The notes under the pieces: generated by a model
The model's database searches: none
Told to the model about the DNA's origin: nothing
What the model saw: only the letters and a program-made list of their open reading frames with translations
Part shown: one piece after another, positions 1 to 64,000 of the stretch
Numbering within the stretch: position 1 is the first letter of the stretch
How the letters are laid out: every line of letters begins with the position of its first letter
Position numbers and translations under genes: made by a program
Origin: an uncultured Alphaproteobacteria bacterium
GTDB lineage: Bacteria; Pseudomonadota; Alphaproteobacteria; Micavibrionales; UBA1664
Direction of reading: 5' to 3'
DNA length: 64,000 bases
Assembly: GCA_943789475.1 (NCBI GenBank)
Contig: CALSUG010000009.1
Location: 1-64,000, forward strand

Positions 1-959
1 CACTCATTCAAAATTGGTGTCACGGCTGTACGCAAACTTGCCAAATCAGGTGTATTAAAATTAGGTAATGCATTAGCCACAATTATTTCTAAATTAGAAT
101 TTAGGCTCATCGCAGCACGTAAACTTGGTAGTGTTCCATGTCCTTTAGAGTGTTTATCTGTTGAGGACAGTACACCGTTATCATTTAGAATTTTTTCTGA
201 TTGATTCGCTGTATTATAACCAACCATACTATCAAGGCTCTCTCCCGAAATATAATATTGATATATTCCACTTTCATCAGGATTCCATGGAGAATTCGTC
301 CCATAAACATTGTTTATAACATCTGCCGATGCAAAATTTTCAATGGAAATAACAGTATATCCAGAAGGTGGCGTATATCCCGATATTTCATCAGGCATGA
401 TAGAGACATAAAACGTATCTCCTGTATAATCAGCAAGTGTGACTATTTGTTTTGCCGTATCATTCATGGCAGTAACAAAACTCATACTGTCATAAACGTT
501 AGCATCTTTAGCATACAATCCAGCCACATATCCAGCGAGTCCACCACCAAGTGAATGTCCAGTTGTACTAATCGTATTTGTAGTTTCATCATCAACAGCG
601 TTATAAAATTGAACTGCCATTCGACCTTGATCACTACTCTCTATTCCAGCACCAAGAGACCAACCATTTTCAACATCTAAACTAGAAAACACATCCGTTA
701 TATCGTCATAATCATCTGTTCCCCGATAAGAAATAATCGTTTCACCGTTATATTGATAAGCCAGAGCATAAAAACCGATATTTTGTGCACTCACACTTCC
801 TAAATTTTTAAATATCGTGGCATTACCAAGGCCTGTACTCTCCGCATCTAACGAATAATTATTCTCACTAGGATTACCTCCAAAAACAATCCTTGCATCA
901 TACCCTCGATTATATGAATCCATTGAAAATATTGCATTCATTAATTGCGATGATGTCAT
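1..959 (-). CDS. Class 3 lipase-like protein, C-terminus beyond window
   Basis: An open frame begins at ATG 959 and runs off the left edge, giving 319 residues without a stop. A GHSLGGG nucleophile elbow lies at residues 134-140 with the candidate catalytic Ser at 136, and a SYRGTDDY segment at 77-84 resembles the oxyanion-side strand of class 3 (Lipase_3) lipases. No N-terminal signal peptide is visible, so export, if any, would have to use a C-terminal type I signal or another route; that part is off the window. A GGAG ribosome binding site lies about ten bases upstream, inside the end of the preceding gene, from which it is separated by only 3 bases. The two are probably one transcript. 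The fold is convincing; substrate and location are inference. Confidence 0.75.
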   Translation of the reverse strand, partial: MTSSQLMNAIFSMDSYNRGYDARIVFGGNPSENNYSLDAESTGLGNATIFKNLGSVSAQNIGFYALAYQYNGETIISYRGTDDYDDITDVFSSLDVENGWSLGAGIESSDQGRMAVQFYNAVDDETTNTISTTGHSLGGGLAGYVAGLYAKDANVYDSMSFVTAMNDTAKQIVTLADYTGDTFYVSIMPDEISGYTPPSGYTVISIENFASADVINNVYGTNSPWNPDESGIYQYYISGESLDSMVGYNTANQSEKILNDNGVLSSTDKHSKGHGTLPSLRAAMSLNSNLEIIVANALPNFNTPDLASLRTAVTPILNE

Positions 960-962
960 AAG

Positions 963-1700
963 TTATTCTCCTTTTTTAAAGTTGCCGCTATGCAAAATGT
1001 TAGATAATTCAGGCCCTCCGCCTATGAATTTTCCATCTAAATAACCGCCACCAACATTTGATAACCAATTTAAATAATTATCAACAATTCCCGCTGTCAC
1101 TTTGTCATCCGTAATCTCAACCGTGACAGACTTGATAGAGACGCCTTTACCAAAAGTGCTTTCTAAATTGTTCTCAACTTCATACGGACCTTCATTCACA
1201 GGACATTTTTTATCGCGATAACTTGGCCAGTCACAATAACCGGTCTGTAATACACGCGTCACTGTCTTTGCATCATTAATATCTGTAAATGTCACCATTT
1301 GCGGCCAATGTTTTTTGGGGATATCGCGTTTATCACCCACATCTAATGAATTAAAATATTGCAAACCTTTATACGTCGATGCCCCGATAGTCGGAAAACC
1401 GCTATATAAGTCATTACTCATCAAACCAAAAAAAACACCACGTTCACCTAAATCAACAACAACGGCTTCGCCACGAATATTCGCTGGATTTCCTTGTCCT
1501 GGCAACACTTCAATTTTTTTCTTTAATGCTGTGTTTTTTACCTCACGCACGGTAGTTCCCGACACAATGCCCTCTGGTGTTTGGACATTAATTGTAAGTT
1601 TGTAATGGATATCCATGGACACTGTGTTCCAAAAATAAAATCCAACACACCCCAAAACAATTAATCCAAAAATCGTACGTTTTATTTGTTTTTTATTCAT
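963..1700 (-). CDS. Membrane-anchored hypothetical protein
   Basis: This 245-residue protein has a short basic N-terminus (KKQIKR) followed by one hydrophobic segment at about residues 9-27. It therefore looks like an inner-membrane protein with one N-terminal anchor and a periplasmic domain of about 215 residues. Two cysteines (about 155 and 165, in GYCDWPSYRDKKCP) could form a disulfide in that domain. I do not recognise a family. The stop is 3 bases from the start of the lipase-like gene, so the two are likely cotranscribed and possibly functionally linked, for example as an accessory or protective partner. That link rests on gene order only. Confidence 0.65.
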   Translation of the reverse strand: MNKKQIKRTIFGLIVLGCVGFYFWNTVSMDIHYKLTINVQTPEGIVSGTTVREVKNTALKKKIEVLPGQGNPANIRGEAVVVDLGERGVFFGLMSNDLYSGFPTIGASTYKGLQYFNSLDVGDKRDIPKKHWPQMVTFTDINDAKTVTRVLQTGYCDWPSYRDKKCPVNEGPYEVENNLESTFGKGVSIKSVTVEITDDKVTAGIVDNYLNWLSNVGGGYLDGKFIGGGPELSNILHSGNFKKGE

Positions 1701-1778
1701 CCTGTTCTCTATTCATATCAATTTGTTACATTCAACCTAAGTCGTTAACCAACAGAGTCAACGCACTAAAGTTGTATG

Positions 1779-1820
1779 TCTGATAGACAAAATCACAAGA
1801 CCTTAGTTTATCTTGTGATT
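1779..1820. repeat. Inverted repeats between divergent genes
   Basis: A perfect 9-bp inverted repeat (AATCACAAG at 1791-1799, CTTGTGATT at 1812-1820, 12-base spacer) is preceded directly by a small GTCT/AGAC hairpin at 1779-1789. Both sit between the divergently transcribed genes at 963-1700 and 1946-2515. There is no T-run, so an operator or leader hairpin is more likely than a terminator. Confidence 0.4.
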
Positions 1821-1945
1821 AATAATCATTTGAATATGTGGATTATTTTAATTGGAATACAGATGTATTCATTTATGTTTTACATCTACTTTTAAAAAGA
1901 TATCTATCACATTGCGCGACACATAAACGATAAGGAAATCACGAT

Positions 1946-2515
1946 ATGACTATTTATATTATAGCTATTCTAAATGAAATAATGGATTTTTTAGGTAATC
2001 ACTACCAAGGCATAATAGCTTTATGCGCTCTATTTATCACCCTTTGGCAGTTAAAAGTAAGTCGCAGGCATAATCGACTATCCGTTCGTCCATTCTTAAC
2101 CGATCATGTGGAAACACATAATCAAAATGATAAAGATAGGATTTATAAAATTAGGAATCTCACCCTCTTAAACAATGGTTCTGGTATAGCGATTATAAAT
2201 ACCTTTGAAGTTTACTACAAAGGTACAAAAATAGAATTTAATGAAACTTCTGATCTATCAAACAGACTTCAAAATGAAATAAAAAAAGAACTTGGTGATA
2301 CCAAATATAAATTTGAAATTCCTCACATACGCATATTAAGAAAAGGATACGCCATTGCCGAAAAAGAAAAATTATTACTATTACAAATTAAAAAAACATC
2401 GATACGAACAGAAGAAAACGTTTTTAAATCCATGGACAAAGTTTTAGATAAATTTGAAATTAGAATTAATTATAAATCTATCTATGATGAATATTTTAGA
2501 TATCAAAGCCATTAA
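1946..2515 (+). CDS. Hypothetical protein with one N-terminal membrane segment
   Basis: This 189-residue protein begins with a hydrophobic segment (about residues 17-36) followed by the basic stretch KVSRRHNRLSVRP and a soluble remainder rich in Lys and Glu. The layout matches a common class of small bacterial membrane-anchored proteins of unknown function, in which one helix is followed by a basic patch and a beta-rich cytosolic domain. The start at 1946 is supported by AAGGAA about nine bases upstream. The gene is very AT-rich and Lys-rich compared with the core genes right of 6.4 kb, in keeping with its place on the island. No function can be given. Confidence 0.6.
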   Translation: MTIYIIAILNEIMDFLGNHYQGIIALCALFITLWQLKVSRRHNRLSVRPFLTDHVETHNQNDKDRIYKIRNLTLLNNGSGIAIINTFEVYYKGTKIEFNETSDLSNRLQNEIKKELGDTKYKFEIPHIRILRKGYAIAEKEKLLLLQIKKTSIRTEENVFKSMDKVLDKFEIRINYKSIYDEYFRYQSH

Positions 2516-2531
2516 AAATACCACACTACAA

Positions 2532-3557
2532 TTAATGAATTACATCAGGAAATATAAGTGGTAAGGCTTTGTACATTCTCCTAGCTAAAGGTTCGTTAAA
2601 AATATTTTGTCGAGAAATAGTTAAATAACCTATCTTATCGCCTTCCGGTACAGGAATTGATTGAGAGTCCATTTTTGGTAAGACATCAGAATATGGTTTG
2701 AGCAGATTCATAACCTTTTTTGTTTCTAATGGATGTACAAAAAAACGATCTCCAAACATAGCTGTTCTTTGATTAATCGCTTTTACCAAGCGCGGTGTTG
2801 CCTTCATTGTAGAGGGGATATCATTCCAAGATGCAATAAGACAGTAATTTTTACCAATTGGTAAGCTAATTTCAATATTCTTATTAGCTAAACCGACCCC
2901 ATAACTATGTTTATCAAAATCAGGATCAATCATAGAACAAGGGTTATCGGATAAAATAAAGTAATTTTCAGCACTGGATTCCAATAGACACCAATTCATA
3001 TTTTGAATAAAATTTGCAGCATCAGGCAATGCAACTAATGACATCATTGTAACTTGAGGAAGCGATATGGTAACATCCAATGCGCCATTATCTAAAAGTT
3101 CAGAAAAACTGTTACCAAATGGCTTTAAAATTTCTGGTATTTCATCAAATTGGCCTTGTTGATCCAATACACGAGAAGTTGCCCGAACAGTTTCCTTTAA
3201 GGATTCTTCGACACCACCACGAATAAAAGGTGTTCTTAAAATTTGCAAAGCCCAAAAATATGCTATCCACGATTTGTCTTCATCAGATATTTTTTCACCA
3301 TTTATAATATGATTAATTGCCTTGCAACCATTTGTTTCAAAATGCATCATTTCATCTTCCATCACATTATGATCAATACTCCCATCATCTTTAACGATGG
3401 AGTGTAGATCCTTAATGCGAAACACATCCTTTGGTGACGCCTGTGAAATTCTTTCTCCTTTTGTATCATAAAGATAAAATTGTTTCGGTTCTAAACAGAA
3501 ATTACTGCTTAAACCGCTAGGAACATAGTGATGTCGTCTTTTGTTTTTTGATACCAT
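2532..3557 (-). CDS. DUF4238 domain protein
   Basis: The 341-residue product starts with KRRHHYVPSGLSSNF, the HHYVP signature at the beginning of DUF4238 proteins, and the length is normal for that family. A second conserved-looking block, FILSDNPC at about residues 206-213, also fits the family. DUF4238 members are soluble and of unknown biochemical function, and they are scattered through accessory DNA, which agrees with the location here. The gene converges on the 1946-2515 gene with 16 bases between the stops. No strong ribosome binding site is seen next to the ATG; a GAGG lies roughly 20 bases upstream. Family assignment is good, role unknown. Confidence 0.75.
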   Translation of the reverse strand: MVSKNKRRHHYVPSGLSSNFCLEPKQFYLYDTKGERISQASPKDVFRIKDLHSIVKDDGSIDHNVMEDEMMHFETNGCKAINHIINGEKISDEDKSWIAYFWALQILRTPFIRGGVEESLKETVRATSRVLDQQGQFDEIPEILKPFGNSFSELLDNGALDVTISLPQVTMMSLVALPDAANFIQNMNWCLLESSAENYFILSDNPCSMIDPDFDKHSYGVGLANKNIEISLPIGKNYCLIASWNDIPSTMKATPRLVKAINQRTAMFGDRFFVHPLETKKVMNLLKPYSDVLPKMDSQSIPVPEGDKIGYLTISRQNIFNEPLARRMYKALPLIFPDVIH

Positions 3558-3673
3558 TGCACATTAATGATTGGCACAACCTCACAAAAAGACAAGACAA
3601 AATTGATTTACACCTTGCAATGAAAGTATCATTAAGCCAATCTGACAGTGATTGTTCTGCATTGGAATGATTG

Positions 3674-3854
3674 GGGCTTTATATCCCCATACGTTAGCGG
3701 TTTAATGACACTGCCGGAAGAGTGTCGCTACTCAATCTTTGGATTGGGTGGCGATGTCATGTCCAAGCGCAAGCCAAAAGCATCGCGCCGTTTCTAACGT
3801 AACGGATATAAACACCCAGTCACCAGTTGAGAGCAATCTTACTGGTGATTTTTT
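3674..3854 (+). ncRNA. Structured non-coding RNA with four-way junction and terminator
   Basis: Hand folding gives a basal stem made of 3674-3676 with 3815-3817, 3678-3686 with 3804-3812 and 3691-3697 with 3794-3800. It encloses three arms: 3707-3712 with 3721-3726, 3730-3737 with 3742-3749, and 3750-3756 with 3781-3789 (two-base bulge). A separate hairpin, 3818-3827 with 3841-3850, is followed at once by a T-run, which is a textbook intrinsic terminator. The element lies just upstream of the lipoprotein gene at 3876. It could be a free-standing small RNA of roughly 180 nt, or a cis-acting leader that ends in a terminator. It does not match 6S RNA, SRP RNA, RNase P RNA, tmRNA or a riboswitch I know. 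Confidence 0.55.
3818..3854 (+). terminator. Intrinsic terminator of the structured RNA
   Basis: TCACCAGT at 3820-3827 and ACTGGTGA at 3841-3848 form a perfect 8-bp stem, extendable by two weaker pairs, with a 13-base loop. The second arm runs directly into six T residues (3849-3854). It ends 21 bases before the start codon of the lipoprotein gene at 3876. Confidence 0.75.
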
Positions 3855-3875
3855 ATATTTAAAAGGAGAGAAGAC

Positions 3876-4334
3876 ATGAAAAAAATTATACTAATATTAT
3901 CAATGGCGCTGGTTTCAGCATGTGGAAGTAAAGGTGTTACAAATCTATCTTTGTTGAAAGAACCCATACCATCGAATGACTCTCGTTTAATATTCACACG
4001 AGACAACAGCTTACTTTATATGGCCGCCGCCGCTGACGTTTCCGTGAATGGTCGTGAGATAGCTAGTCTAGTACGTGGGGGCGGTATTGTTTATGATATC
4101 AAAAGTGGCGACATCAATGTCACATTGCGTACAATTGGGTCATCAACAAAATACGCAAGTAGTTTTACCGTAGAGCCACGTAAGACATATAGCTTTGAGG
4201 TAACTCCAAGAAGTGATGCAATGTGGACTGCGTCTAAATATAGCGCTTTATTTGGTATCTTTGGTGATGCCGTTAATGCAAGTGTGAATGAAAATGCAGG
4301 ATATTTCCAAGCTGTTTTGAAAGAAGTTGAGTGA
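3876..4334 (+). CDS. Small lipoprotein of unknown function
   Basis: The 152-residue product has a lipoprotein signal peptide: basic start (MKK), hydrophobic core, and a lipobox LVSAC with the lipid-bearing Cys at residue 16. The mature part is small, beta-rich by composition and without a recognised domain. Lnt, which would add the final acyl chain, is encoded at 61388-62773. A strong AAGGAGAG ribosome binding site lies about six bases upstream of the ATG. Transcription may be governed by the terminator-bearing structured RNA just upstream. The stop TGA shares one base with the next start, so translation of the two genes is likely coupled. Confidence 0.7.
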   Translation: MKKIILILSMALVSACGSKGVTNLSLLKEPIPSNDSRLIFTRDNSLLYMAAAADVSVNGREIASLVRGGGIVYDIKSGDINVTLRTIGSSTKYASSFTVEPRKTYSFEVTPRSDAMWTASKYSALFGIFGDAVNASVNENAGYFQAVLKEVE

Positions 4335-4582
4335 TGAATAAACACAATATCTTTCTCATTGCTGGCATCTCCATCTTGATAACATTGTTATTTCCTCCAT
4401 TTGAAATATTTGGAAAGCATGGAACTAAAATCAATAAAGAATATAGCTTTATTTTAATGCCCCCAAGTCATGGTGATTTTGGTCCAATGGCATCCGTGAA
4501 TATTAATCTTCTCCTGACACAATGGGTGGGAATTATTTTGATAACATTATCAGCATATTTATTTTTGATGCGAAGGGCTTAG
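4334..4582 (+). CDS. Small membrane protein with two predicted helices
   Basis: The 82-residue product has hydrophobic segments at about residues 6-24 and 56-77 around a polar loop of some 30 residues, with a basic C-terminus (RRA). The ATG at 4334 overlaps the TGA of the lipoprotein gene by one base and is preferred over a GTG three bases earlier. The arrangement suggests a lipoprotein and inner-membrane protein that act together, but neither belongs to a family I can name. Confidence 0.55.
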   Translation: MNKHNIFLIAGISILITLLFPPFEIFGKHGTKINKEYSFILMPPSHGDFGPMASVNINLLLTQWVGIILITLSAYLFLMRRA

Positions 4583-4639
4583 AAAGCGATCCCTCGCGCA
4601 CGCGCGTATGTCTGGTTGCATAAGTCTAAATATAAGGAC

Positions 4640-4661
4640 GATACGGTATAGGATACGGTAT
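4640..4661. repeat. Two tandem GATACGGTAT repeats, 12-bp period
   Basis: GATACGGTAT occurs at 4640-4649 and again at 4652-4661. Each copy is itself nearly palindromic. The pair sits in the short interval between two convergent genes, an unusual place for an operator. It may be a binding site left by, or used by, the island. Confidence 0.45.
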
Positions 4662-4685
4662 CAAGTAATTGATATTAATCGATTT

Positions 4686-5003
4686 TTACGGATCTTCTTT
4701 TCTTGCTTCTTCCAAAGCCCTAATAAAAATATCAGAAACATCAACATTATTTTCATTTTTCGGAGGATCTTGAGGAAGAGTACTTCGATTTAGTTTAGGT
4801 AAAGTGTATTCCATTAGACTAGAGAGACATTGTAAGGCTGCTTTGGGATCTTCTTTCGCTATACGATTTAGCCAAATTTCTATTTTATCAATATTATTAT
4901 CAACCAGAGAAGAGAGAGTTTCTCTTAGTTCTGTTGTAGATCTATTTAAAGAACCTTTTGGCCTACCTGATGGATTTCCCGATTGTCCTTTTTCAAAAGG
5001 CAT
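4686..5003 (-). CDS. DUF5681 domain protein
   Basis: The 105-residue protein opens with FEKGQSGNPSGRPKGSLN, the basic GNPxGRPKG motif that defines DUF5681. The remainder is a predicted helical domain. In my knowledge such proteins are frequent in prophages and integrated elements, often near DNA-packaging genes, but their biochemical role is not established. It lies 34 bases downstream of the integrase gene on the same strand and was probably transcribed with it. This supports the view that the segment is of mobile origin. Confidence 0.75.
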   Translation of the reverse strand: MPFEKGQSGNPSGRPKGSLNRSTTELRETLSSLVDNNIDKIEIWLNRIAKEDPKAALQCLSSLMEYTLPKLNRSTLPQDPPKNENNVDVSDIFIRALEEARKEDP

Positions 5004-5037
5004 TGTTTTCTCCTGTTGTTTACAATGAAATGTTCAT

Positions 5038-6129
5038 TTATTTAGCTGTTTCCAAAATCCACGTCTCTGAACCGTCTCTCTTTTTTTTCTTTGTCATGAC
5101 TAAATGTGCATACCTCTTCACCATTTGAAGTGTTTTGTGACCTAAAATTTCTGCAAGTTCGGCAAGAGATGCGCCATTCATTGCTAAATAAGACGCAGCG
5201 CTATGACGCAGGTCATGAAATCTAAAATCTTTTATGTCTGCCTTTTTAATAGCACTCAACCAAGGCTTCTTAATTTCGTATGGTTTGTCGCCTTTGATAG
5301 ATGGAAATATAAAATCCGTATCAATACGTTGAATTTTCTTATATTTTAACATTAGATCATAAGCATGACCTTGCAATGGAATGACACGACGATCTCCATT
5401 TTTAGTGACATGTAATACAAGTTGTTGGCGGCCAAAATCAATATCTTGCCATTTTAACTTCATGATCTCTCCTTTACGACACCCTGTACTTAAAGCAAGA
5501 ACCACAATTGTGTATAAAGGCTGATATAAGGACCGCTGACACGCATCTAGTAATTTTTCCCGTTCATCATCTGATAAAAATCTAACTCGCCCCCTACTCT
5601 CTTTAAATTTCTTTATTTTATAAAACGGGTTTTCATCCATCCATTCCCATTCGTTTACGGCAATTGTACAAGCCTTACTAAGAGCAAACATATATCGGTT
5701 CGCTCGAGCTGGTGAAATAGTATCTTCATATTTCTCTCCAGTCTCTTTGTCTCGGCGCATCATTTTTTTATGAGATAATTTTTCAATAACAACAGATAGT
5801 TTGGCGCGAGTTAAATCAGCAAGAACATAATCACCTAATTCATTCCCCCACCATCTAAGCATCGGTTCAACATCAATAAGGCGAGCAGGATTTTCTTTTT
5901 GTACTTTTTTGATATAACGCTCAATCAAATCATTCAAGGTATGTCGCTTAGCTTCACTCGTTTTAAAATAACGTCCTTCAGAAATAGCGGTTTCGGTATT
6001 TCGTCCCCACGCTTTTGCATCAGTTAATCGCCTAAAGGTTGCCCTTTGTGCGGGGTACCCTTTCATTCGAACTTGAACGCGGTAACTTGTATCACCATTT
6101 TGTGTTTTACGCATTTGTATAGAAGCCAT
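5038..6129 (-). CDS. Tyrosine-type site-specific recombinase (integrase)
   Basis: This 363-residue recombinase catalyses strand exchange between attachment sites and would insert or excise the island. Residues 1-60 look like the arm-binding domain, 65-165 the core-binding SAM-like domain, and 185-345 the catalytic domain. The catalytic set is visible: Arg218 in STGCRKGE, His305 and Arg308 in HDLRH, His331 in LGHK and the nucleophile Tyr340 in KRYAH. No catalytic residue is missing. The gene reads away from the adjacent tRNA-Asp, 250 bases from its 3' end, the usual arrangement for a tRNA-targeting element. GAAAGGA before the ATG supports the start at 6129. Confidence 0.93.
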   Translation of the reverse strand: MASIQMRKTQNGDTSYRVQVRMKGYPAQRATFRRLTDAKAWGRNTETAISEGRYFKTSEAKRHTLNDLIERYIKKVQKENPARLIDVEPMLRWWGNELGDYVLADLTRAKLSVVIEKLSHKKMMRRDKETGEKYEDTISPARANRYMFALSKACTIAVNEWEWMDENPFYKIKKFKESRGRVRFLSDDEREKLLDACQRSLYQPLYTIVVLALSTGCRKGEIMKLKWQDIDFGRQQLVLHVTKNGDRRVIPLQGHAYDLMLKYKKIQRIDTDFIFPSIKGDKPYEIKKPWLSAIKKADIKDFRFHDLRHSAASYLAMNGASLAELAEILGHKTLQMVKRYAHLVMTKKKKRDGSETWILETAK

Positions 6130-6253
6130 ACTTCAATCCTTTCAAATTATTACAACTAACAAGTTAAAAAACGCAATTTCGGTCAATTAAACCGCAGGCC
6201 TATTCAAAATAATTATTCAGTATCAGTAATTTAGTTCATCACAACATTCAAAA

Positions 6254-6354
6254 GGCACACTCAAGGCACAAATGATATTTAAAATAAACTTACGTCTTAA
6301 TAACTTGCGTAAGTTGTTGTGGGTATTTGTGGTTTAATGTGCCACCAGTGTGCC
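6254..6354. promoter_or_regulatory. Candidate integrase arm-site array
   Basis: GGCACA occurs at 6254-6259 and 6265-6270 on the plus strand and at 6338-6343 and 6349-6354 on the minus strand. Within each pair the spacing is exactly 11 bp, about one helical turn. Between the pairs lies a perfect 8-bp inverted repeat, AACTTACG at 6287-6294 with CGTAAGTT at 6308-6315. The array fills the gap between the integrase start and the tRNA 3' end, where arm-type and accessory binding sites of such integrases are expected. Confidence 0.5.
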
Positions 6355-6378
6355 ATACAAAACCTAAAAGGCTAGAAA

Positions 6379-6455
<77 letters not shown>

Positions 6456-6473
6456 GCATTCGTTTCAAACGAA

Positions 6474-7577
6474 TTAAAAAGGGTTATAATTGATCTCTAA
6501 CGCTTCTGCAACAGCTTTATTTGTAATTTTACCATTTTTTACATTTAAACCATTCGCAAAATTCTCATTTTCCGCTAAAGCTTGTGCCCACCCTTTGTTT
6601 GCAATATCTAATATATAAGGAAGCGTTGCATTATTTAATGCGGCTGTTGACGTTAATGGATACGCCCCTGGCATATTTGCTACGCAATAATGCATGATAC
6701 CATCAACTTCATATATAGGATCTTCATGTGTCGTTGGACGTGATGTTTCAAAACAGCCCCCCTGATCGATGGCGATATCAACCATCATCGCACCTGGTTT
6801 CATGGTCGCAAGCATATCACGCGTGACGAGTTTTGGCGCCGATGCACCAGGTATCAAAACCGCACCAATAACCATATCAGCATCACGAATCAATTTCTCA
6901 AGGTTTTCTTTATTGGATTTTATAGCCGTCGCCATGCCATCGAAGTGATCGTTCAACCATGCAATACGATCATCATCAACATCCAGTATTGTTACATTTC
7001 CACGTAGTCCTACGGCGATTTCGGCGGCACTAAATCCTGCTACTCCTCCACCAATAACGATCACATTTGCGGAATCTGTTCCTGAAACACCCGATGTTAA
7101 ATGTCCACGTCCGCCAAAATGTTTTGCGCCATATACCGTCCCCATAATAGGTGACATACGCCCCGCAACTTCGCTCATCGGTTGAAGAAGTGGCAATCCA
7201 CGACCGTTTTCCCCCGTGACGGTTTCATATGCGATGGCAATACATCCACTATCCATTAATCCTTTTGCTTGTTCAGGGTCAGGTGCAAGATGAAGGTACG
7301 TGAATAAAATTTGATTTTCACGAAGTTTGGCACACTCCTCAAGTTGTGGTTCCTTTACTTTGACAATCATATTCGCCTTGGCAAACACACTATTCGCATC
7401 AGGCATAATTTTGGCCCCCACGGCGATATAATCAGCATCAGATGCGAATATCCCCTGCCCTGCGTTAGTCTCAACGATAATTTCATGTCCTGCGTCAACT
7501 AACGATTGAACAGAATAAGGATTTAACCCCACACGATTTTCTTGTTTTTTAATTTCTTTTGGAATACCTATAATCAT
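6474..7577 (-). CDS. ald: Alanine dehydrogenase
   Basis: The 367-residue enzyme reversibly deaminates L-alanine to pyruvate and ammonia with NAD. The N-terminal signature IPKEIKKQENRVG, the KVKEP block (about 73-77, containing the pyruvate-binding Lys), the general acid-base His96 in TYLHLA, and the NAD-binding GGGVAG at 176-181 are all present. Length is normal. An AGCS-type sodium/alanine symporter at 53728-55170 could supply the substrate, although the two genes are far apart. The gene is followed by tRNA-Asp and marks the start of the core chromosome to the right of the island. Confidence 0.95.
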   Translation of the reverse strand: MIIGIPKEIKKQENRVGLNPYSVQSLVDAGHEIIVETNAGQGIFASDADYIAVGAKIMPDANSVFAKANMIVKVKEPQLEECAKLRENQILFTYLHLAPDPEQAKGLMDSGCIAIAYETVTGENGRGLPLLQPMSEVAGRMSPIMGTVYGAKHFGGRGHLTSGVSGTDSANVIVIGGGVAGFSAAEIAVGLRGNVTILDVDDDRIAWLNDHFDGMATAIKSNKENLEKLIRDADMVIGAVLIPGASAPKLVTRDMLATMKPGAMMVDIAIDQGGCFETSRPTTHEDPIYEVDGIMHYCVANMPGAYPLTSTAALNNATLPYILDIANKGWAQALAENENFANGLNVKNGKITNKAVAEALEINYNPF

Positions 7578-7612
7578 AATATTGAGTATTCATGAATCGG
7601 ATATCAGCGTCA

Positions 7613-8554
7613 CTAAAAATCACGCACCATACGATCCCACAACGCATCTATGCGTGACATGTCGGGATTTTGTCTATATTGCGTCACAGGATCATTACTC
7701 ACGATGAATTGAAATGTGTATTGATCTGGCTCCATCCCCATACGCAGGTCAGACATAATAGTTTTACCATCTACCTGCCGAACACCATAAAAACCTTTAG
7801 TAAACCATTTTAAACGATTAACAGCCCATGTGTCTGGCAATTGGCTTATATCATTTTCAAACACTTCAAAAACAATATCTGCCCTATCATCAAATAATGA
7901 ATAATATCCGATCTTATACTGATCCTCTTGTACGACCAATACACGCCATAAAATGGTATTTAACGCCGTTGGCTGTATTAATATTTTTCCATCCGTTGTA
8001 CCGCTATTACCAACAAGCTTATACACATGATTTTGCACCACCACAGACCAACCGAGATACAAAGTGCTGATTATTAGGCCTGTATAAATTGCCCTTTGGG
8101 ACTTATTAACCAAAAACCAAATTAGGAATCCTAAGAATGGAATTGTATAAAGAGGATCTATAATGAATATTGATCCTAATCCAGCTGGTTCATACGGTAA
8201 CGGCCAAAATAATTGCGTTCCATATATCGTCATCGCATCCAACAAAACATGTGTTAAAAAAATGAGAAAGACAGATACATGAACACGTTTATCGTTCATA
8301 GAAATAGCAAACCATCTTACTTTAAAAAACAACCAAACAAATAGCGGCGTTGCAAAAATACAAAACAGAAAAGAGTGACTAAAACCTCTGTGATAAGTCA
8401 TATTTGAAACTGGATCGCCCATAGGGATAAAAGAATCTAGATCTGGAATAGTTCCGCATATTGCACCAAAAAGTACAGCCTTGCGTCCATGCACTTTCCC
8501 CATGATTGCAGCACCAACGGACGCGCCTAAAACAATTTGAGTTAAAGAGTCCAT
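7613..8554 (-). CDS. YdjM-like membrane-bound metal-dependent hydrolase
   Basis: The 313-residue protein starts MDSLTQIVLGAS and contains the conserved TIPDLDSF and YHRGFSHSF blocks typical of the YdjM/DUF457 family of predicted metal-dependent inner-membrane hydrolases. The Asp and His residues in those blocks are the expected metal ligands. Several hydrophobic segments occur between about residues 60 and 190, and the C-terminal third (from about 200) is soluble. The start abuts the stop of the MurC-like gene without a gap, so both are likely one operon. The natural substrate of this family is not firmly known; a lipid or envelope substrate would suit the context but is inference. Confidence 0.8.
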   Translation of the reverse strand: MDSLTQIVLGASVGAAIMGKVHGRKAVLFGAICGTIPDLDSFIPMGDPVSNMTYHRGFSHSFLFCIFATPLFVWLFFKVRWFAISMNDKRVHVSVFLIFLTHVLLDAMTIYGTQLFWPLPYEPAGLGSIFIIDPLYTIPFLGFLIWFLVNKSQRAIYTGLIISTLYLGWSVVVQNHVYKLVGNSGTTDGKILIQPTALNTILWRVLVVQEDQYKIGYYSLFDDRADIVFEVFENDISQLPDTWAVNRLKWFTKGFYGVRQVDGKTIMSDLRMGMEPDQYTFQFIVSNDPVTQYRQNPDMSRIDALWDRMVRDF

Positions 8555-9850
8555 CTATAAAGCACTTAAAATATCACGAGCCATCGCGCGTAAAGAATCA
8601 TCACGTGCACCCATGATACAAATTGTATCGCCAGATAGTGTTTGTTTTAGAATTTCATTTTTAACATCATCTTTGCTTGGCAGGTAATACGCCTGCAGAC
8701 CTTTTTCCTGTAACGGTTTAATGATGTCAGCCGATGATATATCCTTTTCAACAGTTCCACCAAAATACAAAATTTCAGGCATATAAAACAGATCATCTGC
8801 ACTCAAATGTTTCGCAAAAACATCGATAAATTCATCCTTATGTTGTCGTGTTGGTGCAAAACCATGTGGTTGGTACATCAAAATCAAACGTCCTTTAGAT
8901 TCTTTTAGTGTTTTTAAACCCGCTTCAATTTTGTCTGGATTATGACCAAAATCATCCACCACCGTAATACTATTTTCTTTACCAACGATCTCAAGGCGAC
9001 TTGTAATTCCTTTAAATTCAGACAAGGCCTCTAATGCATCATCTCGATCTATGTGACAAAATTCAGCAACCTTTAGCATAGCCATAGCATTTGATAAATT
9101 ATGCTTTCCTGGCACCATCAAATTCATTTCATCAGGAACATCAGCCATTGAATATGTCATGGCATCAGGGAATTTTTTAGCTAGTTTTGCCACATTTGGG
9201 CAATCAATATTCAAAACCTGGAACTGTGATTGTTGTAAATATTGTTCAAATATCGTCAATAATTCACCCATATCTTTATGATCTTCTGAAATATTGGTCA
9301 AAACGGCGACATTTGGATGAAATTGCGTGATTGTGCCATCACTTTCGTCCGTTTCAACTACAATACGCGCTGGATCACCAATAACAGCGTTATCACGGTC
9401 AAAATTCAACATTCCACCACCATTAATAACCGTTGGATTATAACCACAATTATGAAGAACCCAGCCAATCATTCCTGTAATTGTTGATTTACCGTTCGTT
9501 CCACCAACAGTAATAGATGACGCACCATTACAAATTTCGGCTAATAATTCTGCCCTCTTAATAATTTGAACTCCAAGTTTTTGCGCTTTTGCAACGTCTG
9601 GAATTGAACTCTCAACGGCACTTGATACAATTAATGCATCAATATCTAAAGCTACACCAGATCCATCTTGTGCGACCATAACGACACCGGCATCTTTTAA
9701 TGCCTTAAAATGATCAGGAAAACGCCCCTGATCATAATTACGATCAGACCCGTAGACACTATGTCCTTGCGACAATATAACTTTGGCAAGGGAAGACATG
9801 CCACTGCCTCCAACGCCACAAAATAAATAGGTTTTATTTTTTTTCACCAT
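8555..9850 (-). CDS. MurC-type Mur ligase
   Basis: The 431-residue protein has the three-domain Mur ligase plan. It begins with a Rossmann-like GVGGSGMSSLA (about 12-22), has the ATP-binding GTNGKST at 117-123, then ETDESD, TNISEDH, PGKHNLSNA, DDFGHNP and QPHGFAPTR. Those motifs match MurC and Mpl (UDP-MurNAc:L-alanine or tripeptide ligases). However, the P-loop reads GTNGKS where MurC usually has GTHGKT, and the protein is shorter than most MurCs. It also stands outside a division and cell-wall cluster. It may be a second, MurC-like ligase; whether it is the only murC cannot be told from this window. It overlaps the preceding lipoprotein gene by one base. Confidence 0.8.
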   Translation of the reverse strand: MVKKNKTYLFCGVGGSGMSSLAKVILSQGHSVYGSDRNYDQGRFPDHFKALKDAGVVMVAQDGSGVALDIDALIVSSAVESSIPDVAKAQKLGVQIIKRAELLAEICNGASSITVGGTNGKSTITGMIGWVLHNCGYNPTVINGGGMLNFDRDNAVIGDPARIVVETDESDGTITQFHPNVAVLTNISEDHKDMGELLTIFEQYLQQSQFQVLNIDCPNVAKLAKKFPDAMTYSMADVPDEMNLMVPGKHNLSNAMAMLKVAEFCHIDRDDALEALSEFKGITSRLEIVGKENSITVVDDFGHNPDKIEAGLKTLKESKGRLILMYQPHGFAPTRQHKDEFIDVFAKHLSADDLFYMPEILYFGGTVEKDISSADIIKPLQEKGLQAYYLPSKDDVKNEILKQTLSGDTICIMGARDDSLRAMARDILSAL

Positions 9851-10443
9851 TATTGAATTGATGGGTCAATATTCGATGGCATTGGTGGTGTTAAAGGCCC
9901 CGATTCCTGAAACTTTGCTTTATCTGTCAATAGAATTGGGTACGAGCGCCTTCCCATTGTGTATTTTTTTTCAACCATCGTGTCATTTTTTAATTGCACT
10001 GGTTCACTGTAAGAATCTTCCGTCAAAACGTTATTCAATGTTTGATTAAACGGTGTAGTTTGCACTGGATTTTCAATCATCTGTTGTTTTTCAACTACAA
10101 GAGCACGATAACCATTATGACGGCTTCCATTATCCAATGATGAAAAATCAACAATTACATTGTCAGGATAGCTATAGAAAAATTGATTCCATTTTGGCAA
10201 AACTGTTATCGTACGACGACGTTGGATCGCGTTATCACGACAATCAACCTTTAAATCATCCGCAGATCGTTCAATAATAGTGCGGCCTGGTGCATTTACA
10301 GCATAACGATGATGCGGAGATGAAACAATACAATACGCTTCATCGGTACCAATAACATCGATAAAGAATTCTTGTGATGTGTTCAATGTGCGCGTTTCAC
10401 ACGCGGCCAAAAACAAAAACGCAGACAGTAATAAAAATTTCAT
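9850..10443 (-). CDS. Lipoprotein of unknown function
   Basis: The 197-residue product has a signal peptide with the lipobox LAAC and the lipidated Cys at residue 15. The mature part contains two further Cys residues (about 38 and 68) that could pair. No family is recognised. It lies between clpB (27 bases upstream) and the MurC-like ligase, whose start overlaps its stop as TAATG, implying translational coupling with an envelope gene. A cell-envelope role is plausible from context only. Confidence 0.65.
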   Translation of the reverse strand: MKFLLLSAFLFLAACETRTLNTSQEFFIDVIGTDEAYCIVSSPHHRYAVNAPGRTIIERSADDLKVDCRDNAIQRRRTITVLPKWNQFFYSYPDNVIVDFSSLDNGSRHNGYRALVVEKQQMIENPVQTTPFNQTLNNVLTEDSYSEPVQLKNDTMVEKKYTMGRRSYPILLTDKAKFQESGPLTPPMPSNIDPSIQ

Positions 10444-10469
10444 GAATCAAAATTATCATGATTCTATAT

Positions 10470-13067
10470 TTAAGCCGCCTGTTTTTTCAACTTTTCCCCT
10501 TTAAATACCAAGGTATCATTATCACAGCTGACCTTCACATTCATGTGATCCGATATATCCCCTTTCAACAGAGCCTCGGCCAATGGATTTTGCAATAACT
10601 GTTGGATCGTTCGTTTTAATGGCCGCGCACCATAGGCAGGGTCATATCCTCGATCCGCAATAAGCGCGAGCGCATCATCATCCAATTCAACTGTAATATG
10701 ACGATCGGTTAGTAATTTTTGTAAACGCCCTAATTGAATCGTTACGATTTGCGCCATCATTGATTTTTCCAAACGGCGGAATAATAAGATTTCATCCAGG
10801 CGGTTTAAGAATTCAGGGCGGAAATGTGACTTAACAGCGTCCATGACACCATCACGCACATCTTCTATGTCTGCACTCTCGGCCTGATTAACAAGCAATT
10901 CAGCGCCAATATTCGATGTCATAATCAATAATGTGTTTGAAAAATCAACTGTACGCCCCTGCCCATCGGTTAATCGACCATCGTCAAGCACCTGTAAAAG
11001 GACATTGAACACATCAACATGCGCTTTTTCCACCTCATCAAACAAAATAACCTGGTACGGGCGACGGCGCACGGCTTCGGTTAACACACCACCTTCTTCA
11101 TATCCGACATATCCAGGAGGCGCCCCAATAAGGCGAGCAACAGAATGTTTCTCCATAAATTCAGACATATCAATTCGTACCATGGCACTGTCGTCATCAA
11201 ACAAAAATTCTGCCAAAGCCTTTGTGAGTTCAGTTTTACCAACACCAGTTGGTCCCAAAAACATGAATGATCCAATTGGACGGTTAGTGTCTTGCAACCC
11301 TGCACGCGCACGACGAACGGCATTGGCAACACTTGTTATGGCCTCGTCTTGACCAACAACACGTTTGGCTAAAGACTCTTCTAATTTCAAAAGTTTTTCT
11401 TTTTCGCCCGAAAGCATTTTTGACACAGGAATTCCTGTCCATTTTGCAATAACCTCGGCAATATCATCTTCGCTGACTTCTTCGTTAATCATCGCAGAAT
11501 TCGATAGATGTGATGCTTCCTCAACCTTTGCTTCAAGCTCAGGAATTTTACCGTATGACAGCTCACCGGCCTTTGCCCAATCACCATCACGTTCGGCCTT
11601 TTCCAACTCAGCTCGTGCCTTATCCAACGATTCAGCGTACGATTGTGCCATGTTCAGCTTTTCTTTTTCTGCCTGCCACTGTGAGGTTAGATCAGCTGAT
11701 TCAGATTCAATTGTGTCTAATTCTTTTTCAAGATCATCCAAACGTGACTTTGACCCTGCATCCGATTCACGCTTTAACGCTTCACGTTCAATCTTCATTT
11801 GAACAATTTGACGATCAAGTGCGTCTAAATTTTCCGGCTTACTGTCCACCTGCATACGTAACCTTGCGGATGCTTCATCAATCAAATCAATGGCCTTATC
11901 AGGCAGAAAACGATCCGTTATATAGCGATGTGATAACGTTGCTGCCGACACAATTGCCGTATCTGTGACACGTACACCGTGGTGAAGTTCGTATTTTTCC
12001 TTTAATCCACGCAAAATAGAAATCGTATCCTCAACCGTTGGTTCAGCGATAAAAACCTGCTGAAAACGACGTGCAAGCGCAGCATCTTTTTCAATATATT
12101 TACGATATTCTTCCAATGTTGTGGCCCCAACCATATGCAATTCACCACGCGCCAAGGCGGGTTTCAACATATTTCCTGCATCCATTGCACCATCGGTTTT
12201 CCCCGCACCGACAAGCGTATGTAATTCGTCTAAGAACAAAACAATTTCACCTGCGGCTTCTTTCACCTCATCCAAAACACCTTTTAGGCGTTCTTCGAAT
12301 TCACCACGAAATTTTGCCCCTGCAATCAGCGACCCCAAATCAAGCGACATTAATCGCTTATTCTTTAATGATTCGGGAACATCGCCATTTACAATACGAA
12401 GGGCAAGACCTTCTGCAATGGCGGTTTTACCAACACCGGGTTCACCAATCAAAACGGGATTATTTTTTGTCCGACGTGACAAAACCTGAATCGTACGGCG
12501 GATTTCTTCATCACGCCCAATAACGGGATCAAGCTTTCCTGAACGTGCAATTTCTGTCAAATCTTGCGCATATTTTTTCAATGCATCAAATTGATCTTCT
12601 GCATTCGCACTGTCGGCCGTGCGTCCCTTACGACGGCTATTAATCGCATTATTCAACGCCTTGGCATCAATTCCACAATCTAATAATACGGCAGATACTT
12701 CGGTCTTTTTCGCCATAACCATCGCTTGTAACAAACGTTCTGTCGTTATGAATTTATCGCCCGATTTTTCGGCTAAAATGCGTGCATCTTCGGCAATACG
12801 TGCCAAATCATTTGCCATACGGAGGCCTGATGATCCTGCACCCGTGACTTGGGGTAATTTTACCAATGTTTGATCCAAATTTTGGCGTAATGTGGTTATG
12901 TTCCCACCCGCGGATGTAATCAACGAATCCGTTACATTTTGGTCATCATCCAACATCACCCGTAAAAGATGTTCTGGTTCCAATGATTGATTGTTTTTAC
13001 GCATTGCGAGGCTTTGTGCAGCCTGATAAAAAGCACGAAGCTTTTCTGTCATTTTATCGAAGTCCAT
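10470..13067 (-). CDS. clpB: ATP-dependent chaperone ClpB
   Basis: This 865-residue hexameric disaggregase pulls proteins from aggregates together with DnaK. It shows the N-terminal Clp repeat domain (1-150), the first AAA+ module with GEPGVGKT, a long coiled-coil middle domain (about 410-520) that marks ClpB rather than ClpA, and the second AAA+ module with GPTGVGKT and arginine finger region. Length is standard. AGGAGTGCC just before the ATG is a strong ribosome binding site. It lies downstream of DUF4167, prmC and prfA, an arrangement common in alphaproteobacteria. No clear sigma-32 promoter was recognised. Confidence 0.97.
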
Positions 13068-13163
13068 AGTGGCACTCCTCCTTTTCTTATAATCAGAATA
13101 TCATGAACCCTTTAAGGCATCCATAAAATCATCATATAGGAATTTATTCCAAGATGTCAAAGT

Positions 13164-13186
13164 AAAAACGCCCCTAAAAAGGGACG
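13164..13186 (-). terminator. Intrinsic terminator after the DUF4167 gene
   Basis: On the minus strand ACGTCCC and GGGGCGT pair (seven pairs, one G-U) around a TTTTTA loop and are followed by TTTT. It lies about 30 bases past the DUF4167 stop and before clpB, so clpB probably has its own promoter. Confidence 0.7.
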
Positions 13187-13215
13187 TCTTGATATTTTAA
13201 ATGCCTTAAAAAACG

Positions 13216-13605
13216 CTAAACTGTCGCAGGTTCTGCATCGACTGGCGCCTCTGCGATCATTGATGCTGGCAAACCAAGATCTTCCGCAGGTTGTTCTTTT
13301 TTTGCCTCAGTTTTTTGTTCAACTGGTTTTTTATCATTTGATTTTGGTGCTTCGTCTTCAAAGCTATTAATAATGCGTTGGTAATGTTCCGCATGTTGAC
13401 GATAATTTTCGGCCAACATTATATTGCCTGAACGTTCAGCGTCTTTTGCCAAAATTTCATATTTTTCTGTGACTTGAAATGCCGTACCGCGAATGCGCGT
13501 ATCCGGACCATTACTGTCATAAACCTTCATACGGCCATTTTTCTTGTTATTATTGCCCTGTGGGCCACGGTTTCTATTCGATGGTCTTTTTGCGTTATGT
13601 CTCAT
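13216..13605 (-). CDS. DUF4167 domain protein
   Basis: The 129-residue protein begins with an Asn/Arg/Gly-rich basic tail (RHNAKRPSNRNRGPQGNN), then has the conserved DUF4167 core around YDSNGPDTRIRGTA and ENYRQHAEHYQRI (about 28-90), and ends in an acidic, Pro/Glu/Lys-rich tail. This family is characteristic of alphaproteobacteria and commonly sits next to prmC and prfA, as here. The basic, low-complexity N-terminus suggests RNA or ribosome binding, which is inference. GGAAGGGAAG before the ATG is a good ribosome binding site. Confidence 0.88.
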   Translation of the reverse strand: MRHNAKRPSNRNRGPQGNNNKKNGRMKVYDSNGPDTRIRGTAFQVTEKYEILAKDAERSGNIMLAENYRQHAEHYQRIINSFEDEAPKSNDKKPVEQKTEAKKEQPAEDLGLPASMIAEAPVDAEPATV

Positions 13606-13627
13606 AACTTCCCTTCCTTATCATAAA

Positions 13628-13660
13628 GTATCCACATTTTTATCCACTAACTTATCCACA
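13628..13660 (+). promoter_or_regulatory. Three tandem DnaA-box-like 9-mers
   Basis: GTATCCACA (13628-13636), TTATCCACT (13640-13648) and the perfect DnaA box TTATCCACA (13652-13660) lie in the same orientation with an exact 12-bp period. An inverted, one-mismatch copy (TGTGGATAG) is at 13870-13878. They occupy the 259-base gap between prmC and the DUF4167 gene. Confidence 0.5.
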
Positions 13661-13714
13661 CGTACATTTAAGCGTACAATATTCGTAACGACATGCAAAC
13701 TTAATCACATATCT

Positions 13715-13789
13715 TGTGTCGTCCTTGGATCTTGGGACACATCATCTTGATGAATTCTGATTTGTTTCCACACATGATCAATTCATCAA
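13715..13789. repeat. Two inverted repeats in the prmC-DUF4167 gap
   Basis: TGTGTC at 13715-13720 pairs, with a bulge, with GGGACACA at 13734-13741. TTGATGAATT at 13747-13756 pairs perfectly over 10 bp with AATTCATCAA at 13780-13789. Neither is followed by a T-run on the transcribed strand, so a termination role is unlikely. The rest of 13606-13864 holds the DnaA-box-like sites and no gene. Confidence 0.45.
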
Positions 13790-13864
13790 TGTCGTTTACC
13801 GATAGGTTGAAAATTGAACATTCGTGGGGGACGTACAACCCCTATTTTCATTTTTTTCAATATT

Positions 13865-14677
13865 TTATTTGTGGATAGCCGATATAACACGATCATGCCC
13901 ACCAAGGTCTTGATGGTCACGAATCTCGCTAAGCCCTGTGTTTTCAATGAGTCGTTTGATTCGTCCACATTGGTCATACCCATGTTCCAACGCCATAATG
14001 CCGCCATGTTTCATGTATGTGCGAATCTGTGGAAGAATCACTTTGTACGGATTTAAACCATCCGCACCGCCATCCAAGGCTAGAATCGGATCAAATTCAC
14101 GCACATCTGCTGCCAATTCATCGATAACATCACTGTTTATATAGGGAGGATTCGTAATAATTATATCGAATTGCCCCTGCACATTATCAAACCAGTTTGA
14201 TTCGACGAATGAAATACGATCGCCAAGACCTAATGATTGCGCATTGCGTCGTGCCACACCTAATGCCTGTGACGATATATCCGCAGCAACCGCCGTTGAA
14301 GCGTTCAATTCAGATAGTAGAGTAAGCACAAGACACCCTGACCCGACCCCCAGTTCGAGAATCGACAAACCACGCCTCCCTTTTGCCCGCTCAAGAATAA
14401 CATCAATGAGAATTTCAGAGTCAGGACGCGGATCAAGAACATCGTCACTCACAATAAAATCACGACCGTAAAATTCTTTATATCCGATGATTTTAGCCAC
14501 AGGTCGTCCATCAAGACGTTGTTTTATAAAATCTTGTAACTGTACGTGTTGGGATTCGGTAAGAGAGAGGTCATCAATACCAATCAAATCAGCATCACTT
14601 AATCTCGTGACATGCTTAACCAAGATTCTCGCATCGAGTGATGAATTGAGCTGTTTTGATATATCGCGTAGGCGCAT
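13865..14677 (-). CDS. prmC: Release factor glutamine methyltransferase
   Basis: The 270-residue enzyme methylates the glutamine of the GGQ motif in peptide release factors with SAM. It has the N-terminal helical domain (1-80), the SAM-binding LELGVGSGCLVL region near residue 110, and the diagnostic NPPYIN motif that holds the target glutamine. Its substrate PrfA is encoded immediately upstream; the prfA stop and prmC start share one base. This is the classical prfA-prmC pair. Confidence 0.95.
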   Translation of the reverse strand: MRLRDISKQLNSSLDARILVKHVTRLSDADLIGIDDLSLTESQHVQLQDFIKQRLDGRPVAKIIGYKEFYGRDFIVSDDVLDPRPDSEILIDVILERAKGRRGLSILELGVGSGCLVLTLLSELNASTAVAADISSQALGVARRNAQSLGLGDRISFVESNWFDNVQGQFDIIITNPPYINSDVIDELAADVREFDPILALDGGADGLNPYKVILPQIRTYMKHGGIMALEHGYDQCGRIKRLIENTGLSEIRDHQDLGGHDRVISAIHK

Positions 14678-15738
14678 TACTCAAATTCAGCAAGACGTGA
14701 TGCGTTATCCTCGGCAATCAGGCTATCCGTTATCTCCCCCAATTCTTCACCAGATAAAACAGCGTCCAAACGGTGAAGCGTTAACCCAATACGGTGATCG
14801 GTCACACGGCCTTGCGGATAATTATATGTACGAATGCGTTCTGATCTGTCACCGCTACCAACTTGTAATTTACGATCACCGGCACGTTCGGCCGCAGCCT
14901 TTTCCATTTGAGCCTCTAAAATACGAGATTTCAGCATAATTAATGCCTTGGCCTTATTTTTATGTTGTGAGCGCGCATCCTGACATTCGGCAACAGTTCC
15001 CGTTGGAACGTGAACCACACGTACTGCGGAGTCAGTTGTATTAACATGTTGCCCCCCCGCGCCTTGGGCACGGAATGTATCAATACGAAGGTCTTCTGGA
15101 CGAATATCAACATCAACGTCCTCTGCCTCAGGCAAAACGGCCACGGTCGCCGCAGATGTATGAATACGTCCACCTGATTCTGTTTCTGGTACACGTTGTA
15201 CACGGTGACCACCGCTTTCATATTTCATCTTCGAAAACACGTTATTACCGCTGATCGTGGCTACAATCTCTTTATAACCGCCGATGTCATTTTCCGACAC
15301 GCTATCGACCTCAACACGCCACCCATTGGCGGATGCGAAACCTTTATACATTCCAAATAGGTTTGCCGCGAATAATGCAGCCTCATCACCACCTGTACCT
15401 GCGCGAATTTCCAAAATCGCGTTACGGCTATCCGTTTTTTCCTTTGGAATAAGCGCAATTTTAACCGCTTGTTCCAAATCAGGCAGTTTAGGCTCTAACT
15501 CTTTTAATTCTTCTTTTGCAATATCTGCCATTTCAGGATCGACAAGCATTTCTTTTAAATCCGCGATTTCATCACGCGTTGATGTAAATGTGTTGATTGC
15601 TTCAACAACAGGTTCTAATTCCGAGTACTCTTTGGATACCTCAACAAATTTGTCCCCCTCCAGTTCACCTGATGACATCATGGATGTTAATTCCGCATGG
15701 CGGTCTGTTATTTGTTGTAATCGTGATTCAATGGACAT
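14677..15738 (-). CDS. prfA: Peptide chain release factor 1
   Basis: The 353-residue factor ends translation at UAA and UAG. The stop-codon reading motif P-E-T lies at 184-186 (in RVPETESGG) and the hydrolysis motif GGQ at 228-230, followed by [10 protein letters not shown]. These features identify RF1 rather than RF2. Length is usual. It is the first gene of the prfA-prmC pair. The gene reads left while the YgjV-like gene at 15819 reads right, leaving an 80-base shared promoter region. Confidence 0.97.
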
Positions 15739-15818
15739 TTACGTATCTTTAATTGTTATTCTTTATTATTTTTATATGAAAGCCATAATTAACACAGCAA
15801 ATTCGTTGGGTCTATAAC

Positions 15819-16391
15819 ATGATTGACTTATTACCCCATGCGATCGGTGTGATCGCCATGATTATCAGCATATTCGCGTGGCAAGCAAAGACATCAAAGA
15901 ATATTCTCTTGTACTATATTCCCGCTAATCTTTTATGGGCGTTACAATATTTTATGTTGTCTGTTCCAGTTGGCGCTTTAATCAGTTTGTCTACCTCTGG
16001 TAAGGATAGCATTGTTTTGTTTGCAAATAATCGTATTAGAAAAATTGCGATTACAACCTTTATCATAACAATATGGGGCGTTGCATTTACACAAAATAGC
16101 CAATGGTATGATTTTGTCCCTGTGATTGGAAACACCATATTCAATATTGTTTTATTAATGTCCCCTCAAAACAGACAAGCTCTATCACGTGCTTGTTTAT
16201 TATCCAGCGGCTCATGGATTGTATATGGAATGTATACCGATGCGTGGGTAAGCGTACTATCATTCTCGCTTGTTTTTATCTCATGCTTAATTGGTATTGT
16301 TAGACATGAAGGCTTTAAGAAACCTGCTTTTTATCTTCCTCAATTTGTGCTGCTTTTTCTTCGACCATCTCAACAATGTGATCGACGATAG
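15819..16391 (+). CDS. YgjV-family inner-membrane protein
   Basis: The 190-residue product is almost wholly hydrophobic with about six predicted helices, and its start ([19 protein letters not shown]) and spacing resemble the YgjV family of inner-membrane proteins of unknown function. Its last 77 bases overlap the convergent ispG gene, so the two 3' ends are antisense to each other. The C-terminal tail encoded in the overlap (after KPAFYLPQ) is likely unconserved. Family call is moderate and function unknown. Confidence 0.7.
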
Positions 16392-17451
16392 AGGCATCAC
16401 CGTTATTAAACCGATGCGCCTTTTCACCACCTATGTACATTTGATGATTGTCTGATCCTCCACCTGTAAGACCTATATCCGTCATCAAGGCCTCACCAGG
16501 ACCATTCACAACACATCCAATGATGGAAACAGTCAGCGATGTTGTAATATGCTCTAAACGATCTTCTAATTCCGCCACAGTATCAATCACATTAAATTGT
16601 TGGCGCGCGCATGATGGGCAAGAAATAATATTGACGCCACGATGACGAAGACCAAGAGATTTCAACATATCAAAACCAACTTTGACTTCTTCGACAGGGT
16701 CGGCCGACAATGAGACACGGATTGTGTCCCCTATTCCACCCCATAATAAAGATCCCATCCCAATTGACGATTTAACCGTACCTGAACGTAACCCACCAGC
16801 CTCGGTAATTCCCAAATGTAGAGGATAATCACACACATCCGCCAATTGTTGATATGCAGCACAAGCCATGAACACATCAGATGCTTTGCATGAAATTTTA
16901 AAATTGAAAAAATCATTATCTTCTAAAATTTGAATATGGCGTTGCGCACTCTCCACCATTGCCTCGGGACATGGCTCTCCATATTTTTCTAACAAATCAC
17001 GCTCTAACGACCCTGCATTCACGCCAATACGCATAGAACAGTTATTATCTTTTGCCGCCTTGATAACCTCGCGCACACGTTCTTCCGACCCAATATTACC
17101 TGGATTAATACGCAAACACGCCGCGCCATTCATTGCCGCCTCAACACCACGTTTATAATGAAAATGGATATCTGCAACGATCGGCACAGTAACCTCAGGT
17201 ACGATTTTTTTAAGAGCTTCAGAACTTTCCTCATCAGGACATGACACACGTACGATATCTGCACCCGCGACTTCTAATCCACGAATTTGTGCAATTGTCG
17301 CCTCGACATCATGGGTTAATGTATTGGTCATTGATTGCACCGTTATTGGTGCATCACCACCAACGGGCACATCCCCAACCATAATTTGTCTAGATTTACG
17401 GCGATCAATCATTCGCCAAGGCCTATGCATCATATGCGCGTCAATACTCAT
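16315..17451 (-). CDS. ispG: 4-hydroxy-3-methylbut-2-enyl diphosphate synthase (flavodoxin)
   Basis: This 378-residue iron-sulfur enzyme makes HMBPP in the non-mevalonate isoprenoid pathway. It has the TIM-barrel start [19 protein letters not shown] and the C-terminal cluster ligands in SCPSCAR and GCVVNGPGE, which supply three Cys and the Glu of the 4Fe-4S site. Length is that of the short bacterial form without an inserted domain. dxr at 33868-35007 encodes an earlier step of the same route. ATG 17451 is used here; a later ATG pair at codons 7-8 is possible. Confidence 0.96.
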
Positions 17452-17491
17452 ATATTATGAAATAATATGAAGCCCTATCAAATGCAAGGAA

Positions 17492-19618
17492 TTAGATGAT
17501 GATTGTACCGTCTGTCACCAGATCATTAAAGTTATCTTGGTTAACAACTGTGTAATCCAAACGGACTGTCGTTTGCAACGTACTATCTGTTCCTGTTCCA
17601 TCTTCATCAATAAAGATATATGAACGTTTTGCATCCGATGCGAAGCTAACAAAATCAAAAATATCATCGCTTAATGCATCATAACCACTCAACAGATCAG
17701 AAATATCCAGTGTGTCATCAGCTACATTAAAATCATGAATACGATCATAACCGGAACTGTCGTATTGTGACATATCCGTAAAAATGAATGTATCCGACCC
17801 CGCACCACCATATAATCGGTCATACCCCGCGCCACCATTCAATGTATCATCACCACCATATCCCATCATAAAGTCGTTACCCGCGCCACCATTAAGCGTA
17901 TCGTTACCTTCATGGGCGTACAAGATATCCGCGCCAACGCCACCATTAAGCGTATCGTTACCATCACGACCATATAATGTGTCATCGCCTTCACCACCAT
18001 TGATAGTGTCATTACCAATACCGCCATCAAGGATATCACGGGCACCATCTCCATTTAAGATATCATCGCCACCTTCACCATACAAAACATCAACGCCTGC
18101 ACCGCCATATAATTCATCATTATCAGCATTACCATTTAAGTAATCATCACCATCTTCACCATAAATAATATCTGCACCATTACCACCATAAACACGGTCT
18201 GAACCTATTCCGCCAGCGATAGTGTCATTACCATTATCACCAAATAATGCATCATCACCGTTATCACCAAAAATTAGATCATCCCCATCATCACCACCGA
18301 CAGTATCATCCCCATCATCACCATGTAATGTATCTGCGCCTGCACCACCGTGAAGCACGTCTGTCATAGCACCACCATACAAGCGATCGTCACCATCATC
18401 ACCATTTAAACGATCATTACCATCATCACCAAAAATAATGTCATTTTCAACACCGCCATAGGCAACATCATCACCATCACCACCATAGATAGTATCTTCG
18501 CCATCACCACCATTCAGCAAATCATCACCCTCTTCACCGAACAATGTATCTCCGCCTATTTCACCGTAAAGACTGTCATTTTCTGTACCACCATAAATAA
18601 CATCTTCACCACCACGACCAAAGATCCTATCATCCCCAGCATAACCATATAGAATATCATCACCAGTAAACGGATTACCATTTCCTCTTAAATCGTCGTT
18701 TCCTGCATTTCCAAGAACATATGTTTCAATTGTTGAAAGGTTGAAGGTTGAACCATCTGCAAATTCAATGGTTTCAATTTCACCACCTTCACCAGAGAAT
18801 TGATTCATAATAGTGATTCCATCGGTATAATTCGTTGTGATTACAAGATTCTGATTATTATTTGTACGATAAAAAACAAGATCATCAACCGTTAATGCAC
18901 CACCCATCAATATACGATCTGCGCCGCTTGTATCAGTCACAAAATCCATACCTGTGCCAAACACATAAGTGTCATCACCTGCACCACCCATCATAACGTT
19001 ATTGTTAGCATTACCAGACAATGTATCCGCATTATCTGCTCCTATTGCCAAGCCACCATTTGAAAAATCAAGCTGAAATCCATTAACATCTATTGTCTCA
19101 ACAACATCATAATTTCCTTGATATGCCTTAATAGATACACGCTCAATTCCAACATGCATACGTAATTGAGAACTACCCGCATGCAATTCAAATTGAATTT
19201 CATCAACTGAAAACGCACCCATCATATGAAGAGTGTCCGTTCCTGTTGTTTCCTTGACAACATCACGCCCATCACCAACATTCCAATAAAAATGATCATT
19301 GCCACCATTTCCATTTACAACGTCGTTACCGGCCTCACCATAAATGTGATCTGCACCATTACCACCATTAATGATATCTTTTTCTGTACCACCATAGAGC
19401 GTATCATTACCACTACCACCGATTAGCTTATCTTTACCAGCCCCACCTGTTAACGTATCATTACCACTGGCCCCCTTAATTGTGTCATTGCCATTACCAC
19501 CGTTGATAGTATCATTGCCACCTTTACCATTAATCGTATCATTACCATCAAGACCATTGATGACATTAGCCTGTCCGTTTCCGTTGTATGTATCGTCGTT
19601 GTTTGTTAAATCGGTCAT
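17492..19618 (-). CDS. RTX repeat protein, probable type I secretion substrate
   Basis: The 708-residue protein is built from glycine-rich nonapeptides (GGxGxDxUx) that bind calcium in beta rolls. There are two blocks, about 10-115 and 310-620. Between them lies a non-repetitive part of about 190 residues with one short RTX island near 200-225. The last 80 residues (from SDTFIFTD) resemble the C-terminal target domain of RTX proteins exported by type I systems. There is no signal peptide and no recognisable enzyme domain. No ABC exporter, membrane fusion protein or TolC is encoded in this window. A surface or matrix role is typical of such proteins but not shown. Confidence 0.88.
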   Translation of the reverse strand: MTDLTNNDDTYNGNGQANVINGLDGNDTINGKGGNDTINGGNGNDTIKGASGNDTLTGGAGKDKLIGGSGNDTLYGGTEKDIINGGNGADHIYGEAGNDVVNGNGGNDHFYWNVGDGRDVVKETTGTDTLHMMGAFSVDEIQFELHAGSSQLRMHVGIERVSIKAYQGNYDVVETIDVNGFQLDFSNGGLAIGADNADTLSGNANNNVMMGGAGDDTYVFGTGMDFVTDTSGADRILMGGALTVDDLVFYRTNNNQNLVITTNYTDGITIMNQFSGEGGEIETIEFADGSTFNLSTIETYVLGNAGNDDLRGNGNPFTGDDILYGYAGDDRIFGRGGEDVIYGGTENDSLYGEIGGDTLFGEEGDDLLNGGDGEDTIYGGDGDDVAYGGVENDIIFGDDGNDRLNGDDGDDRLYGGAMTDVLHGGAGADTLHGDDGDDTVGGDDGDDLIFGDNGDDALFGDNGNDTIAGGIGSDRVYGGNGADIIYGEDGDDYLNGNADNDELYGGAGVDVLYGEGGDDILNGDGARDILDGGIGNDTINGGEGDDTLYGRDGNDTLNGGVGADILYAHEGNDTLNGGAGNDFMMGYGGDDTLNGGAGYDRLYGGAGSDTFIFTDMSQYDSSGYDRIHDFNVADDTLDISDLLSGYDALSDDIFDFVSFASDAKRSYIFIDEDGTGTDSTLQTTVRLDYTVVNQDNFNDLVTDGTIII

Positions 19619-19682
19619 GATCCCATTTTCTTTTAAAAAGTATCCTTATACCCTTATTACTATAATACTATTTCAGTAAACA

Positions 19683-19699
19683 AACCCTTAACGAGGGTT
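19683..19699. terminator. Hairpin past the end of comEC
   Basis: AACCCT at 19683-19688 and AGGGTT at 19694-19699 form a short 6-bp hairpin immediately after the comEC stop. The downstream T-run on the minus strand is weak (TGTTTACT). It may end comEC transcription before the RTX gene. Confidence 0.4.
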
Positions 19700-21790
19700 C
19701 TAGTTTTTAGAATATTTTATTTTAAACTCATCTAAAGGTTGTGTAATAATCACAGCTCCATGCCTCCAAACGTCAAAGCGATCAATAATTTTGACATTTG
19801 GGCACTGTTTGGTGTCATGAACAGGTGTTCTGGAAATAACTAAATCTGCATATTCACACGCTTTGGATAATGCAATGGGCGCATGAATAATAATAAGATG
19901 TTGTTTATTAAAATCAATATTACACATCAAATCATCACAATAACCATTTGAAAAATTAATATTATCCCCAACGTTATATTTTTTTATATCAACATCCATA
20001 TCAATTCCTAGAGAGCCAATCCATTGCTTCTTTGTATAACTGTTTATACGACCGATAAGAAACACACTATTAACAGATTTATCCACAATCATGATTGATT
20101 TCATATCATCACTTACAATGATGTATTTTTTTTGATCAAATTGTGAGAATAGTAAAATAGCAACCATAATTGGTACAAAAATCCACCTTAAAACCCCACA
20201 CCACACAATTAACCATACAAAACCAAAACATATCAGAACCGTTTCAATGACACTTAAGGATGGCATTGACAAGTTCGCCCCCTCATAACCAGATACCGAT
20301 TGAGCAATGATCGTTATATTTTGAATACCCCACTCTACCAACGGCCATATATAGGCATCAAACCCCACAGGCATCATCATAAGCGATAGCAAACCAAATG
20401 GCATAACAACAAAGGCCATAAGGGGCATCGCAAATATATTAGATAAAACCGAATACACGGCAAATTGGTTAAAAAACATAATCGAAAATGGCGCCGTTGA
20501 AACCGTTGCCACAAGCGTGGTCATTATAACGCCTACAACGTAATAGATTGGTCGCCATAACGGTTTATAGGCATTTGCGTTCACAATCCATTGCCGTCCC
20601 ACCCCTTGATAAAATACAATTAATGCAGACACCGCGGCAAATGACAAAACAAAACTGGGTCCCATAACCGCCTCTGGCGTTGTCACCATGACAATCATTG
20701 CCGCCAAGGCAACCAGTCTCATATTCAATGTCGATCGATCCAATATCACGGCCAACAACACCAATGATGTCATGATAAATGCACGCATTGTTGGCACGGT
20801 TGCCCCCGCCAACACCATATAAAAGAACGCGACCGCGATAGCCACACCTGCAGCCCATTTTTTAACTGGATAACGTAATGCAACATAAGGCACGACAACC
20901 AATAACAATCTGATAAAGAAAAACACACATCCAGCAACTAAACCCACGTGCAATCCCGATATGGCCAATAAATGCGCCAAACCAGATGTACGCAAATTTT
21001 GCGTATCTTTTTTTGTTATGCCGTCACGTTCCCCCGTTAATAACGCTTGCGCAATGGCCGCATAACGTGGATCCATTATCGCATATAAAACACCGCGTAC
21101 GCGATCCCGAAATGATTGCACATGATCCGTTTTTGACGCCCCCTCACCAATAAGGACCGCATCCGCCGTTGTGAAACCGACAGCGCCAATACCATCATAA
21201 TAAGCCTTAACACGAAAATCAAAACCACCTGGAATAACAGGTGCGCTTGGTGCCATCAATTTTGCCTTCACCTGCACCACATCTCCAATACGCCAATCAT
21301 CACCTTTAAAATGATATGTTTTTAACCTCACCCGTGTAACCTGTAATGACATATCACGATCATCAATTGGTTGAATACCTCTTAAAACAACCCGTTTGGC
21401 TTTACCGCCCTCTAACGCGACCAACTTCTCAACTGTTGCCTCAATTGTTACAAAACTATCTTTTTCCAATATAGATGTGCCCAAACTATCCGTTCGGTAT
21501 TGAATAGATGCGTATCCAAAAACAAAAAATAATAGCCCTACGCTCAAAATTAAAAATGACGCACCCCAAACAGTGCCATAAGCACGATAGTGATGCCAAG
21601 ACTTCCAAATTGCTATCCCTAACGTCAGAATCGCTATAGCTATACCGCTCCACGCAATCGTAACATCCGACGTAAAATAAGTTACAATCCCTGCCCCCAT
21701 GGCAATCGGCAACCACAAAAACAACGATTTACGCTGTTTCGCGATTTCTTGCATTAAGAACGCAGCAATGAATTGCAGTTTATTTTGCAC
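19700..21790 (-). CDS. comEC: ComEC/Rec2 family DNA uptake channel
   Basis: This 696-residue multi-spanning protein matches ComEC: an N-terminal DUF4131-like/OB part (about 80-200) with two or three helices before it, then the competence domain with LTGERDGI, the HLLAISGLHVGLVAG signature and about eight helices to residue 560. The C-terminal part (590-696) is a soluble remnant with weak resemblance to the metallo-beta-lactamase domain found in long ComECs, and its metal-binding HxHxDH motif is absent. The GTG start at 21790 has a GGGAG-like site upstream; an ATG at 21754 is the alternative. ComEC carries single-stranded DNA across the inner membrane during transformation. Confidence 0.88.
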   Translation of the reverse strand: MQNKLQFIAAFLMQEIAKQRKSLFLWLPIAMGAGIVTYFTSDVTIAWSGIAIAILTLGIAIWKSWHHYRAYGTVWGASFLILSVGLLFFVFGYASIQYRTDSLGTSILEKDSFVTIEATVEKLVALEGGKAKRVVLRGIQPIDDRDMSLQVTRVRLKTYHFKGDDWRIGDVVQVKAKLMAPSAPVIPGGFDFRVKAYYDGIGAVGFTTADAVLIGEGASKTDHVQSFRDRVRGVLYAIMDPRYAAIAQALLTGERDGITKKDTQNLRTSGLAHLLAISGLHVGLVAGCVFFFIRLLLVVVPYVALRYPVKKWAAGVAIAVAFFYMVLAGATVPTMRAFIMTSLVLLAVILDRSTLNMRLVALAAMIVMVTTPEAVMGPSFVLSFAAVSALIVFYQGVGRQWIVNANAYKPLWRPIYYVVGVIMTTLVATVSTAPFSIMFFNQFAVYSVLSNIFAMPLMAFVVMPFGLLSLMMMPVGFDAYIWPLVEWGIQNITIIAQSVSGYEGANLSMPSLSVIETVLICFGFVWLIVWCGVLRWIFVPIMVAILLFSQFDQKKYIIVSDDMKSIMIVDKSVNSVFLIGRINSYTKKQWIGSLGIDMDVDIKKYNVGDNINFSNGYCDDLMCNIDFNKQHLIIIHAPIALSKACEYADLVISRTPVHDTKQCPNVKIIDRFDVWRHGAVIITQPLDEFKIKYSKN

Positions 21791-21838
21791 TTGGTTATGA
21801 TCTCCCAGAATTTAAAGTTTTATAAGGAAATATCATCA

Positions 21839-23200
21839 ATGTCTATCGTTACTCGCTTCCCTCCATCTCCTACTGGATACCTTCATATTGGCGGCGCACG
21901 TACAGCTCTATTCAATTGGGCATTTGCACGTGCAAATGGTGGCCTGTTTAAACTACGCGTTGAAGATACTGACAAAGAAAGATCAACTGAGGAATCTATC
22001 CAGGCGATCTTTGATGGAATGGAATGGTTAAACCTTGATTATGATGGTGAAGTAACCTTTCAAACAAAAAACGAACAACGCCATATTGAGGTGGCACATC
22101 AATTACTAGAAAAAGGACAAGCCTACAAATGTTACTGCACGCCAGAGGAACTAGCCAAAATGCGCGAAAAAGGTCACGGATATGACCGCACGTGGCGCGA
22201 TAATGACGCAACACCACCAGAGGGTGTGAAACCCGTTATCCGTATAAAATCTCCTATTGATGGAGACATAACTATATCAGATGCGGTTCAAGGTGACGTC
22301 ACAATTAATGCTAAACAATTGGATGATTTTATTATCCTGCGGTCTGATGAAACACCAACATATATGTTGGCCGTTGTTGTTGATGACCACGATATGGATG
22401 TTACGCATGTTATTCGTGGTGATGACCATCTTAACAATGCATTTCGTCAAAAGGTTATCATTGACGCGATGGGATGGGATTTACCAACATATGCGCATAT
22501 TCCACTTATCCATGGTGATGATGGGAAAAAACTATCTAAACGTCATGGTGCATTATCCGTAACGGAATATGATGATATGGGATATTTACCCGATGCGATG
22601 ATTAATTACCTCATGCGTCTTGGTTGGTCTCACGGTGATGATGAAATATTTTCACGCGAGAAAATAAAAGAATGGTTTACATTGGATGCCATTAACAAAG
22701 CACCATCACGACTAGATTTTAAAAAATTATCCGATGTTAACGCTCATTATATTAAGGAAAACGATAATAAAACACTTACTGATATTGTTTTGACCCGATT
22801 TAATGGTTCAGTATCCGACACACAGAAATCATGGCTCGAAAATGGTATGAATGACCTTAAAACGCGTACATCAACATTGAACGAACTCGTACATGAATCC
22901 CTTATTTATATCGCGCCACTGGCTTATGAAGAAAAGGCAAGCAACGCCATTTCAAACGGACAAGACGCATTAAAGGCTTTGCACGAGGCATTTTCAACAT
23001 TAGACAGTTTCACACCCGAAAATGTGGAAAACTCTGTGAAAGAAATTGTGAATACATCTTTCGATGGCAAGTACGGTAAAGTTGGCATGCCACTACGCGC
23101 AGCCCTCACCGGTCGTGGGCAAAGTCCATCTGTACCCAACATTGCATCCATTATTGGAAAAGATGAAACATGTCTACGTATTCAGGCGGTTATTGATTAA
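21839..23200 (+). CDS. gltX: Glutamyl-tRNA synthetase
   Basis: The 453-residue class I enzyme charges tRNA-Glu. It has RFPPSPTGYLHIGGARTALFN with the HIGH-type motif, and KLSKRHGA as the KMSKS-type loop. The ATG at 21839 places MSIVTRFPPSPTG at the N-terminus and is preceded by AAGGAAAT, so it is preferred over an earlier in-frame start at 21773, which would overlap comEC. Alphaproteobacteria often carry two GltX copies, one of which may be a Glu/Gln enzyme; which one this is cannot be told. Divergent from comEC with 48 bases between. Confidence 0.95.
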   Translation: MSIVTRFPPSPTGYLHIGGARTALFNWAFARANGGLFKLRVEDTDKERSTEESIQAIFDGMEWLNLDYDGEVTFQTKNEQRHIEVAHQLLEKGQAYKCYCTPEELAKMREKGHGYDRTWRDNDATPPEGVKPVIRIKSPIDGDITISDAVQGDVTINAKQLDDFIILRSDETPTYMLAVVVDDHDMDVTHVIRGDDHLNNAFRQKVIIDAMGWDLPTYAHIPLIHGDDGKKLSKRHGALSVTEYDDMGYLPDAMINYLMRLGWSHGDDEIFSREKIKEWFTLDAINKAPSRLDFKKLSDVNAHYIKENDNKTLTDIVLTRFNGSVSDTQKSWLENGMNDLKTRTSTLNELVHESLIYIAPLAYEEKASNAISNGQDALKALHEAFSTLDSFTPENVENSVKEIVNTSFDGKYGKVGMPLRAALTGRGQSPSVPNIASIIGKDETCLRIQAVID

Positions 23201-23291
23201 ATTTGCGATTCCCTTAAACTTTTTGTTAAGACTTAAAGCGCATGATCATGCGTGAAACATATTCTTATGAAAGAGTTAAGGGAAGAGCATT

Positions 23292-24587
23292 ATGAAAACA
23301 GACAAAACATTTACATTAAAAAACGATCAAACTGGCGAAGAATTTACCCTTCCCGTTCTTGATGGTGTCGAAGGGCCCAGTGTTATTGACGTACGTAAAC
23401 TCTATGCGGAAACAGGTCACTTCACATTTGACCCGTCATATACATCAACGGCATCGTGTAAATCACGCCTTACATTTATTGATGGTGATAAAGGTATTTT
23501 GAGACATCGCGGTTATACGATTGAAGAATTAACAGACAACAGTACATTCCTTGAGGTTGCGTATCTCCTTCTCGAAGGTGATCTACCAAACAAAGATCAA
23601 ATGAAAGAATTTGATCACAATATTACGTATCACACACTTGTCCATGAACAATTACATACATTCTTCCGTGGTTTCCGTCGTGATGCGCACCCTATGGCGA
23701 TTATGTGTGGTGTCGTTGGTGGCTTGGCCGCATTCTATCATGACTCACTTGATATTTGGGATCCAAAGCAACGTGAAATTTCGGCACATCGCCTGATTGC
23801 AAAAATACCAACAATTGCGGCAATGACCATGAAATATGCAATGGGACAACCATTTGTATATCCACGTAACGACCTAACATACGCTGAAAATTTCCTACAT
23901 ATGTGTTTCGCCCTTCCGGCCGAACCATACAAGGTTAGCAAGACATTGTCGGACGCCATGGACAAAATTTTAATCCTTCATGCAGACCACGAACAAAATG
24001 CATCAACATCAACCGTTCGTTTGGCAGGATCGTCACAAGCCAACCCATTTGCATGTATTTCATCAGGGATTACATCCCTATGGGGACCTGCACATGGTGG
24101 TGCAAACCAGGCTGTTTTGGCGATGCTTCGTGAAATTGGATCAGTTGATCGTATTCCGGAATATATTGAAAAGGCAAAAGACAAGGACGATCCATTCCGC
24201 CTTATGGGTTTTGGACACCGTGTTTATAAAAACATGGATCCACGCGCAGGTGTGTTAAAAGCATCATGTGACGCAGTTTTGGATGAATTAGGTGTCACTG
24301 ACCCATTATTGGCTGTTGCCCGCGAATTGGAAAAAATAGCACTACAAGATGAATATTTTGTTCAACGCAAACTATTCCCTAATGTTGATTTCTATTCAGG
24401 TATTATTTTGAAAGCTATGGGCTTCCCCGAAGAAATGTTTACGGTTTTATTTGCCGTTGGTCGTACCGTTGGTTGGGTATCACAATGGAAAGAAATGATG
24501 GAAGAACAGTCATTACGTATTGGTCGCCCACGTCAATTATACACTGGCCCTGCCAAACGTGACTATGTCGACATTGACAAACGATAA
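23292..24587 (+). CDS. gltA: Citrate synthase
   Basis: The 431-residue enzyme condenses oxaloacetate and acetyl-CoA, the first step of the TCA cycle. It is of the hexameric, Gram-negative type by length. Catalytic regions are visible: a His in [11 protein letters not shown], a His in [13 protein letters not shown] and the conserved [12 protein letters not shown] block. AAGGGAAGAGC precedes the ATG. Its 3' end overlaps the next gene by 23 bases. gltA lying near lpxB and gltX is common in alphaproteobacteria. Confidence 0.97.
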
Positions 24588-25461
24588 AAACATCACAATT
24601 TTAGATGGTGGAATGGGGCGTGAATTAAAAAGGATTGGTGCCCCTTTTGCTCAACCCGAATGGTCGGCATTATCTTTAATCGAAGCCCCCACTTACGTCG
24701 CGCAAGCACATCAAAACTTTATTGATGCAGGTGCACAAATCATCACGACAAATGCATATGCGCTTGTCCCCTTTCATATCGGTGAGCAACGGTTTTTTGA
24801 ACATGCTTATGATTTGGCGCAAACAGCAGCAAAAATTGCCCGTGATTGTGCGACAACAGATAAGGTAAAGGTTGCTGGCTGTCTTCCCCCCGCATTTGGA
24901 TCATATTTACCCGATGCGTTTATTAGAGATAAGGCAGAAGAAATTCTTGCACCACTTATTCAGGCACAAGAACCCTTTATCGATTTTTGGCTCATTGAAA
25001 CTGCATCATCCATTATCGAGGCCGAAACGGCCATCAACATCATCCAAAAACATTCTTCAAAACCTATATGGTTATCCTTCACCCTAAATAATCGTGATGA
25101 TATGGCGCAATCACCGTCACTACGTTCTAGTGAAACACTGGGCAGTATTTCGCCTTTTCTATTCGATGTTGATGCCATTTTGTTTAATTGCTCTCAACCT
25201 GAAGAAATGGAAGACGCCATTAAGTCCATTCGTGCGCTTTCTCCTACAATTCAGATCGGTGCATATGCCAATAATTTTGCGGAGATAAAACGCAAGCATA
25301 AGGCCAATGAAGGCATATCTGACACACGCAATGACATTACATCTAAGGCTTATTTAGAATTCACAAAATCATGGGTGAACGCGGGTGCAAACATCATTGG
25401 TGGATGTTGTGGGATTACCCCTGAACACATAAAAATGTTAAGTGATCATTACAAAAACTGA
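24565..25461 (+). CDS. Homocysteine S-methyltransferase family protein
   Basis: The 298-residue protein has the family start [10 protein letters not shown], the ITTNAYAL block and the C-terminal [10 protein letters not shown] motif whose two Cys, with an upstream Cys in the VLFNCS-type strand, bind the catalytic zinc. Such enzymes transfer a methyl group from S-methylmethionine or a related donor to homocysteine, feeding the methionine cycle that MetK (63400) draws on. The ATG at 24565, inside the end of gltA in another frame, is chosen because it directly precedes the conserved start. The 3' end overlaps lpxB by 13 bases, convergently. Confidence 0.88.
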
Positions 25462-26531
25462 GAAATAAATTGCGCCGCCTGCATTGACGGTGGCATTTTT
25501 TCATCAGCCCCAGATAATTTCGTACGTATCGCAGATAAATCAGAATTACTGTACCCCTTCACTGCATTCATAATCTCATCTGCGGTGCATTTTTCCTGAA
25601 TGCATTCGGGTATAACTTCTGCGCCTTCCATAATGTTCACCAAATGTGCATGTTTTACATACGCCATACGATTTAACACCCACCATGTTAATGCATTCAT
25701 TTTATACGCAATTACGTGTGGGCATTGGGCCACGGCCAATTCCAACCCGACAGTTCCTGATGTTGCCAACGCAAATGGTGCTGTTTTAAACGCATCATAA
25801 CGCATGTTTGGGTCAATATAGGTCACATCCATGCCAAAAAAATGTTCTGCAATATCATCCTTTAAATGCGGAAGTGCAACAATGCGTCCCTCCAAATCAG
25901 GATTCATAATTTTCATTTGTTTAAACGTATCCGCAAACACAGGCGCCATACGTTTTATCTCTCCACGGCGAGATCCTGGAAGGATAAGAACATGATCGTT
26001 TGGACGTTTCACCACGCTCAAATCAATTTTTTCAACAATTGGATGACCGCAAAATTGTGCTTTAAGGCCATGCTTTTCAAAATATTGTGGTTCAAATGGT
26101 AATAAACAAATCAATCCATCAAACAATTCAGCCATTGTTTTTGCACGTCCCGAACGCCATGCCCAAACGGTTGGTGCGACATAATGAACAAATTTAGTAT
26201 TAGGGCATTTCTTGCGCACCTTTTTTACAACTCGTTTACAAAAATCAGGTGCATCAATTGTAATGACAACATCTGGCTGTTTGTCCACGATATCCGCAAC
26301 AGTTTGATTAATGCGTTTTATCAGTGTTGGTAATTTTGGTAAAATTTCAAAAATTCCCATTAATGACAAATCAGACATTGGGAATAGATTTTTAAGCCCC
26401 TGTGAGGTCATTAGATCACCACCAACACCATTAAACGAAAAGTTTCCTTGTGATTGCATAGCGGCCATTAAACGCCCACCAAGCACATCTCCTGAAGTTT
26501 CCCCCGCAATCATATAAATCGATTTAGGCAT
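25449..26531 (-). CDS. lpxB: Lipid-A-disaccharide synthase
   Basis: The 360-residue GT19-type glycosyltransferase joins lipid X and UDP-2,3-diacylglucosamine into the lipid A disaccharide at the inner membrane. The diagnostic start IAGETSGDVLGGRLM, the VDAPDF-like block and PGSRRGEI are present. It is the last gene of the leftward envelope block and overlaps lpxI by 8 bases. The 3' end carries, on the opposite strand, a terminator for the convergent methyltransferase gene. Confidence 0.96.
   Translation of the reverse strand: MPKSIYMIAGETSGDVLGGRLMAAMQSQGNFSFNGVGGDLMTSQGLKNLFPMSDLSLMGIFEILPKLPTLIKRINQTVADIVDKQPDVVITIDAPDFCKRVVKKVRKKCPNTKFVHYVAPTVWAWRSGRAKTMAELFDGLICLLPFEPQYFEKHGLKAQFCGHPIVEKIDLSVVKRPNDHVLILPGSRRGEIKRMAPVFADTFKQMKIMNPDLEGRIVALPHLKDDIAEHFFGMDVTYIDPNMRYDAFKTAPFALATSGTVGLELAVAQCPHVIAYKMNALTWWVLNRMAYVKHAHLVNIMEGAEVIPECIQEKCTADEIMNAVKGYSNSDLSAIRTKLSGADEKMPPSMQAAQFISQFL
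25474..25501 (+). terminator. Plus-strand terminator inside the end of lpxB
   Basis: GCCGCC at 25474-25479 pairs with GGTGGC at 25489-25494 (one G-U pair), followed by A and six T residues. It lies 13 bases after the stop of the homocysteine methyltransferase gene and within the coding end of lpxB. Confidence 0.6.
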
Positions 26532-27336
26532 TATTCACCTCCACCACATCTATAAACAAATCATTTTTATCTGCATATGCGACCATTTCATCTCTATCAA
26601 TCATTAATACACCGTTCGCCTGTATCACCATTCCTATGCAGCCAAATTTCTGTAACGCAACCAATGTTTGTACACCAACCGTTGGACGGTCTAAATCAGG
26701 GTCTTGGTTGGGCTTTACCATTTTGACCAAAATTGACCCTTTTTTGCCATCATCTGTAATCAATGATGTTGTTCCATCACGTGTTTCATACCCATAGGTA
26801 CCATCCGCGTGTAACAAAATTGATTGCCCTTTATCTTCTGTGCCAAAACGTAAAGCCTCGCTTATCGCATATTTCACATCAACATCACATGCTTGTTTAG
26901 TTAAACATTGTGGTTTAGAAATAAGATCACGCAGATAGTAATCAATGCCTTTAACATCAAAATTTTCATTTTCTATTTCAATACGTAATGATCTTAATAA
27001 ATTATCATCACCTTTCATGAATGCACCTGCAATGCGACCAAGAGTTTTTATCCCTTTGAAATCAGGACGCATGGATGTAATTGACGGACGTTGTAAATTA
27101 CCAATCATCACAACATTTTGAACATTATGCTTTTTGAAGAATGAAAATATTTCACCAACACGTTCCATTTTGGTCGTAATTGATGGAACAGATGGAAAAT
27201 TATTATAGGTACAGCTATCAAACTGCACTACACAAACGGAAATATCATTATCAATGCAATATTGGGTCAATTGAACCGGTAATGCCCCCTCACCGGCAAG
27301 AATACCCAATGGTGATTTATCTATTTCGGCTGACAT
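26524..27336 (-). CDS. lpxI: UDP-2,3-diacylglucosamine diphosphatase, LpxI type
   Basis: The 270-residue protein starts PLGILAGEGALPVQL and contains LGRIAGAF, KGDDNLLRSL and QANGVLMIDRDE, all typical of LpxI (DUF1009). LpxI hydrolyses UDP-2,3-diacylglucosamine to lipid X and replaces LpxH in most alphaproteobacteria. It overlaps lpxA by 16 bases and lpxB by 8, so the three are translated together. Confidence 0.94.
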   Translation of the reverse strand: MSAEIDKSPLGILAGEGALPVQLTQYCIDNDISVCVVQFDSCTYNNFPSVPSITTKMERVGEIFSFFKKHNVQNVVMIGNLQRPSITSMRPDFKGIKTLGRIAGAFMKGDDNLLRSLRIEIENENFDVKGIDYYLRDLISKPQCLTKQACDVDVKYAISEALRFGTEDKGQSILLHADGTYGYETRDGTTSLITDDGKKGSILVKMVKPNQDPDLDRPTVGVQTLVALQKFGCIGMVIQANGVLMIDRDEMVAYADKNDLFIDVVEVNNA

Positions 27337-28112
27337 AACGGTCTTGCGTTATCTGCCTGTGCAAAATCCAACATAAACATAACAACGTCATTATCTTTAT
27401 AATCAACACTAACCTGTGCCAAACGATCCTTGAATGTTCCCTCACTGCCCATAAACAAAGTTTTGAAGGCCTTCATAAGAATTTTCATATCTGTCTTTTC
27501 AAAACCACGGCGCTCTAACCCAACAAGGTTTAATCCGGCCAATCGTGCGCGCTCTCCCATGACCAGACCATATGGAATAACATCATTTTCAACACCTGAC
27601 ATTCCACCAATCATCGCATGATCACCAATACGGCAGAATTGATGTACCGCAGATAATCCGCCGATGACAACATCATTACCGACATGAACATGTCCCGCTA
27701 ATGTCGCATTATTGGCAAACACATTACCGTTTCCGATAACACAATCATGCGCCACATGCGCCCCCACCATAAACAAATTATCATCGCCGATTTGAGTAAG
27801 TGAATTATCACCAACGGTGCCCAGATGAATTGTCACATTTTCACGAATTTTGTTACGCACACCGATACGTAATTTTGTATCTTCGCCATCATATTTTAAA
27901 TCTTGTGGAATAACACCAATCGATGCAAAAGGAAATATTTGGCACCCTTCACCTATATGTGTATCCCCATCGATGACAACATGGGAGTGCAGATTACAAT
28001 TATTACCCAATTTAACCTTTGCACCAATAACACAAAATGGACCAATACTACATCCTTCACCAATTTTAGCAGATGGATCGATAACAGCAGTCGGATGGAT
28101 AGAATTCTTCAT
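27321..28112 (-). CDS. lpxA: UDP-N-acetylglucosamine acyltransferase
   Basis: The 263-residue left-handed beta-helix enzyme adds the first 3-hydroxyacyl chain to UDP-GlcNAc. Hexapeptide repeats run from the N-terminus (SIHPTAVIDPSAKIGEGC) to about residue 185. The catalytic His lies in the VGAHVAHDC block near residue 122, and a helical C-terminal domain follows. It follows fabZ by 76 bases, the one larger gap in this part of the block. Confidence 0.96.
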   Translation of the reverse strand: MKNSIHPTAVIDPSAKIGEGCSIGPFCVIGAKVKLGNNCNLHSHVVIDGDTHIGEGCQIFPFASIGVIPQDLKYDGEDTKLRIGVRNKIRENVTIHLGTVGDNSLTQIGDDNLFMVGAHVAHDCVIGNGNVFANNATLAGHVHVGNDVVIGGLSAVHQFCRIGDHAMIGGMSGVENDVIPYGLVMGERARLAGLNLVGLERRGFEKTDMKILMKAFKTLFMGSEGTFKDRLAQVSVDYKDNDVVMFMLDFAQADNARPLCQPK

Positions 28113-28188
28113 GATAGTTTTATCGGATATTCGTGTGACAAAATAAAGACACCACCCGTTTCAAAAAGTTACACCTAAGAAATCAAGA

Positions 28189-28662
28189 TTATAAATCTGG
28201 TTTAGAACCGTCTTCATTCATGATCATTGCGGTAAAGACCGCCTCAGCATGAACTTTATCATCGACTTTGGCTACACCTTTAAATTTCCAGATTGCACCA
28301 CGGCCTTTGATGATTTCAATATGAATATAAAGTGCATCACCAGGCACGACTGGCTTACGGAATTTTGCTTCTTCAACAGACATAAAGAAAACAATTTTTC
28401 CTTCTGCTTTTTCACCTAGAGTTTTTACAACCAATGAACCAGCGGTTTGTGCCATTGCCTCGACAATTAGCACACCTGGCATAATAGGAAAGCTTGGAAA
28501 ATGTCCTTGAAAATGCGGTTCATTAATTGTCACATTTTTAAGACCTACTGCTGATTTACCCTCAACCAATTCTACTATCCTATCTACAAGTAGAAATGGA
28601 TAGCGATGAGGAATTAATCCCTGAATTTGTTGTACATCAATAATATTATTTGAATCTGTCAT
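28189..28662 (-). CDS. fabZ: 3-hydroxyacyl-ACP dehydratase FabZ
   Basis: The 157-residue hot-dog-fold enzyme dehydrates 3-hydroxyacyl-ACP in fatty-acid synthesis, drawing on the same pool that LpxA and LpxD use. PHRYPFLLVDR, GHFPSFPIMPGV with the catalytic His, and EAMAQTAG with the catalytic Glu are present. Length is normal. No clear ribosome binding site precedes the ATG. The lpxD-fabZ-lpxA order is the standard one. Confidence 0.96.
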   Translation of the reverse strand: MTDSNNIIDVQQIQGLIPHRYPFLLVDRIVELVEGKSAVGLKNVTINEPHFQGHFPSFPIMPGVLIVEAMAQTAGSLVVKTLGEKAEGKIVFFMSVEEAKFRKPVVPGDALYIHIEIIKGRGAIWKFKGVAKVDDKVHAEAVFTAMIMNEDGSKPDL

Positions 28663-28683
28663 AGGGGCAAATATGCGGTTATC

Positions 28684-29643
28684 TTATGATTTTGACAAGA
28701 GTTTTTTTAACCTTGCCATTTCACGCCAATATTCACGAATTGGACGTGCAGGAAAACCCATTAATTTTTGGCCTGCGTCAACATCCTTTGTAACACCCGA
28801 TTGTGCACCGACTTGTGTTCCCATGCCTATTGTTAAATGGCCTGCAACACCTGACTGTCCACCAAACACGCAATAATCACCAACTTCTGTTGAACCCGAG
28901 ATCCCTACCTGTGCCGTAATAACACACCCTTTACCAATTTTCACATTATGAGCAATTTGAACAAGGTTATCAATAATACTTCCCTGTCCAATGATTGTAT
29001 CGGGGCCTGCACCTCGATCTATGCATGTATTTGATCCGATACTGACGTGATCTCCAATCAAAACACGGCCTAATTGTGGAACAGCTACATATCCCGAAGG
29101 GTCAAGCGCAAAACCAAATCCGTCTTGTCCGATTTGCGCACCACTATGAATACGGACATTATCACCAATGATACTATGAGTGATTGTCACATTTGATCCA
29201 ATGTGACAGTTATTACCAATAACGACACCATCACCAATTACACTATTGGCTTCAATCATAACACTGTCACCTATTGTGGCACTATCACTTACGAAACTTG
29301 TGTGATGAACATTACTTTGCCGATCCTCCGCAAATGGATAAAACATCTGCGCTGCTAAAGCATATGATTTATACGGCTTATCCGATACTAAACACACCAT
29401 ACCATCCGGTGCATCATCAACCATATCAGGATGCATTACACATACTCCCGCTTTAGATATAGGAAGTTGTGCTTTATATTTTATATTATCTAAAAAAGTT
29501 AACTGATTAGATTCAGCCTCCGATAAAGATGCCACGTCCAGTATATTCAAATCACCATCACCGACAACTTCACACAACGCTGTTTTCGCAATATCTGCAA
29601 CTGTGAATGGTCCTTTATTTTTATGAAACGTATTATCGACCAA
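28684..29643 (-). CDS. lpxD: UDP-3-O-acylglucosamine N-acyltransferase
   Basis: The 319-residue acyltransferase adds the second 3-hydroxyacyl chain in lipid A synthesis. It has the N-terminal uridine-binding domain (1-100), a left-handed beta helix of hexapeptide repeats (about 105-285) and the DNLVQIAHNVKIG block with the catalytic His. The start is a TTG at 29643, supported by TAAGGA about ten bases upstream; no ATG lies near. The gene begins 4 bases past the skp stop, so a weak start codon may tune its output relative to Skp. Confidence 0.93.
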   Translation of the reverse strand: MVDNTFHKNKGPFTVADIAKTALCEVVGDGDLNILDVASLSEAESNQLTFLDNIKYKAQLPISKAGVCVMHPDMVDDAPDGMVCLVSDKPYKSYALAAQMFYPFAEDRQSNVHHTSFVSDSATIGDSVMIEANSVIGDGVVIGNNCHIGSNVTITHSIIGDNVRIHSGAQIGQDGFGFALDPSGYVAVPQLGRVLIGDHVSIGSNTCIDRGAGPDTIIGQGSIIDNLVQIAHNVKIGKGCVITAQVGISGSTEVGDYCVFGGQSGVAGHLTIGMGTQVGAQSGVTKDVDAGQKLMGFPARPIREYWREMARLKKLLSKS

Positions 29644-29647
29644 TGCG

Positions 29648-30187
29648 TTAATTCCTTACCGATATAGATGACACCTCATCGTTTAACTTTTTCATGACAT
29701 TGTCTGTGATATCAATCTTATCTGAAACAACAAGGACATTCGTATTTGATAAAACTATATCATACTGATTGTCATCTGCTATACCTTCAACAATTTCAAT
29801 AATTTCATCTTTCAATTTTTTCAATGCGCTACCAACAGCTTTATCCATTTTCTGGTTTAGTTCAGCAACCGTTTTCTTACTTTCAAGAACGTTATCTTGA
29901 AAAGCTTTCTGTTTCTTCAAAAAATCATCTTTGCTTTTACCTTTACTGGCTTTAACGAGTGCTCCTTCTAATTTCTTCAAATCTTTTTCAATACTCTCAA
30001 TTTTACCCTGATATTTCTCGCGAAGAGCCACCCCTTGTTTTTGAATCGATCTTGCCGCTTTGGATTTACTCATAAGTTCTTGTGTATCAACAATGACAAT
30101 TGAGATCGGCTCATTGACTTTTTTATCGCTTGCAATGGTGTTCACAGGCATGCATAGCACACCTATTAGTATTAAAATTTTATACAT
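29648..30187 (-). CDS. skp: Skp/OmpH family periplasmic chaperone
   Basis: The 179-residue product has a signal peptide (MYKILILIGVLCMPVNTIAS, cleavage near residue 20) followed by a beta strand IVIVDTQELMSKSKAARS and a long Lys/Glu-rich coiled coil, the plan of Skp/OmpH. The trimer holds unfolded outer-membrane proteins in the periplasm for delivery to BamA, which is encoded directly upstream. AAAAGGAC before the ATG is a good ribosome binding site. Confidence 0.9.
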   Translation of the reverse strand: MYKILILIGVLCMPVNTIASDKKVNEPISIVIVDTQELMSKSKAARSIQKQGVALREKYQGKIESIEKDLKKLEGALVKASKGKSKDDFLKKQKAFQDNVLESKKTVAELNQKMDKAVGSALKKLKDEIIEIVEGIADDNQYDIVLSNTNVLVVSDKIDITDNVMKKLNDEVSSISVRN

Positions 30188-30198
30188 TTTTTGTCCTT

Positions 30199-32496
30199 TT
30201 AAAATCTTGTTCCAAAGTCAAATTTGAAGATTTCATCTTTGTCAAAATCTTCGTCCAAAATTGGTTGTGCAATATCCACACGCACAGGTCCCAATGGTGA
30301 CAGCCAAGATAATCCAACTCCAATGGATGCACGTAGAGAGCTTTCATCAGCAATATCCGCCCCCTTGTCATCAATCCCCCAGATTGTTCCATAATCTGTA
30401 AAGGCATGAAGTTTAATATTCATTTCCTCTGGCAAGCCTGACGGGAAAGTCAACTCACTTGATCCACGATAGAAATAATTACCACCAAGAGAATCATCTG
30501 TTGATGTATCACGTGGTCCTAAACCACCATATTCAAATCCACGCAAAGTGCGACTACCTATAAAAAAACGTTCATTAATTTGAACATTTTCATCCGAATA
30601 ACCTTCAATTGCACCAACCTCAGCCAATGTATTAAATACAACATTTTTCGTTACAGGGTGAAAATATGATCCTCCAGTTTTAGCCGACACGTATTTTGCA
30701 TCTCCACCAAGGCCAGCAAGTTCTGTATTTAACCATAAACGATAGCCGTTCGTTGGATTAATCGTACTATTCAAATTATCATAATTGAGCATTTGAGAAA
30801 TCGCCGATGTCGTACGCTCTCCTTCTTGATCACGAATAAATCGAGACGCGCTTGAATCAACCTTATCAATTTCATTAACTTGAAAACGATACTTTAGTTG
30901 CTGTCTTAATTTCTGTGACAATGGGTATGACATGCGCAATGCTGCCCCCGTTGTTTTTTGATCATAAGAACTCTCGTCCTGCAAATCTTTTGTCACATGG
31001 AATAAATCGACACCCGCTGCTAAATCACGGTTAAAGAAATATGGTTCCGTAAATGACAAATCAAATTCTGTACGTTCTCCCGCCAATGTGGTTCCTAGTA
31101 AAACATCTTGCCCTTTACCGAGGAAGTTGCGCTCACGAATTTTTAAATCAGCCAAAGGACCATCTGAAGTCGAGAAACCTGCCCCAATTGACACTTCACC
31201 TGTTGATTTTTCCTCAACCTCGACATCAATAATTGTTTGATCCGGTGCGGAACCTGGGCGCGGCTTTACAACAACTTTATTAAAGAAGTCCAAGCTTTGT
31301 AAATCCTTCTCAGCTTTTGCAACCTTTGTAGATGAAAATGGATCACCCTCAACAACATCAAATTCACGGCGCAACACCTTATCCAATGTTCTAGAGTTTC
31401 CCTTTATATTAATTTCCTCTACGAAAACACGTTGCGTTTCTTGAGCACGGAATGTCACATCAACCATCGTGTTTGATGACACACGATCAATGTCAGGACG
31501 AATGCGCGCGAACGCATATTGCAAATCGCCTAACTTTTTAGTCAATGCATCAACGCTATCTTCCATATCTTCCGATGAATAATAGTTACCCTCTGATAAC
31601 GTTATGACTTGCGCTAATTCGTCATTATTAACATTACGCAATGCGTTTGCATCAACAGCCACATTACGCACCTTATAACGTTTCCCCTCTTCTACAGTAA
31701 ACGTTATAAAAAATGATTCATTGTCTTGCGATAACTCTGCATTTGATGTCACAACATTAAAATCAACATATCCATTTTTTAGATAATGACGACGTAACAA
31801 TTCCTGATCAAATGACACACGGTCAGGATCATAACGATCATCCGATGATAAGAATCTATACCAACGATCTTCTTTTGAAGAAATAACAGAACGTAAATCC
31901 GCATCTGAAAATTCAGTATTTCCGACAAATTTAATTCCTTTAATCGTACTTTTGGGACCTTCATTAACTTCAAAAACAATATCAATACGATTTTGATCTA
32001 GTTTTATAATTTGTGGTGTAATCTCCGCCGAATACTGACCTGAACGACGATAAAGTTCTTGAATACGGTTAACATCATTACGCACATCGTTACGGATATA
32101 AACAGCACGAGGACGTGTTGAAATTTCTGCGGCCAATGCACCATCTTCCAATTGTTCGTTTCCGTCAAAAACCACACGATTAATTACCGGATTTTCAAGA
32201 ACAGTAACAATCAGATCACGACCATTTTGACGAATATTGACATCTGCAAAAAGCCCCGTTGCATACAAATTTTTCAACGCCTTACTTAGGTCAGCCTGAG
32301 TGTATTCATCACCTGGCTTAATATCCATGTATGATATGATTGTCGATGGGGCAACACGCTCAGAACCTTCAACTGAAATTTGAGTTGCTTGCACTTCTGT
32401 TTCACTTTTACGTTTAAAAGAGAAAAAACTATCCTCCGCATAAATAAAAGACGGAGATAAAGTTAAAATAAGTGCCATTAAAATAATTTTTTTCAT
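30199..32496 (-). CDS. bamA: Outer membrane protein assembly factor BamA
   Basis: This 765-residue protein is the central BAM component that inserts beta-barrel proteins into the outer membrane. A signal peptide (1-20) is followed by five POTRA domains (about 35-420) and a 16-strand barrel in the C-terminal half, which ends in Phe (FDFGTRF) as expected for outer-membrane barrels. Length is normal. It stands between rseP and skp, the usual alphaproteobacterial order. Confidence 0.97.
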   Translation of the reverse strand: MKKIILMALILTLSPSFIYAEDSFFSFKRKSETEVQATQISVEGSERVAPSTIISYMDIKPGDEYTQADLSKALKNLYATGLFADVNIRQNGRDLIVTVLENPVINRVVFDGNEQLEDGALAAEISTRPRAVYIRNDVRNDVNRIQELYRRSGQYSAEITPQIIKLDQNRIDIVFEVNEGPKSTIKGIKFVGNTEFSDADLRSVISSKEDRWYRFLSSDDRYDPDRVSFDQELLRRHYLKNGYVDFNVVTSNAELSQDNESFFITFTVEEGKRYKVRNVAVDANALRNVNNDELAQVITLSEGNYYSSEDMEDSVDALTKKLGDLQYAFARIRPDIDRVSSNTMVDVTFRAQETQRVFVEEINIKGNSRTLDKVLRREFDVVEGDPFSSTKVAKAEKDLQSLDFFNKVVVKPRPGSAPDQTIIDVEVEEKSTGEVSIGAGFSTSDGPLADLKIRERNFLGKGQDVLLGTTLAGERTEFDLSFTEPYFFNRDLAAGVDLFHVTKDLQDESSYDQKTTGAALRMSYPLSQKLRQQLKYRFQVNEIDKVDSSASRFIRDQEGERTTSAISQMLNYDNLNSTINPTNGYRLWLNTELAGLGGDAKYVSAKTGGSYFHPVTKNVVFNTLAEVGAIEGYSDENVQINERFFIGSRTLRGFEYGGLGPRDTSTDDSLGGNYFYRGSSELTFPSGLPEEMNIKLHAFTDYGTIWGIDDKGADIADESSLRASIGVGLSWLSPLGPVRVDIAQPILDEDFDKDEIFKFDFGTRF

Positions 32497-32506
32497 GTCA
32501 TAAACC

Positions 32507-33865
32507 TTACAGGATCATTTGTACGATGTCATTTAAATTTGAAAACGCCATTAAACAAATCAAAAAGGCCATACCAAACTTAAAAGCATAATCCATAACT
32601 CTTTCTGGCATTGGTTTTCTAAACACCGCTTCATAAGCATAAAACACCAAATGACCACCATCTAATAATGGAATCGGGAACAAATTAATTAGTCCCAAAT
32701 TAATCGACAACATAGCAGTGAATGTAATAAGCGCTAAAATTCCATTTTGCGCGGCATCACCTGCAATTGCACCAATACGTACAATTCCACCAAGCTCTGT
32801 TGCAGGACGTGTACCCGTCACAATTTGACCAATCGCCTCCAACGTTCCTGTAACAATAAACCATGTTTCTTGCATGGCCGCCCCTACAGATTGAATTACG
32901 CCATATGCAACTATTTCTTTTTCAGAACTCTCACTTAAAAATATCTGTCCATCAGTTACATTGATGACATTGACGCGAACATCTTGAATATCATCAACAC
33001 CAGACGGTAATCCAATAACGGCATCACGCCCCACGATCTTATTCAAACGTTTTTCAACCTTGCTCGCCGACCATGAGGTAACATCTGTACCATTAATTGT
33101 TTTAACACTGGCCAGATCCATACCTTTTTCCGTGCCCATAATTCCGATCAATCCACGAGAATGAGAAAATCCAAAACGATCTTCAAGGCTTTCCTTTTTC
33201 GGTGTAACACTAATCTGCAACTCTTTGCCATCACGCAAAACGGTTAAATCAAGTGCGCGATCCAGTGAAATAACAACTTGGCGCTGAATATCTGTAAAGC
33301 TTTCAATTTTTTTACCATCAATAGCAATAACACGATCATTCGGTTTCATGCCGGCAACATCCGCTGCACCATCAACAATAATTGCCGACGCAATTGGTGG
33401 ATTAACAGGTTTACCAACGCTCATATACAAACCGGCAAGTAACAAAATCGCAAAAATAAAATTAATCGCAGGTCCTGCAAAAACAATCGCCGCACGCTTC
33501 CATACTGGCTTAGAGAAAAACGCGACTTTACGCTCCTCATCACTCATTACACGTTTGGCATCACCGTCTTTAACCTCATCCGTGTTTTTTGCACTTGCTG
33601 GATCTTGGTCACCAAACATTTGTACATAACCACCAAGGGGAATTAACGATATTTTCCAACGCGTTCCAGCCTTATCAGTAAAACCAAATAATTCTTTACC
33701 AAAACCAATCGAAAATTTTTCAACACGAACACCACACATACGCGCAACGATGTAATGCCCCCATTCGTGCACAAAAACAAGAACGGATAAAACAATAATA
33801 AACGGAATAACAAAACCGATCAGCCCGTCCCATCCAAATGTTAAATATTCCGATATAAATTCCAT
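32507..33865 (-). CDS. rseP: Site-2 intramembrane metalloprotease RseP
   Basis: The 452-residue M50 protease has the zinc motif HEWGHY (His33, Glu34, His37) in the first membrane helix, tandem PDZ regions (about 150-330) and the LDGGH motif in a C-terminal helix. It cuts membrane-spanning anti-sigma factors and cleans up signal peptides. It lies between dxr and bamA with gaps of 2 and 10 bases, so an envelope stress link with BamA is built into one transcript. Confidence 0.96.
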   Translation of the reverse strand: MEFISEYLTFGWDGLIGFVIPFIIVLSVLVFVHEWGHYIVARMCGVRVEKFSIGFGKELFGFTDKAGTRWKISLIPLGGYVQMFGDQDPASAKNTDEVKDGDAKRVMSDEERKVAFFSKPVWKRAAIVFAGPAINFIFAILLLAGLYMSVGKPVNPPIASAIIVDGAADVAGMKPNDRVIAIDGKKIESFTDIQRQVVISLDRALDLTVLRDGKELQISVTPKKESLEDRFGFSHSRGLIGIMGTEKGMDLASVKTINGTDVTSWSASKVEKRLNKIVGRDAVIGLPSGVDDIQDVRVNVINVTDGQIFLSESSEKEIVAYGVIQSVGAAMQETWFIVTGTLEAIGQIVTGTRPATELGGIVRIGAIAGDAAQNGILALITFTAMLSINLGLINLFPIPLLDGGHLVFYAYEAVFRKPMPERVMDYAFKFGMAFLICLMAFSNLNDIVQMIL

Positions 33866-33867
33866 TA

Positions 33868-35007
33868 TTATAATTCCTTAATATATTTGTTGGCTATTTT
33901 ACGCGCTTGCCCATCTAATGCAACAACATCATCGACATTATTAACGGTCATTCGTTGTGTTTTATCTAACGTAAAATCAATCACATCATAAATTTGTGTC
34001 AAACCAATGTTACCATCCAAAAATGTTGCATTTGCGATTTCATTTGAGGCATTAAAGGTAATAGATGCCCCCTGTCCTTCGTCCAATACATCACGAACTA
34101 TCGCCAATGATTTAAATTTATCCGCATCTGGTTCTTCAAATGTTAATTGAGATACTTTGTTAAAATTTAACAAATCACCCGATGTCGCAATACGTTCAGG
34201 CCACCCCAAACAATAAGCAATAGGTGTACGCATGTCGCTTGGTCCCATTTGTGATAGAATCGATCCATCACAATATTCAACCATAGAATGAATAAGCGAT
34301 TGCGGATGCATAATCACATCAATCTTATCCGATGGCATATCAAACAAATAATGCGCTTCAATCACTTCTAACGCTTTATTCATTAACGTCGCACTGTCGA
34401 CAGATATTTTTGCCCCCATTGACCATGTTGGATGCGCCACGGCTTGCTCAACTGTTGCATTAACCATTGTGTTCCAAGGTTTATTAAGGAAGGGTCCACC
34501 TGATGCAGTAATGATCAATCGATTAATGTGATCGCGTTGTGACTTGTCAAAAACTTGATAAATTGCGTTATGTTCACTGTCGACTGGCAACAATTTTGCA
34601 CCTGATGCACGCACAGCATTCATCATTAAATCACCTGCAGCCACCAAGCATTCCTTGGATGCAAATGCGACTTGGTTTCCATTTTTAATGGCATTTAATG
34701 TTGGGACAAGCCCTACAACACCAACAATAGCGGCCACACAAACATCAACAGATATCGATCCAGCCTCGGCAACACTCACAATTTCAACATTGGGGCATGC
34801 TTGTGCAAATTGGTCATGTTTATCCTCATTTGCAATAGCCACATATTGAGGATTAAATTCCTGCGTAAGTGTAATTAATTTTTCAACATTTGATCCCGCG
34901 GTTAAATACACAACATCAAATTTATCTTTGTGATGACGAATCAAATCTAACGTACTGTCTCCAATTGATCCTGTTGCACCCAATATGCCAATCGTTTTTA
35001 CGGCCAT
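33868..35007 (-). CDS. dxr: 1-deoxy-D-xylulose 5-phosphate reductoisomerase
   Basis: The 379-residue enzyme makes MEP from DXP with NADPH, the first committed step of the non-mevalonate pathway. It has the nucleotide-binding GATGSIGDSTLDL, the metal-binding DSEHNAI, the ITASGGPF loop and the MGAKISVDSATLMNK block. ispG at 16315 encodes a later step. It overlaps cdsA by 10 bases. Confidence 0.97.
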   Translation of the reverse strand: MAVKTIGILGATGSIGDSTLDLIRHHKDKFDVVYLTAGSNVEKLITLTQEFNPQYVAIANEDKHDQFAQACPNVEIVSVAEAGSISVDVCVAAIVGVVGLVPTLNAIKNGNQVAFASKECLVAAGDLMMNAVRASGAKLLPVDSEHNAIYQVFDKSQRDHINRLIITASGGPFLNKPWNTMVNATVEQAVAHPTWSMGAKISVDSATLMNKALEVIEAHYLFDMPSDKIDVIMHPQSLIHSMVEYCDGSILSQMGPSDMRTPIAYCLGWPERIATSGDLLNFNKVSQLTFEEPDADKFKSLAIVRDVLDEGQGASITFNASNEIANATFLDGNIGLTQIYDVIDFTLDKTQRMTVNNVDDVVALDGQARKIANKYIKEL

Positions 35008-35630
35008 AAGACAACCTTAAATTCGCTCAGCACCCAAAACACAACAATCACCAACATCAATGCATCGACCCGATCCAAAACACCACCATGTCCTGGGATA
35101 ATATTGCCTGTATCCTTCACACCAACACGACGTTTTAGGTACGAAATAGATACATCTCCGATTTGACCAATTAAACCAATCATGACGCCAACAATCATCG
35201 CTGTATCATAATGAGGCGCCAAATAAAGTCCCATAACAACCGATGGCACAAGACACGCACCGACCAAACCCGCAATTGTTTTATTTGGACTAATCTTAGG
35301 CGCAAGTTTTGGCCCACCGATTATTTTACCAAATATATATCCTCCAATATCACTACCCCATACAGATAACATCAAAAACAGCAAAACACTGAGCGGTAAT
35401 GATATCAACGCAATAAACGCGATGGCGCAATATACAGCGGCAAATGCTGTCAAACCGTATTTAACACCTAATTGACGTTCTAACTTTGCAATCATAACAA
35501 ATTCATAAAACGCGATAAGCATAACCAAGGCGGCAAAAGCCTTTAATAAAAATCCACCAATCCAAAATACCAACAAAACCAATGGTGCCAAAAACAAAAT
35601 CGACAATGTCCGTTGCATAAAACTGCTCAT
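34998..35630 (-). CDS. cdsA: Phosphatidate cytidylyltransferase, short form
   Basis: The membrane enzyme makes CDP-diacylglycerol for phospholipid synthesis. The signature YLKRRVGVKDTGNIIPGHGG, with the DR that follows, is complete. At 210 residues it is about 60 shorter than most CdsA proteins: the N-terminal helices are reduced, and six or so helices remain. Short forms occur in AT-rich alphaproteobacteria. It sits between uppS and dxr with tight spacing. Confidence 0.95.
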   Translation of the reverse strand: MSSFMQRTLSILFLAPLVLLVFWIGGFLLKAFAALVMLIAFYEFVMIAKLERQLGVKYGLTAFAAVYCAIAFIALISLPLSVLLFLMLSVWGSDIGGYIFGKIIGGPKLAPKISPNKTIAGLVGACLVPSVVMGLYLAPHYDTAMIVGVMIGLIGQIGDVSISYLKRRVGVKDTGNIIPGHGGVLDRVDALMLVIVVFWVLSEFKVVLWP

Positions 35631-35631
35631 G

Positions 35632-36324
35632 TTAATTACTTTCTACGCGACCATAACGACGGTCACGGTTTTGATATTCTGAAATAGCCTTATTCAATTC
35701 ATCCGTTGAAAAATCAGGCCACAACACGTCACTAAAGACAAATTCAGTATAGGCACATTGCCACAATAGAAAATTACTAATGCGCATTTCGCCCGATGTT
35801 CGTATTAAAACATCTGGATCAGGAATATCTGTAGTAAACAACATATTCGAAAATGTTTCTTCATCTATTAGATTACCGAGCTTAACCGCGTCATTAACAG
35901 CCTTTAATATCTCCTGACGGCCACCATAATCCAACGCAACATTCAAATTTAATCCTGTATTGTCGGCGGTCATGCCCTCTACATTTTCAATCATTTTGAC
36001 AATATCATCTGACAAACGATCTCGTGCGCCGATAACACGCAAACGAACGTTGTTTTTATGAAGGTCGGCCGCTTCTGATTTTAAAAACACACGCAACAAC
36101 CCCATAAGATCGTTAATTTCATCTTCTGGGCGTGACCAATTTTCCGTTGAAAATGCATAAAGAGTTAAATATTCAATACCAATTTTACCGGCATGACGAA
36201 CAATGGCCTTGGTCGTATCCACACCCTTTTTATGCCCCATAGTACGAGGAAGACGACGAGCCTTCGCCCATCGTCCATTTCCATCCATAATAATGGCAAC
36301 GTGTTTTGGTAGCAAATCGGTCAT
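35632..36324 (-). CDS. uppS: Undecaprenyl diphosphate synthase
   Basis: The 230-residue cis-prenyltransferase makes the C55 lipid carrier for peptidoglycan and other wall polymers from FPP and IPP. IIMDGNGRWAK holds the catalytic Asp, LYAFSTENWSRP and RTSGEMRISNFLLWQ are intact. The start overlaps the frr stop by one base and the stop lies 1 base before cdsA. Confidence 0.97.
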   Translation of the reverse strand: MTDLLPKHVAIIMDGNGRWAKARRLPRTMGHKKGVDTTKAIVRHAGKIGIEYLTLYAFSTENWSRPEDEINDLMGLLRVFLKSEAADLHKNNVRLRVIGARDRLSDDIVKMIENVEGMTADNTGLNLNVALDYGGRQEILKAVNDAVKLGNLIDEETFSNMLFTTDIPDPDVLIRTSGEMRISNFLLWQCAYTEFVFSDVLWPDFSTDELNKAISEYQNRDRRYGRVESN

Positions 36325-36869
36325 TAAACCGCCATGATGTCCGCTTCTTTATCAGACAGTAGACTATCAATCTGTTTGATATGATCATCAGTCAATTTTT
36401 GAACATCATCTGATTGGCGTTTTGCATCGTCTTCTGGTAAATCATCATTCGCCTTGATTTGATCCATACCATCTTTACGAACATTACGAATGGCAATACG
36501 TGCAGTTTCCGAATATTTACCTGCCACTTTTGTAAGTTCTTTACGGCGTTCTTCGTTTAGTTCTGGCATTGGAATACGAATTAACGTTCCTTCCGCCATT
36601 GGATTCAAACCCAAACCTGAATTACGAATGGCCTTTTCAACCGCAGGTGTATTCCCACCATCCCAAACTTGAACAGTCAACAAACGTGGTTCAGGAACCG
36701 ACACAGAACCAACCTGATTCAACGGCATTTTTGATCCATAAACATCAACGACAACTGTATCTAATAATGATGTTGATGCACGCCCCGCACGCAATCCACC
36801 AAATTCTGCCTTAAGTGCGTCCACGGCACCTGTCATTCTTTTTTCAATATCTGCTTTATTTAACGCCAT
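36324..36869 (-). CDS. frr: Ribosome recycling factor
   Basis: This 181-residue factor splits post-termination ribosomes with EF-G. It shows [40 protein letters not shown] and the C-terminal three-helix bundle. Length is within a few residues of the family mean. It lies 15 bases after pyrH and overlaps uppS by one base. Confidence 0.97.
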
Positions 36870-36884
36870 TATATTTTCTCCTCA

Positions 36885-37604
36885 TTATCCTTCAACAACC
36901 GTGCATTTCGCATTACCAGTCATTACATTTTTAAAATTACCGTCTTCTAAAATTGAGAATACAACAATCGGCACATTATTTTCACGCGCCAATGAAATTG
37001 CCGTTGCATCCATAACTTTCAAATCTTTTGTCAAGACATCCATATACGAAATATGATCGAAATGTGTCGCGTTTTCATCCTTTTTCGGATCTGCGGAATA
37101 CACACCGTCAACCTTCGTTGCCTTAAACAAAGCATCACAATCCATTTCGGATGCACGCAATGCAGCGGTCGTATCGGATGTAAAATATGGATTACCAGTT
37201 CCTGCAGAGAAAATTACAACACGCCCCTTTTCCATGTGACGCATGGCTTTACGACGAATATATGGTTCGCAAATCGCATCCATACGCAGTGCCGATTGAA
37301 CCCGTGTTGGTACGCCTAGTTGTTCTAATGCATTTTGAAGTGCAAGCGCGTTAATCGCAATTCCCAACATCCCCATATAATCCGCCGTTGTACGATCCAT
37401 TCCTTGTGATGCACCAGACACCCCACGGAAAATGTTCCCTGCCCCAACGACAACACAAACCTCTATTCCCGTATCACGTACATCCTTAATATCTGCGGCA
37501 ACGCGTTGCACCGTGTTTGGATCAAGGCCAAATTCTTGATCACCCATCAAGACTTCACCAGACATTTTAAGAAGAACACGTTTATACGGAAGCGGATTTG
37601 CCAT
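36885..37604 (-). CDS. pyrH: UMP kinase
   Basis: The 239-residue hexameric kinase phosphorylates UMP to UDP. It has the amino-acid kinase fold signatures [13 protein letters not shown] at the start, GAGNIFRG and [10 protein letters not shown]. Its 5' side carries a 9-bp inverted repeat (37643-37674) that may control readthrough from the genes upstream. Confidence 0.97.
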
Positions 37605-37642
37605 TATTTTTCTTTCCTATGATTTAAACTCCCCATGTAATA

Positions 37643-37674
37643 ACAGCCACCAAACATTTACGCAAGGTGGCTGT
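37643..37674. repeat. Perfect 9-bp inverted repeat in the pyrH leader
   Basis: ACAGCCACC at 37643-37651 and GGTGGCTGT at 37666-37674 enclose a 14-base loop in the 96-base gap before pyrH. On the transcribed strand only TATTA follows, so it is a poor terminator. A leader hairpin or an RNA-processing site between tsf and pyrH fits better. Confidence 0.5.
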
Positions 37675-37700
37675 CAAAATTGATAAACAGATAATATTAA

Positions 37701-37997
37701 TCAGAAAGTAAAATCACTCCCGTTATTCTTTTTTTTATTTTCAAAGTGTTGCAATTTTTCTAATGCCTCAGGTTCCGTAAGTGTATAGTCAGCATGGCTA
37801 TTCCATACATCCTTTACTTTTGCAAAAAATCCAAATGGATTGCCTGAACCACCAGGGCCATGAGGATTTGTATCCGCAAACTCAGAACGAACGGCATATA
37901 ACCCATTTCTTCCTCTCCGAGTTATAAGCCTTTCATTAGATTCAACACCTGAAAAAACACGATAGAACTCTGTTGATGCCTCGATTGTTACTGCCAT
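37701..37997 (-). CDS. Small hypothetical protein between tsf and pyrH
   Basis: The 98-residue soluble product has a Gly/Pro/Asn-rich middle (NPHGPGGSGNPFG) and a charged, Lys/Asn-rich tail. I do not recognise it. It interrupts the otherwise standard tsf-pyrH order. Its ribosome binding site, AGGGAG, lies inside the 3' arm of the terminator-like hairpin 37998-38033, with the T-run as spacer before the ATG. Either it is expressed only when the hairpin is open or it is a gained gene that reuses the terminator. Confidence 0.6.
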   Translation of the reverse strand: MAVTIEASTEFYRVFSGVESNERLITRRGRNGLYAVRSEFADTNPHGPGGSGNPFGFFAKVKDVWNSHADYTLTEPEALEKLQHFENKKKNNGSDFTF

Positions 37998-38033
37998 AAA
38001 AAAAACTCCCTATTATTTCTAATAGAGAGTTTT
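37998..38033 (-). terminator. Terminator hairpin after tsf, holding the next ribosome binding site
   Basis: On the minus strand a 14-bp stem (38020-38033 with 38002-38015, one G-U pair) is closed by a GAAA tetraloop and runs into eight T residues (37998-38005, the first few also pair), a strong intrinsic terminator. The last T is directly followed by the ATG of the 98-residue gene, and AGGGAG of the stem is spaced correctly to be its ribosome binding site. Confidence 0.8.
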
Positions 38034-38069
38034 AAATAATATTTATGTAATTTTCAAATTATATGACTA

Positions 38070-38975
38070 TTAACCTGCCATTGCAGCAACTTCAGCGGCA
38101 AAGTCAGTTTCTTCAACTTCAACACCTTCACCAAGAACCATGCGTGCAAAACCAGTTAGTTTAATGTCATCACCCAACAATTTTGAAATTTTAGTTTCAC
38201 CATCCATAACGAATGTTTGTTCAACCAAAACATGCTCTTCATAATATTTACGAATACGGCCAGTCACCATTTTTTCAGCGATTTCCGCAGGTTTTCCCTG
38301 CTCTTTGGCTTGTTCAATTAACACTGTACGCTCGCGCTCTAACATTTCTGGATCAACAGAATCAATATCCAAAAACAATGGATTTGCCGCCGCAACATGC
38401 ATTGCAACTTGTTTACCCAATGTTTCCAATTCTGCACGGTCTTTTGTTGATTCCAAACCAACCAAAACACCAATTTTACCTTTACCATCCGCAACCGCGT
38501 TATGAACGTAAGATGCAACATAACCTTGTGACACAGAAACGCTTTCGTAACGACGAAGGTTCATGTTTTCACCAATTGTCGCAACAGCCGCCGTAATTGT
38601 GTCGGCAACTGATTTACCATTCATGTCAGCCGCATTTAATGCGTCAACATCCGCGAATGTACCGCTTGTCGCGATTGATGTAACCTCAGAAACCAAAGAT
38701 TGAAATCCTTCGTTACGTGATACGAAATCTGTTTCCGCGTTAATTTCAACAGCCACACCATGCGTACCTGCATCATTTGTCGCGACAGAAACAAGACCTT
38801 CAGCCGCAGCACGACCAGCCTTTTTCGCAGCCTTTGCAAGACCTTTTGTACGAAGCCAGTCAACCGCCGCCTCGATGTTACCATCGTTTTCAACCAACGC
38901 CTTTTTCGCGTCCATCATTCCTGCGCCTGTCATTTCGCGCAATTCTTTTACCATTGATGCTGTAATTGCAGTCAT
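38070..38975 (-). CDS. tsf: Elongation factor Ts
   Basis: The 301-residue nucleotide-exchange factor for EF-Tu begins with the N-terminal domain ([19 protein letters not shown]), then has [13 protein letters not shown] in the core, and ends with a helical C-terminal module. It follows rpsB by 31 bases and ends before a strong intrinsic terminator at 37998-38033. Confidence 0.97.
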
Positions 38976-39006
38976 TTGTAATATCCTTTTAATCTATATG
39001 TTTAAA

Positions 39007-39798
39007 TTAAGCGCTTGCAGCTTTTTTAGGAGCTTCTTCTGCAACAGGAGCGGCAGGAACTTCTTCCTTCACTTCCAACGCAGCACCAGCATCGATACCA
39101 GCCTTCGCCATTTGTGTTTGAAGACCATCCAAAACAGCACCAGAAACAAGGTTACAGTACAATTCAATTGCACGTAGCGCATCATCGTTACCTGGAATTA
39201 CAAAATCAACACCATCTGGGTTTGCATTTGTATCCGCAACCGCAACAACAGGAATGCCTAGGCAATTTGCTTCTTGGATTGCGATCTTTTCTTTTGTGAT
39301 GTCCATAACAAAGATCAAGTCCGGTGCACCGGCCATATCCTTGATACCGCCCAATGTCATTTCAAGCTTGTCCAATTCACGTTGTGAATTCAACAATTCC
39401 TTCTTTGTCAAACCAGTGTCAGCCTGTCCCAAAAGTTTTTCAAGATCACGAAGACGTTGAATAGATTTTGAAATTGTTTTCCAATTTGTCATCATACCAC
39501 CCAACCAACGGTGATTAACGTAATATTGACCACATGCGCGTGCAGTTTCCGCAATTTTGTCAGATGCTTGTGCCTTTGTACCAACGAACAAAACACGTCC
39601 GCCGTTTGCCGCCACATCACGAACCGCTTTCAACGCTTGATCCAACATTGGAACAGTTTGTTGTAGGTCGATAATGTGTACATTGTTTCTTACGCCAAAG
39701 ATATATGGCTTCATTTTAGGGTTCCAACGTTGTGTGTTGTGACCAAAGTGGATTCCAGCTTCTAGCAGCTGACGCATATTAAATTCAGGCATCGCCAT
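39007..39798 (-). CDS. rpsB: 30S ribosomal protein S2
   Basis: This 263-residue small-subunit protein has the start [22 protein letters not shown] and the family blocks FVGTKAQA and [12 protein letters not shown]. The C-terminus adds an Ala/Glu/Pro-rich tail (about 235-263), common in alphaproteobacterial S2. ATG 39798 is preceded by AAAAGGAGTAAG. The 139-base upstream gap contains a small AGGCTT/AAGCCT hairpin and is likely the promoter and autoregulatory leader for rpsB-tsf. Confidence 0.97.
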
Positions 39799-39867
39799 GA
39801 TGTCTTACTCCTTTTTCCTATTGTTTTTCAGTTACTACGTCGGCTTTCTTATACTTATTTCTAAGCA

Positions 39868-39882
39868 CTGAAAGGCTTGAAA
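39868..39882. repeat. Small hairpin in the rpsB leader
   Basis: AGGCTT and AAGCCT form a 6-bp stem around a 2-3 base loop (AAAGGCTTGAAAGCCTG region) about 70 bases upstream of rpsB. S2 is known to regulate its own leader RNA in other bacteria; whether this hairpin belongs to such a site is inference. The rest of the 139-base gap shows no gene. Confidence 0.35.
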
Positions 39883-39937
39883 GCCTGTGTATTGATGATG
39901 TTATACGGGTTTAAAGTATGAATTGCAACAAAAAACA

Positions 39938-40639
39938 CTAAACAAAGTTTAAGTTTTTCAACATTTTCAATTTAGGATTACCATGTTTATAGCAGACGAT
40001 TAAACATCTGGAGAGTTCTTTTGATAAATTCGTTTTATTCGCAGCTGTAACGAATGGACCATTTAAAGTGATTTCTAAAAAACACTCCTCCGAACTGTTT
40101 GCTTTTATTATAATTGATTTTCCCAGCTCAAAATCATCTTTACAACTTAGATTCAACTTAACTGGTTGCAAATATTGCTTTCGTCGAAACATCACAGTCT
40201 TTACACTCATCCACCATTTTTTAAGCCCTTTAGGGAGCTCGTCTTCAACGAAATAACCTATACTGCGCCCATCCTCTTTAAAATTAAGTTCTAATTTTTC
40301 GTATTTATTGAGTATCGAAGGATCAAGATAAATTCCTCCAATCACGTAAGATGCATGAGAGTTGTTTGAAATTGCAAAATTTATAGTTTCTCCAAAAAAT
40401 TTATACAATACAAAATCTAACTCCCGTTCCTCCATCTCAAGTCTTTTAATTCTCAACGTATCATATGCTAAAACAAGACCCGCTAAAGCAATAGCCATTG
40501 TCTGCATTTCCGCGTATGAGGAAATATTTTTAAAAACCTGAAACTGAAACGGAAGAAACATATCCAGAAATAATTGTATAATCGCCAATACAGCAGGCGC
40601 CCCCACAAAAAAATATAAAATAAATCTCAAGTTAAACAT
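39938..40639 (-). CDS. Hypothetical membrane protein downstream of dnaE
   Basis: The 233-residue protein has two N-terminal hydrophobic segments (about 4-28 and 40-60) and a soluble C-terminal part with many Lys and Asp residues. I recognise no family. Its start overlaps the dnaE stop by 8 bases, so it is translated from the dnaE transcript. The C-terminal part is AT- and Lys-rich compared with dnaE, which hints at a later arrival. Confidence 0.55.
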   Translation of the reverse strand: MFNLRFILYFFVGAPAVLAIIQLFLDMFLPFQFQVFKNISSYAEMQTMAIALAGLVLAYDTLRIKRLEMEERELDFVLYKFFGETINFAISNNSHASYVIGGIYLDPSILNKYEKLELNFKEDGRSIGYFVEDELPKGLKKWWMSVKTVMFRRKQYLQPVKLNLSCKDDFELGKSIIIKANSSEECFLEITLNGPFVTAANKTNLSKELSRCLIVCYKHGNPKLKMLKNLNFV

Positions 40640-43600
40640 CTTTCAACTGGGTAACATTATCTAACTGTTGAATTGCATGGATAGTGTCCGGCGTGAGGGC
40701 ATAATCCCCCTTGATTTCCATTTCCACCATTTCGGTGTCGCTATACGGTAATATAATATGGACGTTTGATTGCCCTGCCCCATCGGCGGCCAGTAATTCT
40801 TTTAATTGTGGCAAAGTATCCGTTGATGAGAATGTAATTTTGGTTAGGCGGGTTTTACCCTTTAATGCCTCATCCAACAGGCGAATTGATTGACCACTCA
40901 TCCGTATTGAATCTTCTTGTGATTTCACCTCAAGATCAATCAGGATGTTTGATCCCGTTTCAAGGATGTTTTGATGAAGCGCAAGAAGTTCACCAAAAAT
41001 CATAATTTCTTGCACACCCGTGGGATCGGATATTTGCAAGAACGCAAATTTGTTACCCGATTTGGCCACGCGCACTTGTTTTTTAATCAACACGCCCGCG
41101 ACCTTTTCCTTCAGGTAATCTTGATCTTCCATTCGGCCTTCGATTTGACCAAGGGGCATCACGCCAAGGCGTTGCAACATATCCATTTTTTGATCCAATG
41201 GATGGGCGGACAGGTAAAAACCAACGGCCTTGAACTCATACGCCAACTTGTCCAATTTTTGCCATTCGGGCAATGCATCCATAGGTGGGCGCGGTTGGGA
41301 TGCAACATCATCACCGCCAAACAAACCACCCTGCCCTGAATCTTTATCCGCAAATACATTTTGTGAATAACGAAGAAGGCTTTCGGCATTATCAAACATT
41401 GTCGCGCGGTTCATATTCAGGCTTTCAAATCCACCTGCGGCGGCAAGCCCTTGTATTTGACGTTTATTCAATGCCTTTGGGTTTACACGTTCAGCAAAAT
41501 CAAAAATATCTTTGAACGCTCCACTTTCATCACGCTCGGCAACAACCGTTTCCATTGCGCTTTCCCCAACACCCTTGAGTGCAGAAAGCGCATAACGAAC
41601 AGATTCCCCCTCAACCTTAAAATCGGCATTCGACAAATTGATATCGGGTGACAACACCTCGATCTTATTCGCATCACAATCTTGTTTAAAAATAGCAAGT
41701 TTGTCTGTGTTCCCTTTATCCAACGTCATGGATGCAGCCATAAATTCAACAGGATAATTGGCCTTTAACCACGCGGTTTGATACGCGATCAACGCATACG
41801 CCGCGGCATGTGATTTATTAAATCCATAACCCGCAAATTTCGCAATTTGGTCAAAAATTTGATTTGATTGACTTTCAGGAATATCATTATGTTCCGTCGC
41901 ACCATCGACAAACATCTTACGTTGCTTGTCCATTTCTTCCTTAATCTTTTTACCCATCGCACGACGCAACAAATCCGCACCACCAAGGGAATATCCTGAC
42001 AATAATTGCGCGGCCTGCATCACTTGTTCCTGATAAATCATAATACCGAATGTTTCGGTCAATATGGGTTCAAGGTTGGGATGCATATAATCGGGCTCTT
42101 CTAACCCAGCCTTAATTTTATTATACAGTGGAATGTTTTCCATTGGCCCCGGGCGATACAATGACACCAACGCGATGATATCTTCAAATCGGTCAGGTTT
42201 CATCCCCGCAAGGGTTGATCGCATACCAGACGATTCTAATTGAAACACGCCAACCGTATTACCCGTGGCAATCATGTCATATGTTTTTTTATCATCAAAC
42301 GGTAACATCAACGGGTCGATATCAACGCCGTGTTCTTCCTTGATATGTTGAACCGCCTTTTGAATAACCGTTAATGTTTTCAAACCCAAGAAGTCAAATT
42401 TCACCAAACCAGCTTGTTCAACATATTTCATGTTAAATTGTGTCACAGGCATCGGGGAACGAGGATCACGATAGAGTGGCACTAATTCATGTAATGGACG
42501 ATCACCAATCACCAATCCCGCGGCGTGAGTACCCGCATGACGGTAAAGCCCTTCTAATTCCAACGCAATATCAATCAACCGTTGTGACGTTTCATCCTTG
42601 CGTATTTCATTGCGTAAATCGGCATCTTCATTTAACGCCTGTTGCAGTGTCACGGGGTTTGCCGGATTGGATGGAATCATTTTAGCCAAACGATCGACCT
42701 GCCCGTATGACATTTGCAAAACACGCCCAACATCACGCACAACCGCGCGCGCTTGCAATTTACCAAATGTAATGATTTGCGCCACTTTATCTCGGCCGTA
42801 CTTCTCCTGTACGTATGTGATAACCTCCTCGCGTCTATCTTGACAAAAATCAACATCAAAATCGGGCATCGACACACGTTCGGGATTCAAAAACCGTTCA
42901 AAAAGAAGGTTAAATTCTAACGGATCAAGGTCAGTAATTTTCAACGCCCATGCAACAATCGACCCCGCACCCGAACCACGCCCCGGACCAACAGGAATTC
43001 CTTGATCCTTTGCCCACCTGATAAAATCGGAACAAATAAGAAAATATCCAGGGAAACCCATTTGAATAATCGTATTTAATTCAAAATCCAACCGATCCCA
43101 ATATGGTTTTGACACGTCCTCATTTCCAAAATCAGGAACAAAATTTTCTAACCGCCATTTTAAGCCTTCTTTAGACAGGTATTCCAACTCTGCCACCTCA
43201 TCACGCCCCTCACCACAATCAAACGGTGGTAAAATCGGGTCGATCACTTGAAGCAAATATGAACAACGTTTGGCAACCTGCACAGTGTTTGTAATCGCCT
43301 CGGGTAAATCAGCGAATAATTTCACCATTTCATCTGTGGATTTTAAATAATGATCGGGCGTGACCTTACGACGATCATCTTCGGACACATAACGTCCCTC
43401 GGCAATACACAATAACGCGTCATGCGCCTGATGCATTTTACGATTGAGGAAATAACTATCATTCGTCGCGACCAAGGGCACATCATGTTTATAAGCAAGA
43501 TCGAGAAGTTGCTCCTCTATCTGTGCCTCCTCACGCATGCCATGGCGTTGGATCTCCATATACAAACGATCAGGGAATAATTTTTTAAGTTTGTGCAGTG

Positions 43601-44045
43601 CCTTTTCCGCGTCCTTGGCCTGATTATGCAACAAATATTGCGATACAGGACCATTGAGTCCTCCACTCAAACATATCAAACCACCATTAAATTCTTCTAA
43701 TTCTGCCCATGATACAAACGGCTTGTGCATGTCTTCGGTATGCATATACGCATCGGACACAAGGCGCGAAAGGTTCAGATACCCCTCTTCATTTTGAACT
43801 AGCAAGACAAGCTCCTGTCCCTCGTGCCCCAAACGAATTTGACATCCAATAATGGGTTGAATACCCACCTTTTGTGCCGCCAATGAAAACTCCAACGCAC
43901 CAAACATATTATTCGTGTCCGTCACGGCCACGGCGGCGTGCCCCAAATGATCAATATTTTTGATCAAATCAGGTAGCTTTATCGCACCCTCGGCCAAACT
44001 ATAGGCCGAATGCAGGTGTAAATGGATAAATTGCTGTTCAGGCAT
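40632..44045 (-). CDS. dnaE: DNA polymerase III alpha subunit
   Basis: At 1137 residues this is the replicative polymerase of the C family. It has the PHP domain at the start (HLHSAYSLAEGAI), the palm with PDFDVDFC carrying the catalytic Asp residues, GRGSGAGSIVAW, GFNKSHAAAYA, a helix-hairpin-helix region (LNKRQIQGLAAAGGF) and a C-terminal OB fold. Length is normal for DnaE1. Its position just upstream of the rpsB block is common in alphaproteobacteria. Confidence 0.97.
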   Translation of the reverse strand: MPEQQFIHLHLHSAYSLAEGAIKLPDLIKNIDHLGHAAVAVTDTNNMFGALEFSLAAQKVGIQPIIGCQIRLGHEGQELVLLVQNEEGYLNLSRLVSDAYMHTEDMHKPFVSWAELEEFNGGLICLSGGLNGPVSQYLLHNQAKDAEKALHKLKKLFPDRLYMEIQRHGMREEAQIEEQLLDLAYKHDVPLVATNDSYFLNRKMHQAHDALLCIAEGRYVSEDDRRKVTPDHYLKSTDEMVKLFADLPEAITNTVQVAKRCSYLLQVIDPILPPFDCGEGRDEVAELEYLSKEGLKWRLENFVPDFGNEDVSKPYWDRLDFELNTIIQMGFPGYFLICSDFIRWAKDQGIPVGPGRGSGAGSIVAWALKITDLDPLEFNLLFERFLNPERVSMPDFDVDFCQDRREEVITYVQEKYGRDKVAQIITFGKLQARAVVRDVGRVLQMSYGQVDRLAKMIPSNPANPVTLQQALNEDADLRNEIRKDETSQRLIDIALELEGLYRHAGTHAAGLVIGDRPLHELVPLYRDPRSPMPVTQFNMKYVEQAGLVKFDFLGLKTLTVIQKAVQHIKEEHGVDIDPLMLPFDDKKTYDMIATGNTVGVFQLESSGMRSTLAGMKPDRFEDIIALVSLYRPGPMENIPLYNKIKAGLEEPDYMHPNLEPILTETFGIMIYQEQVMQAAQLLSGYSLGGADLLRRAMGKKIKEEMDKQRKMFVDGATEHNDIPESQSNQIFDQIAKFAGYGFNKSHAAAYALIAYQTAWLKANYPVEFMAASMTLDKGNTDKLAIFKQDCDANKIEVLSPDINLSNADFKVEGESVRYALSALKGVGESAMETVVAERDESGAFKDIFDFAERVNPKALNKRQIQGLAAAGGFESLNMNRATMFDNAESLLRYSQNVFADKDSGQGGLFGGDDVASQPRPPMDALPEWQKLDKLAYEFKAVGFYLSAHPLDQKMDMLQRLGVMPLGQIEGRMEDQDYLKEKVAGVLIKKQVRVAKSGNKFAFLQISDPTGVQEIMIFGELLALHQNILETGSNILIDLEVKSQEDSIRMSGQSIRLLDEALKGKTRLTKITFSSTDTLPQLKELLAADGAGQSNVHIILPYSDTEMVEMEIKGDYALTPDTIHAIQQLDNVTQLKDV

Positions 44046-44105
44046 AGATTAGTTGTAAAATAGTGCGCTCGATGAATAAAGAGTTATGTTTGGGTTATTC
44101 CAAGA

Positions 44106-44636
44106 TTAATATTCCCATTCCCTATGTTTAAGCCTATGTTTTCCGACATAATGTGGACGATTAATCAATTTTAAAATTATTGCGACAGAGGATGTTGAAA
44201 CCGCCTGCACCCCGACACTATCTGGAACGTTGAAAATTAATTTTTCAATGTAATGTTTAACTTTATCATCCCCAAAAGTAGCTTGAAAATCATGGGCAAA
44301 ATAATTTCTAATTTTTTTCAGTATTTCCAACTCTTCTTTTTCTGCCTTCGATATAACTCCCAAAAGATAAGCTAAGGTAATCCTTGAAGAGAAAGTTGCT
44401 ATTGGCGCGTTATAACCTTCTAACAACCTATCTTTTTCTTTTTTATCACAAATCAAGTATCCCTCTATAATTTCTAGCAGCTGTTTTTCAAGAAAAGAGC
44501 AAACTATCAAAATTTTACCTCTGTCACTTTCATTGTTATGAACATCTAATAAGGGCAAAAAATTGATTAAATTAGGGTGAGTATCCAGAATAGGAGAAAA
44601 ATCTTTCAAAAATTTTTTAGCATATTCTTTTTTCAT
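44106..44636 (-). CDS. MltR-family protein
   Basis: The 176-residue protein has the block YNAPIATFSSRITLAYLLG followed by EILKKIRNYFAHDF, which identifies the MltR family (mannitol operon repressor-like). The ATG at 44636 is chosen because the homologous part begins there, one base after the fliJ stop; a longer reading frame from 44735 would overlap fliJ entirely in another frame. MltR proteins are helical and bind no known DNA motif with certainty, so regulation here is inference. The coupling to flagellar export genes is unusual. Confidence 0.8.
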   Translation of the reverse strand: MKKEYAKKFLKDFSPILDTHPNLINFLPLLDVHNNESDRGKILIVCSFLEKQLLEIIEGYLICDKKEKDRLLEGYNAPIATFSSRITLAYLLGVISKAEKEELEILKKIRNYFAHDFQATFGDDKVKHYIEKLIFNVPDSVGVQAVSTSSVAIILKLINRPHYVGKHRLKHREWEY

Positions 44637-44637
44637 T

Positions 44638-45057
44638 TTACTCGCTCCGTCTGTACATTTCGATAGCAATTTCCGAAAACAATGCATCTTCGCGTTTTGC
44701 GTTTTCTTTTGCGATGTCCGCCAATCGCCTATCACGTGTGATTTCTATCTTTTTCAATTCACCAAAGGCCTCACGCATTTCATCAACGGCGCGCGTAATT
44801 TTAATCTCTATCGAACTGATTTGATCATTAATCAAATTAATCTCAACTTTCGTACGTTGGATATATCCCATAAAGGCCTGCATCATGGTGATATCTTGCA
44901 TGTTATCAATGGCGTCTTTTTCACTTTCCACACCATCCATAATTGCGGATTTTTGAATCTCTAACGTATTGACGTCATCATAGAGTTTTGACAACACACG
45001 TTGTTTTTCCTCCAATTGGAATTTGTTCAAGCGAATGAGAGGATCAAGATTAGCCAT
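44638..45057 (-). CDS. fliJ: FliJ-like flagellar export chaperone
   Basis: This 139-residue protein is a single long alpha-helical coiled coil (LDPLIRLNKFQLEEKQRVL at the start, charged heptads throughout), the size and composition of FliJ. FliJ binds the FliI ATPase ring like the stalk of an F-type ATPase and aids substrate export through the flagellar type III apparatus. It follows fliI by 3 bases, and that position is the main support since sequence conservation in FliJ is low. Confidence 0.75.
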   Translation of the reverse strand: MANLDPLIRLNKFQLEEKQRVLSKLYDDVNTLEIQKSAIMDGVESEKDAIDNMQDITMMQAFMGYIQRTKVEINLINDQISSIEIKITRAVDEMREAFGELKKIEITRDRRLADIAKENAKREDALFSEIAIEMYRRSE

Positions 45058-45060
45058 TTA

Positions 45061-46395
45061 TCAAGCTCCACCGGTAAGGTGTAAAATTTCGGATAACTTA
45101 CTAAACCCTGCATCAATAGATGTAGAATCATTTTTTTGTTGAGTTAAGAATTCTTCTATTTGATCATAATATTGGATTGCCTCATCAACCTTTGGGTCAC
45201 TACCCTTACGGTATGCGCCCAATCTGATCAATTCCGCCATATCTTCATACGTTGCAATTAATGCGCGTGCGCGTTTAACAATGCGTTGTTGGTTACCATC
45301 CAAACATTCGGGCATAGACCGCGATACAGATTTCAAAATATCAATGGCGGGATAACGTCCACGATCGGCAATCGCACGATCCATCACAATGTGACCATCC
45401 AAAATACCACGCGCGGCATCCGCCACAGGTTCGTTCATGTCATCGCCTTCCACCAAGACCGAAAACAACCCCGTTATCGCGCCCTGCCCCTTTACACCAG
45501 GCCCTGCGCGTTCTAACAACCGTGCCAATTCACCATACATGGATGGCGGATACCCTTTTGTTGTTGGTGGTTCACCTGCGCTCAATCCAATTTCACGCAA
45601 GGCCATGGCAAAACGTGTTACGGAATCAATCATGCATAACACTTGCCTGTCCTTTGCACGAAAATATTCGGCAATCGCCATGGTCAAATAGGCCGCCTGC
45701 CGACGCATCAATGGCGGCTCATCACCTGTTGCCACAACAACAACGGATTTTTTCAAACCTTCTTCGCCCAGATCATCTTCGATAAATTCCTGAACCTCAC
45801 GACCACGTTCACCAACCAAGCCAATCACAGAAATTTCGGCGGATGTATATTTTGCCATCATCGAAAATGTAACCGATTTACCAACACCTGATCCTGAAAA
45901 GATACCCATACGTTGCCCCTGACATGTTGAAAGGAACGTATTAATGGCACGTACACCCAAATCAAGTTTTTCACCAATACGTGTGCGATCTTTCGCAGGT
46001 GGCGGTGAATTACGATATGGCACGGGTACATCACCCTGCCCCAATGGTCCTTTACCATCCAATGGTTCACCAAGAGCGTTTACGACACGCCCAAGCCAAC
46101 TTTCATTTGGAGATACAAATGGTGCATAACCAACAATTTCGGCACGGCAACCAAGGCCGACACCTTCCAATGTGCCAAACGGCATAATAAGGGCAATGCC
46201 ATCACGAAACCCAACAACTTCACATGGGATTCGGCGGCCATCCTTTGGACACAACATCACCATCGCACCAATGGATAGGCGATCGGCGATGCCCGTAATT
46301 TCAACAACCAATCCCAATATTTTGGTTACACGACCGTATATCACCTCAGGTTTGAGGAGATCAATATCGTGAAGGATGTGGTCAATAACGGACAT
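45061..46395 (-). CDS. fliI: Flagellum-specific ATPase FliI
   Basis: The 444-residue ATPase energises export of flagellar proteins and is related to F1 beta. Walker A is GIFSGSGVGKS, followed by VVATGDEPPLMRRQAAY, the Walker B region LCMIDSVTRFAMALRE and GYPPSMYGELARLLERAG, all as in FliI. It is divergent from ctrA with 106 bases between. In several alphaproteobacteria CtrA regulates flagellar genes. Confidence 0.95.
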   Translation of the reverse strand: MSVIDHILHDIDLLKPEVIYGRVTKILGLVVEITGIADRLSIGAMVMLCPKDGRRIPCEVVGFRDGIALIMPFGTLEGVGLGCRAEIVGYAPFVSPNESWLGRVVNALGEPLDGKGPLGQGDVPVPYRNSPPPAKDRTRIGEKLDLGVRAINTFLSTCQGQRMGIFSGSGVGKSVTFSMMAKYTSAEISVIGLVGERGREVQEFIEDDLGEEGLKKSVVVVATGDEPPLMRRQAAYLTMAIAEYFRAKDRQVLCMIDSVTRFAMALREIGLSAGEPPTTKGYPPSMYGELARLLERAGPGVKGQGAITGLFSVLVEGDDMNEPVADAARGILDGHIVMDRAIADRGRYPAIDILKSVSRSMPECLDGNQQRIVKRARALIATYEDMAELIRLGAYRKGSDPKVDEAIQYYDQIEEFLTQQKNDSTSIDAGFSKLSEILHLTGGA

Positions 46396-46410
46396 AAATT
46401 CTCTATAAAA

Positions 46411-46434
46411 TTAAGATTTGTTAATAAAGGTTAA
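46411..46434. promoter_or_regulatory. Three TTAA motifs phased by 10 bp upstream of ctrA
   Basis: TTAA occurs at 46411-46414, 46421-46424 and 46431-46434, exactly 10 bp apart, between divergent fliI and ctrA. The known CtrA site is TTAA-N7-TTAA; here the spacer is 6. They may form a variant CtrA or related operator serving both promoters. Confidence 0.4.
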
Positions 46435-46501
46435 TTTCTGATACACTATGTTCATAATAACATAAATTTTGACGAATAACGATAAAAAGGGACTATAAAA
46501 T

Positions 46502-47206
46502 ATGCGTTTATTATTAATCGAAGACGACAGTTCAATGGCACGCAGCATCGAAATGATGTTGAAATCAGACGGACATGTTGTCGACGTTGCCGACATGGGC
46601 GAAGACGGCCTTGATATGGGTAAGGTGTACGAATATGACATTATCATTCTTGACCTCATGCTCCCTGATATGGACGGATATGATGTTTTAAAAGACTTAC
46701 GTAATGCAAAGGTTGAAACACCAATTCTTATTCTTTCTGGTCTAACAGAACTGGATAATAAAATTAAAGGTCTTGGTTTTGGTGCAGATGATTATCTTAC
46801 AAAACCATTCGATAAACGCGAATTACAAGCACGTTTACAAGCAATTTTGCGTCGTTCAAAAGGCCACGCACAAAACGTCATTAACATGGGACGTTTGGAC
46901 ATTAACCTTGATTCACGCACTGTTGAAATTGATGGTAAAATGGTTCACCTCACAGGGAAAGAATACGGAATCATCGAACTTCTTGCCCTTCGTAAAGGCA
47001 TGACATTGGCGAAAGAAGCATTCTTGAACCATCTTTACAACGGTATGGATGAACCAGAAATCAAAATTATTGATGTTTTCATCTGTAAACTTCGTAAAAA
47101 ATTGGAAGATGCATCAGGTGGTGTAAACTATATCGAAACAGTATGGGGACGCGGATATGTTCTTCGTAATCCAGAAGATGAAGGTAGCGAAGCCGTTAGC
47201 GCCTAA
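46502..47206 (+). CDS. ctrA: Cell-cycle response regulator CtrA
   Basis: The 234-residue OmpR-type regulator has a receiver domain (1-120) with the acidic pair Glu7-Asp8, phosphoacceptor Asp51 in ILDLMLPD and a LTKPF Lys, then a winged-helix DNA-binding domain (about 130-225). [17 protein letters not shown] and [14 protein letters not shown] are hallmarks of CtrA, the alphaproteobacterial master regulator of replication start, division and motility. The terminal residues are EAVSA, close to the Ala-Ala type degradation tail seen in Caulobacter CtrA but not identical. It overlaps the following convergent gene by 4 bases. Confidence 0.97.
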
Positions 47207-48006
47207 GCCCTTTTCAATTGAGATATTTTATGAATAGCAGCGCCAATGGCGCTGTTTTTCTTTACGTGAGGCACGAAATCCCTGAGCGTTTCCGCATTCG
47301 CGATAACATCCATTTTATGCGGTATTCCTACATGTCTTTTTTCAGTGGCGTTATCCAACAAAACTTGAGCCTGTTCATGTCTTTCAAAATGATGTGCGCT
47401 TATCTCATCTCGCACACAATCATAAAACGTTGCTACAAATTTTGCATTCACATTAAATGATGCCTGAGGCCAAGCCCATCGCATCTCATTCCAACGACTC
47501 ACACTACGTCGAGCCATTTCTCCTAATGGAGATGACATAGATTTAGAATCCAAATGATCATAACCTGCCTCCGTATAATATTCTCGATGCATTGGCGTAT
47601 AACCACAAATATCAGGAACATAATTTACAATGACCAAATCCACATTCGGAAATTCTATAGATTGCCCCTCCAACGGATTTGCGCTTTGTAAAAAATCTGA
47701 CGCTATTGGTGGTAACAAGTTATAAACATCAAATTCAACATTGGGTGATGTTGGAATTCCCGCACCCGAAAATGATTTCAACGTTTGATGAACCATCGCC
47801 TTGTCATCATTCAACAATTCATCCGGCATAGGAAAACCAGTCCCTTTAAATTGTGGTTGGGTTGGAAACAACATACCTACAACGGCAACACGTTTAAATG
47901 CATGTTTAGCATCTTTAAAATCAACATCACCTCGCTCTTTAATGTCCTTGGCTAGCAAGCGATCAAATAGAATGTGACTAAATGGTTGGTTAGTGTGAAG
48001 TGTCAT
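47203..48006 (-). CDS. Hypothetical protein convergent with ctrA
   Basis: This 267-residue soluble protein has no motif I can place. It has Trp-, His- and Pro-rich stretches ([21 protein letters not shown]) that look like an ordered enzyme-like domain. Its 3' end contains the ctrA terminator (47239-47259) on the other strand. It does not look mobile; codon usage resembles its neighbours. Confidence 0.6.
47239..47259 (+). terminator. ctrA terminator inside a convergent gene
   Basis: CAGCGCC and GGCGCTG (47238-47244 and 47248-47254) form a perfect 7-bp stem with an AAT loop, followed by TTTTT. It ends ctrA transcription 30-50 bases past the stop, within the coding end of the gene at 47203. Confidence 0.75.
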
Positions 48007-48060
48007 GTCTGTTTCCTAAAAATTTAAGGAACAATAACAAATGATTTTTATTTATGCAAA

Positions 48061-48819
48061 TTACTTGATCAGATCAACAATCAAACGCGCAGGTTTTGTT
48101 TTTGTCTTCGCAATGGCGCTTGTTTTTACCGATGATGTGTCTTTAACGGCGAGTGCAATCACACTGCCCTGCCCTTGTTTATTCACGTCATAACCTGACA
48201 CCTGTGACAATTTATACATCTTTTGTGTTTTTGTTGCCCATGATGTTTTTGGTAGAGAGATTGTCAATAATCCCGCTTCCTTATCAAAATCATGTGTACG
48301 CGCTGTTGAACCATTCACATCAAATACCAAACGCGTTTTATCCTTGTGCACACCAATACGAACACCAACAACCCCCTTGGTCTTTGACATGGTGGTTTTT
48401 ACAGCTGGTTTAGATTTAACCTTTTTAACAGTCTTCTTAACAACAGATTTTGGTGGTGTTTGCACTTTTTCTTTTGGACGTTCGGCAACAGGTAAAATTG
48501 TTTTGGGTTGTTCCGATGCAACGATTTTCACATCGGCTTGTTCGACAATCGTTGTATCAAAACCAGAAATCGTTTGCTTTAATTTTTTCAAACGATCCGA
48601 CAACGCCATCATTTGTTTTTCAATGTCCGTGGCTTCGTTCAACAGCACACTTAATTCCTTATCAAGAATTTCTGTGTTTACACCGCGTGCACCGGCCATA
48701 CGCATATCTTGTTTCGCAATAACACGGTTATTATGGGTCAATTGATCATCCCCATTGTTCATTGAACAGGAAATAAGTGGAAGCGATAAAGTGACAAGCC
48801 AGAACAGCCGATAGATCAT
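48061..48819 (-). CDS. Lipoprotein with AMIN-like C-terminal domain
   Basis: The 252-residue product has a lipobox LISC with the lipidated Cys at residue 18. A coiled-coil segment (about 45-95), a Lys/Pro/Val-rich linker (about 105-150) and a beta-rich domain (about 150-252, VRIGVHKDKTRLVFDVNG) follow. The last part resembles AMIN domains, which bind peptidoglycan or secretin-associated partners in the periplasm. The linker and anchor suit an envelope-spanning role. Similarity to AMIN is by pattern, not by search. Confidence 0.65.
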   Translation of the reverse strand: MIYRLFWLVTLSLPLISCSMNNGDDQLTHNNRVIAKQDMRMAGARGVNTEILDKELSVLLNEATDIEKQMMALSDRLKKLKQTISGFDTTIVEQADVKIVASEQPKTILPVAERPKEKVQTPPKSVVKKTVKKVKSKPAVKTTMSKTKGVVGVRIGVHKDKTRLVFDVNGSTARTHDFDKEAGLLTISLPKTSWATKTQKMYKLSQVSGYDVNKQGQGSVIALAVKDTSSVKTSAIAKTKTKPARLIVDLIK

Positions 48820-48863
48820 AATATTATTACTTCATATGAGTCACAAATAACACACAAGTCAAA

Positions 48864-48884
48864 TATGGATAAGCCTGTGGATAA
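48864..48884 (-). promoter_or_regulatory. Two DnaA-box-like 9-mers, 12-bp period
   Basis: Reading on the minus strand, TTATCCACA (48876-48884, perfect) and TTATCCATA (48864-48872, one mismatch) are spaced by 12 bp. They lie between the 48061 lipoprotein gene and the HAD gene at 48885, almost touching its stop. Confidence 0.45.
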
Positions 48885-49817
48885 TTAAGGTGATGTTTTT
48901 TTACGTTTATTCTTACGATCGGGTAATGCTTTACCCCAATGAAATTTAGGGACAAAATATGTCGGTAAAACACCATGATTAACACCCAACATTTTCAACA
49001 CCTTGTGGATATCATTTGTATTCGCTACCTTACCAAATGATCCCATATGCATTCCACTAGCGATAAACGCACTATCCATATCCAAATATTTTGCACCACG
49101 GATATCATTCGCAAACCCATCACCAATCATACAAATTTGCGATGGGTATATTCCTTTAAACAGAGATAGCGCATATTGAAAAATCGATGGAAACGGTTTT
49201 CCTATGTATGTAACAACTCCGCCAAATTCTTCGTATTGATTTGCAATTTTTCCGCTACCCATATAATGGACACCATCAATCGTGATTGTTGTCTCTGGAT
49301 TCGCACAAATCATTTTCAAATGTCGCTGTGATGCCCTTTTAAGAATTGGATTATAATAATCCTCTAATGTTTTTTCAGGGGCATCCGATCCTGTTAACAA
49401 AACAAAATCAGCGTCATCAATATCATCGACAATTGTTAGGTCATCAACACCATCAACAACTGATTGATTACCGTGTCGTGACAACAAGAAACATTTGTTA
49501 CCCGTGTTTTTAAATACGCCAACACTTCTATTATTGAGGTTTTGCCAGGTCATTTCGGCTGATGTCACAATATGATCATAACAATCTGTGGATATACCAA
49601 TTTTAGCAAGACGGTCACCATCAACATCCGCGCGGTGCCCTGAATTTGAAATAAGGATAATTTGTTTTCCGCGTTGACGAAGATTTTGAAGAGCCTCAAC
49701 CACATCATCATATGGTTGAGATCCATTGTGAAGTGTCCCCCACTGGTCGATTAAAAAACCATTATAACTATCCGATATATCAGATATACCTTCGCAAATT
49801 TTGACCTGTTCCAACAT
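48885..49817 (-). CDS. HAD-IIA family sugar-phosphatase-like hydrolase
   Basis: The 310-residue protein has HAD motif I as LIDQWGTLHNG (nucleophile Asp), motif II as ISNSGHRA and motif III/IV as CMIGDGFANDIRGA. This matches the NagD/TIGR01459 branch of class IIA HAD phosphatases, in which DxWGxLHxG is usual. The natural substrate is unknown; sugar or nucleotide phosphates are typical of the class. It lies 50 bases downstream of the 1236-residue coiled-coil gene, with a small hairpin between. Confidence 0.85.
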   Translation of the reverse strand: MLEQVKICEGISDISDSYNGFLIDQWGTLHNGSQPYDDVVEALQNLRQRGKQIILISNSGHRADVDGDRLAKIGISTDCYDHIVTSAEMTWQNLNNRSVGVFKNTGNKCFLLSRHGNQSVVDGVDDLTIVDDIDDADFVLLTGSDAPEKTLEDYYNPILKRASQRHLKMICANPETTITIDGVHYMGSGKIANQYEEFGGVVTYIGKPFPSIFQYALSLFKGIYPSQICMIGDGFANDIRGAKYLDMDSAFIASGMHMGSFGKVANTNDIHKVLKMLGVNHGVLPTYFVPKFHWGKALPDRKNKRKKTSP

Positions 49818-49825
49818 TTATAGAT

Positions 49826-49844
49826 AAAGTCTAACACAGACTTT
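49826..49844. repeat. Small hairpin between the coiled-coil gene and the HAD gene
   Basis: AAAGTCT at 49826-49832 and AGACTTT at 49838-49844 form a 7-bp stem with a 5-base loop. The T-run lies on the plus-strand side, so it is not a good terminator for the leftward gene. Confidence 0.35.
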
Positions 49845-49867
49845 TTATGTCGTCACGATCTGATTAT

Positions 49868-52800
49868 CTAAGCCACTTTTTTGCTATTACGTCCTGTAAC
49901 ATTACAAAGGTAGCGATAAATTTTACCAACATCTGAGGCGGCAAATGTTGTGCCCAATACAGCACCATGATCAACCGTGTTTGTTTGATTCAACACATCT
50001 TCGAATTGACGCATGAATTTTTGAACATAATTCCTAAACTCGGTATCATCCGCGTATTTATCACGAATTTTATCCGCTGGCATATCGTCTAAACGTTCGA
50101 CCATTTTCGATGTAAAGATTGCAACATCACCTTTTTGATATGACTTCCATTCTTTTTCATCAATTTCACCATCAATCATACGAACAAAATCAATTGATAA
50201 AGAATGCAAACTTTCCAATACAAAACGTGCCGAAGATAGGAAGGTTTCACGTCCAACACGCAATTCATTATCTTGCAGATTTTTTGTTTTTTCAACGGCC
50301 ACACGTGATGCTTTCAACATATTATCTGTTTGAGATGAGAATAACTCTGTTGCATGTTCCACCGCTTGCGCAGACTTTGAAACTGCCGTGATAAAGCGTC
50401 CTGACTGATCGTACAAGGACTGGTTAGTCTCGTTAATAAACGATACAACAGACTTTGTTTTACCATTCACATTATCCATGGTGCCTAACAATTGGTCAAT
50501 CGATTGACCAATTTTATGAGCCGACACATCTGACTGCTCTGCAACGCCACTTACCTGTTCTTTCATATCAACCGCGTATGATTTCACTTGTGACATAACC
50601 GATTGCATCATGGCATCAATCTCACGTGATTTGATGGATAACGTGTCAGATGTTTTACGCAAGTTCGATAACGATCCGTCGCTCTTTTCTTCTAACACAT
50701 CCATTTGCGCCGATATTTGCGCCACAGATTGACCCGAAATCTCCGCAACATTCTTAGATGCTTGTTTCAACTCATACGCTTTAGCCGCTGCCTCATCCCC
50801 TGCCGTTACAAAACGATCTGTGATCAATTGTGCGCTTTCAGCAATCTTATCGCTTCGCATATCGAATGCATCTCCTGCCTCTTCAATTTGTCCGACAGCT
50901 TGCCCTACGGATTCCGATAATTCACGGAATTGCTCTCCTATCAATTTTTGTATCGTATCAATTTTCAATGATACTTGATCTGTTAAAATATGAATATCAG
51001 ACGACTGCCCTTCCATTGATGATGACAAGCTACGCATTTTTTCGCTAGAACTTGTCGCAGCCATATCAATATCATCTAAACGCTGACGTAATACTTCGCT
51101 TACGTTTTTCAACAGTGTTGATGCATCCTCTGATCCTGATTGTAGTTTTAACAGGCGATCATCAAATTGTAATGACGCATTATCAATTTTTGTCATCGTC
51201 GCATCGGCAACATCTTCGTACACTTCTTTAAATTCGCTCAACGCAACATGTGCTTTGTTAGAACCAGATTCAACACGGTCATACAAAGGAGTTATTTTTT
51301 CAGACGCGTACACCAACTTATCTGTTGATTCATCAATCAAATGACCTGCCTTTTCAACCGCGTTATCAATGGTTGAGGATTGCGTCACAAAGGCTTCACC
51401 AGATTGTGATAATGCCTGCAATGTAAATGAAGACGTGTCTTGCAAACGATTTGCACTTGTTTCCAACGTTTCCGTTGCTTGTGAAACATCATGTACCATC
51501 GCGGCAGATGTATTGTGTATCGCCGTATTAGTTGTTCTAAATCCATCAATCAAACGGTTCATATCGATTAACGTTGTATCAATTGTATCACCCAATTGCG
51601 TTTTGTTTTCCGCCAGTTCTTGGTTTAACGTTTTTGATTGCGATACAACACGTCCAGATAATGATGAAATATCTTGTGTTTGTTCACGCAATGATTGACG
51701 AATACCCTCAACCGTTTCACTTGCCTTTGTGCTTGCCTCGCGTAGGTCACTCACACGACGTTCTAAGGTTTCTTGAATTTGAACATGACGCCCATCTGCA
51801 TCTGCAATCGCCACCCCAACCATTCTCATAGGTTCTTCCAACGCGTGGGCAACATTTCTCACCTGATCGGCCAATGATAGTGCGGACGCTTCCAATTTAT
51901 CCCCATGACCATCAACTGATTTATTAAGCATTTCTACATGTGCTTGAGCCGATGATGATGCACGTTCAATTTGCAAACGACTTTGTTCTAATAACGCTGT
52001 CATTGTCTCAACTGAACTCACATTACCTTGTCCGACTTCTTTTAATTGCTGAACATGGCTCACTGTTGTTTCAATCAATGAATCAGCTTCGCCAATTGCA
52101 TCTTTTGATGTACGTGACAATGTTTCCACACCGCGACGTACGGCTTCGCTCACTTGTGATGCGCCATTAACGGCCGCTTCAATGCCCTCATTCAAACGAT
52201 GGCTTGCGACATCACTTAATTCATCGATACGATCAATTTGCCCTGTAAATCCATCTAATGTAGCCGAGATTTCAGATGCTTTTTCACTTAAACGTACTTC
52301 CGTATCAGCTGCCTTTTCAATGATTGTTTCCGTAGATTGTGTTAAATTTTCAATTGTTGCGCCCATTGAAGTCATCACACCATTAACTTGTGATGTCAAA
52401 ATATTAGAACTCTCTTCTAACAACGATTTTTGATCTGACATTTCGACTAATGATTGTGAAATCATTTCAACGGACTGTCCCGCCGTATCCTTCAATTGAT
52501 CCACCTGATCTTCGATCATTGCACCCAAACGAGATGTTTCTTTTGATAGTTCCTCTGTCGAAACCTGAAGTGTACGTGTGTATGATCCAAAATTGTCATT
52601 CATACCGCCCAAACGATCTACGACCGCATCAACCGTTAACCCCAGTGATGTGATAGTGCCATCAAACATTTCAGATACAGCCTGTGATTTTTCTTCCGCT
52701 GCTTCCGCCATTGAAAGGATAGAGCTTGCGCCTTTGTCCATTGATGCCTCAATATCACTCGCACGTTCAACCATGCGTACGGACGCTTCGTCCCAAGACG

Positions 52801-53578
52801 TAATTGATTTTTGTGATTTTTGATCAATAACCTTGATACGATTTTCAACCGTTTCAACTAAATCGCCAACGGATCCTGTTCGTTCAACCAAATTATCAGA
52901 CAATGACAATAGATGCGTTTCAGCCTTGCGTGCCAGCGTCGCAAATTCTGATATTTCATGACGTAGTCCCTGACGTGTACGTTGAATCGCCTTTAACGCC
53001 GCCTTTGACGATGTCGCAAATTCCGCGGCTTGTAATGTCATGCGTTCAATATCTTTATTCACATGTTTACTATCTTCTTCGGATGGAAAAAACAATGTGT
53101 GCAATTCTGCGCGCATGCTTTCTGCATAATATTGAACATCATTATTGCGTTGTAAATATGAAAGCAACATCCAATAAAACGCAATTGGTGCAAGGATACC
53201 CGCGACAAAAATTCCTAATTCATATGGTGTTTGTGTTCCTAAACCACCTTCGACAACCAAATAAACGGTACAAAGTGCTGCCCATACAATCGATCCAAAT
53301 ATTCCAAATGTTTGTGCCATACGAAACATGAAAGATCGTTGTGCCTTAATCGGAGTATGCGAGGATGGCGATAACATAACCGTATCTTGTTCGTCTTGAA
53401 ATTGAGGAGCCTGCGATGGTTTAAAATGAACCCGTGATGTCGCATCACCGCCTTTTACAAAAACCTTGCGATCATCATTATCACCACGGAACATAACGCC
53501 TTTGGGTGGTCGTACGTCTGATGTACTTGTTTGATTGTCGTTTTCTTGAACCTTATTTACGCTGGCCTTTGTGGTCAT
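49868..53578 (-). CDS. Large membrane-anchored coiled-coil protein, TipN-like topology
   Basis: At 1236 residues this is the largest protein here. Residues 1-80 are polar and disordered. Two membrane helices follow at about 88-110 and 119-143, then about 1000 residues of heptad-rich Ser/Gln/Glu/Asp-rich coiled coil, and a compact C-terminal part from about 1140 (DGEIDEKEWKSYQ). The topology, two N-terminal membrane helices with a large cytosolic coiled coil, resembles the Caulobacter polarity factor TipN, though I see no sequence signature. GAGGAG precedes the ATG. A role in polarity, chromosome or envelope organisation is plausible but unproven. Confidence 0.7.
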   Translation of the reverse strand: MTTKASVNKVQENDNQTSTSDVRPPKGVMFRGDNDDRKVFVKGGDATSRVHFKPSQAPQFQDEQDTVMLSPSSHTPIKAQRSFMFRMAQTFGIFGSIVWAALCTVYLVVEGGLGTQTPYELGIFVAGILAPIAFYWMLLSYLQRNNDVQYYAESMRAELHTLFFPSEEDSKHVNKDIERMTLQAAEFATSSKAALKAIQRTRQGLRHEISEFATLARKAETHLLSLSDNLVERTGSVGDLVETVENRIKVIDQKSQKSITSWDEASVRMVERASDIEASMDKGASSILSMAEAAEEKSQAVSEMFDGTITSLGLTVDAVVDRLGGMNDNFGSYTRTLQVSTEELSKETSRLGAMIEDQVDQLKDTAGQSVEMISQSLVEMSDQKSLLEESSNILTSQVNGVMTSMGATIENLTQSTETIIEKAADTEVRLSEKASEISATLDGFTGQIDRIDELSDVASHRLNEGIEAAVNGASQVSEAVRRGVETLSRTSKDAIGEADSLIETTVSHVQQLKEVGQGNVSSVETMTALLEQSRLQIERASSSAQAHVEMLNKSVDGHGDKLEASALSLADQVRNVAHALEEPMRMVGVAIADADGRHVQIQETLERRVSDLREASTKASETVEGIRQSLREQTQDISSLSGRVVSQSKTLNQELAENKTQLGDTIDTTLIDMNRLIDGFRTTNTAIHNTSAAMVHDVSQATETLETSANRLQDTSSFTLQALSQSGEAFVTQSSTIDNAVEKAGHLIDESTDKLVYASEKITPLYDRVESGSNKAHVALSEFKEVYEDVADATMTKIDNASLQFDDRLLKLQSGSEDASTLLKNVSEVLRQRLDDIDMAATSSSEKMRSLSSSMEGQSSDIHILTDQVSLKIDTIQKLIGEQFRELSESVGQAVGQIEEAGDAFDMRSDKIAESAQLITDRFVTAGDEAAAKAYELKQASKNVAEISGQSVAQISAQMDVLEEKSDGSLSNLRKTSDTLSIKSREIDAMMQSVMSQVKSYAVDMKEQVSGVAEQSDVSAHKIGQSIDQLLGTMDNVNGKTKSVVSFINETNQSLYDQSGRFITAVSKSAQAVEHATELFSSQTDNMLKASRVAVEKTKNLQDNELRVGRETFLSSARFVLESLHSLSIDFVRMIDGEIDEKEWKSYQKGDVAIFTSKMVERLDDMPADKIRDKYADDTEFRNYVQKFMRQFEDVLNQTNTVDHGAVLGTTFAASDVGKIYRYLCNVTGRNSKKVA

Positions 53579-53683
53579 GCGGTTTCTCCTCTACCATAAA
53601 AATTGGGGTATAAACCACACTTAAACGATAAGAATCAGTACCACAAGATACGAATCACTTTATCCCCATCTTGTTTTTACAGC

Positions 53684-53703
53684 TGTGGAAAGCCTGTGTA
53701 TAA
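53684..53703 (-). promoter_or_regulatory. DnaA-box-like pair upstream of the coiled-coil gene
   Basis: TGTGTATAA at 53695-53703 is the complement of TTATACACA, which fits the DnaA consensus TTWTNCACA. A weaker copy, TGTGGAAAG, starts 11 bp before it at 53684. They lie in the 149-base gap between the AGCS symporter stop and the coiled-coil gene start. Confidence 0.35.
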
Positions 53704-53727
53704 AAAATAATAACTTTTAAATAAGTT

Positions 53728-55170
53728 TTATTTTTCAATATGTTGTAAATATTTACTCAAAGACACCTTAATTTTCGGCGCTAATATATAAAGTCCAATA
53801 ATATTAGGGACTGCCATAGCAAAATACATTGCATCGGACAAACCAATAACAATATCTAACGACGATGAGGCACCAATAATAACACCAAAACAGAATAATA
53901 ATTTGTATCCTAAATCCACGATAAATTTATCACCCAAAAGAAATTCTACACCTTTTGCGCCAATATACGCCCACGTTAACATTGTTGAATACGCAAACAA
54001 GAAAACGATAAAAGCCAACAGGTAAGGATACCACGGCATCACCGTTTCAAATGCACGTGACGTTAATAACACACCTTCAACCCCTGCATTAGGATCAAGT
54101 GGAACACCACTCACGATAATCACCAATGCCGTCATTAGGCAAATCACAACCGTATCTGCAAACGCGCCTAACATCGCCACCATTCCTTGTGCAGGTGCAA
54201 ATGCCGTTCTTGCAACCGAATGTGTGATCGCCGCGCTCCCTATTCCCGCCTCATTCGAAAATGCGGCGCGGCGTACACCTTGTATGATGGCACCAACCAA
54301 TCCACCAAAACCTGCCTCTATTGAAAAGGCTGAGGATAAGATTGTTGATAACGCTGTGGGTATACTGTTGATATTAACAATTAAGACGATTAATCCAGAC
54401 ACCAGATAAACGAACGCCATTGCCGGAACGATACGTGACGCAACGGCCGCGATCGATTTGATACCACCAATAATTACCGCACCAACAAGAACCGCCATAC
54501 CAAGGCCAAACAGCCACCCTTTATCTGCCCAATAACTGGCCTCCACACCACCACTCACGTTGACGACTTGTTGGTACACTTGATTAACCTGAAACATATT
54601 TCCTGCGCCAAATGCACCACCAATGGAACAAATTGCAAACAATACAGCCAACATCATGCCCAATTTTGGCCAACCGATGTCTTTCAACCCATCGCGTAAA
54701 TAATACATTGGTCCACCAGAGATAGCCTCATGATGATTTTTTGTCCTGTACGTCACCCCAAGTGAGGCTTCAAGAAACTTCGTCGACATTGAAAAAAGCC
54801 CCATAAGAACCATCCAAAAGACAGCCCCCGCACCGCCAATTGAAATAGCAATTGCCACCCCTGCGATGTTCCCTAATCCAACTGTTCCTGATAATGTCGT
54901 GGCCAACGCCTGAAACGGTGTAATGTCACCTTCTGCCTTTGCATCTTCTTTATGCTTAATTGTACCAAGCGCTATACCCACGCCACGTTTAAAATAACGA
55001 ACATTGATAAATCCAAAATAGAATGTCGTGAAAAATGCAATGGATGCCAACCATATTAAAATGATGGGGACGGATAATCCCTCACCGATGGAAACAGAAT
55101 AAAAAATTACGGATGAGAACGCCTCTGAAACGGGTGTTAATGCTTGGTTTATATATGTATCAATACTCAT
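53728..55170 (-). CDS. Sodium/alanine symporter (AGCS family)
   Basis: The 480-residue transporter has about eleven membrane helices. The family signature GGPMYYLRDGL, plus GLGNIAGVAIAI and FSNEAGIGSAAI, place it in the alanine-or-glycine:cation symporter family. It would import alanine or glycine with sodium. Alanine dehydrogenase at 6474 provides the catabolic step. The gene reads in the same direction as the coiled-coil gene downstream, but the 149-base gap suggests separate transcripts. Confidence 0.95.
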   Translation of the reverse strand: MSIDTYINQALTPVSEAFSSVIFYSVSIGEGLSVPIILIWLASIAFFTTFYFGFINVRYFKRGVGIALGTIKHKEDAKAEGDITPFQALATTLSGTVGLGNIAGVAIAISIGGAGAVFWMVLMGLFSMSTKFLEASLGVTYRTKNHHEAISGGPMYYLRDGLKDIGWPKLGMMLAVLFAICSIGGAFGAGNMFQVNQVYQQVVNVSGGVEASYWADKGWLFGLGMAVLVGAVIIGGIKSIAAVASRIVPAMAFVYLVSGLIVLIVNINSIPTALSTILSSAFSIEAGFGGLVGAIIQGVRRAAFSNEAGIGSAAITHSVARTAFAPAQGMVAMLGAFADTVVICLMTALVIIVSGVPLDPNAGVEGVLLTSRAFETVMPWYPYLLAFIVFLFAYSTMLTWAYIGAKGVEFLLGDKFIVDLGYKLLFCFGVIIGASSSLDIVIGLSDAMYFAMAVPNIIGLYILAPKIKVSLSKYLQHIEK

Positions 55171-55220
55171 ACATACGACGTTATGAAGTTCGTATAATGA
55201 TCACAAGGAAAACGGGGGAG

Positions 55221-55229
55221 TTATCCACC
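55221..55229 (+). promoter_or_regulatory. Single DnaA-box-like 9-mer
   Basis: TTATCCACC differs from the DnaA box by one base. It lies in the 70-base gap upstream of the AGCS gene. It is included because it adds to the other such sites in this window; alone it is weak. Confidence 0.2.
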
Positions 55230-55240
55230 TACCCCATTTT

Positions 55241-55708
55241 TTATGAGCGACACATTGGGCGTGATACTGGATGCCCAGAAAATGGTGTTGCTGCCCAACG
55301 ACGTAATTTTTCCTGTGACATACCCAACGCTTGTGCAATACGGTTGCTATAGGCCTTACAAAAAACGTTGGGACGCATACGCGCCGCATCATTTGAGATT
55401 TTGTTTGCTAGTTTGGTACGCAAGCTATTAATCGCTGTTTCACCACTTCCTGAACCATTACGTGAATAATAGCTTTTAAGTGTTTGTTCATATCCAGATA
55501 TTAACCCCTGATTACGACGTGTAAAATCTTTGTATTGGATATAAAGATTTCCATTACGATGACTTACATGTTGGCAATTTAATGAAATAACCATCAATTC
55601 ACTATGAATGCGTAATCCTTGTTCTGCTTCAAATTCAGATTTTGAATAGCATGATGCCTGCACAGATGCAGAAAACATTAAAACAGCAGAAAAAATTAAG
55701 AAACGCAT
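55241..55708 (-). CDS. Small secreted protein with signal peptide
   Basis: The 155-residue product has a signal peptide (MRFLIFSAVLMFSASVQAS, cleavage near 19) and a small helical mature domain with cysteines at about 20, 44, 122 and 153, enough for two disulfides. It has no known domain I can name. It lies 18 bases downstream of the 2-hydroxyacid dehydrogenase gene and may share its transcript. Confidence 0.6.
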   Translation of the reverse strand: MRFLIFSAVLMFSASVQASCYSKSEFEAEQGLRIHSELMVISLNCQHVSHRNGNLYIQYKDFTRRNQGLISGYEQTLKSYYSRNGSGSGETAINSLRTKLANKISNDAARMRPNVFCKAYSNRIAQALGMSQEKLRRWAATPFSGHPVSRPMCRS

Positions 55709-55726
55709 TATGAAATATTACCTTGT

Positions 55727-56674
55727 TTAAATTTGAACCGGAGTTTTGACAGCATTACCATCAAAATGCAACCCTAGATTTTCAATTATTAAATCACCCA
55801 TTTTTTCTAGTGTTTCGTGGGTCGCCGCGCCAACATGAGGAAGCAACACAACATTATCCATTGTCTTTAATTCACTAGGTACATTTGGTTCATTTAAATA
55901 CACATCTAAACCAGCGCCCGCAATCGTTCCATTTTGTAATGCAGACACCAAAGCAGGCTCATCAACAACAGAACCACGTGCAACATTAATGAAAAATCCA
56001 TTTTCACCAAGCGCATTGAATATATTTGCATTCATCATTTTTTCTGTTTCAGAACCGCCCGGAACAGACGCAATTAAGTAATCGACATCCCTCGCCATGG
56101 TTTCAAGGTCATTATAATATTGGTATGCGCAATCTGCCTTTTTATTTCGACCAAAATATGACACATCCATATCAAATGCTTCACATCGTTTCGCAATTGC
56201 CGCACCAATACGACCAAGACCAATTATTCCAACCTTTTTATTCGTAAGCGATACACTTAATGGCTTTGGGGATGATGATGTCCAGCGCCCTACCCGCGTA
56301 TAAGCATCTAATTCAACATAACGGCGCGACACGTTAATCAATAATCCCATTGCCGTATCCGCAGTATCCGCAGACACCAAATCAGGACAATTGGTAACAA
56401 CTATTCCTTTTTCATTTGCCAACGCTACATCAACATTATCAACCCCTACGGATTTACAACATATAATCTCTAAATTCGGACACGCGTTAATAAGGTTTTC
56501 ACGAACAGGATTATGCATCGTACATAATATAACCTTCACATCATCCCTTATGGCATTCAATGCTGCTTCTGGATTTTGCTCTTGGTATAAATGGACAACA
56601 TTAAATTGTTCATCCAATGTTTCCATTTGATTTTTAAAAAGGCCACATAAAGCAAGTAAGGTCGTTTTTTTCAT
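55727..56674 (-). CDS. D-isomer-specific 2-hydroxyacid dehydrogenase
   Basis: The 315-residue enzyme reduces 2-keto acids with NAD(P)H. The dinucleotide motif is GLGRIGAAIAKR (about 150), and the catalytic Arg (SVPGGSET-to-NVARGS region), Glu and His (PHVGAATHET) are present. Substrate could be glyoxylate, hydroxypyruvate or a related acid. The ATG at 56674 (MKKTTLLALCGL) is chosen; a longer TTG start at 56710 would overlap the next gene. The N-terminus MKKTTLLALCGLFKNQME is not a cleavable signal. Confidence 0.88.
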   Translation of the reverse strand: MKKTTLLALCGLFKNQMETLDEQFNVVHLYQEQNPEAALNAIRDDVKVILCTMHNPVRENLINACPNLEIICCKSVGVDNVDVALANEKGIVVTNCPDLVSADTADTAMGLLINVSRRYVELDAYTRVGRWTSSSPKPLSVSLTNKKVGIIGLGRIGAAIAKRCEAFDMDVSYFGRNKKADCAYQYYNDLETMARDVDYLIASVPGGSETEKMMNANIFNALGENGFFINVARGSVVDEPALVSALQNGTIAGAGLDVYLNEPNVPSELKTMDNVVLLPHVGAATHETLEKMGDLIIENLGLHFDGNAVKTPVQI

Positions 56675-56687
56675 GCCATGATAATGG

Positions 56688-57251
56688 TCACAGACTTGGT
56701 GAAAAATCAATATTGTTTATTTTTTCCTTGGCGCGGTTATATTTTTTGTATGATTTAATGCCGCCTGACACATTTCTTAATATCGATGCACCAAGTCCAG
56801 TAAAAAATAGAGCTACACCAAATATCAACAAGGTACTATCAACACTATCAGAAACTGCATTAAATAAAGAAGATATAGCCAATAATCCAGCAGTCCCAAT
56901 TGCGTTAAATGTCAGATTAACCGCTGTTTCAACAGTAGGAACAATATTCTTAGTACTATCAGAAATCTGTCTCATTACATCATATCTCTTTTTATACTCT
57001 CTATACCTTTTCAAGGATATATCATTGACTTTACCTGGTACACTATATTCAACATACGTAGCTACCCCTTTGTGAGAAGGAGACAAGACTTGTGCTAATG
57101 ACCCTCCATTTTCAGAAACATTAAGCCCTTCAACATCCCTTGCCACCTCACACGCACCAACTTCAACTTCAAATACCTTACGTGACAACCGTCCTGAATA
57201 AAGGTTATCTACAGTATCAAGCCATTTTTGTCTTTTATCTGTTGTATTCAT
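56688..57251 (-). CDS. Hypothetical protein with two membrane helices
   Basis: This 187-residue protein has an N-terminal soluble part (1-110, helical, charged) and two hydrophobic segments (about 112-130 and 138-160), ending in a basic tail (KYNRAKEKINN). I do not recognise a family. It reads left just upstream of the dehydrogenase gene. The miaB gene starts 84 bases to the right in the opposite direction. Confidence 0.55.
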   Translation of the reverse strand: MNTTDKRQKWLDTVDNLYSGRLSRKVFEVEVGACEVARDVEGLNVSENGGSLAQVLSPSHKGVATYVEYSVPGKVNDISLKRYREYKKRYDVMRQISDSTKNIVPTVETAVNLTFNAIGTAGLLAISSLFNAVSDSVDSTLLIFGVALFFTGLGASILRNVSGGIKSYKKYNRAKEKINNIDFSPSL

Positions 57252-57335
57252 AGTAATTCAATACACAATAAATTACGTAAAATCAAGTATATTAGTATTG
57301 ATTTAGCGTATAAATTTGTGCTTTAACCTGAACCC

Positions 57336-58685
57336 ATGACAAATACAAACGCAAAAAAGCTATATATTAAAACTTGGGGTTGCCAAATGAACGCCTATGA
57401 CAGCCGTAAAATGGCCGATGTCTTAGCACCAATGGGATATAACGAAGTGGACGAGCCAGAAGGCGCCGACATGATTATCCTCAATACATGTCACATTCGT
57501 GAAAAGGCAACCGAAAAAGTATTTAGCGAACTTGGCCGTTTGAAAAAACATAAACAAGACGCCGAAAAAGAAGACCGCAAGGTTTTAATGGCCGTTGCCG
57601 GTTGTGTTGCACAAGCCGAGGGCGATTTTATTGCTGAACGTGCCCCTTATGTCGATATGGTATTTGGCCCTCAATCATTTGGAACATTACCCGAAATGGT
57701 GGCCGAGGCCACAGGCGCGTATGGTAAAAAGCGTATTATCAATACCGATTTCGAAGAAGAAGATAAATTCGACAAATTACCAGAAGAAACAATTGCAACA
57801 GGCCCAACGGCATTTTTGGCCGTCCAAGAAGGATGTGACAAATTTTGTACATTTTGTGTTGTTCCCTATACACGTGGTGGAGAATATTCTCGTCGACCCG
57901 AGGCCATTTTAGACGAGGTCAAGGCTCTACGTGATCAAGGTGTCCGTGAAGTATCCTTCCTTGGACAAAACGTAAATGCCTATCACGGCCTTAATGCAGA
58001 TGGTGAAACAAAATCATTGGCTGAACTCATGTTAATGACTGCTGAAATCGACGGTATCGAACGTATTCGTTATACGACATCTCATCCACGCGATATGCAA
58101 GACGATTTAATTGAATCCCACGCACATCCAAAGGTTATGCCGTACCTGCATTTACCTGTACAAAGCGGATCAAACAAAATTTTAAAGGCAATGAACCGTA
58201 AACACGAACGCGATCTTTATTTTGAAATTATTGAAAAATTCCGCAAGGTTCGCCCCGATATCGCGATTAGTGGTGATTTCATCATTGGTTTCCCAGGGGA
58301 AACGGATCAAGATTTTGAGGACACAATGGATTTGGTGCGTCAAATTAAATATTCATCCGCCTATTCATTCAAATACTCCCCTCGCCCTGGTACGACCGCG
58401 GCAAAAATGGGTGGTATCATTCGTGAAGATATAAAAGATGCACGTTTACAAGAGCTACAGGCATTATTAAATCAACAAATGCGTGATTTTAATGAACAAA
58501 CAATTGGTAAAGAATTACCGACTTTGTTCGATGGAACACCACGCGAAGGTCAACTTTATGGGCGCAGCCCCTATAACCAAGCCATCTATGTCACGGGTCA
58601 TCCACGCCTTGATGGTCAGATGGACACCGTCCGCATTACGGGCACAAATGGTAAATCCTTGATGGGTGAGCTGGTTCTGTTATAG
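57336..58685 (+). CDS. miaB: tRNA 2-methylthio-N6-isopentenyladenosine synthase
   Basis: The 449-residue radical SAM methylthiotransferase modifies A37 of tRNAs reading UNN codons. It has the N-terminal UPF0004 domain with three Cys (LYIKTWGCQMNAYDS, NTCHIREKA, GCVAQAEGD), the radical SAM CxxxCxxC as CDKFCTFC, and a C-terminal TRAM domain (about 375-449). Spacing and length are normal. It opens the rightward block miaB-(small ORF)-phoH-ybeY-corC-lnt-XRE-metK, common in alphaproteobacteria. Confidence 0.97.
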   Translation: MTNTNAKKLYIKTWGCQMNAYDSRKMADVLAPMGYNEVDEPEGADMIILNTCHIREKATEKVFSELGRLKKHKQDAEKEDRKVLMAVAGCVAQAEGDFIAERAPYVDMVFGPQSFGTLPEMVAEATGAYGKKRIINTDFEEEDKFDKLPEETIATGPTAFLAVQEGCDKFCTFCVVPYTRGGEYSRRPEAILDEVKALRDQGVREVSFLGQNVNAYHGLNADGETKSLAELMLMTAEIDGIERIRYTTSHPRDMQDDLIESHAHPKVMPYLHLPVQSGSNKILKAMNRKHERDLYFEIIEKFRKVRPDIAISGDFIIGFPGETDQDFEDTMDLVRQIKYSSAYSFKYSPRPGTTAAKMGGIIREDIKDARLQELQALLNQQMRDFNEQTIGKELPTLFDGTPREGQLYGRSPYNQAIYVTGHPRLDGQMDTVRITGTNGKSLMGELVLL

Positions 58686-58709
58686 TCAAAATAACAACAA
58701 GGAGACACC

Positions 58710-58937
58710 ATGGCAAAAAATGATGAACGTACAGAAGAAACTTTAACAGTTTATTTTGAAGAACAAGCAAACTTACGCCTTGGAATTATTGGAGATATAC
58801 TTTCAGAAGTAATGCAAGAAGACGGACCAATAACCGCAGAAGATCAAGAAAAAATCGATTCTTTTGAAGGCGCACGCCCACAAATAGCTCATGAAGCAGC
58901 AAAAGAACTAACTCAAAAAGTTTTAACTGCAAAATAA
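58710..58937 (+). CDS. Small acidic hypothetical protein
   Basis: This 75-residue, Glu/Asp-rich protein has predicted helices throughout and no hydrophobic segment. AAGGAG lies about six bases upstream of the ATG at 58710, a strong site, so it is probably real. It follows miaB by 24 bases. I do not recognise it. The 180-base stretch after it (58938-59121) is AT-rich, holds no gene, and likely carries the promoter for phoH. Confidence 0.6.
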   Translation: MAKNDERTEETLTVYFEEQANLRLGIIGDILSEVMQEDGPITAEDQEKIDSFEGARPQIAHEAAKELTQKVLTAK

Positions 58938-59139
58938 GATCACAAAAACAAGCGGATTTACGCTATAATCACTTTATCGACGTCACAATTACGTGATTAC
59001 GCTAAAAAATAAAAAACCTAAGTCGTTTAAGTCGGAATCAATAAAATCAACAAGTTACATACGATCATTTAAACTTAACAGACTTAATTAAATCACTATT
59101 TAATAGATTTATTAACTTTTGATGGTAAACTGGTCTTAC

Positions 59140-60102
59140 ATGAAAAAACAAAACACACTGTTTGACCTTTCCTCACTACTAGATTCAAAAGATGACCCCG
59201 TTGCGATTAAACGGACAATATGTGGCATTAATAACGAGAATTTATCTTTTATTGAAAAAGAATTCACCATCACGATTCAAAATGATTCCGTTGGCTTTCT
59301 TCTCCTTGGTGATACAGGACAATTATACCACGCACGAGGTTTTCTCGAGGCTTTGATCCCTTTAGCAAAAAAGGGCGATATCTCAATTGATGATTTAAAG
59401 ACAGAGCTGGAACATATTGACCTGAAAAAGGCAGCGACGATTTCAACGCAAATGTCGACGGTAACTGCACGTACATTCATGCAATCGGCATTCATTGAAT
59501 CCATGGGTAAAAACGACCTTATATTTGGTGTTGGCCCCGCGGGTACAGGTAAAACATATTTGGCCGTGGCCTATGCCGCAATGTTATTAGAACGTGGTGA
59601 AACAAAACGCATTGTCCTTTCCCGCCCTGCGGTTGAGGCAGGTGAAAATCTTGGTTTTCTTCCTGGTGATTTGAAAGACAAGGTCGACCCATATCTTCGC
59701 CCACTTTACGACGCATTGTATGAAATGTTGCCGGCGGAAAAGGTTGATGATTTCATTGAAAAAAATATCATTGAAATCGCACCTCTTGCATTCCTTCGTG
59801 GTCGTACATTAAAAGACGCCGTTGTCATCTTGGACGAGGCACAAAACACCACAACCGCGCAAATGAAAATGATTTTAACGCGTATTGGTGAAAACAGTAA
59901 AATGATTGTCACAGGTGACCCGACGCAAATTGACCTCCCTCCCCGTGTAAAAAGTGGGTTAAAGGATGCGCTTGATACATTACGTCGTATCGAAGGCATG
60001 GGCATCGTCAAATTTGGAAATCGTGATGTGATAAGACACAAGCTTGTCAGCCAGATTGTTCAAGCCTATGATATGGCCCATGCACTCAAAAAATATGACT
60101 AA
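59140..60102 (+). CDS. phoH: PhoH-family ATPase
   Basis: The 320-residue protein has the PhoH P-loop GPAGTGKTYLAV and Walker B VVILDEAQNTTTAQMKM. In alphaproteobacteria it regularly precedes ybeY, and the pair is linked to RNA and ribosome maturation. The ATG at 59140 is chosen because the sequence before it (VNWSY) looks unrelated to the family; starts at 59119 (TTG) or 59122 (ATG) are possible. Its stop overlaps the ybeY start by 8 bases. Confidence 0.93.
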   Translation: MKKQNTLFDLSSLLDSKDDPVAIKRTICGINNENLSFIEKEFTITIQNDSVGFLLLGDTGQLYHARGFLEALIPLAKKGDISIDDLKTELEHIDLKKAATISTQMSTVTARTFMQSAFIESMGKNDLIFGVGPAGTGKTYLAVAYAAMLLERGETKRIVLSRPAVEAGENLGFLPGDLKDKVDPYLRPLYDALYEMLPAEKVDDFIEKNIIEIAPLAFLRGRTLKDAVVILDEAQNTTTAQMKMILTRIGENSKMIVTGDPTQIDLPPRVKSGLKDALDTLRRIEGMGIVKFGNRDVIRHKLVSQIVQAYDMAHALKKYD

Positions 60103-60547
60103 CACTGACGAAGATCTTTCTTATTTCGAAATTGGACAAGCGGAAATCTCTATAGATGATCCCGCGTGGAATGATATTACCGAATTACAAGACATTGTTG
60201 CATCTACATTAACCGATGAACATTTATCAATACTATTAACTAACGATAGAAGTATTCAACAACTTAACAAAGATTTCAGAGACAAAGACAAACCAACAAA
60301 TGTTCTCTCCTTTCCAGCCGATGATGAAGGTGATTATATGGGCGACATTGCCGTAGCGTTTGAAACAATACAACGCGAAGCGATTGAACAGGACAAATCA
60401 TTTACTCACCATTTTATACACATGCTTATCCACGGAATTTTACACTTGGACGGTTATGATCACGAAACAGATGAGGACGCGGAAGAAATGGAAACATTAG
60501 AAATCAAAATTTTAGCAGACATGGGCATCAAAAACCCATATATATAG
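60095..60547 (+). CDS. ybeY: Endoribonuclease YbeY
   Basis: The 150-residue metalloenzyme takes part in 16S rRNA 3'-end maturation and ribosome quality control. The zinc-binding motif is complete: HMLIHGILHLDGYDH with three His. TNVLSFP is also present. The ATG at 60095, overlapping phoH by 8 bases, gives the usual length; an earlier TTG frame start is not conserved. Confidence 0.96.
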   Translation: MTNTDEDLSYFEIGQAEISIDDPAWNDITELQDIVASTLTDEHLSILLTNDRSIQQLNKDFRDKDKPTNVLSFPADDEGDYMGDIAVAFETIQREAIEQDKSFTHHFIHMLIHGILHLDGYDHETDEDAEEMETLEIKILADMGIKNPYI

Positions 60548-60561
60548 TTTTAGAAAAGCTC

Positions 60562-61425
60562 ATGAATACACTTATCAAAAAAATATTTAGCCCCCGCGAC
60601 AACCAATCCCTTAAACAAGCGATTGAAGAAATCATCGAAGATCACGATGATGCAAAACAAAATGGTGATGTTATTGACGACAACACCCATGAGCGAACAC
60701 TGATCACCAATATCCTCAAGTTAAATGATGAAACAGTTGAAGACGTCATGGTACCGCGCGCGGACATTACTGGTATTGATGTTAATGCATCTCATGACGA
60801 ATTAATGGCATTATTGTCCGAATATCAATATAGCCGATTCCCCGTTTTTAATGATCAATTAGACGACATTGTCGGGACAATTCATATTAAAGATATTATT
60901 GCACAAATGGCATCCAAGAATGATGTTGTTATTAAAGATCTCGTGCGCCCTATCCCAATTATTTCTCCGTCCATGTCGGTTTCTGACCTTATCTTGTTTA
61001 TGAAAGAAAACCGAAAACACATGGTCTTGGTTATTGATGAATATGGAGGTATTGACGGCCTAATAACCCTTGGTGATATCATCGAATCTATTGTTGGTGA
61101 AATTGAGGACGAATACGACACTTCAAATCACGCCATTCTTCTTGAGAGACCTGACGGATCCATTTTGGCCGAAGGTCGCGTCGAATTGGATGATTTCGAA
61201 GAAAAATTTGAAAAAATATTTAGTGAAAATGACCACGAAGAAGCCGATACTTTGGCTGGCCTCGTATTCTACCTCGCTGGACGCGTTCCCGCTCGTGGTG
61301 AAATTATCACACATGATAACGGCCTTGAATTTGAAATATTGGATGCGGATCCGCGTCGTATTAACCGATTAAAAATTCGCAATTTGGATGTTGCACGTGA
61401 AAACGCTTCTGACACAACGTCCTAA
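60562..61425 (+). CDS. CorC/HlyC-family CBS-domain protein
   Basis: The 287-residue soluble protein has a CBS pair (about 60-185, with VEDVMVPRADI and VIDEYGGIDGLIT) and the CorC_HlyC transporter-associated domain (about 200-280). The DUF21 membrane domain found in longer relatives is absent. CorC proteins are linked to magnesium and cobalt efflux with the CorA channel. Gene order ybeY-corC-lnt is conserved. The 3' end overlaps lnt by 38 bases. Confidence 0.92.
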   Translation: MNTLIKKIFSPRDNQSLKQAIEEIIEDHDDAKQNGDVIDDNTHERTLITNILKLNDETVEDVMVPRADITGIDVNASHDELMALLSEYQYSRFPVFNDQLDDIVGTIHIKDIIAQMASKNDVVIKDLVRPIPIISPSMSVSDLILFMKENRKHMVLVIDEYGGIDGLITLGDIIESIVGEIEDEYDTSNHAILLERPDGSILAEGRVELDDFEEKFEKIFSENDHEEADTLAGLVFYLAGRVPARGEIITHDNGLEFEILDADPRRINRLKIRNLDVARENASDTTS

Positions 61426-62773
61426 AACGATTTTATTCTTCCTTGGGTGTTTGTCCGCCTTGGCCATGGCTCCCGTTTACGCATGGCCATTAATGGTTAT
61501 TGGATATTCCACCCTCCTCTACTACCTTGTTAAAACCGTACATTGGAAAACGACATCTATATATGGGTTTGTTTTCTTTTTCGGATATTTCTTAACGAGC
61601 CTGTATTGGATATCAAATTCGTTATTTGTTGAGATCGATCGGTGGTGGTGGGCGCTCCCATTTTCGTTCATGGGGTTACCATTTGTATTATCGTTATTTC
61701 CTACATTTTTCATTGGAATAGCGTCCTATATCCCTCAGTTTAAACCCATTGTCTACATTATTGCACTTATTACTGCCGACCTTGCACGATCTCACCTATT
61801 CACAGGCTTTCCATGGAATTTACCGATCCACACATGGGTAAATACAGATTTAATAATGATGATGGCATTGCCCCACTTAGGTTTTTATACAATTAACAGC
61901 CTTACAATAGTAATCTTTACACTTCCTTATTTTGCATTCACTACATTCCGATACAAAAAGGCCATCAGCGCTATTTCAATCCTGCTGTACACAACTTTAT
62001 TGTTTTACAATGTCTCAAGTGAGGTCACTGAAAAAAGTAATAGTGATCACACTATTGTGATGATACAGGGAAATATCGCACAAAAAGACAAATGGGATCC
62101 TGACAAAATTTGGGATAATTTTAATCGCTACATCACCATGTCACAAAATGCGATAGAAACGAACAAACCCCACATTATAATTTGGCCAGAAACTGCGATA
62201 TCACAGCGTCTTATAGAAACACACCGCGGGCATAAAATATTTACATCTTTTCTATCCAGATTACCTGAGGATAGTGTTTTGATCACTGGTATCTTGACAC
62301 ACGATGACAATAGTCACTTTAATTCTATCCATGTTTATGACACTCAGGGCACCATTTTAAGCTCATACAACAAACATCATCTGGTTCCTTTTGGCGAATA
62401 TATGCCCCTTGGTTTAGATACCATTACAGGGTTTTCTGGTTTTACGTCTGGTAGCCTTCCGAATCATATTAATATTAAACATCTTAATTTTTCATTTTTA
62501 CCTATCATTTGCTACGAGTCCCTATTCTCTCATTACATTTCATCTACGGACAATAGTAGTACCATACTGAATCTTACAAATGACGCGTGGTTTGGAAAAA
62601 CTGCGGGGCCTTACCAACACTTTGACCATATGATTTTCCGGGCAGCAGAAAGCAAAAAAAATGCTATTCGCTTATCTGGCAATGGAGTAAGCGGATATAT
62701 TAACCGAGAGGGACAAGTACAAAACATTTCATCTTTGAACAAACAAAAAACGATATATATAGAAAAAAAATAA
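61388..62773 (+). CDS. lnt: Apolipoprotein N-acyltransferase
   Basis: The 461-residue inner-membrane enzyme adds the third acyl chain to lipoproteins such as those at 3876, 9850 and 48061. Six hydrophobic segments (about 10-185) precede a nitrilase-like domain with the catalytic Glu in WPETAIS, the Lys in the YNKHHLVPFGEY region and the nucleophile Cys in ICYES. It is slightly shorter than E. coli Lnt (512). The ATG at 61388 overlaps corC; a GTG a few codons later is an alternative start. Confidence 0.94.
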   Translation: MLHVKTLLTQRPKTILFFLGCLSALAMAPVYAWPLMVIGYSTLLYYLVKTVHWKTTSIYGFVFFFGYFLTSLYWISNSLFVEIDRWWWALPFSFMGLPFVLSLFPTFFIGIASYIPQFKPIVYIIALITADLARSHLFTGFPWNLPIHTWVNTDLIMMMALPHLGFYTINSLTIVIFTLPYFAFTTFRYKKAISAISILLYTTLLFYNVSSEVTEKSNSDHTIVMIQGNIAQKDKWDPDKIWDNFNRYITMSQNAIETNKPHIIIWPETAISQRLIETHRGHKIFTSFLSRLPEDSVLITGILTHDDNSHFNSIHVYDTQGTILSSYNKHHLVPFGEYMPLGLDTITGFSGFTSGSLPNHINIKHLNFSFLPIICYESLFSHYISSTDNSSTILNLTNDAWFGKTAGPYQHFDHMIFRAAESKKNAIRLSGNGVSGYINREGQVQNISSLNKQKTIYIEKK

Positions 62774-62923
62774 ACGTAATTTTTTACAAAATATAGACAA
62801 AAGTATGCATTTAAAAATTACAGCTTGATATCAGTCCCTTATTTATTGCATATAATAGCATTCAAATGCATACATATGTATCCATTTGCATATTTATTTT
62901 ATTTTTGATAAAGATACGAGAAC

Positions 62924-63343
62924 ATGAAAACAAAAATTGGACCAGATGATAGAGATCGCGTTATTGGAGAACGTTTGCGAGCATACCGTGACATAAACGG
63001 TTTAAGCCAAACTGAACTCGGTGAAGCTATAGGTGTAACGTTTCAACAGGTCCAAAAATATGAACGAGGCAAAAATAAAGTCAGTGTTTCAAGACTTATT
63101 GACATTTGTAAAATTTTAAACACACCCCTCATGAATTTCTTGACAGGGTTAGACAATACCGCCAATGCACAAATTATCGCGATATCAGATGTAAAGCAAG
63201 ATCGCCTTATTCAAGATCCAGATCGCAATAAAGAAATTGCGGAATTATTAAAAATTTATAATTCCGTTGACACTTCAGAAGATCGCAAAGAAATTTTGAA
63301 TGTTTTACGCGCTCTTGCCTCTGCAAAACGCAAACGCGCTTAA
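62924..63343 (+). CDS. XRE-family transcriptional regulator
   Basis: The 139-residue protein has an XRE helix-turn-helix at about 17-72 (LSQTELGEAIGVTFQQVQKYERG) and a helical C-terminal part. A regulator in this exact place, between lnt and metK, is conserved in alphaproteobacteria, and it might act on metK or on itself. The 150-base AT-rich gap before it likely holds its promoter; it includes the near-repeats ATGCATA/TGCATA (62853-62890). Target is not known from sequence. Confidence 0.9.
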   Translation: MKTKIGPDDRDRVIGERLRAYRDINGLSQTELGEAIGVTFQQVQKYERGKNKVSVSRLIDICKILNTPLMNFLTGLDNTANAQIIAISDVKQDRLIQDPDRNKEIAELLKIYNSVDTSEDRKEILNVLRALASAKRKRA

Positions 63344-63355
63344 CTCTATAGCCAC

Positions 63356-63392
63356 AAAACAGCTTGCGAGCTTTTTATAATTCACGCAAGCT
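63356..63392 (+). promoter_or_regulatory. Overlapping hairpins in front of metK
   Basis: AGCTTGCG at 63361-63368 can pair perfectly over 8 bp with CGCAAGCT at 63385-63392, which ends 7 bases before the metK ATG. The same first bases can instead form a small terminator-like hairpin (AGCT 63361-63364 with AGCT 63369-63372) followed by TTTTT. The two are mutually exclusive. No ribosome binding site is visible before metK. Confidence 0.45.
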
Positions 63393-63399
63393 ATACCCT

Positions 63400-64000
63400 A
63401 TGAGTAATATACCAACGAGTGAGTCCGTCTCTGAAGGACACCCTGATAAATTATGCGATCGTATCTCGGACGCTGTTCTAGATTTCTTTTTACAAGACGA
63501 CCCCACCGCGCGCGTTGCATGTGAGACTGCTGCAATGAATGACAAATTAATTATTGGCGGTGAAATTACAGCTGACAAAGATTATACATCTGCAGATATT
63601 GAAAAGATCGCACGTGATGCCGTCAAAGATATAGGATATGTCGAAGGACCATTTAGTCACGAAAACCTGCAGTTCCATAATTTTTTAAACATACAATCTC
63701 CTGACATCGCTCAAGGTGTTGATGCAGGAACAGGTATGGATAAAGAAGAAGGCGCGGGTGATCAGGGCATTATGTTTGGATATGCATGCCGTGAAACCGA
63801 CGTTTTAATGCCTGCACCTATTTATTATTCTCACCTTCTGGTACGCGAATTAACCCGTCTACGCAAAGATGGTACGTACGACATGTTATTACCTGACATG
63901 AAATCACAGCTTACCTTACGTTACGAAGATGGTATACCAACAGGCATAGACGAAGTTGTTTTATCTACACAACACAAAGATGGTCTATCACAACAAGACA
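63400..64000 (+). CDS. metK: S-adenosylmethionine synthetase, C-terminus beyond window
   Basis: The frame opens at ATG 63400 and is still open at the right edge, giving about 200 residues. [22 protein letters not shown] is the canonical MetK N-terminus with the ATP-binding His, and [16 protein letters not shown] and [12 protein letters not shown] (both cofactor-binding) follow. The enzyme makes SAM from methionine and ATP. It is the last gene of the miaB block in the window and is preceded by overlapping hairpins. trmB often follows metK in this group but lies outside. Confidence 0.95.

Follow-up and report, generated by a model that had tools for sequence, protein, structure and literature searches.

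The DNA between a DUF4238 gene and a small lipoprotein gene on an alphaproteobacterial contig is rich in self-complementary segments, which raises the question of what kind of RNA it encodes and what that RNA does. The region lies in the window, by which is meant the whole stretch of 64,000 nucleotides that was analysed, from an uncultured member of the order Micavibrionales. The original prediction placed a four-way junction at positions 3674 to 3854, closed by a 19-bp basal stem and followed by an intrinsic terminator, and proposed either a small RNA (sRNA) or a leader that senses a ligand. The pairing is indeed beyond chance, as the 231 nt from 3640 to 3870 have a fold energy of -87.9 kcal/mol compared with -57.6 ± 4.7 kcal/mol for shuffles (z -6.5). 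The predicted setting, an integrated island ahead of a lipoprotein gene, was also found, with a tyrosine integrase gene beside a tRNA-Asp gene (Table 1), and the RNA unit shares its intergenic region with the divergent DUF4238 gene. No Rfam family matched the RNA when the 64-kb window was searched at gathering thresholds, and positions 3560-3900 searched at E values up to 10 gave only chance matches far below the cut-offs, RF02221 (sRNA-Xcc1) not being among them. This bears out the expectation of a structured RNA outside 6S, SRP, RNase P, tmRNA and the known riboswitches.

Pseudoknotted fold of the RNA

Covariation was tested twice, in an alignment of 38 copies and in one of 101 copies, and the compensatory changes that had been anticipated in homologues are strongly present. 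The fold is pseudoknotted and not a nested four-way junction. Of the cells of the knotted structure in the 38-copy alignment, 95 % are standard pairs; 28 to 31 pairs are changed on both sides, a covariation that no shuffle reached. Helix X and the 5' hairpin were absent from the search model, yet both covary in the 101-copy alignment, in which 96 % of helix X cells are paired and one of its pairs occurs as U-A in 42 copies, A-U in 38 and G-C in 11. Strand s2, in the loop of the P1 hairpin, pairs with the 3' end of the RNA. P5 encloses, besides its small hairpin, conserved AUGUCCA...AAAAG segments, and the loop bases of the pseudoknotted core are highly conserved in the 101-copy alignment. P4 and helix X share a strand, 3' in the former and 5' in the latter, so that these two pairings exclude each other, and both are conserved.

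The basal stem of the original prediction survives in part. Its inner portion (3678-3684/3806-3812) covaries, but support is lacking for the outer 5 bp (3671-3675/3815-3819), whose pairing, at 86 %, compares with 84 % on average in shuffles, and the bases concerned belong instead to P1 (3673-3676/3685-3688) and helix X (3742-3750/3813-3821). The geometry of a plain four-way junction gives way to the pseudoknotted fold, which covariation favours. Two further pairings were considered and set aside: an extension of P4 (3724-3728/3751-3755), which is only 74 % paired, and an alternative CGGC/GCCG partner at 3787-3790, which is 83 % paired but has 6 double-changed cells where the partner in the pseudoknot has 38.

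At the 3' end, the predicted terminator is present as a hairpin (arms 3820-3827/3841-3848) with a T6 tract (3849-3854), but it is non-canonical, has a 13-nt loop, and was not called by a scan for canonical terminators. The candidate promoter is weak because shuffles score equally well. A hairpin of variable sequence lies directly 5' of the core (3640-3672 in the window), and visual inspection showed one there in most of the copies looked at, such as GCAGG..CCTGC in locus L133 and CGCTTAACA..TGTTAAGCG in locus L069.

Table 1 Features of the RNA and its surroundings, with positions in the window
Feature	Position	Strand	Evidence or remark
DUF4238 gene	2532-3557	-	Divergent from RNA unit
Candidate promoter TTGATT-18-TATCAT	3603-3632	+	No better than shuffles; fits transcript start at ~3640
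Knotted leader RNA core	3670-3828	+	Covariance models R1/R2, 154-166 bits; fold z -6.5
5' hairpin P1, GGGG 3673-3676/CCCC 3685-3688	3673-3688	+	94-95 % paired, double changes
Strand s2 (UUUAUAU), pseudoknot with s2' 3806-3812	3678-3684	+	96-98 % paired, 189 double-changed cells
P2 5' strand, partner 3794-3800	3691-3697	+	96-99 % paired, 310 double-changed cells
Internal H-type pseudoknot, 3698-3701/3713-3716 and 3707-3711/3722-3726	3698-3726	+	80 % and 89 % paired, double changes
P4 hairpin, 3731-3737/3742-3748	3731-3748	+	94 % paired
Helix X 5' strand (GAUUGGGUG), partner 3813-3821	3742-3750	+	Aligns with 5' end of sRNA-Xcc1 model
P5, 3751-3756/3781-3786, around small GCGCAAGC hairpin	3751-3786	+	99 % paired, 172 double-changed cells
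Antisense strand (P2', s2', helix X 3' strand)	3794-3821	+	Covariation, complementarity tests
3' hairpin UCACCAGU/ACUGGUGA, then U6	3820-3854	+	Terminator-like; sequence and hairpin conservation
UUUAUAU, exact complement of s2' AUAUAAA	3852-3858	+	Just 5' of Shine-Dalgarno; individually weak
Shine-Dalgarno AAAAGGAG of lipoprotein gene	3861-3868	+	Sequence
Small lipoprotein gene, DUF2846-like (putative controlled gene)	3876-4334	+	RNA upstream in all good homologues of the order
Tyrosine integrase gene	5038-6129	-	Adjoins tRNA-Asp
tRNA-Asp	6379-6455	-	Integrase island

Copies across genomes and the genes that follow them

The RNA, about 160 nt long, is a real and widespread knotted leader that precedes many accessory genes, mostly unrelated to one another, in proteobacteria both predatory and non-predatory. 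Plain blastn detected 4 copies in the source genome and matches in 34 of the 94 genomes of the order. A first covariance model (R1), built from 38 copies, had matches in 45 of 385 alphaproteobacterial genomes. The second (R2), built from 102 matches of which one was a reverse-strand echo (a trivial contamination), had matches in 53 of 398 genomes of the phylum. Within the order it matched 76 of 94 genomes; a single genome can have as many as ten copies, and the Micavibrio-like source genome has at least nine. Copies are also borne on plasmids of Rhizobium and Agrobacterium. The window copy itself had no match in the phage and plasmid collections. An IMG/VR entry (UViG_3300001605_004935, locus L093) carries a copy whose core is identical to that of a locus in Micavibrio sp. 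UBA6147 (L025), and it is therefore probably an integrated element of the order that was filed as viral. At locus L126 two copies, 4001-4170 (-) and 4303-4461 (+), stand head to head with 132 nt between their cores, each before its own gene, so that each probably starts its own transcript inside this gap.

The median distance from the RNA to the same-sense start codon is +44 nt. A same-sense start with a Shine-Dalgarno sequence lies within 80 nt in 96 of 125 loci, whereas on the opposite side one is found in 4 of 125 loci, and at random places in 13 %. This orientation bears on whether the element could be a mobile insertion, either MITE-like or an integron attachment site (attC), whose inverted repeats mimic an RNA fold. 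Many copies per genome, their location in islands and the occurrence of sRNA-Xcc1 in integron cassettes (PMC12444791) would suit such an origin, but it is largely refuted by the orientation count, the copies almost always being in sense towards the next start codon; the compensatory changes in the pseudoknotted helices, and the divergence of copies inside one genome, which is as great as that between copies from different genera, also count against it, and we regard it as extremely improbable.

The 3' hairpin is present in 122 of the 125 loci and TTTT in only 76. The genes downstream are mostly unrelated, 120 of them forming 85 clusters, and the products listed include outer-membrane barrels, BamE- and DUF2846-type lipoproteins, pilins, helix-turn-helix proteins and regulators, PD-(D/E)XK nucleases, a type III methylase and antirepressors. 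Linkage to a particular gene can nevertheless be close: when 94 genomes were searched for homologues of the window's lipoprotein, the RNA was upstream in 8 of 8 good ones (the window gene included) and directly so in 7. Among 32 downstream genes from beta- and gammaproteobacteria, 5 match Rha, 4 Bro-N, 2 P22_AR_N and 2 SymE, the first three being antirepressor families with 11 matches together.

Family tallies of the 120 genes gave no pathway or ligand common to them, and this speaks against a ligand-binding riboswitch in which the exclusive P4 and helix X states would control the 3' hairpin/terminator or translation. Such a switch would explain why one strand has two conserved partners, and would fit the conserved loop bases of the pseudoknotted core and the leader position, but a plain aptamer is not expected to show the locus-specific complementarity to ribosome-binding regions described below, and we consider it unlikely. 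The predicted alternative of an sRNA or a leader holds in its general form, and the ligand-sensing part of it finds no support in the downstream genes.

Several features were seen at individual loci. In L201, L204, L209-L211 and other beta/gamma loci the 5' domain is separated from the sRNA half by a GC-rich hairpin followed by TTTTT(T), which resembles an internal terminator; in alphaproteobacterial copies this place is taken by the pseudoknot. Beside a Bro-N locus (L173, 2777-3137, -), sub-threshold CRISPR-DR9 matches with a regular spacing of ~66 nt suggest a CRISPR array.

Relationship to sRNA-Xcc1

Although the window copy has no Rfam match and a search of the source genome with RF02221 gave 0 matches, other members found with the models score above the curated RF02221 cut-off of 53 bits (L176 67.5, L168 61.2 and L181 53.6), which qualifies the original view that the RNA has no match to a known family. 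Conversely, of 30 loci retrieved with RF02221, 28 are matched by R2 along its whole length, with E values from 1e-4 to 1e-14. These loci keep P1L and P2 of the 5' domain at 98-99 %, but both helices are already part of the model, which biases this value in its favour. As RF02221 loci also carry the 5' domain, RF02221 models only the 3' half of the molecule, from helix X on. Intermediates match R2 and RF02221 over the same bases and form a homology bridge. The knotted RNA is a longer, divergent relative of sRNA-Xcc1.

sRNA-Xcc1 was described in X. campestris as an RNA of 88 nt whose ends were mapped and which gave one band of ~100 nt on Northern blots (PMC2996969), and its mapped length equals that of the 3' half of the RNA. 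In Xanthomonas integron cassettes it lies upstream of symE (PMC12444791). These published data, with the terminator-like 3' end of many copies, would agree with a free-standing trans-acting sRNA that has its own terminator and distant targets, as sRNA-Xcc1 was described. However, the RNA has a fixed place ~44 nt before a start codon and is linked with particular genes, ~40 % of copies are without a U-tract, and complementarity within the RNA's own locus to the adjacent ribosome-binding region points to the adjacent gene, so that we consider a trans-acting role improbable. In the literature searched, no paper was found that ties sRNA-Xcc1 to control of the C4 type.

Antisense complementarity and a proposed C4-like switch

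The antisense strand (3794-3821) has the 5' domain as one partner and, in related loci, the ribosome-binding region of the next gene as the other. Duplex energies of own pairs of antisense strand and ribosome-binding region were compared with GC-matched swaps between loci. For s2' with the 3' strand of helix X, own pairs gave -8.9 against -7.5 kcal/mol for swapped pairs in the order (z -4.3), -11.2 against -9.1 kcal/mol in the class (z -7.4), and a z of -2.6 in the beta/gamma set (-3.8 for the whole leader). Controls with s2, the coding region and the upstream region gave no own-locus signal. In the beta/gamma set P2' paired with the leader at -11.3 kcal/mol for own and -7.9 kcal/mol for swapped loci, equalled in 0 of 1000 swaps. 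The complementarity is thus locus-specific as a population average over related loci, whose relatedness makes the effective numbers smaller.

Leaders of the beta/gamma set contain a repeat of the 5' domain. At a SymE locus (L202) a 20/21-nt repeat of the 5' domain lies over the ribosome-binding site, and the antisense strand forms duplexes of -29.8 kcal/mol with the leader and -29.5 kcal/mol with the 5' domain; at a Bro-N locus (L188) the repeat reaches into the start codon. In E. coli O157 EDL933 the phage antirepressor gene ant begins 41 nt beyond the end of sRNA-Xcc1, and ACTAAACAAATAAG recurs in the leader. Pairing of s2' with the ribosome-binding region is weak in the window copy (-4.7 kcal/mol, equalled by 50 of 97 other sites) and likewise in several other copies of the source genome, and the mechanism for the window copy is therefore inferred from its family.

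We favour, with modest confidence, the reading that the RNA is a C4-like self-targeting antisense leader and that sRNA-Xcc1 is its processed product. The antisense strand (P2', s2' and the 3' strand of helix X) is complementary to the 5' domain of the RNA as well as to the region around the ribosome-binding site of the gene that follows. In the knotted state it would be held by the 5' domain and the gene would be translatable, this being the probable direction of regulation; once free, it would cover the ribosome-binding site of that gene. An sRNA of ~88 nt covering the same site would arise if the RNA were cut where helix X begins, for which RNase P is a candidate, and the 3' hairpin may double as a terminator in Micavibrionales copies, including that of the window. 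Many distant copies begin helix X with GG, and ACCA stands after the helix, features that are no more than compatible with RNase P. A tRNA-like 3' end (helix X plus ACCA) was rejected because ACCA is not universal, which leaves RNase P compatible. The C4 RNA of phages P1 and P7 is cut by RNase P from a longer transcript, pairs through its a' and b' loops with the ribosome-binding site and with sequence upstream of it (PMC5320573), and controls ant (PMC5320573, PMC8201110). The Xanthomonas cassettes with sRNA-Xcc1 before symE (PMC12444791) are in line with this logic.

A wider generalisation is offered more tentatively, at somewhat under even confidence: the RNA may be a portable, self-addressed switch, a pseudoknotted leader with a variable strand matched to the ribosome-binding site of the following gene and up to ten copies per genome, which throughout Pseudomonadota controls accessory, envelope and prophage genes; sRNA-Xcc1 would be its processed half and not a general trans-acting sRNA. 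An isolated and poorly explained sRNA family would then become a large class with a concrete proposed mechanism, of which the Rfam model describes half the molecule. The 'trans-acting' sRNA-Xcc1 would gain a likely real target in the adjacent gene (symE, ant, lipoprotein genes and others), and bacterial predators such as Micavibrio would hold many copies of the switch before surface and accessory genes.

Among known systems, the group I intron core, self-cleaving ribozymes, retrons and omega RNA were set aside as unlikely, as their element order or partner gene differs. Type III toxin-antitoxin loci (ToxIN) likewise have a pseudoknotted RNA, a terminator-like hairpin and then a gene, but the knotted RNA has neither tandem RNA repeats nor a common downstream toxin family, and no toxin of the ToxN, CptN or TenpN type was found among the top 25 downstream families listed. 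sRNA-Xcc1 has helix X, P5 and P6 in identical order, with helix X outermost, P5 inside it and a small hairpin innermost, and is likewise upstream of symE, antirepressor and other accessory genes. It differs in that RF02221 spans only the 3' ~88 nt and the window copy falls under any threshold, in the P5/P6 loops (AUGUCCA..AAAAG in the window copy, AAUACAA..GGGAAU in sRNA-Xcc1), and in that the window copy has the PKa/PKb pseudoknot and the 3' terminator-like hairpin. A genuine C4 RNA (RF01695, above cut-off) was seen at locus L165 (2062-2134, -), ~1.4 kb upstream of an R2-type RNA. RF01695 matched neither the window nor the R2 cores, and C4 has three hairpins in place of the knotted fold, whereas the knotted RNA has a far wider range of downstream genes and, in the order, a terminator-like element. 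Like C4, the knotted RNA is embedded in a leader upstream of the gene that it is proposed to control. Antisense segments complementary to an upstream copy and to the ribosome-binding region, as C4 has them, are seen in the family as a whole and are explicit in beta/gamma copies but weak in the window copy. C4 is processed from a longer transcript, as the knotted RNA probably is, and antirepressor genes are frequent putative targets of the beta/gamma copies.
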